Virus record (IMG/VR): IMGVR_UViG_3300009790_000076
Span: 1-23,342 of that record
Reading direction: 5' to 3' (one strand)
Length of the DNA: 23,342 nucleotides
DNA from: a virus
Part shown: in pieces, positions 1 to 23,342 of the stretch
How positions within the stretch are numbered: position 1 is the first letter of the stretch
Layout of the letters: each line of letters opens with the position of its first letter
Program-made: the position numbers and the translations under genes
Notes under the pieces: generated by a model
Database searches by the model: none
What the model was told of the DNA's origin: nothing
What the model saw: only the letters and a program-made list of their open reading frames with translations

Positions 1-822
1 GCCACCGGAGCCGCCGTTATTGCCTACTGAGTTATCATCGACGTAGGCACCGCCACCGCCACCGCCCTCTGCAGCAAAACCAAATGCCGAGCTATCGCCA
101 CCATTCGCCCCCTTGAAAGGCATGCCGGTGTACTCAGGATTCAGGCCTCCATCACCAACAATCACGGAATAAGTGCCCTCAGTGAGAGAGATAGAATCCT
201 CAACGACGCCGCCACCGCCACCACCGCCAGAGGCGCCATACTGCCAAGGCGAACCGCCTGCGCCCCCGCCTGCGACGATAAGAAACTCGACGTTTACGTC
301 TCCGCTAACAACAAGATCTCCGTCAGACTCGAAAACATGGACCCTGTACGCCTCGCCTTCGATATCGACGATACTCTCTATGCCGCCGGTCGCTGATCCA
401 GAGCTATCAGGTAGAGCACCTTTAAGGGGGCCACTCGCCACCGGCCGGTAGTACGGCAAGGCATTGAAAGTGACGCTCCCACTTGTGACGCTCCCGCCCG
501 TTGACCAGGTCGGCTCCTCGGTGCCGGTAGTGCCGGCGGCCGTCACTTTGTACACATATCCGTTAGGGGTAGACGGGTGGACTACCTGCCCCGCATTGAG
601 GGCGGTTTCCGGGGCGAAGTCGTCGCCGTATTCGTCCAGAGCCAACGCAATAACAGCGCCCGCCCAATCGTTGTAAGTGATATCGAACGTGCCATCGCCA
701 GCACTTTGCCCTTCAGCCACCACCTGCCGCCCTGCTGGGTCATCCTTGATGACAATCACATCACGGGCAGCAGCCACACCGTCGATTTTCACCGTGCCCG
801 CGACACGCGCCTGAGTAGCCAT
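1..822 (-). CDS. Glycine-rich tail fibre/adhesin, N-terminal part (runs off left edge)
   Basis: The reading frame starts at ATG 822-820, overlapping the previous stop as TGATG, and stays open for 274 codons to the window edge, so the C-terminus is missing. A GAGGGG ribosome site lies about 10 nt upstream. Residues 1-80 look like an Ig-like/carboxypeptidase-regulatory-type beta domain (RVAGTVKIDG). A segment with HPSTPNGYVYKVT and EPTW follows, a pattern often seen in phage tail proteins. From about residue 180 comes a domain beginning FLIVAGGGAGG with several runs of five or six glycines, as in phage glycine-rich adhesin domains. Family knowledge suggests a distal fibre that contacts the host surface. 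It is the last visible gene of the tail operon. The role as host-range determinant is inferred. The glycine-rich domain call is firm, but the exact family is not. Confidence 0.75.
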   Translation of the reverse strand, partial: MATQARVAGTVKIDGVAAARDVIVIKDDPAGRQVVAEGQSAGDGTFDITYNDWAGAVIALALDEYGDDFAPETALNAGQVVHPSTPNGYVYKVTAAGTTGTEEPTWSTGGSVTSGSVTFNALPYYRPVASGPLKGALPDSSGSATGGIESIVDIEGEAYRVHVFESDGDLVVSGDVNVEFLIVAGGGAGGSPWQYGASGGGGGGGVVEDSISLTEGTYSVIVGDGGLNPEYTGMPFKGANGGDSSAFGFAAEGGGGGGAYVDDNSVGNNGGSGG

Positions 823-2363
823 CAGTTGTGATCCCCTCGCAATTCGATTTTGAGCTGGTCGTCGTCGACGGTGGCCTGGCCGGGCAGGATGGTGCGAATC
901 ATCCAGAGCGGCGCGGCTGCGGCGTCGGTATCAAAGCGCGTGGTGTTGCCCACGCTCCAGCCAGCCCCCCAACCATCCGCCTTGATCGTGAAATACGGCG
1001 TGCCGGTTTGCGGGTTAACGGGGGAAAAATCCACTGCCGTGGTTCCAGTGGCCACAAGGCCACGCTCCTCGCCGTAAAGCTCGAAGGCAGTTGTCGACGT
1101 AAATTTGATCTTCCACCGCTCGGGCACACTGCCCCGGTTGTCGATCGCGACCGGGTAGGCGATCAAGTTGTAATTTGCGGTGGTCTCTTGGCCGGTGCCG
1201 TCGTAGTCGCCCGGGTCCACGGTGTAGCTCACCCAGTTGCCCACACGGGCGCGCAGGTCGCCCAGGTACACGGCTGAGGCGACCCATGTGTCATTGGCTG
1301 GAAAGTCGTGATAGAGCGGCTGCGCCAGTTGCAAGGTGCCATCGATACGGGCCTCTGTGCAGAGCGCCATATCGTCAATCCGGTGGACAAAATGCAAGTC
1401 ACCGCTCAGGGCGTTACTGTCGGCGTCTTGCGCAGTGAAAGGGTTGGCGAGGGTGGCAGTGCCGGCGGCCTTGTCCAGCGCATACATGGCCGGGTCCAGC
1501 CGCGTCCCTGCATCATCTTCAATCCAGGCATCGTGGAGCAGGTCCCGCCCGGCATTTACCACCAGGTCAGCCGCCGGGCTGGCGATCAAATCCTTCTGGG
1601 TATGGGTAAGCACGAGAATATCGGCATCACGCAAAATCGGGACGCGCCCGTCAGCAGGTAGCCGCACCGGATCGAGGCCCAAGATGGCAGGATCAAGCGG
1701 GATCTGCTTAAAGCTCACGGCGTTGTAGTACAGGCTTTCTGCCGTTACAGGCACCGGAAACTGAATCTCTACGATACCATCCTTGAGCGTTACCTCGCCG
1801 GTAATGCCATCACCGGTAACAACGCCCTGATTATCAGCCTCACCGTTGTACTGCTCGCCTGTCGCGAAGTTATTCGCACGCACCGTAAAACCATTCGGGC
1901 GCAGCGGCGCCGCCGCTGTTCGGAAGGTCGCCCCACGGGTGACGCTCCAGTCGTCGCCAATCAGAATTGAGATGGGCGTCACCGTGGCCGATACAGGCCG
2001 CCCTGAATAGCTACTGATCGTAACCAAGCCAGACGTATAACTAATCGTCCCGAGCGCAGTGCCCGTTCCCGTGGAGGTGCTGTAGTTTCTCAGCAGCCGC
2101 CCTTCTCCGTCATCGAACCACAGCTCACCATCAATACTTAACACGACGCTACCAGGCACAATCGGCGAGCTTTCCGTGATATAGAAACGCCAGTCTTGAT
2201 CTGTACCCGCAAACAGTTCTTGGGCCGTTACTTCTGTGCCCACCGCAAGTTGGTAGCCCACATCAACATCGTGGCTACGAATTTCCTCTGTCTCTACCGT
2301 TGCCCGGTACGACGCCGCCGAACCACTCAGGGAAGAACGGGTAACCATTCGGATTGTTGCCAT
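822..2363 (-). CDS. Tail tip/baseplate-like structural protein (513 aa)
   Basis: ATG at 2363 is preceded by AAGG 8 nt upstream. The gene begins 10 nt after the previous one and overlaps the fibre gene start. The protein is rich in beta-forming residues, with no membrane segment or signal peptide. Residues 68-130 carry a module of the pattern PGSVxLxxxGExxxDxGxG...GTIxYxxGxVxI, which also occurs four times in the neighbouring 649-residue protein. A weaker copy lies near residues 179-215 (GDGITGEVTLKDGIVEI). The second half (about 220-513) is unlike the neighbour and I do not recognise it. The position between tape measure and fibre supports a tail tip or baseplate component linking the tip to the fibre. 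That function is inferred from synteny, not from a catalytic motif. Confidence 0.7.
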   Translation of the reverse strand: MATIRMVTRSSLSGSAASYRATVETEEIRSHDVDVGYQLAVGTEVTAQELFAGTDQDWRFYITESSPIVPGSVVLSIDGELWFDDGEGRLLRNYSTSTGTGTALGTISYTSGLVTISSYSGRPVSATVTPISILIGDDWSVTRGATFRTAAAPLRPNGFTVRANNFATGEQYNGEADNQGVVTGDGITGEVTLKDGIVEIQFPVPVTAESLYYNAVSFKQIPLDPAILGLDPVRLPADGRVPILRDADILVLTHTQKDLIASPAADLVVNAGRDLLHDAWIEDDAGTRLDPAMYALDKAAGTATLANPFTAQDADSNALSGDLHFVHRIDDMALCTEARIDGTLQLAQPLYHDFPANDTWVASAVYLGDLRARVGNWVSYTVDPGDYDGTGQETTANYNLIAYPVAIDNRGSVPERWKIKFTSTTAFELYGEERGLVATGTTAVDFSPVNPQTGTPYFTIKADGWGAGWSVGNTTRFDTDAAAAPLWMIRTILPGQATVDDDQLKIELRGDHN

Positions 2364-2373
2364 GGTGCGAACC

Positions 2374-4323
2374 TTATGCGTTGACCTGTTTCAGGAAGGT
2401 GTTACCGGCGATAACAAGCTGGCCGGTGGAATAATTCACAGTACCGATCACCAAAAAATCCCGACGACTCATCAGCGATCCGTTGCCGTTGTCCGTTACC
2501 CAGTGGGATTGATCGATATAGTTAGTGCTAAGCGCTTGGCCAACATCATTCTCAACCGTCCGCTTGACCGACTTGGTGATGGTGAAATCCACAGAACCCG
2601 GCTCAATACTGGACTCCGTTTCAATCACGATATCCGCCTGGCTGCTGTTGTTCGGCACAGTGACAGTTGTTGTGAGTTCGGCCTCATCCTTGTGCGTGTA
2701 GTCGACAGTCACATCGCCATCAGCCTGAAGCGCGGTGGTAATATCAATTTCACCGCGGGCATAGTTAATCTGCCCTGTGGCGTCGCCGGTAATAGAACCA
2801 TCGCCGGCCACATCGGTGGCCGTTTTTTGAACACTACTGGCTTCCCAGGTGAGCGTGACAGACCCAGCAATCACCTTGCGGTTTGCCAGGCGAATGCTCA
2901 GTGGGGTAACGCCTGCGTAGGCCTCCGGGTCCTGAACGTAAATGCTTGAATCTGTCCAGCGGTAGAACAGCACAGAGCCCGCATCTGGCTGCGCTTGCAG
3001 AGTGGCGATAACACTGCCCGAGTCGTAACTCACCTGCCCTGAGCCATCGCCCACCATGTTGCCGGTGCCATCGTCACGGATGGTGTACCACTTGCCCAAA
3101 TAGCGATAACTCAGGTGCAAGGATAGCGGCGCGGGCGCCGGATCAAGGCTGAGCACGTAGTTGAAGTTTCGGTTGGAATCCTCAATCTCGATGCTACCGG
3201 TATTGGGAATTTGCTGGCGCAGAGCCCCCGGCTTATAGGAAAGCGTCGTTGCTCCAGACGCACTACCCGCCCATGCGATCGCGCCCGTTGCATAATCAAT
3301 GGTGCTGCCTTCCAGCCCAGCGGGCACCCCACCACTGGTGACGAATATGCCGCCCTTATCGCTGTAGGTTTCCCCTGCCAGCGAGAGCGACACAGACCCC
3401 GGCACCACCGCCGTTGGCAGCGTCGAGGTTTCGCCACTGGCCACCGTGACAGCCAAGCTCACGCTATCGGAGCCACCGGCCACAATTTGGTTCACATAAC
3501 CGCCAGGGCGCTGATCGATCACCGCCGTTTCATTGCTGGCCGTGGGGATGATCGGGGCGAAGGTATCCGCTACCTGAATGGATAAATCACCAGAAGACGC
3601 AGCCACCCCAAGCGAGGTGGAGCCGTAATACTTGGCAGACGTAGCGGGCTGGGTGCTATAGATCAGCGAAGGCCCCGCTGGTTTGGGGCTCGGGTCTGAC
3701 GCTGGGTAATCGCGCTTTAGCTCTGCAGACAGTTCCAGAATGTACTGGTCCGCTTTGAACGTGCGAATATCGCCACCGTTCACTTCATAAGTGAAGGTCG
3801 CTTCAATGTGCTGCACATTGAGGATCTTGATGAACTGCTGGGTGCCAAGATCCTGCCCCTCTTGGAGCAACAGCGTGTCGCCAATCTCAGGCGCCGCAAT
3901 ATTATTCACCGTTGGTGCATAGCAAATGATTGAGCGCTGACCTTGCAGCTGGTTGCCCCGCAGCGCCAAACCGGTGACAGGGCCGGGAATCACAAACGAT
4001 TCCACCCGCTGCCGCGCCGCCTCGCGCTCATCGTAGAAATCCTGCGTGGTAAACAGCAAACCAGACACATTCGGGTCCAGCGGCTGGGCACTCAAAATAG
4101 AGTGCGCATCCAGGTAAAGGTCTGTGGTTGCGGTATCCACTTTCAAAAACGCCTTACGCAAGCTCACTTCACCGTAGGTTCTGTCCACACGGGAAATGTC
4201 CTCGAAGAGGTTATTGATATCGCCATCAATCACCTCGTTATCCGTCATCTGCCCACCGCCATCTTCATTGTCGGTGAGCCGTTCGGGCTGCATCAGTTTG
4301 ATATCGTCGCTTGTGATCGCCAC
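2374..4323 (-). CDS. Large tail protein with tandem beta modules (649 aa)
   Basis: The start is GTG 4323, supported by AGGAG seven nt upstream. Residues 1-110 are polar and probably alpha-helical (DNEDGGGQMTDNEV, ISRVDRTYGEVSLRKAFLKV). Residues 110-250 are mixed beta. From about 306 onward there are four related modules of roughly 60 residues (near 306-365, 398-456, 485-543 and 574-640). Each starts close to xGSVxL and contains a glycine-rich turn followed by GxIxYxxGxI. There are no transmembrane segments. The gene follows the tape measure and a 127-residue gene in one closely spaced operon, so a tail tip, baseplate hub or side-fibre role is likely. I do not see NlpC/P60, lysozyme or gpJ-type signatures. 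It is virion-associated by context; the precise role is unknown. Confidence 0.7.
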   Translation of the reverse strand: MAITSDDIKLMQPERLTDNEDGGGQMTDNEVIDGDINNLFEDISRVDRTYGEVSLRKAFLKVDTATTDLYLDAHSILSAQPLDPNVSGLLFTTQDFYDEREAARQRVESFVIPGPVTGLALRGNQLQGQRSIICYAPTVNNIAAPEIGDTLLLQEGQDLGTQQFIKILNVQHIEATFTYEVNGGDIRTFKADQYILELSAELKRDYPASDPSPKPAGPSLIYSTQPATSAKYYGSTSLGVAASSGDLSIQVADTFAPIIPTASNETAVIDQRPGGYVNQIVAGGSDSVSLAVTVASGETSTLPTAVVPGSVSLSLAGETYSDKGGIFVTSGGVPAGLEGSTIDYATGAIAWAGSASGATTLSYKPGALRQQIPNTGSIEIEDSNRNFNYVLSLDPAPAPLSLHLSYRYLGKWYTIRDDGTGNMVGDGSGQVSYDSGSVIATLQAQPDAGSVLFYRWTDSSIYVQDPEAYAGVTPLSIRLANRKVIAGSVTLTWEASSVQKTATDVAGDGSITGDATGQINYARGEIDITTALQADGDVTVDYTHKDEAELTTTVTVPNNSSQADIVIETESSIEPGSVDFTITKSVKRTVENDVGQALSTNYIDQSHWVTDNGNGSLMSRRDFLVIGTVNYSTGQLVIAGNTFLKQVNA

Positions 4324-4333
4324 GCGGGGGCTC

Positions 4334-4717
4334 CTATTGCGGGGGCTCTACAGTCAGCAGCCGGAGGGTCGCGGTGTACCACGCCCCCGGCTCCAGGCTG
4401 ATATGGGTGTGTTCTTTAATCGGAGTGGCCTCAACGGCAACACCCCGGGCGCGGTCAAACACAACGGAAAATTCACGGGCGTCATCCAACGTGAGCTCCA
4501 TTGCACCCAACCCTGCAGATTCTTTGGCCACCAGAGCATCCAGCGTGGCCCGTTCCAGCCAGCCCACCAGCGTCACTGCCTGGCCGTACTGCTTCACGCC
4601 ACTTTGAATAATCATGCCGCCAGTGAGGCTGCGCTCTTGAGCCTGGGCCACGCCGTTGTGGCTGAATTCGTCTTGCCAGATTAGGTTGTCGGTGAGGTCG
4701 ATCTCATCAAGCGTCAC
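4334..4717 (-). CDS. Small tail protein after the tape measure (127 aa)
   Basis: The start is GTG 4717, which shares GTGA with the tape measure stop and so implies translational coupling. The protein has an acidic start (TLDEIDLTDNLIWQDEF), then a mixed alpha/beta region with GQAVTLVGWLERATLDALVA and a beta-rich C-terminus (YTATLRLLTVEPPQ). It has no cysteine-rich motif, signal peptide or membrane segment. The slot directly after a tape measure gene usually holds a distal tail or minor tail protein (lambda M position), which is the best reading. I cannot name the family from sequence alone. The gap of 10 nt to the next gene places it in the same transcript. Confidence 0.65.
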   Translation of the reverse strand: MTLDEIDLTDNLIWQDEFSHNGVAQAQERSLTGGMIIQSGVKQYGQAVTLVGWLERATLDALVAKESAGLGAMELTLDDAREFSVVFDRARGVAVEATPIKEHTHISLEPGAWYTATLRLLTVEPPQ

Positions 4718-7700
4718 TGCGTTGCCCTCATGCCGGCTTCATTCAGGAATTCCATCAGCCTGTTCACGTCATCCGGATCACCGGACAGTGAAGACGTACC
4801 GCCATTCGGTAGCGCAATTTCAACACGCTGGGTGGGCGTATTAGGCTGGGTCGTTGCCTGCTGGCCACCGCCCTGCCCTTGCGCCTGCTGGATGCGTTGT
4901 TGCCGCGCATCCGCCTGCGCCTTCACTTCTTCCTGTTTCAGGTCCTGTACGCGCTGGCGGTAAATTTGCTCGTTAATCTTCATGGCCTCGGCGTACTCAC
5001 GAGCCGCGCGGCTTGCCCCTTGCTCGGACGCGGCTTTCATTTGCCGCTGCAGATCCTTCTGCCGTTCCTCAAACCGCCGCCGCTCAATATCCTGCGCGGT
5101 GCCGTTCATGTTGATCAGCTCGGTGCGTAGGCTCTCCGTGGTACTCGCCGCACTGTCGGCCAGGCCATCGAGCTGCTGCTTGGCGCTTTCAATCGCCGAC
5201 TTCAGGGTGGACAGCTTCTCTTCGCCCAGCAGCTTAGCCCCCTGCTTTGCCCGGCTTGCCGCACGCAGGAAGCTGTTGAGGTTGCCACCTTGGCGCGCCA
5301 TGGCACGGTCGTAATTTTCCTGCGCGCTGGTCACTTGTTCCTGCACTGCCGCTTTTGTCTCGTAAACCGTTTTCAGCCAGGTGCCGATGCTCAACACAGC
5401 AAAGTCTGTTTGCTCTTTGTAGAGTCGGTCGAACAGTTCCCCCGCTCCCTCGCCGGTGTCGTAGAAGCTTTGGCGGATACCGGTAAAAATTTGCAGCAGT
5501 GCCGCACCGGCACTACCCGCTTTGCTGGCGCCTTGCTGGGCTTTGTTGCCCACCTCTTGCGCGGCTTGGCCTTGCTGCTGGTAGGCCTGCGTGGTTTTTT
5601 GGGCGGCCTGCGCTTTCTGGTTTTCGCCAGCAGTGGCTTGCTCGGTGGTTTTCTGTGTGGATTCAATCGCGGCCTTGGTGCGCTCCAACATATCGCTGGC
5701 TGCTTCGGCGGTGCCTTCCAGCGTCTGCTTGTATTGCTCCAGCGTTTTCAGGTGATCCATTAACGCGCTGTCCGTGCGCTTAATCAGATCCGCCTGGGCC
5801 TCTTCGCTTTCCAGCTTCTGGTACGCAGCCAACCACGCTTGCACCAGCAAATCCGCTGCTTCCTTTCCCTTGTAGCCAGCATCTTCGATCGCCAGCGCCG
5901 CGGTGCCGAAAGAATCAATCGCCTCGCGCTCTACCGAAGAAATGCCGGTTTTCAGTTTCTGAATATCCAGACCAAGGCCCTTTAACGCCCCGCCCAAGCG
6001 GATCTCAGCGGCAATTGCAGCCTGCTCAAACGCCGCGCTTTGCTCCTGAGAGGCCTCAAAAGCCTTATCAATAACGGCATCCAGGTCATCAATGCTCTGG
6101 TCTCGGGCTTCGCCACTGGCCTTCTGTTGCTCTGCCGACGCTTTTCTGGAGGAAGTGGTAACCGCTTCGGCAAGGGTGTCGAAGTGACGTTTGATATCGT
6201 CGCCATCTTCTTCTATGGACTTAACCCACTTCCGCGATGTTTCACTAAATGTGTCAGCAACGGACTGCATTTCCGCCGCCCACTTATCTGCCCCTACCGC
6301 ATCAAGCGCTTTAGCCATACTCGATGTGAAAACAGCCAATTGCCCAGATAGGGTAGCCACCGCAGTGCCAAACGCAGCGGTAATACCATTCCAAACAATA
6401 GCAATGCCCGCCCCGAAGGCCTGCGCAGTGGCCAGCGCGGTGGTAAACGAGTCGGAAAAGTCTTGCGCCCACTCTTTAATGCTGCCGTCTTTCTGCATAT
6501 CACGCAGAGTGTCCAACAGCTCTTTCAACCGGTCCTTCAGCGCATCCAGCGAGCCAGACTTCGCAGCCTCCTGGAAGAAATCCGTCACTTCTTTACGCAG
6601 GCCAGCCACAATGCCGGTGAAGTTTTTCGCCCGCTCCGCGCCGGCCCCTTCGGACATTCGCCCAAGCTCATCGATCAACTGGCTGAGCGCATCCCGCCCA
6701 AGCTCGCTGGCGCTGGCCATGTCGCGGATTTCCGCACCCGATTTGCCAGTGATCGCGCCCAAGGCCTCCATGATCGGGACGCCGGAATCGGTAATGCTGT
6801 TCAACTCTTCCAGCTGCAATCGACCACTCTGCCAGGCTTGACCCAGCTGAGTGATCACGGTGTCCAGTGTTTGCGCACCGCTGCCATACTTGGCATTCGT
6901 ATCGATCAGGCTTTGCAGGGAACCGTTCAGGGGGTCAATGCCCGCCACCTGTAACCGCCGCGCCGCCTGCGCCGTATCGGCAAGACTCTGGCTATTGCGC
7001 TCGGCAATGCGGTCCACTTCAGCCAGCACGCGGCGGCCTTCTTCCATGGAGCCATAGAGCGCACCGAACTGCCGCTCAAGTTCCTCCAGGTCACTACCCG
7101 CCGTAACCAGCTTGGTAATGCCTGCCCGCAGCGTCTGGAAGATGCCAAAGCCCGCCGCCAACCCCAGCAGCTTGCCCTTAATGCCCGCCATGGCACTACC
7201 GAAGCGGTTACCCTTGGCGCTGGCACGCTCTAGCGCTTCACCATGCTCACGGGCCTCTGCGGTGGCTTTGCTCAGCTTCTGCTGGGTTTGATCCAGTTCT
7301 TTCTGGATGCGGTCTTCCGCCTGCCCCAGCTCATTGGTGTCGATTCCGGCTTTATCGAGCGTGCGGCTGTATTTGGCCAGCTCTCGGTTGCTGCGCCCGT
7401 ACTCGGTGGTGGCAATGCTTTGCGCGGTTCGCGCTTGCCGCACTGCCACGGAATATTCAGCCTGGCTCTGCCCGGCTTTTTTGCCTTCGCGCTTCAGGTC
7501 TTCATAGGTATGGACCTGTTTGTCCATTTCCTTGCGCGCTTTTTCGGCCGCTTCCTGTGCCGCTTTCCAACCCTTGGCCGCTTCCTGCTGTTTATCCAGT
7601 TCCCGCAGTTCCGCTTCCAGCTTTTCCGCTTCGCGCTGCACTTCCTGCAGGGATTCCGCCGCCGGATCCGCCTCTGGGCTGATCGCGTTCTTGGCCTTCA

Positions 7701-7734
7701 GTACAAGGCTGACTACGGCTTCTTTAAGTGCCAT
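4714..7734 (-). CDS. Tail tape measure protein (1006 aa)
   Basis: I place the start at ATG 7734 because GGAG lies six nt upstream; a further in-frame TTG at 7752 falls inside the terminator tail and has no ribosome site. The N-terminus is a long charged coiled coil (about residues 20-180) rich in Q, E, K and A. A tape-measure domain follows around residues 205-390, with ERQFGALYGSMEEGRRVL, AERNSQSLADTAQAARRLQ and ITDSGVPIMEALGAITG. Hydrophobic stretches near 190-215 and 445-480 fit membrane-interacting parts. The C-terminal third is again Q/A-rich coiled coil. At about 1.5 angstrom per residue, a family rule, the tail would be near 150 nm long. It overlaps the next gene by 4 nt. The gene is unusual in lying just downstream of an intrinsic terminator. 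Confidence 0.95.
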   Translation of the reverse strand: MALKEAVVSLVLKAKNAISPEADPAAESLQEVQREAEKLEAELRELDKQQEAAKGWKAAQEAAEKARKEMDKQVHTYEDLKREGKKAGQSQAEYSVAVRQARTAQSIATTEYGRSNRELAKYSRTLDKAGIDTNELGQAEDRIQKELDQTQQKLSKATAEAREHGEALERASAKGNRFGSAMAGIKGKLLGLAAGFGIFQTLRAGITKLVTAGSDLEELERQFGALYGSMEEGRRVLAEVDRIAERNSQSLADTAQAARRLQVAGIDPLNGSLQSLIDTNAKYGSGAQTLDTVITQLGQAWQSGRLQLEELNSITDSGVPIMEALGAITGKSGAEIRDMASASELGRDALSQLIDELGRMSEGAGAERAKNFTGIVAGLRKEVTDFFQEAAKSGSLDALKDRLKELLDTLRDMQKDGSIKEWAQDFSDSFTTALATAQAFGAGIAIVWNGITAAFGTAVATLSGQLAVFTSSMAKALDAVGADKWAAEMQSVADTFSETSRKWVKSIEEDGDDIKRHFDTLAEAVTTSSRKASAEQQKASGEARDQSIDDLDAVIDKAFEASQEQSAAFEQAAIAAEIRLGGALKGLGLDIQKLKTGISSVEREAIDSFGTAALAIEDAGYKGKEAADLLVQAWLAAYQKLESEEAQADLIKRTDSALMDHLKTLEQYKQTLEGTAEAASDMLERTKAAIESTQKTTEQATAGENQKAQAAQKTTQAYQQQGQAAQEVGNKAQQGASKAGSAGAALLQIFTGIRQSFYDTGEGAGELFDRLYKEQTDFAVLSIGTWLKTVYETKAAVQEQVTSAQENYDRAMARQGGNLNSFLRAASRAKQGAKLLGEEKLSTLKSAIESAKQQLDGLADSAASTTESLRTELINMNGTAQDIERRRFEERQKDLQRQMKAASEQGASRAAREYAEAMKINEQIYRQRVQDLKQEEVKAQADARQQRIQQAQGQGGGQQATTQPNTPTQRVEIALPNGGTSSLSGDPDDVNRLMEFLNEAGMRATQ

Positions 7735-7745
7735 ACTTCGCTCCA

Positions 7746-7781
7746 GAAACAAAAAAGCCCATAAATCAATGATTTACGGGC
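7746..7781 (-). terminator. Intrinsic terminator just upstream of the tape measure gene
   Basis: Read on the minus strand, an 11-bp stem (GCCCGTAAATC with GATTTATGGGC, one G-U pair, ATT loop) is followed directly by six T and then GTTTC. The plus-strand reading has only two T after the stem, so the signal faces minus. It ends a few bases before the tape measure ribosome site. The 16 bases of its tail (GGGCTTTTTTGTTTCT) recur exactly in a terminator of the late leader at 18978-18993. Confidence 0.8.
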
Positions 7782-7876
7782 TTCCCACTCATCCTGTTAA
7801 TTGTATATTTAATCGCCAAACGCTTGACAAATCTGAATTAGGGTATTGACAGATACAAAATTACCAATAGTAAACC

Positions 7877-7904
7877 TTGAGTTTAGGTTCCTAATCCCGA
7901 TAAT
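7877..7904 (+). promoter_or_regulatory. Candidate sigma70 promoter of the toxin-antitoxin pair
   Basis: TTGAGT at 7877-7882 and GATAAT at 7899-7904 are separated by 16 nt, giving 4/6 and 5/6 matches to the sigma70 boxes. The region is clearly AT-richer than the structural genes. Two further perfect TTGACA boxes lie at 7824 and 7846 but lack a good -10 partner. The predicted start near 7911 would leave a leader of about 37 nt before the antitoxin. Confidence 0.5.
7883..7894. repeat. Palindrome TTAGG-TT-CCTAA in the promoter spacer (possible operator)
   Basis: Five-base arms with a 2-nt centre fall exactly between the candidate -35 and -10 boxes, the place where an autoregulatory antitoxin or Doc complex would block polymerase. 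The operator role is inferred from position. Confidence 0.4.
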
Positions 7905-7908
7905 CCGT

Positions 7909-7925
7909 GTTGCAATTAACGCAAC
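7909..7925. repeat. Inverted repeat GTTGC-N7-GCAAC near the predicted transcript start
   Basis: Five-base perfect arms with a 7-nt AT-rich centre lie just after the candidate promoter and 13 nt before the antitoxin ribosome site. The repeat could be a second operator or a small leader hairpin. Confidence 0.35.
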
Positions 7926-7947
7926 ATCAATCCTACCGGAGAATCCT

Positions 7948-8124
7948 ATGACCGCACTTCGCCAAGAAGTCGCCTTCAAGCGCATCGACATTAAGCGTCG
8001 CGCCAAAGGTGAAGTCATGTCTCCGCGCCCGACGACAGGTGATCACAAGAAGATCGTCCGTGCCGCAACAGTGGAGACCGTTATTCGCAACGGTGAGCTT
8101 CTGTCTGAACTAGCCAAAATCTAA
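7948..8124 (+). CDS. Putative antitoxin partner of Doc (58 aa)
   Basis: ATG 7948 has GGAG at 7938-7941, six nt upstream, so this start is preferred over the longer open frame from 7846. The product is small and basic (FKRIDIKRRAKGE, DHKKIVR) and ends in a probable amphipathic helix (VETVIRNGELLSELAKI). It ends nine nt before the Doc gene, as in two-gene toxin-antitoxin operons with the antitoxin first. It does not resemble P1 Phd: I see no Phd-type N-terminal fold pattern such as the xxxEVVxITRxGxP segment. The antitoxin role is inferred from size, order and spacing. The C-terminal helix is a reasonable candidate for Doc inhibition. DNA binding by the basic N-terminal half, and hence autoregulation, is possible but unproven. 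Confidence 0.7.
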   Translation: MTALRQEVAFKRIDIKRRAKGEVMSPRPTTGDHKKIVRAATVETVIRNGELLSELAKI

Positions 8125-8133
8125 GCTTCACCA

Positions 8134-8619
8134 ATGTCTGATGAGGTCGAATACCAAGATGGCTGTATCCGCAACCTTGATACTCAAGACCTCATCGACA
8201 TCAACAGGTGGATGATTCAATCCTTTACCCCCCGCGAGCCGATAGGGGTTTTGAATCCTGAAAACCTAGAGATGGCCCAACAAAAGCCCACTGTCGTAAA
8301 GTACGTATGCCAAACTACCGACATGGCGCTTTTAGCAGCCGAGCTAATGCACGCCATCGCTCGCTTGCACGCATTCCATAACGCCAATAAAAGAACGGCA
8401 ATAGCATCGGCCATTATCTTTCTTCGAATGAATGGCTACCAATGCACCCCACCGGTCGCGGAAGGCCTAAATATTTGCGAAGGCATTGTACTCGGCCACT
8501 ATGAAACAGCCGAAGTAGCAGACTGGCTTGCCTCTCACTCATCCGCTTCAGATTCCGCAGGTCTTGCTCACGACACGATGTTTATGATTTTAGGTGAGCA
8601 CTTCGACGAGCAGGATTGA
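8134..8619 (+). CDS. doc: Doc/Fic-family toxin (161 aa)
   Basis: The core motif HAFHNANKRTA (H79 to A89) followed by SAIIFLRMNG matches the Doc signature HxFxxANKRTA. In P1 Doc this histidine and the NKR anion hole drive phosphorylation of elongation factor Tu, stopping translation. The N-terminal part (INRWMI, EPIGVLNPENLEMAQQ-P) fits the death-on-curing subfamily. The length is somewhat over the 126 residues of P1 Doc, the excess being a C-terminal tail rich in S, D and E. Two details stand out: position 83 is Asn where Fic enzymes usually have an acidic metal ligand, and Lys86 is the Doc-type residue rather than the Gly of AMP-transferring Fic enzymes. It is encoded opposite to all surrounding virion genes and is probably expressed from the promoter upstream of the antitoxin. 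Confidence 0.88.
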   Translation: MSDEVEYQDGCIRNLDTQDLIDINRWMIQSFTPREPIGVLNPENLEMAQQKPTVVKYVCQTTDMALLAAELMHAIARLHAFHNANKRTAIASAIIFLRMNGYQCTPPVAEGLNICEGIVLGHYETAEVADWLASHSSASDSAGLAHDTMFMILGEHFDEQD

Positions 8620-8625
8620 TTTAAC

Positions 8626-8664
8626 GCCCCAGCCGCCACCATTAAAGAAACAGTTGGCCGGGGC
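8626..8664. other. GC-rich hairpin between doc and the tail tube gene
   Basis: GCCCCAGCC at 8626-8634 pairs with GGCCGGGGC at 8656-8664 (9 bp, one mismatch or wobble, 21-nt loop) between two convergent genes. Neither strand has a T tract after the stem, so a standard intrinsic terminator is not supported. It may slow polymerase or mark an insertion boundary. Confidence 0.35.
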
Positions 8665-8670
8665 AGAGCC

Positions 8671-9423
8671 TTAGTCGAGCATGATCACTTCAAAGGGGCT
8701 GGCTTTGCCGGCGGGGGTACGCAGCGCACCACTCAGCTGACCATTGATAAACTCATCGCTCATCAGGTCGGTGGCTTCGGAAGCGTTCAGTACGGCTTCA
8801 TGCACGATCACCCGGGCCTTCTTGCCGGTGGCCAGGTTCTTGCCTTCCAGAATGATGTGGCGGGGTTTCTGGATTTCCGTGGCACCCAGCACCTGCGTGC
8901 CGGTCTCGCCGTTGTATCCGTAGTCCACTTCCACTTCTGTGGCGGCACCCGAGTTCAGCGCTTTGATGAGCCCGGCATCGGTGTCCACTTCCACGTCAGT
9001 ACCAACCGCCAGGTTGCTACTGCCGGTGGTTTCAGTCACCTGGACGCTTTGATCATCGATGTTCGCGTGCGCCAGCTTCACCCACTGCGCTTCGATCAAG
9101 GTGACGGTTTCCGCCGTTACCGTGCCCGCAGTAACACTGTGGGCAGCACTGGTGCCCCCCAGCGCTTCGGCCAGCAGTTCCGCTGGCAGGGAATCAAAGG
9201 TGATGGCCATTTGCGCCGGATCACCGGGAATGTTCACTACATCCAGCGCCTGGCCGTAGGTAGCGGGTTGCTTGGAAATCCGGTTGCGCGCTTCAGTGCT
9301 TGGCGGGGTGAGCTCAAAGCTGGGGACGTTGATGGGGCCATTGAATGCGCCGATAACGCCCTGCTCTACCGGGGCAATGTAGACCTTGCCGGCAAAGATG
9401 AGGCCGGTGTCCTGGTAAGACAT
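8671..9423 (-). CDS. Major tail tube protein (250 aa)
   Basis: ATG 9423 has AAAGGAG eight nt upstream, among the strongest ribosome sites here, as expected for a high-copy structural protein. The sequence is beta-rich with few cysteines, and has PAQMAITFDSLPAELLAEALGG near residues 68-90, a beta-rich central part (EVDTDAGLIKAL) and a C-terminal IVHEAVLNASEATDLM segment. Length (lambda gpV has 246 residues) and position after the tail terminator and before the tape measure support the tube assignment. I would expect homopolymerisation into stacked hexamers forming the tail tube. No sheath gene is seen, which supports a siphovirus. The gene normally followed by G/GT chaperones is instead followed by a reversed toxin-antitoxin module. 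Confidence 0.8.
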   Translation of the reverse strand: MSYQDTGLIFAGKVYIAPVEQGVIGAFNGPINVPSFELTPPSTEARNRISKQPATYGQALDVVNIPGDPAQMAITFDSLPAELLAEALGGTSAAHSVTAGTVTAETVTLIEAQWVKLAHANIDDQSVQVTETTGSSNLAVGTDVEVDTDAGLIKALNSGAATEVEVDYGYNGETGTQVLGATEIQKPRHIILEGKNLATGKKARVIVHEAVLNASEATDLMSDEFINGQLSGALRTPAGKASPFEVIMLD

Positions 9424-9462
9424 GCTGTTCTCCTTTGGCGCAGGGCGCCGATGGGTTGGGGT

Positions 9463-9927
9463 TTACGTTTTAGGTTCGAGGGTCATCTGGTAGCGAGCGG
9501 TGACGGTGAGCGCCACCCAAGCGACGGGATAACCGTCTTCGGGAATGTTGTATTCGGCATCGCCCACTTCACTGTCGAGCGCGTGGCCGTCGAGCTGTTC
9601 CGTGTTGTTGCGGTCGGCCAGGGCGTTTATCAGGTCGTGCAGGTGGCGTTGCAGTTTCAGGGCAACCCCTGCTTCGGCCTTTTCGGCCACGATGATCTGG
9701 TGTGACACTTCGCGCACCAGCCGCCCGCCACTGCTTTTACTGGCGCGGCGGTCATCACCCGGTTGCAGCGCGATAAACGGGAACGCCTGCTGCTGGTCCA
9801 TCACTAGCGCGTGGGCCAGCCAGCCTTCGTACAGTTCGGCGCCCGCATCGCTGCTGTAACCGTTTGCGGTGGTAATACTTTCTAGGCGCTGCCGGTACAC
9901 GCCATAAATGGCTTCGCTCGGGATCAT
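9463..9927 (-). CDS. Tail terminator protein, gpU-like (154 aa)
   Basis: The start ATG 9927 overlaps the gpZ-like stop as ATGA, so translation is coupled. The protein has an N-terminal helix (IYGVYRQRLESITTA), a central beta part with VREVSHQIIVAEKAEAG, a helix with LKLQRHLHDLINALA and a terminal strand (WVALTVTARYQMTLEP). Size and this alpha/beta order fit tail terminators such as lambda gpU, which cap the tube once it reaches tape-measure length and bind the head connector. The assignment rests mainly on synteny (FII-Z-U-tube order as in lambda) and general fold pattern rather than a signature motif. Confidence 0.75.
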   Translation of the reverse strand: MIPSEAIYGVYRQRLESITTANGYSSDAGAELYEGWLAHALVMDQQQAFPFIALQPGDDRRASKSSGGRLVREVSHQIIVAEKAEAGVALKLQRHLHDLINALADRNNTEQLDGHALDSEVGDAEYNIPEDGYPVAWVALTVTARYQMTLEPKT

Positions 9928-10511
9928 TCAAATAGCTCCAGCAGCCGACCAGCAACCACTCGCGTCATGTGGTCCTTTAGTTCTGGGGAGAGGTCATGGC
10001 GCACGGTCTGGAATACTTGGCTCACACTCGGCCCATGCAAAACTTTATAGTTATCGCGGCCCTTCCCTGTCCGAACAGCAATACCCAGCGCCCCGCTGCC
10101 GCGAAGGCCCGGCACGTAGAAAAATCCGGCGGCCGCATAGCTGCTGCCTGGTTTAACCTTGCCTCTTATGCCCCCGTGCTTAGTGCTACCCTTTCCGCGC
10201 CCTGGATGTTTCTTCGGGACACGAATTCCTCTGTTCTCGAAACGAGAAAGCAGCACTCCACGCTTTGTGGCCTGAACACCGGCCTCCCATGACTTTCCTT
10301 TCTGAATGGGCGGAAAGACACGAAGATGCCGAGCAACATAGGACCGGCTCAATGCAACTTGGCTGCTAATCCTGGACACGGACTGCTCACGAGCGAATTT
10401 GGATGTTTCGCTAAGAACGCTCTGAATTGCCACCGCGCTATGCTTCCCACCTATCTGGGCAATCGCATCAAGCACGATCTTCATGTCTCGGCTTGTTCTG
10501 GGGGTGCTCAT
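9924..10511 (-). CDS. Minor tail protein Z-like (195 aa)
   Basis: I start the gene at ATG 10511, which overlaps the previous stop (ATGA) and follows a very strong GGAGGTGA site. An upstream in-frame extension is only antisense-like sequence. The protein is basic throughout, with SETSKFAREQSVSRISSQVALSRSYVARHL, split here as an AREQSVSRI helix and a YVARHLRVF segment, then RFENRGIRVP and a GRGKGSTKHGG linker. The C-terminal part (SPELKDHMTRVVAGRLLELFE) is helical. This layout matches lambda gpZ, a minor tail protein needed at the head-proximal tail end for infectivity. The neighbours U and FII on either side are in lambda order. Confidence 0.78.
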   Translation of the reverse strand: MSTPRTSRDMKIVLDAIAQIGGKHSAVAIQSVLSETSKFAREQSVSRISSQVALSRSYVARHLRVFPPIQKGKSWEAGVQATKRGVLLSRFENRGIRVPKKHPGRGKGSTKHGGIRGKVKPGSSYAAAGFFYVPGLRGSGALGIAVRTGKGRDNYKVLHGPSVSQVFQTVRHDLSPELKDHMTRVVAGRLLELFE

Positions 10512-10825
10512 TGGGTCACCTCCACCACCAAGGTGGTGTCGTTGTCGCGCTCCAGGGTGTGCACCGTCCAGACCTTCCCTTTCATCGTGATCTTGTCGCC
10601 CCGGCGCGGGTACGGCCACGCAGCTTTGGGGTACTCGATATAAATCAGGGTGGCGATCAGGGCGTTCATGTCGTCGCGCACGTCGTCGTAATCCAGGGTG
10701 GCGACGGTTTCCGGGCTAGTGCCCCGCTCCGGCTTCAGTGGCCCGGCCGTGATGGTGGCCGGGTCACCGTAGAAATTGAAAACGGCGCCATCCAGCGCCG
10801 TTTTGTAGCCATCGAACTGGCTCAT
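10508..10825 (-). CDS. Head-tail connector, lambda FII-like (105 aa)
   Basis: The start is ATG 10825, two nt after the cement-protein stop; an upstream in-frame TTG at 10858 would overlap that gene without need. The sequence shows the gpFII-like order: an N-terminal segment (SQFDGYKTALDGAVFNFYG), PATITAG, a central loop, then YPRRGDKITMKGKVWTVHTLE and TLVVEVTQ, corresponding to the small beta barrel that joins head to tail. FII-family proteins form a ring on the portal or gpW and present a surface for the tail terminator. It overlaps the gpZ-like gene by 4 nt. Function is inferred from the fold pattern and conserved gene order. Confidence 0.75.
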   Translation of the reverse strand: MSQFDGYKTALDGAVFNFYGDPATITAGPLKPERGTSPETVATLDYDDVRDDMNALIATLIYIEYPKAAWPYPRRGDKITMKGKVWTVHTLERDNDTTLVVEVTQ

Positions 10826-10827
10826 GG

Positions 10828-11154
10828 TTAGAAGCTGCTGTTCAGACGCACGCGGCAAACGACGTCACCATTCACACCGCCTTCCACAAACACGCCTACG
10901 GCGGTGTTGTCAGTGGATACGGTGGTGATTTTGCTGCCGTTCCAGTAAGCAGGATCGCCCACTTCAGGTTCGTCGGCAGTGGTTTTGGGAAGCTCGAACA
11001 CGCCACCGGTTTTCAGGGTGAGCTCTTCGTTGGCAGCCGCGTCATGCAACGCCACACCAAACAGAGAACCCATAACAACCAGGTCACCAGAGGCGGCCAG
11101 GGCGGCAGCAATGACGGTGATGTTCTCGCCACGCTGGATGAAGTTTTTAGCCAT
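10828..11154 (-). CDS. Capsid cement/decoration protein, DUF2190-like (108 aa)
   Basis: ATG 11154 follows AAAGG at about eight nt. The protein begins MAKNFIQRGENITVIAAA and continues with GDLVVMGSLFGVALHDAAANEE, PAYWNGSKITTV and a C-terminal VFVEGGVNGDVVCRVRL. This is the usual order of DUF2190 proteins, small beta-rich products encoded next to capsid genes and described as capsid cement or decoration proteins in several phages. The strong ribosome site fits high copy number. It lies 90 nt after the capsid fusion gene, separated by two hairpins. In lambda terms it occupies a D-like role, though D lies before E there. Confidence 0.85.
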   Translation of the reverse strand: MAKNFIQRGENITVIAAALAASGDLVVMGSLFGVALHDAAANEELTLKTGGVFELPKTTADEPEVGDPAYWNGSKITTVSTDNTAVGVFVEGGVNGDVVCRVRLNSSF

Positions 11155-11168
11155 GATTGCACCTTTGC

Positions 11169-11221
11169 ATCCCTCGTCGGGATAGATGGGTAAATTAGGT
11201 GCGGGCCCCGAAGGGCACCGC
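11169..11221 (-). other. Intercistronic hairpins between capsid and cement genes
   Basis: On the minus strand, 11221-11201 folds as GCGG-T-GCCC-TTCG-GGGC-CCGC, a bulged 8-bp stem with a stable UUCG loop. A second small stem (ATCCC/GGGAT, 5-nt loop) lies at 11183-11169, just before the cement-gene ribosome site. No T tract follows either, so transcription termination is unlikely. RNA processing, message protection or differential expression are possible. Confidence 0.45.
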
Positions 11222-11244
11222 GGGGAGAGAGGGTTTAGCCGGGG

Positions 11245-13452
11245 TTATTGCCCGGCGTTTTTGAACAGGCCACGGTGATCGATGACGCCGGCACCGAAGT
11301 CCAGACGCGCTTTGATCTTCACGCCATCCACGTCGAAGCCCTGCTGGGTTTCGATGTACACACCTTCTTCACCAGTGAGGTAGGCGTATTCGATGGTATC
11401 GATACGGGACGGCGCAGCCGCCAGATACCAAGAAGATTCACTCTTCTCATCCAAGCGCGGCTCAACGATAACCGTGAGGGTGCCCGCGAACGGGTTCACG
11501 TCGCTGGACTTCGCGCTGAGGATTTCCGCAACGATCTGCTGGGCCTTGGTTTCCAGTGCCGCCGGCACAATCAGGAATTCCGCCTGCAGGTTCAGTGGGC
11601 GCTTGCTTTTAACGCCTTTCTGCAGACGCAATTGCTTGCGGCCCTCAGAGAGCGTTTCCACACTCAGAGCCCCGGCAGTGCCCAGGTTGTTGTGGCTGGC
11701 ATGGAACAGGGTGACGTTATCAGCCATTTTCACGTTCTCGGTGATCAAGGCCCACACTGTGTTGCTTTCCAGTTCCGCAGCGCTGGCACCAAAGGCCGCT
11801 GGCACCCGGCTGAAAGCGTCCAGGTCATCGTTAATGATGGTCTGGCGGGTCAGGGCGATGATCTTGCCGTAGGTTTCCAGCTTGTAACGCTGGTTGTCTT
11901 CACCCATGGAGCCATATTTGTATTCACCGGCTTCATTGACCTTCTCCAGCTCGGGCGCATCACCCAGCTGCGCCCGGTTAATGAACTTGAAGTCGCTGGC
12001 GCTGGATTGGCGGCAGAATGCCTTGAACGTCTGCGGTGCCGCTTCATACCCGGCACGCAGGGTTTTGTTCGCCACATCCGCCAGGATGGCCGGGAAGTCG
12101 TCGGTGGAGTGCATGGCTTTGGCGGCGATTTCCATGCCAGTCATGCCACGGGTGGAGCCCCCGCCCGCGTGGATCACTTCCGCAGCCATATTCAGCAGGT
12201 TCATGCCACGAAAGTCGCGCGCTTCATCCGGCAGCTGGTTAGCCCCCGGGTTAACGCGATTCATCAACGCTGCCACCATGCCGGCACGCAATGCTTCACC
12301 GTTGTGACCGACCACAACATGACCACCGGGCACGGTGTTCTGGCTGCGGGTGGCCAGCAGGTTCAGCACCTCGTTGCGGGCATCCGCCACGGTGGTGCCG
12401 CTGTCGATCATGCGGTTCAGGTCCGCTTCTTCGACACGGTGGGTGGATGCCAAGGCGCGCAGCTCGCTGACGCGGGTGCGCTCTTGGGCGATGGCTTGGG
12501 TAGCCACTTCGCCCGCGTTCTGGGCTTCGGCTGCCGGTACCGGCGGCGGGTCGTTACGGGTACCACGGTTCTGGGCACCAGCGGCGGCCAGGGGTGGCTC
12601 CTCTTCTTCCTCGCCACCACCGGCAGCTGCAGCGGCCTGGGCTTTGGCTTCAGCGGCAGCCACACGGACTTCCAGCTGCTCATTGGTTTCGCCGGCATGA
12701 CGGGACAGGCCCACCGCCTTCGCGCGTTGTTCGAGAGTCATAACAGTACCTTTCGGGTTGGTGTGTGCGGCAGCGGTGGCCGCCGTGATTTGGCCCGAAG
12801 CGGGCCGGTGATACAGGTTGACTGCGCCAGCTGGCGCATTCTGGAATGCGGCGAGATCTGCCTGGGCGACAGCCTGCACCGGTTCAATCAATTCATCGGC
12901 AAAGCCCAGTTCTACGGCTTGCTCACCGTTCAGCCAGGTTTCTGCCGCCATCATGGCTTTGAGGGTGTCTTTATCCAGGCCGGTTTTGGTGGCGTAGATG
13001 TTGGCCAGGGTGTCTTCAAACTGGTCATACACATCGGCCGTGCGCCGGTGGTCGTCCGCCTCACCCAAGCTTGGGCCGCTGGGCTTGTGGATCATGATGA
13101 AAGCGTTGGCCGGGATGCGGACCACGTCGCCTGCCATGGCGATAACGCTGGCCATGCTGAGCGCGATGCCATCAATGGTGACTTCTACACGGCGCTCGCT
13201 GTTGGCTAGCGCGTTATAGATGGCGAGGCCTTCAGTGATCTGGCCGCCTTCACTGTGAATCCGCACAGGCAGCGGGCCATCGTTCAGGGCTTCCACTTCA
13301 CGCACGATGGTCATGGCGTCGAGGCCATCCCACCAATCACCGATGACGCCGTAGAGCAGCAGCTCGCCTTTGGCGTTGATCTGGTTTGTTGCAGACAAAG
13401 CGAGTCCGCCGTTGACCGCTTGGGCCAACGCTTTCAGTTTCCATTTAGGCAT
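11245..13452 (-). CDS. ClpP-like prohead protease / major capsid protein fusion (735 aa)
   Basis: ATG 13452 has GGAG seven nt upstream. Residues 1-200 are a ClpP-type serine protease: nucleophile Ser99 in GIALSMAS, His122 in FIMIHKPSG and Asp186 in AVELGFADEL, aligning with the ClpP Ser97/His122/Asp171 triad. Residues 238-370 are alanine-, glutamine- and glutamate-rich with EEEEE, a likely scaffold region. Residues about 380-735 are the capsid domain, with NRAQLGDAPELEKVNEAGEY, IIALTRQTIINDDLDAFSRV and a C-terminal beta part (IVEPRLDEKSESSWYLAA). Such protease/capsid fusions are known in other prophages. The protease presumably cleaves the scaffold during prohead maturation, releasing capsid subunits. 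An internal start at 12741 may yield an un-proteolytic scaffold-capsid form. It lies between portal and cement genes. Confidence 0.92.
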   Translation of the reverse strand: MPKWKLKALAQAVNGGLALSATNQINAKGELLLYGVIGDWWDGLDAMTIVREVEALNDGPLPVRIHSEGGQITEGLAIYNALANSERRVEVTIDGIALSMASVIAMAGDVVRIPANAFIMIHKPSGPSLGEADDHRRTADVYDQFEDTLANIYATKTGLDKDTLKAMMAAETWLNGEQAVELGFADELIEPVQAVAQADLAAFQNAPAGAVNLYHRPASGQITAATAAAHTNPKGTVMTLEQRAKAVGLSRHAGETNEQLEVRVAAAEAKAQAAAAAGGGEEEEEPPLAAAGAQNRGTRNDPPPVPAAEAQNAGEVATQAIAQERTRVSELRALASTHRVEEADLNRMIDSGTTVADARNEVLNLLATRSQNTVPGGHVVVGHNGEALRAGMVAALMNRVNPGANQLPDEARDFRGMNLLNMAAEVIHAGGGSTRGMTGMEIAAKAMHSTDDFPAILADVANKTLRAGYEAAPQTFKAFCRQSSASDFKFINRAQLGDAPELEKVNEAGEYKYGSMGEDNQRYKLETYGKIIALTRQTIINDDLDAFSRVPAAFGASAAELESNTVWALITENVKMADNVTLFHASHNNLGTAGALSVETLSEGRKQLRLQKGVKSKRPLNLQAEFLIVPAALETKAQQIVAEILSAKSSDVNPFAGTLTVIVEPRLDEKSESSWYLAAAPSRIDTIEYAYLTGEEGVYIETQQGFDVDGVKIKARLDFGAGVIDHRGLFKNAGQ
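12739..12754 (-). promoter_or_regulatory. Internal ribosome site and ATG within the protease-capsid gene
   Basis: GAAAGG at 12754-12749 lies seven nt upstream of an in-frame ATG (12741-12739, Met238, MTLEQRAK), exactly at the junction between protease and scaffold regions. Lambda makes Nu3 scaffold from an in-frame start inside C, so a nested scaffold-capsid product of 498 residues is plausible here. Confidence 0.5.
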
Positions 13453-13464
13453 GGGGTGCTCCGG

Positions 13465-14937
13465 TTATTCGTCGCCGGGTTCGGGGTATGCCGCGCCGGG
13501 GGCACGGGCCTGGGTAACGCCGGCATCACTCACGCGGCCTGCATCGGTGGTAACGATAATGCCGTCACGGTTGAGGCTGTCGCGTTCTTGTTTGATTTCG
13601 GCGAACACGTCTTCGGGCTCAAAGCCCATGGAGCGGATCTGTTCGGATAGCGAGCCCAGGCCTGCGCGAACCATGTGGACAATCGGCGGAATTTCCCGCG
13701 AGGGGTCGATCATTTCACGGCGTGGCGGGGTCCATTCCCAGCGCACGGGCTGCTTGATTTCACCGACCAGCATGGCCGCCTGGTTGAACCATTCGCCCAC
13801 GCCTTGGCATACCGTGGGGATCAACGATGCCCAGCGGTATTGCTCCACGTTGCGGGTGAATTCCAGGTGCCCCATGCGCCCGCTGCTAAAATTCACGCGC
13901 TCCAGGTTGCCGGTGAGCGCGGCGAACGGTACGCCGTAGGCGATGGCGATGGCGTGTTGTTCAACGCTAACGAATTCACCATGGCCGGATACGCTGGGCG
14001 GGTTGTTGAAGCGCACGTCTTCGCCGCCTTTCAGGCGCGGGAACATGCCGGGCTCCAGCTTTTCTGGCAGCACGTCGCCTTTGCGATCGTTGTCGCCTTC
14101 TGTCTCCACGACGACCCCCACCAGGCAGGCGGCGCTTTTGGCGGCCTCGATGCGGGCATCTTGGTAATCGTCCAGGTTCTTCATGCGCATGATGGCGGCG
14201 GTGCCACGCGGCACGCCGCGCACTTGCCCTGGGCGCAGCATTTCAAACAGATGGATCACATCCGCCGCCGGCGTGAGCTTGCTGGCGCTGAAACCGCCCA
14301 GCGCATCACCGGGGTGGCTGGTGTGCAGCCAGTAGCCCACGCGCTGGTGCTGCGCGTTGAACTGCACGCCTTGCACGGCGTAGCCGCCATTCATCTGGCC
14401 GTTTTTGGTGTGATCCAGAGAATAACCTTCCAACAACCGCAGCTTGAGCGGCACTTTCAGGGCGGGGTCTCTGTCGGTCACACGCACGATAATCGCATCG
14501 CCGCTTTCTACAGCGGTGCGCACGGCCAAGGCTTGCAGGCCGTACAGGTTATGCCGGCCGTCATAGTCGATGGCCGTGCTCTCGCACCAATTCAGCATGG
14601 TGCGCTGGAGCGGTTTCTTTTCTTCAGCATCGCTCACCAGCGCACTGGGGCGGATGCCAGTGCCAACGATGTTGGTGGTGAGCACCCGCACTGCGCTGGC
14701 GGCATACGGGTTGTTTCGCACCAGCTCACGGTGCCGGGCACGCAGCAGTGGGAGCGCGGCGCGGCTTTCAGCGTTGGCGCTGCTATCGCTGCCCCGTGTC
14801 CAGGTGTTGCGCCGGCCTTTGCCAGCACCGTCGTAGCCGTTCACTGCGCGCAGGCGATCCGTTACCACGCGGGCACGGGTGCGGCGGGCTTCGGCTTCCG
14901 GGGCAAAGAACCCGATGGGGCGGTCCAGCCAGCTCAT
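13465..14937 (-). CDS. Portal protein, lambda gpB family (490 aa)
   Basis: ATG 14937 overlaps the gpW stop as ATGA. The N-terminal half carries hallmarks of the lambda-type portal: ALPLLRARHRELVRNNPYAASAVRVLTTNIVGTGI (seen here as RHRELVRNNPYAASAV and LTTNIVGTGIRP), WCESTAIDYDGRHNLYGLQ, SGDAIIVRV and VIHLFEMLRPGQVRGVP. The C-terminal half has HAIAIAYGVPFAALTGNL and SSGRMGHLEFTRNVEQYRW. Portals form the dodecameric DNA gate at one capsid vertex and dock the terminase and the gpW connector. Length and order (W, then B, then protease/capsid) match lambda. The C-terminus is proline- and acid-rich. Confidence in family is high. Confidence 0.95.
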   Translation of the reverse strand: MSWLDRPIGFFAPEAEARRTRARVVTDRLRAVNGYDGAGKGRRNTWTRGSDSSANAESRAALPLLRARHRELVRNNPYAASAVRVLTTNIVGTGIRPSALVSDAEEKKPLQRTMLNWCESTAIDYDGRHNLYGLQALAVRTAVESGDAIIVRVTDRDPALKVPLKLRLLEGYSLDHTKNGQMNGGYAVQGVQFNAQHQRVGYWLHTSHPGDALGGFSASKLTPAADVIHLFEMLRPGQVRGVPRGTAAIMRMKNLDDYQDARIEAAKSAACLVGVVVETEGDNDRKGDVLPEKLEPGMFPRLKGGEDVRFNNPPSVSGHGEFVSVEQHAIAIAYGVPFAALTGNLERVNFSSGRMGHLEFTRNVEQYRWASLIPTVCQGVGEWFNQAAMLVGEIKQPVRWEWTPPRREMIDPSREIPPIVHMVRAGLGSLSEQIRSMGFEPEDVFAEIKQERDSLNRDGIIVTTDAGRVSDAGVTQARAPGAAYPEPGDE

Positions 14938-15143
14938 TGGTACCCCCGGTCAAACGTGGGGGCATACGCCCGGTGTTGGCCACCGGCGTTTGGGCCCTTC
15001 ACACTTTTGCGGATCATGTCGCGCACACGAATCATGTCATCGAGGCTGCGGAATTCCGTGGTCTTACCGTTGTGCGTAATGCGCAGGGTGCCTGTGGCAA
15101 TCGCGGCTTCAATGCGATCCAGATCTGCTTGCGTGTAAGCCAT
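14934..15143 (-). CDS. Head-tail joining protein gpW-like (69 aa)
   Basis: The start ATG 15143 is six nt after the large terminase stop. The protein shows the gpW pattern: helix TQADLDRIEAAIATG, beta hairpin LRITHNGKTTEFR, then helix SLDDMIRVRDMIRKSV and a short disordered tail. Lambda gpW has 68 residues with the same alpha-beta-beta-alpha order and sits between terminase and portal genes, as here. It binds the portal after packaging and gives the platform for the FII protein. It ends overlapping the portal start by 4 nt. Confidence 0.92.
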   Translation of the reverse strand: MAYTQADLDRIEAAIATGTLRITHNGKTTEFRSLDDMIRVRDMIRKSVKGPNAGGQHRAYAPTFDRGYQ

Positions 15144-15149
15144 GGGCGG

Positions 15150-17195
15150 TTACCAGTAGTTGGATTTGCGGCGGCCACCGCCGGCGTCTTCCGGGGTGTC
15201 ATCGCCACCGAACAGGTCGCTTTGTTTGAGCTGGGCCTCAAGCTGATCCCAGCGTTCATCTTTCCAGGTGTGCAAGCGCAGGCTGTAGGCCGCGTGCAGG
15301 GCGTAGACTTCGCAGTCAGCCGCCTCAATGGGCTGGCCGGGCTTGTCGTGCCACACGAGCTTGCCGCCCATGCGGGCGTTGGGCGCTTTGATCACACCGG
15401 TGAGTTGCTCGTAGTAGTCGTCGCGCACGTTGGTGTACCAGTGCATGCGGCCTGGGCCTTCGCCTTGCAGGCTGAGCCTGCCGCCTTCACCGAAGATCAG
15501 GTCTTTGGCTTTGTGGGTGCCTACCTGATACACCTGCAGGCCGAATTTCGCGGCCTTGGTTTTGTGGCCGTTCTTCTTGCTGTAATCGGTTTTTCGCGGG
15601 GCGCTGAATATCTCGCGACGGCCGTAATCGTTACTGCTGCCCTTGATGGCCATGACGCCGCGCTTCTGCCGGGGGCGTACCCAGTTGTACACCTGCTCGG
15701 TGCTGTGGCCGCCGGAGTCGATACTGATGGCACGCGGGATCATCCTGAATCCGTCCGCGCTTTTGCGGGGGGTAAACAGGAAATCATCAAGCTCTTTCCA
15801 AACCGGGTCGCTGCTATCAGTGGTGCTGACCTTGGCGAAGAATTCGCCCCAGTAGATCAGCCAGCCTTCCATGCCCCTGCCCCAGGCACGCAGCACAACG
15901 GCAACGCGATCGCGTTGCACATCGATGCCGGCGGTGAGGATCAGGCCGCCGTGGGGCACCACCAGTTCGGGGTAATCCTCTGCGCGTTCGCGCAGGGCGT
16001 CCGCGTCGGGGGCTGCGGTTTCATATTCGAAGGTGCGGCCCAGCTTCTGGTTGGTGAACGTGATCAGGCCGGAAAGGTCGCCCTTCTCGGCCAGGTGATC
16101 CGCTTTCAGCTTGTCGCGCACCACATCCGCGAGGCTGGTACCCGGTACGCAGGCATATAGCTCGCCGAGCTGGGTGAAGCCAGCCTTTCCATGGAAGGGC
16201 CGTGTTGGAACCCAGCCACATAGCGGGTCGCCCTGCTCCACCGCGTTGTACACGGTGTCGCGGATGTTGGTTTGTCGCTGGTGATCATCCCAGCCGCTGC
16301 CACAGCCCGGGCAGCAATACACGGCGGTATCCGGCATGGCGCGGCCGTACACTTCGTGCACTGGGGCTTCGTCATCGGCATCCAGCCAGCTGACGTTTTC
16401 CCATGCCAGTACATGGCTCTCTTCGCATTCGTGACACACCACCGGCAGCACCCGGCAATCGGATTCACGCACGCGGTGTTCCGTTTTGCTCAGGTCCTTG
16501 ATGGTTGGGGTGCCACCCACAATCAGCTTGCTGCCGGGGTAGCGTTTCAGCCGCTCTTCCAGCAGGCCGATCGCATCCCCCTGCCGCTTCACATCCACGC
16601 TGGTATCGTCGGGTTCTTCAACTACACCCACGCCCACCGAGCTGGTGGACTTCACGTTGCCGGGGCTGTTGGAACCAACCAGTTTCAGGAAGCCGCCCGG
16701 GAAGGTTTTCAAATCCCAGCGATTGCCCGCCTTGCGGCTGGTGGTCACATCGACCACGCCTTTCATGGCAGGGGTAGCGCTGAGCGCGGGCACCAGCTTT
16801 TCATCGTGAAAGGCCTTGCCGTCTTTCTCTTTCGCGAACAGCACCATCAGCGGTGCCGGGTGGCCGTCAATGCGTTTGGCCAGGTACCCGATGAGAAAGT
16901 AAGTCCAGCCCAACTGGGCGGCTTTCATCAGGTCCACTTCATCCACGCTGGTGTCATCCAGCGCCGCGGCGACGCCCAAGAAATAAGGCGAATAATAAAA
17001 GTCGTACAGCCCAGCCAGATCACCGATGGTTTCCGGCAGGTGGTAGTGTTCCTGCATCCATTGCGCTGTCGGCACATGCCGACGGGGCCGGAATTTACTC
17101 GACGCCCTCAGTAAGACCTTTCGCAGCGTCGCCTGCAAACTCGCCAATTCGCTCAATTGCAGGTTCAACGACATCGCTAAGTGTTGCGGCATCAA
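15150..17195 (-). CDS. Terminase large subunit, lambda gpA family (up to 681 aa)
   Basis: ATPase part: MKAAQLGWTYFLIGYL (variant Walker A region, as in lambda gpA) and VGVGVVEEPDD (Walker B). Middle: paired cysteines in CHECEESH and CCPGCGSGW, a zinc-ribbon also seen in some gpA relatives. Nuclease part: LTAGIDVQRDRVAVVLRAWG, ISIDSGGHSTEQVYNW and a late DCEVYALHAAYSLRL, with acidic residues of the cos-cleaving nuclease. The enzyme pumps DNA into the prohead and makes staggered cuts at cos. The longest start (17195) overlaps the small subunit by about 100 nt; ATG at 17171 is an alternative, and homology-bearing sequence begins near FRPRRHVPTAQWMQEHYHLP. The true start is therefore uncertain. 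Confidence 0.93.
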   Translation of the reverse strand: MMPQHLAMSLNLQLSELASLQATLRKVLLRASSKFRPRRHVPTAQWMQEHYHLPETIGDLAGLYDFYYSPYFLGVAAALDDTSVDEVDLMKAAQLGWTYFLIGYLAKRIDGHPAPLMVLFAKEKDGKAFHDEKLVPALSATPAMKGVVDVTTSRKAGNRWDLKTFPGGFLKLVGSNSPGNVKSTSSVGVGVVEEPDDTSVDVKRQGDAIGLLEERLKRYPGSKLIVGGTPTIKDLSKTEHRVRESDCRVLPVVCHECEESHVLAWENVSWLDADDEAPVHEVYGRAMPDTAVYCCPGCGSGWDDHQRQTNIRDTVYNAVEQGDPLCGWVPTRPFHGKAGFTQLGELYACVPGTSLADVVRDKLKADHLAEKGDLSGLITFTNQKLGRTFEYETAAPDADALRERAEDYPELVVPHGGLILTAGIDVQRDRVAVVLRAWGRGMEGWLIYWGEFFAKVSTTDSSDPVWKELDDFLFTPRKSADGFRMIPRAISIDSGGHSTEQVYNWVRPRQKRGVMAIKGSSNDYGRREIFSAPRKTDYSKKNGHKTKAAKFGLQVYQVGTHKAKDLIFGEGGRLSLQGEGPGRMHWYTNVRDDYYEQLTGVIKAPNARMGGKLVWHDKPGQPIEAADCEVYALHAAYSLRLHTWKDERWDQLEAQLKQSDLFGGDDTPEDAGGGRRKSNYW

Positions 17196-17583
17196 TAGTG
17201 ATGCCGTGCTCCTTTTCCAGTGCCTGGCGCAGACGCTCTACCGCACCGCGAATTTCACGGTTCGCATAGCCCGCCCAATTCGTGATTGCCTGGGCAGCTT
17301 CTTCAGCCAGCACCAGCAATCCCAGTTTTTCGTTATAGGTCAGCCGACCTAACGCCGCCTTCACCTGAGCTTCCTCGGTTTTGGCAGCCGCCAGATCCGC
17401 TTGTTTCTCACCGCCCCGCCCTGCCGCGTGGGTGCGCAGGTGGTCGCAGTAATCACGCAGCCACTCAGCATAAGAGCCATCGCGGCGCAGGTCTCCATCA
17501 GATGCATGCTTGCTCGCCGCCTGCTGGCTAATACCAACCAGCCGCGCGAAGCCAGAAGCCGTTGCTTGTGCATCAAGATCCAT
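17095..17583 (-). CDS. Terminase small subunit, Nu1-like (162 aa)
   Basis: I choose ATG 17583; an in-frame TTG at 17595 lacks a ribosome site, and GGTGG lies five nt before the ATG. The N-terminus has a helix-turn-helix typical of Nu1 (ASGFARLVGISQQAASKHASDG), which would bind cos-proximal sites. A middle acidic helix (KQADLAAAKTEEAQVKAALGRL) and a C-terminal helical part likely carry oligomerisation and large-subunit contacts. The C-terminus overlaps the large subunit frame. The location directly after the candidate cosN at 17652-17663 is as in lambda. Confidence 0.88.
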   Translation of the reverse strand: MDLDAQATASGFARLVGISQQAASKHASDGDLRRDGSYAEWLRDYCDHLRTHAAGRGGEKQADLAAAKTEEAQVKAALGRLTYNEKLGLLVLAEEAAQAITNWAGYANREIRGAVERLRQALEKEHGITIDAATLSDVVEPAIERIGEFAGDAAKGLTEGVE

Positions 17584-17643
17584 GGAAACCACCAATAATC
17601 GGGGAACAACTACAACCCCCTATAGAAACCCACATCTGCAAAC

Positions 17644-17663
17644 AACCCGCGCTCTGCGCACCC
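17644..17663 (-). other. Candidate cosN packaging site
   Basis: Between Rz and the small terminase, the minus strand reads GGGTGCGCAGAG followed by CGCGGGTT. Lambda cosN reads GGGCGGCGACCT followed by CGCGGGTT, so the flank is identical over eight bases and the first three of the putative 12-nt overhang agree. The position between lysis and terminase genes is the lambda position. Cleavage is not shown. Confidence 0.5.
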
Positions 17664-17698
17664 GTATGCGTTAGCCGCCAGGGAGGACCCGCGCCCTG

Positions 17699-18202
17699 TT
17701 ATCGCCCACAAAACGACCAGCTTGCCCCTTCCGGTTCACAAACCGTGCACACATAATCTTGCAACCAGCTCAGCGCTCGGAGTCCTTCGTCTCCGTCTTG
17801 GGTGATGGTGACAATTCTTCCAGCATGCGCTGGGTCAAGTTCGGCTCGCGGGGCTGCATCACCCAGGCTTCCGGTGGTGGCCGGTGCGGGGGCTTTACAA
17901 CCGTTGGTGATGACTGACAGCCGACGATCACCAGACTGGACATCAGCAAGCAGCTTGCGCTCAGCAGCTTCCGCACGGGCCTTCTCCTCTTGGTGCAACT
18001 GGCTCAGGTTAGCCAGCTGGGTGTTCAGCTTGTTCTGCTCAACAGTGAAATACGCCTGGTCCACAATCACATCCAGCGCCACTTCCTCGCGGTACTCGGC
18101 AAAGGTCTTCCCAACCATGGCGCGGCCCGTAAGCAGGCCTACACCGTAGATCCCAGCAACCACCAACAGAATGGCCACGCCACGAACCGTTGCCGCGCTC
18201 AC
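17699..18202 (-). CDS. i-spanin Rz-like (167 aa)
   Basis: The start is GTG 18202, overlapping the endopeptidase stop as GTGA. An N-terminal signal-anchor (residues about 7-26, VAILLVVAGIYGVGLLTG) is followed by a periplasmic coiled coil (QNKLNTQLANLSQLHQEEKARAEAAE) and a C-terminal region with GRIVTITQDGDEGLRALSWLQDYV, typical of Rz proteins. With Rz1 it would fuse inner and outer membranes in the last lysis step. The C-terminus is cysteine-rich (CTVC and SFCGR), allowing covalent dimers. The Rz1 gene is wholly nested in the +1 frame. The gene ends about 35 nt before the candidate cos site. Confidence 0.88.
   Translation of the reverse strand: MSAATVRGVAILLVVAGIYGVGLLTGRAMVGKTFAEYREEVALDVIVDQAYFTVEQNKLNTQLANLSQLHQEEKARAEAAERKLLADVQSGDRRLSVITNGCKAPAPATTGSLGDAAPRAELDPAHAGRIVTITQDGDEGLRALSWLQDYVCTVCEPEGASWSFCGR
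17770..17976 (-). CDS. o-spanin Rz1-like lipoprotein nested in Rz (68 aa)
   Basis: GTG 17976 has AGGAG eight nt upstream, in the +1 frame relative to Rz. The protein starts with a positively charged signal peptide (MRKLLSASCLLMSSLVIVGC) with lipobox IVGC at Cys20. A proline-rich mature part (KPPHRPPPEAW) follows. This is the classical Rz1 form, an outer-membrane lipoprotein that binds the Rz C-terminus. Complete nesting within Rz is as in lambda. Confidence 0.87.
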   Translation of the reverse strand: MRKLLSASCLLMSSLVIVGCQSSPTVVKPPHRPPPEAWVMQPREPNLTQRMLEELSPSPKTETKDSER

Positions 18203-18585
18203 CGGTAAACCCGCCGGTCTAGCTCGAAGTGAGCACCGTCTTTCAGGGTGCGCCAGTCTCCACCCCAGATAACGGCGACGCCAAGCTCAGCCGCCGCAGC
18301 CTTAATAGCTTCAGCAATCTGCTCGTAGTACTGCCAATCCCAAGAGCCTTGCCCATCAGGGTAAGCCAGCACATCAATGGCATGGCCCGTCAGATGACGG
18401 CTGTTCAGCGTCTGGCTGTCACCATCGGCCACTTCCTGCTTTTGCTCGGCCAGGGTTCGCTCACCATCGGTGATACCAAAATCGACAGGAGACAACTGGA
18501 GAGCTCGCACTGCCAGCATGGCAAGGTGTGGATGAACCTCAGCCAAGTGCCCCATCGAGCGCTTGCTGAACTTGTGCCCCATCAT
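18199..18585 (-). CDS. Endolysin, M15-family peptidase (128 aa)
   Basis: The start is ATG 18585 (or the adjacent ATG 18582), overlapping the holin stop in TGATGATG. AAGGA lies about ten nt upstream. Zinc ligands are visible as His64 and Asp71 in SRHLTGHAIDV and His119 in DGAHFEL, the SxHxxGxAxD and HxE/L-type motifs of M15 L-alanyl-D-glutamate or D-Ala-D-Ala peptidases. The N-terminal ITDGERTLAEQKQEV also fits the family. There is no signal peptide, so release through the holin is expected. It would cut peptide cross-links in peptidoglycan. It sits in the canonical holin-endolysin-spanin order. Confidence 0.92.
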   Translation of the reverse strand: MMGHKFSKRSMGHLAEVHPHLAMLAVRALQLSPVDFGITDGERTLAEQKQEVADGDSQTLNSRHLTGHAIDVLAYPDGQGSWDWQYYEQIAEAIKAAAAELGVAVIWGGDWRTLKDGAHFELDRRVYR

Positions 18586-18929
18586 CAGCCTGTTTTCCTT
18601 TTGGCGAACATGATGGCCCACTCACTAGCAGCCTTGGTGCCCACAAATCCCAGCGACCCACCAATGAAGTTACCCATCGCCACTGGCGCACCAGTGGCTT
18701 CCAGGCCGTAAGAAACCGTGACCGCAATGAACCCGCAGGTCAGGCCTTCCAGTAACATTCGAAGCCAGTCAATCGGTCGCACCTCTTCACCATCCTCGCG
18801 TTGCTGATAATGCCGGTACACGTACCCGAGCATCGCGCCAAAGGCGCCCATGGCCAGGGCCCATGCATGCCGTGCCAGATCGCCGCCGGCACTCACTAGC
18901 TGTGCCCACAGCCCCGGATCGTCTTGCAT
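18585..18929 (-). CDS. Holin, lambda S-like three-helix type (114 aa)
   Basis: I start at ATG 18929, after a GGTGGGGG site. A longer frame to 19130 would translate three terminator hairpins and is rejected. Three hydrophobic segments appear near residues 22-38 (AWALAMGAFGAMLGYVY), 60-77 (LEGLTCGFIAVTVSYGL) and 84-100 (AMGNFIGGSLGFVGTKA), followed by a basic tail (KRKTG). This fits class I holins such as lambda S, which permeabilise the inner membrane at a set time. Lambda S uses a dual start; no obvious antiholin start is seen here. It overlaps the endolysin gene start. Confidence 0.85.
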   Translation of the reverse strand: MQDDPGLWAQLVSAGGDLARHAWALAMGAFGAMLGYVYRHYQQREDGEEVRPIDWLRMLLEGLTCGFIAVTVSYGLEATGAPVAMGNFIGGSLGFVGTKAASEWAIMFAKRKTG

Positions 18930-18949
18930 AAAGCCCCCACCACCAGAAA

Positions 18950-18973
18950 TAAAAAGCCCCGCCGAAGCGGGAC
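18950..18973 (-). terminator. Late-leader terminator 3 (holin-proximal)
   Basis: The minus strand has CCCGC-TTCG-GCGGG followed by GCTTTTT. The stem is short (5 bp plus an extra G-C pair beyond a mismatch) but has a stable UUCG loop and a T5 tract. It lies about 20 nt before the holin start. Confidence 0.7.
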
Positions 18974-18983
18974 CGGGAGAAAC

Positions 18984-19014
18984 AAAAAAGCCCGCAGGCA
19001 TAAACCAGCGGGCT
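18984..19014 (-). terminator. Late-leader terminator 2
   Basis: The minus strand has AGCCCGC and GCGGGCT arms (7 bp, 12-nt loop) followed by six T then GTTTCT. The distal 16 bases are identical to those of the terminator before the tape measure gene. Confidence 0.78.
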
Positions 19015-19028
19015 CGAATTACAGGCAT

Positions 19029-19060
19029 AAAAAAACCCGCCGAGATTTCTCTGGGCGGGC
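19029..19060 (-). terminator. Late-leader terminator 1 (promoter-proximal)
   Basis: The minus strand has CCCGCC/GGCGGG arms extended by AGA/TCT past one mismatch around a GAAA tetraloop, then a T7 tract. The plus-strand reading also has four T after the stem, so it may work both ways. Confidence 0.82.
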
Positions 19061-19077
19061 TTTTCCACGATGGGAAA

Positions 19078-19106
19078 ATGATGGTCGTTTTTGTCCCGGT
19101 CGTCAA
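19078..19106 (-). promoter_or_regulatory. Candidate late promoter (pR'-like)
   Basis: On the minus strand TTGACG (19106-19101) and CATCAT (19083-19078) are 17 nt apart. A second TTGAC box (19114-19109) lies eight bases upstream, possibly an antiterminator-binding repeat. The position after the Q-like gene and before the three terminators is that of lambda pR'. The -10 box is imperfect, as expected if pausing or Q assists. Confidence 0.5.
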
Positions 19107-19136
19107 CAGGTCAAGAGAAGAAAAATACAAATTCTC

Positions 19137-19733
19137 TCACGCCGCCATATCGGCGAACTGGTGCCACAGGTGCCGGAGCACTTTTTCCTCACAGGTAAAC
19201 AGCGTCGTCATCATGTCGTCAGCACGCGCAGCCCACGTTTCACCAAACCGGCTCTTGCTAATCTTGGCAATCGCCGCCCGATTCCTCACCGTCAGCACGC
19301 TCTGCCCTGTCGCCTTGCAGGCCGAACAATCCACCCACCGGTCCGCCATCCGCAACAACTCACCATCATCCGACATTTCCGGCTCCTGCTGCCACACCTT
19401 GCCACGCCCGCCACACGGGCTGCACCGCATCGGGTGAACCAGCTCAAACACACACAGCGTCGCCAGGCCCTCACAGTAATCCGTCTTCCAGCCACTGCGC
19501 ATACACCGCCGCCGGAACTCAGTCTGCACCCAGCCGGCCAAGGCCAGCTGCGCCTGGTTGTCATCACAGAACTTTGCCCGCCCCACTAACTCAGCCTCAA
19601 CAGGCAGGTTACCCATTCCCATAGCGCCCGCCACATCCTGTGGCGTCACTAGCACCACACTCCCACCAAAGCCACCACCATCAATCAGTAGCCCTTTAGC
19701 CGTCATCTTTGCCATCAACCGGATCGGATTCAT
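19137..19733 (-). CDS. Q-like late antitermination protein candidate (198 aa)
   Basis: ATG 19733 has AGGGGTG about seven nt upstream. The protein has a helical N-terminal half and a zinc-ribbon-like pair of knuckles: Cys104 and Cys107 in CSPCGGRG, and Cys136 and Cys139 in CSACKATG. The C-terminal half is basic and helical (NRAAIAKISKSRFGETW, CEEKVLRHLWHQF). CxxCxGxG knuckles before a basic tail are typical of phage 82-type antitermination proteins. The gene is directly followed by a candidate promoter and three terminators, then lysis genes, which is the Q genetic context. I infer that it binds polymerase or promoter DNA and lets it pass terminators. The family call is from pattern and context, not alignment. 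Confidence 0.7.
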   Translation of the reverse strand: MNPIRLMAKMTAKGLLIDGGGFGGSVVLVTPQDVAGAMGMGNLPVEAELVGRAKFCDDNQAQLALAGWVQTEFRRRCMRSGWKTDYCEGLATLCVFELVHPMRCSPCGGRGKVWQQEPEMSDDGELLRMADRWVDCSACKATGQSVLTVRNRAAIAKISKSRFGETWAARADDMMTTLFTCEEKVLRHLWHQFADMAA

Positions 19734-19851
19734 AAAACACCCCTGACCATTTTTGAATTGTTTGTCGTGGAACATGAAAAAATAGAAGGCCGGATGCAGG
19801 CCGGAGGGTAAGCCGGAGGGCAAGCATCCATTAACTGACTGATAAATAAGA

Positions 19852-19995
19852 AAAGGCCGGAGGGCCGGAAGGGCCGGAGGGTGTTTCTCGCGTGTGGGTA
19901 CAACAAAACGAGATAGTTGCTATCCACCACACCACATAACACGCACACACGCACGCGCGCGTTACCCCTCCGGCCCTTCCGGCCCTCCGGCCTTT
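19852..19995. repeat. Perfect 30-bp inverted repeat at the core of the array
   Basis: The arms 19852-19881 and 19966-19995 are exact reverse complements over 30 bases, starting AAAGGCCGGAGGG and ending CCCTCCGGCCTTT, with an 84-nt centre. Each arm contains three CCGGAGGG-type units. The structure could extrude as a cruciform or fold as a very stable hairpin in RNA. Confidence 0.9.
19939..19962. other. Alternating purine-pyrimidine tract (Z-DNA-prone)
   Basis: Twenty-four consecutive bases alternate purine and pyrimidine, beginning ACACGCACAC and ending CGCGCGCGT-like, inside the centre of the inverted repeat. Such tracts favour the Z form under supercoiling and can flank easily opened DNA. 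The functional role is unknown. Confidence 0.6.
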
Positions 19996-20057
19996 CGTTA
20001 CTATTCAACGGCTTACGAAAAACCGAACCTCCGGCCACCCTCCGGCCTACCTCCGGC

Positions 20058-21716
20058 CTAGTCATGTGCTGGCTCCAAATTCTTCGCCCAGCGATCAGCA
20101 AAGCCACCCAGCCACTCCTTCTGCGCCGTGCCCGTCGGGGGCTCATCCACCTGAATAAACGTGCCCTTGCGCTCGTTAACACCCTGCTGATACTTCACAT
20201 CGCGCCGCCGGCGCTCCCTACCGGAAAGGGCATTGGAAAACCGCTCACGCGTCATCGCACGCTCACCCGCATCCGAACACCACTGCCGATACACCTGGTA
20301 CAGATGCATCACCAGGCAAGTCTCATAGGGATACCGGGGCGCCAAGTGCCCAGCCTTCCACTCCATGTGGAACAGATCCCAACTCGGCCTACCAAAATCA
20401 ATCAACCGAGCCTTCGCCTCAGTCATCGGCGGCTCCCGGTGCGTATCAAACGCCGCAGCCGTTTCCTCCCCCCGGTCCTGCCACTGCATACCGCGGCGAA
20501 CCAGCCAGCCATAGAACGCTTCCACACCCCCGTTGTTCACCTCATGCAACACACCCTGCTTCAAAGACTCAGGCAACTTAGTGCAAGGCCACACAACGAG
20601 CATTCGGCGGTCAGTAGGCTCCACAGGGAAAGGTTGGATCTCATTAGAAAGGAACGCCGCATTCATGTGGTTAGCCTCTTCCCAGCCACTCACAAACTTC
20701 TTCTCGATGCGGTGCGTCTCACCGGTAATCATGTGCTTCAGCGTACCGGTGTGGCTGTACTTCTGATCGCGGCTGAAAATCTCCTCAAACAGCCCGAAGA
20801 GCTTCTGGCTGCGCCAATCCGTGTACTGCGATTCCAACTGGTGCTGCCCCAGCGTCGCCGCATACTCACCGTACATTGGCTTAATAACCCGCTCGAACAG
20901 CAAACTCTTGCCCGTGCCCTGCGTCTCCGAATGCATCAGCACCGCAGTCGCCATCTTCGCCCCCACATGCTGCAGCGGGTAAGCAAACCAGCACATCAAC
21001 CACTCAAACACCACAGGGTCGTTATTACACAAATGATCAACCAACTGGCGGATGTGGTCGCACCGGCCAGGGGCATTCACCGGCTTCAACGGCAGCCCCC
21101 GGAACATATTGATATAGCCATCTTCAGGCCGGTGCTGCTGAATCGGGTCGAACACCAACTTCTCGCGGTCAATAACCTCGCGCTCAGGGTGCTCCAACCA
21201 CTGCGAATACCAACGGTGTAGCATCGGCTTCAAATCATTCAACGGCACCACCTCACGCCGCTCACGGTCCCAAGCATTCTGCGAAGGGTAAAGCAGCACA
21301 TACCGCCGCAACGCTTGCGACAGCTCCCCTCCCCCCCTTTTTTGGGCGGCAGACGCCTCACGGCACACATCCGCGTGCTTCACCGTCCGGCGCTGGTCGC
21401 TGTCCTTCCACTGCTTATAAACATCACTACCGAGCCAATCCCTGACCTGCTTTTCCTTCAGCAGCTTCTTTTCATGCGTATCCCAAATGCGCCCTTCAGG
21501 CACCGTCCACGCAAACCGCTTAAAGGCTTCATCAAGGTCTGGCACCTCGGCCACATCAGAATCGGAGCTCCCAACATCAGAGGGCGCGGGAGACCCGGAA
21601 TCATTAGCAGCAGCCTGTAACGCAGCAGCCAGCTGCTCCTTCAACAACACCTTTACTTTGGCCTTACCCAGCTCAGCAACCAGGTCATTCCAATCACCAT
21701 GCCAGGGCTCAGTCAC
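20058..21716 (-). CDS. SF3-like replicative helicase, DUF5906-type (552 aa)
   Basis: The start is GTG 21716 with GGGGG six nt upstream. Residues 264-271 (ETQGTGKS) form Walker A. LFGLFEEIF (about 307-315) is the likely Walker B, LSNEIQPF (356-363) a sensor-1 asparagine region, and DRRMLVVWP (369-377) a probable arginine finger. The N-terminal third contains a D/S-rich linker (about 38-62) and WTVPEGRIWD. The C-terminal domain (about 440-552) may bind DNA. Such proteins act as ring helicases in phage and plasmid replication, often next to a Toprim primase as here. The stop codon lies within the mirrored CCGGAGGG array, which could be its binding site. The origin-binding role is an inference. 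Confidence 0.85.
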   Translation of the reverse strand: MTEPWHGDWNDLVAELGKAKVKVLLKEQLAAALQAAANDSGSPAPSDVGSSDSDVAEVPDLDEAFKRFAWTVPEGRIWDTHEKKLLKEKQVRDWLGSDVYKQWKDSDQRRTVKHADVCREASAAQKRGGGELSQALRRYVLLYPSQNAWDRERREVVPLNDLKPMLHRWYSQWLEHPEREVIDREKLVFDPIQQHRPEDGYINMFRGLPLKPVNAPGRCDHIRQLVDHLCNNDPVVFEWLMCWFAYPLQHVGAKMATAVLMHSETQGTGKSLLFERVIKPMYGEYAATLGQHQLESQYTDWRSQKLFGLFEEIFSRDQKYSHTGTLKHMITGETHRIEKKFVSGWEEANHMNAAFLSNEIQPFPVEPTDRRMLVVWPCTKLPESLKQGVLHEVNNGGVEAFYGWLVRRGMQWQDRGEETAAAFDTHREPPMTEAKARLIDFGRPSWDLFHMEWKAGHLAPRYPYETCLVMHLYQVYRQWCSDAGERAMTRERFSNALSGRERRRRDVKYQQGVNERKGTFIQVDEPPTGTAQKEWLGGFADRWAKNLEPAHD

Positions 21717-21738
21717 ACATCACCCCCATGCAGCCGGC

Positions 21739-21767
21739 TTGCCTTATCGGCCCCCGGCCATTACAAA
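21739..21767 (+). promoter_or_regulatory. Candidate promoter of the plus-strand membrane protein gene
   Basis: TTGCCT at 21739-21744 and TACAAA at 21762-21767 are 17 nt apart, matching sigma70 boxes moderately. It would drive the solitary plus-strand gene starting at 21805. Confidence 0.35.
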
Positions 21768-21804
21768 CAACAGAGGAACTCGTAAAAACACCACTGGGGG
21801 GAAA

Positions 21805-22308
21805 ATGAACAACAAGCCCAAAATCATTCTGGCCACCGCCATAGGCATCGGCTTCTGGGGACTCATCATTGGCAGCATCATTGGGGATAACCAGGCTAAA
21901 CCCGCCCCGGAACCGGCCCCCAAACAAGAGACAGCAAAGCCCAAAGCCGCCCACCCAGCCAAAAACGTAAGCAGCTTCAAGCAAGCCCTGGAAGCCTGCC
22001 CCAACACACCCGCCTGCATTCAACAAGGGCTGCTGGCCGACTACGGCAACATCTGCAAAAACTGGATCAAACAAGAAACAGACAAGCCCTTCACCGCTTC
22101 CAGCGAAGGCAAGCTGAATAGAATTTTCTTTGAGCACAAAACCACAGGCCCAGGAACCTACCGGCTGGAAGGCACCGCCATCTACGATCACGCAACCGGC
22201 ATTCGTTATTGGTATGGCTGCGAAGTAAATACCCAAACCGGAGACATCATCGCCATCGCACCGCCCGTTTCTGTAGGAACAAAACGGCAGTACAAGCCCT
22301 TCAACTAA
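21805..22308 (+). CDS. Membrane-anchored cysteine-containing protein, unknown function (167 aa)
   Basis: ATG 21805 follows GGGGGGAAA. An N-terminal hydrophobic segment (residues 7-26, IILATAIGIGFWGLIIGSII) acts as a signal anchor. It is followed by a proline/alanine/lysine linker (about 32-54, PAPEPAPKQETAKPK) and a soluble domain of about 110 residues. That domain has four cysteines (ALEACPNTPAC, NICKNW, WYGCEV) and a beta-rich end with GPGTYRLEGTAIYD. Most of it would lie in the periplasm, where two disulfides are plausible. It is the only plus-strand gene in the replication block, convergent with the primase (2 nt apart) and divergent from the helicase, as expected of phage cargo genes. 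A lysogenic-conversion or superinfection role is possible, but I see no recognised family. Confidence 0.78.
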   Translation: MNNKPKIILATAIGIGFWGLIIGSIIGDNQAKPAPEPAPKQETAKPKAAHPAKNVSSFKQALEACPNTPACIQQGLLADYGNICKNWIKQETDKPFTASSEGKLNRIFFEHKTTGPGTYRLEGTAIYDHATGIRYWYGCEVNTQTGDIIAIAPPVSVGTKRQYKPFN

Positions 22309-22310
22309 AC

Positions 22311-23342
22311 TCATGCCGCCTCCCCTTCCGGGAAATGCGGCACCAGCATCACCCCCCCAAACTCAGCCTGGCAGCGCTCTGCAGCATCTTGCCCAGCGCG
22401 CTTACCAGTGCGGGGGTTAACCTTATCGTTGTCAGCCAGCCAGATCGGCGTCTTACCCTCCAGCAGCCCGGCATCACGAAACGCCTCCGCCACCGTAAAC
22501 ATATTGCCGGAATCAAAGCAGGCCACTACCGGCCAGCCAGCGCCAATCTCATAAGCCGTTGCTGCCGTCGCATAGCCCTCAGCAAAACCCACCAGCTCAG
22601 AGCCATTCAAGTCACCCAACAAATGGCAGCAGCCTTTTTTGCGGGAATATTTCGGGAATAATTTAGTGCCCTGCTCATTCACCGTCTGAATCGCCCACAC
22701 CTTGCCAGCGGCATCTCGCATGGGCACCGCAATAGCGCCGCTATCCAGCTTCAGAAAAGAAATATGGTCCGGCCGGGGCTTGGCCAGGGTATTGAAGAAA
22801 GCCCGAATGTCCGGCCCGGTTTTCACCTCACAAGCCATCGCCTGGTCATCGATCACCAACAGCGCCGCATGCTTGAAAAAACGAATACCGTGGGCACCCA
22901 CCCCTTTCTTTCCCAAATAAGCACTGCGGCCAATGGACTGGGTATGGTTATCCCAAATGGCCTGGCAAGCGTCAGCCACCGCCTCTTGCAGCTGAGCAGC
23001 TCGCTCCGCATCAGCCTCCAACTCTTTCTGGCGAACAGCCCGGCGGGCCTTTGCCTCATCGGCAAGCGCCCGCTTTTCCTCTGCCGTAAGCTCACGCTTG
23101 GGCCGCTGCCAGCCACCCTCTATCGCCAACTTAATCAGCGTACCAATACTGTAATGGCCAGCCTTCGCGCTGCGCCAGGTGGCCTTGCAGGCCCCCTTGT
23201 CATAACTCTGGCCCTGCTGGCTCCAGCTATCGAACAGCTCAAAGCCCGCCTCGCCGTATTCATCTTTCAGTGCCCCCGCCATCGGGAACCAAACCGTTTC
23301 CCGGTCTCCATCCGCGCTGACATACAGCAACGCCTGCTCCGC
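22311..23342 (-). CDS. PriCT/Toprim primase, C-terminal part (5' end beyond right edge)
   Basis: The frame is open to the window edge (343 residues visible), so the true start lies outside. First comes a PriCT-2-like segment (WFPMAGALKDEYGEAGFELF, SYDKGACKATW, YSIGTLIKLA), then a charged coiled coil (about 80-120), and a Toprim domain. The Toprim motifs are the catalytic Glu in GFAEGYATAATAYE (about residue 255) and the DxD pair in WLADND (about 304-306). PriCT/Toprim proteins make RNA primers or act as primase-like subunits beside SF3 helicases. An N-terminal prim-pol or zinc-binding domain may lie beyond the edge. The gene precedes the helicase on the same strand, with the plus-strand gene between them. 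Confidence 0.85.
   Translation of the reverse strand, partial: AEQALLYVSADGDRETVWFPMAGALKDEYGEAGFELFDSWSQQGQSYDKGACKATWRSAKAGHYSIGTLIKLAIEGGWQRPKRELTAEEKRALADEAKARRAVRQKELEADAERAAQLQEAVADACQAIWDNHTQSIGRSAYLGKKGVGAHGIRFFKHAALLVIDDQAMACEVKTGPDIRAFFNTLAKPRPDHISFLKLDSGAIAVPMRDAAGKVWAIQTVNEQGTKLFPKYSRKKGCCHLLGDLNGSELVGFAEGYATAATAYEIGAGWPVVACFDSGNMFTVAEAFRDAGLLEGKTPIWLADNDKVNPRTGKRAGQDAAERCQAEFGGVMLVPHFPEGEAA

Follow-up and report, generated by a model that had tools for sequence, protein, structure and literature searches.

A mirror-symmetric array of twelve short repeat units directly follows the gene of a predicted SF3 helicase in a 23,342-nucleotide stretch of phage DNA (the window; IMG/VR virus record IMGVR_UViG_3300009790_000076, positions 1 to 23,342). 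The array is very probably the replication origin of a family of temperate phages, with its units serving as iterons bound by the adjacent, self-loading helicase. The preliminary description had proposed just such an origin, and the proposal is now supported by co-occurrence of array and helicase among relatives, by the hexameric SF3 fold and winged helix predicted for the helicase, and by the literature on SaPI Rep and Cch2. (GC skew, suggested as a check, does not switch at the array, be it in the window or in either of two long relatives; skew follows gene direction and was discarded as a marker of the origin.)

The window carries lambda-like structural and lysis genes, a Q-like antiterminator gene adjoining the array (19137-19733, - strand; phrog_127, with the ATG read by us at 19733), the array itself, the DUF5906 SF3 helicase gene (20058-21716, - strand) and a PriCT-2/Toprim_3 primase gene that is truncated by the window end (22311-23342, - strand). 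Near relatives are found in Alcanivorax genomes. Between the primase and helicase genes, and antisense to them, is a 167-residue ORF beginning MNNKPKIILATAIGIGFWGLIIG (21805-22308, + strand); it has a likely N-terminal membrane segment, gives no match above cut-off in a Pfam search, and resembles an inserted accessory gene. The overlapping 201-residue minus-strand ORF (21709-22314) is probably an antisense shadow and was rejected as a gene. In the tail region, the adjacent proteins encoded at 2374-4323 and 822-2363 (- strand) match the first and second half of a single large family (positions 1-656 and 683-1197 of phrog_6128, respectively): a split gene.

Architecture of the array

The array (19788-20059) comprises twelve units sharing the core CCGGA, six on the + strand and six inverted. 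Exact GGCCGGAGGG accounts for six of the twelve, and the remainder differ outside CCGGA (variants CCGGAAGG, present twice, CCGGATGC and CCGGAGGT). On the Q side, an outer triple of spaced units (19788-19820, + strand; units at 19788-19797, 19799-19808 and 19811-19820) is followed, after a gap, by an inner triple of abutting units (19855-19881, + strand; GGCCGGAGGG, GGCCGGAAGG and GGCCGGAGGG at 19855-19864, 19863-19872 and 19872-19881). Beyond the centre comes the mirror image: an inner triple with steps of 8 and 9 bp (19966-19992, - strand; 19966-19975, 19975-19984 and 19983-19992) and an outer triple with steps of 11-12 bp (20028-20059, - strand; 20028-20036, 20038-20047 and 20050-20059). Start-to-start steps across the whole array are thus 11, 11, then 44, then 8, 9, then the centre, then 9, 8, then 44, then 12, 11. 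The 6 + 6 count, the internal layout and the perfect 30-bp inverted repeat (arms 19852-19881 and 19966-19995) are as the preliminary description had them. So is the placement: the outermost unit shares 2 bases with the helicase stop codon (20058-20060), and the array fills a gene-free stretch of 324 bp between that stop and the Q-like ATG at 19733. In a search for two mirrored inner triples (3 + 3) the array scores 46 of 48, against 36 for the second-best site in the window and a maximum of 38 among 783 dinucleotide shuffles of the corresponding regions of relatives. Exact GGCCGGAGGG does not occur elsewhere in the window, nor does GGCCGGANGG occur outside the array in three relatives of 39-43 kb.

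The gaps between outer and inner triples had been described as non-complementary, with selection seeming to act on the units. Non-complementarity stands, but the gaps hold a common, mirrored motif of their own. (The motif is an IHF-like site: TATCAGTCAGTTA in the Q-side gap, 19832-19844, - strand, matching 9 of 9 consensus positions, and ATTCAACGGCTTA in the helicase-side gap, 20003-20015, + strand, matching 8 of 9; each lies 11 nt from its inner triple.) IHF-like sites matching 8-9 of 9 positions are present in both gaps in 17 of 41 lineages, and in these 17 they are mirrored in orientation, with the same offset from the inner triple on the two sides. Taken singly, 41% of left and 61% of right gaps reach 8/9 of the consensus, as compared with 3% and 6% of shuffles. 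The GGGT-type clades are without IHF-like sites in the gaps; what they have instead is one more unit, inverted, within the gap, or direct repeats as right outer units. Changes in the orientation of the outer units seem to go along with changes in IHF use. Direct rather than inverted right outer units are seen in L090, in L338-L352 and at Pseudomonas-type loci.

The central region between the two halves (19897-19949) is not complementary in relatives and is the proposed site of unwinding and loading. Just inside the inner triple on the helicase side lies an alternating GC element (CGCACGCGCGCG, 19950-19961). A GCGCGC-like element is found here in 48 of 49 lineages (shuffles predict 20), with a median distance of 5 nt to the last unit of the first inner triple and independently of unit sequence. 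It is mostly confined to the helicase side and mostly absent from the opposite side, which makes the centre polar. The opposite edge of the centre has a CACACGCGAGA element (19886-19896, - strand), with CGCGAG/ATGCGAG-like counterparts in 27 of 49 lineages.

The array and its units among helicase relatives

Viral contigs, genomes of species and annotated phages supplied relatives of the helicase at 261 distinct loci; the family includes a prophage of Alcanivorax sp. DSM 26293 (L092) and Pseudomonas phages such as PG1. Relatives with the same helicase lacking any array would, according to the preliminary description, have spoken against an origin; the search turned up an array in the same position in nearly all of them, made of units particular to each lineage. 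In 220 of the 261 loci an inverted inner triple directly 3' of the helicase gene outscores all 783 shuffles, and most of the other 41 hold 11-14 copies in other groupings (4 + 2 followed by 2 + 3-4 in a Halomonas-type clade). When the loci are grouped into 62 lineages at 80% helicase identity, copy numbers have a median of 12 (7 in shuffles) and amount to 11-13 in 48 lineages, in counts that tolerate one mismatch and vary with the search used. Among the relatives searched, four distant loci (L337, L353, L168 and L047) have no clear array, and no array follows the helicase gene of the more remote SF3 phages VP2, M6 and AXL_3.

At two loci with TGCAGGGT/TACAGGGT-type units, L040 and L047, an extra ORF stands between the helicase stop and the array position; at L040 the array is intact ~450 bp further downstream, beyond that ORF. 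The annotated records inspected either leave the array without a mark or place a small predicted gene over it. Stenotrophomonas phage S1 (L384) has an array of unit TGTGCGGG (score 43) lying within what is annotated as a hypothetical gene, gp2 (2454-2804). Arrays like it may be concealed by false genes.

Phages differ in the unit itself, with copy number and spacing kept. At least 30 types are counted by us, among them CCGGAGG, CCCAGGGT, TTACCGGA, TGCCGTTCA, AGTTGAA and TGTGTTGGGT. In two loci whose helicases are 86% identical (L024 and L027), the same change, TGCCGGA to TACCGGA, is found in 11 of 12 units and in either unit orientation (as counted by us from the alignment). Judged by such comparisons, all repeats within one phage change in concert, on a fixed layout and at a fixed place behind the helicase gene.

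The adjacent helicase as candidate reader of the unit

The window helicase matches DUF5906 (PF19263) at 67.7 bits and is modelled with a mean pLDDT of 91.5; fold matches of the model include NrS-1 (Z 28.6), SaPI5 Rep (Z 18.0), D5, AAV Rep and E1. It is predicted to be a hexameric SF3 enzyme of the D5/NrS-1/SaPI-Rep kind, hexamer formation being judged from the fold. At its C-terminus is a predicted winged helix, with the recognition helix at residues 490-498 and wing strands at residues 502-522. Modelled alone (pLDDT 91.3), this domain weakly resembles origin-binding winged helices: Cdc6/Orc1 at Z 5.5 and the P4 origin-binding domain (1ka8) at Z 4.3, the latter being one among many winged-helix matches.

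Across 33 balanced lineages, unit distance correlates best with helicase residues 488-507, that is, with the recognition helix and the start of the wing (partial r 0.246; pointwise p 0.0005; family-wise p 0.054, which is marginal after multiple testing). Windows printed as 313-332 and 177-196 (labels 2 too high) are nearly as strong, and with uneven sampling the scan gave no clear peak along the helicase. Unit distance follows the helicase when the primase is given (0.18) and does not follow the primase when the helicase is given (-0.04). Separate clades with the similar units GGCCGGAGG and GCCTAGGG have a common helix start, RE(R/K)FS. Threonine at residue 491 accompanies units ending in GGT (20/20 against 5/2, a strong raw table that comes down to few independent changes in the independent-pairs test). 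Together these observations are suggestive, not proof, that the recognition helix of the adjacent helicase reads the unit.

By analogy with SaPI Rep and Cch2, initiation might proceed as follows. The C-terminal winged helix of the SF3 helicase would bind one unit per subunit, so that six units per side would correspond to one hexamer per half and two hexamers would be assembled head-to-head ("two hexamers" rests on the count of 12 and on the literature). IHF, where its sites occur, would fold the outer against the inner triple. After melting the central region the hexamers would load and travel outwards, and the first primers would come from the adjacent primase.

Other readings, known systems and significance

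An inverted structure could serve an initiator in a different way. Berkner et al. describe a stem-loop that follows the replication gene of Bordetella phage BIP-1, and they suggest that it is an origin (PMC4234260). pRN1 depends on a symmetric stem downstream of the gene for its SF3 protein, the stem sequence not being conserved (PMC4234260). By analogy, the array might be a cruciform whose extruded structure, rather than unit sequence, is recognized, and the perfect 30-bp inner inverted repeat in the window would suit that role. We consider this very improbable: extrusion needs neither six near-identical units per arm, nor an 8-9/11 bp periodicity, nor spaced outer units, which in some clades are in direct orientation, and the units are conserved more than the pairing. 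The pRN1/BIP-1/BPP-1 systems do resemble the array in having an inverted structure downstream of an SF3 replication gene, poorly conserved in sequence and conserved in layout, but theirs is described as a stem-loop recognized by structure (PMC4234260). BPP-1 has 2 + 2 inverted, 9-bp-spaced units (TTGCCTCG) ~460-560 bp past the stop codon. These sit further downstream than the published stem-loop, which goes against the expectation that the BIP-1 stem-loop is this array.

A structured RNA was the alternative offered in the preliminary description: the array, lying between the co-directional helicase and Q genes, would be transcribed as a long hairpin and act as terminator, stability element or regulator. 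The transcript does fold very strongly (-190 kcal/mol, z -14.5), as is expected of any inverted array. If pairing were important, mirror partners should exceed other unit pairs in identity, and the excess is slight (0.903, as compared with 0.878 for non-mirror pairs across arms and 0.879 within an arm). The right outer units of Pseudomonas and Halomonas-type clades are direct repeats and cannot pair. On the unit-identity comparison and these direct outer units we reject a hairpin as the main function. Moreover, the gaps and centre lack complementarity, a hairpin has no need of repeated units, an Rfam search gave no match at the gathering score, and no terminator is found beyond chance. A structured RNA is thus very unlikely, and the strong predicted fold is a by-product of the inverted repeats.

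That the array binds some other protein (a partition/centromere protein, the Q-like protein or a transcription regulator) and is not an origin is very unlikely: it does also adjoin a Q-like gene in the lineages inspected, and iteron-like arrays can serve partition, but no ParA/ParB is seen in the window, Q binding elements usually lie downstream of Q, a detectable relative of the Q protein is present in only 16 loci while the array is kept nonetheless, and array presence tracks the helicase subfamily, the remoter SF3 helicases of VP2, M6 and AXL_3 being without it.

An origin read by the adjacent helicase has close precedents. SaPI Rep and Cch2 each use the C-terminal domain to bind iterons that lie just past the protein's own gene, and two hexamers have been proposed (PMC7581432). 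The likeness to SaPI and SCCmec Cch2 lies in an origin (a putative one for Cch2) just downstream of the helicase gene, short iterons and a D5-type/AAA+ hexameric helicase (PMC7581432); a predicted hexameric SF3/D5-type helicase and short repeated units immediately downstream are what the window holds. In contrast to the SaPI/Cch2 systems (Cch2 has three AAGTG iterons), the present type has ~12 short units in a mirrored 3-gap-3 / 3-gap-3 layout with mirrored IHF-like sites, and occurs in phages of Gram-negative hosts with >30 unit types on one layout. Phage P4 alpha protein combines an SF3-like helicase, a C-terminal winged-helix origin-binding domain and primase activity with an iteron origin, but its similarity is low, its primase arrangement and array layout are different, and P4's second site is crr. 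SV40 T antigen and papillomavirus E1 form SF3 double hexamers at a melting region flanked by short units, both direct and inverted. Their DNA-binding domain, on the other hand, is N-terminal and their units are far fewer, even though E1 is among the fold matches here. A self-loading helicase with downstream iterons is a known plan, of which the array would be a variant of the SaPI/Cch2/P4 type. In the open-access literature we found no description of the ~12-unit mirror layout, of mirrored IHF-like sites, or of unit exchange on a fixed layout.

As a tentative proposal, more doubtful than the origin itself, the array might be viewed as an origin whose chassis is fixed and whose address can be exchanged. 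Its 12 sites would match the 12 subunits of a head-to-head double hexamer, and sites and recognition helix would switch together. Phages may be driven to switch when they compete with relatives or satellites of the same layout that infect the same cell, and replication incompatibility groups among phages would be the outcome. If the origin reading is true, the recognition helices and their cognate units, paired by nature in dozens of cases, would open the DNA code of a replicative helicase to testing, and they pose the question of how 12 dispersed sites change together while the origin stays functional. The reading would also provide a predicted, sequence-recognizable origin for temperate phages and prophages of a large family whose hosts span Pseudomonas, Alcanivorax, Marinobacter, Halomonas, Stenotrophomonas and others.
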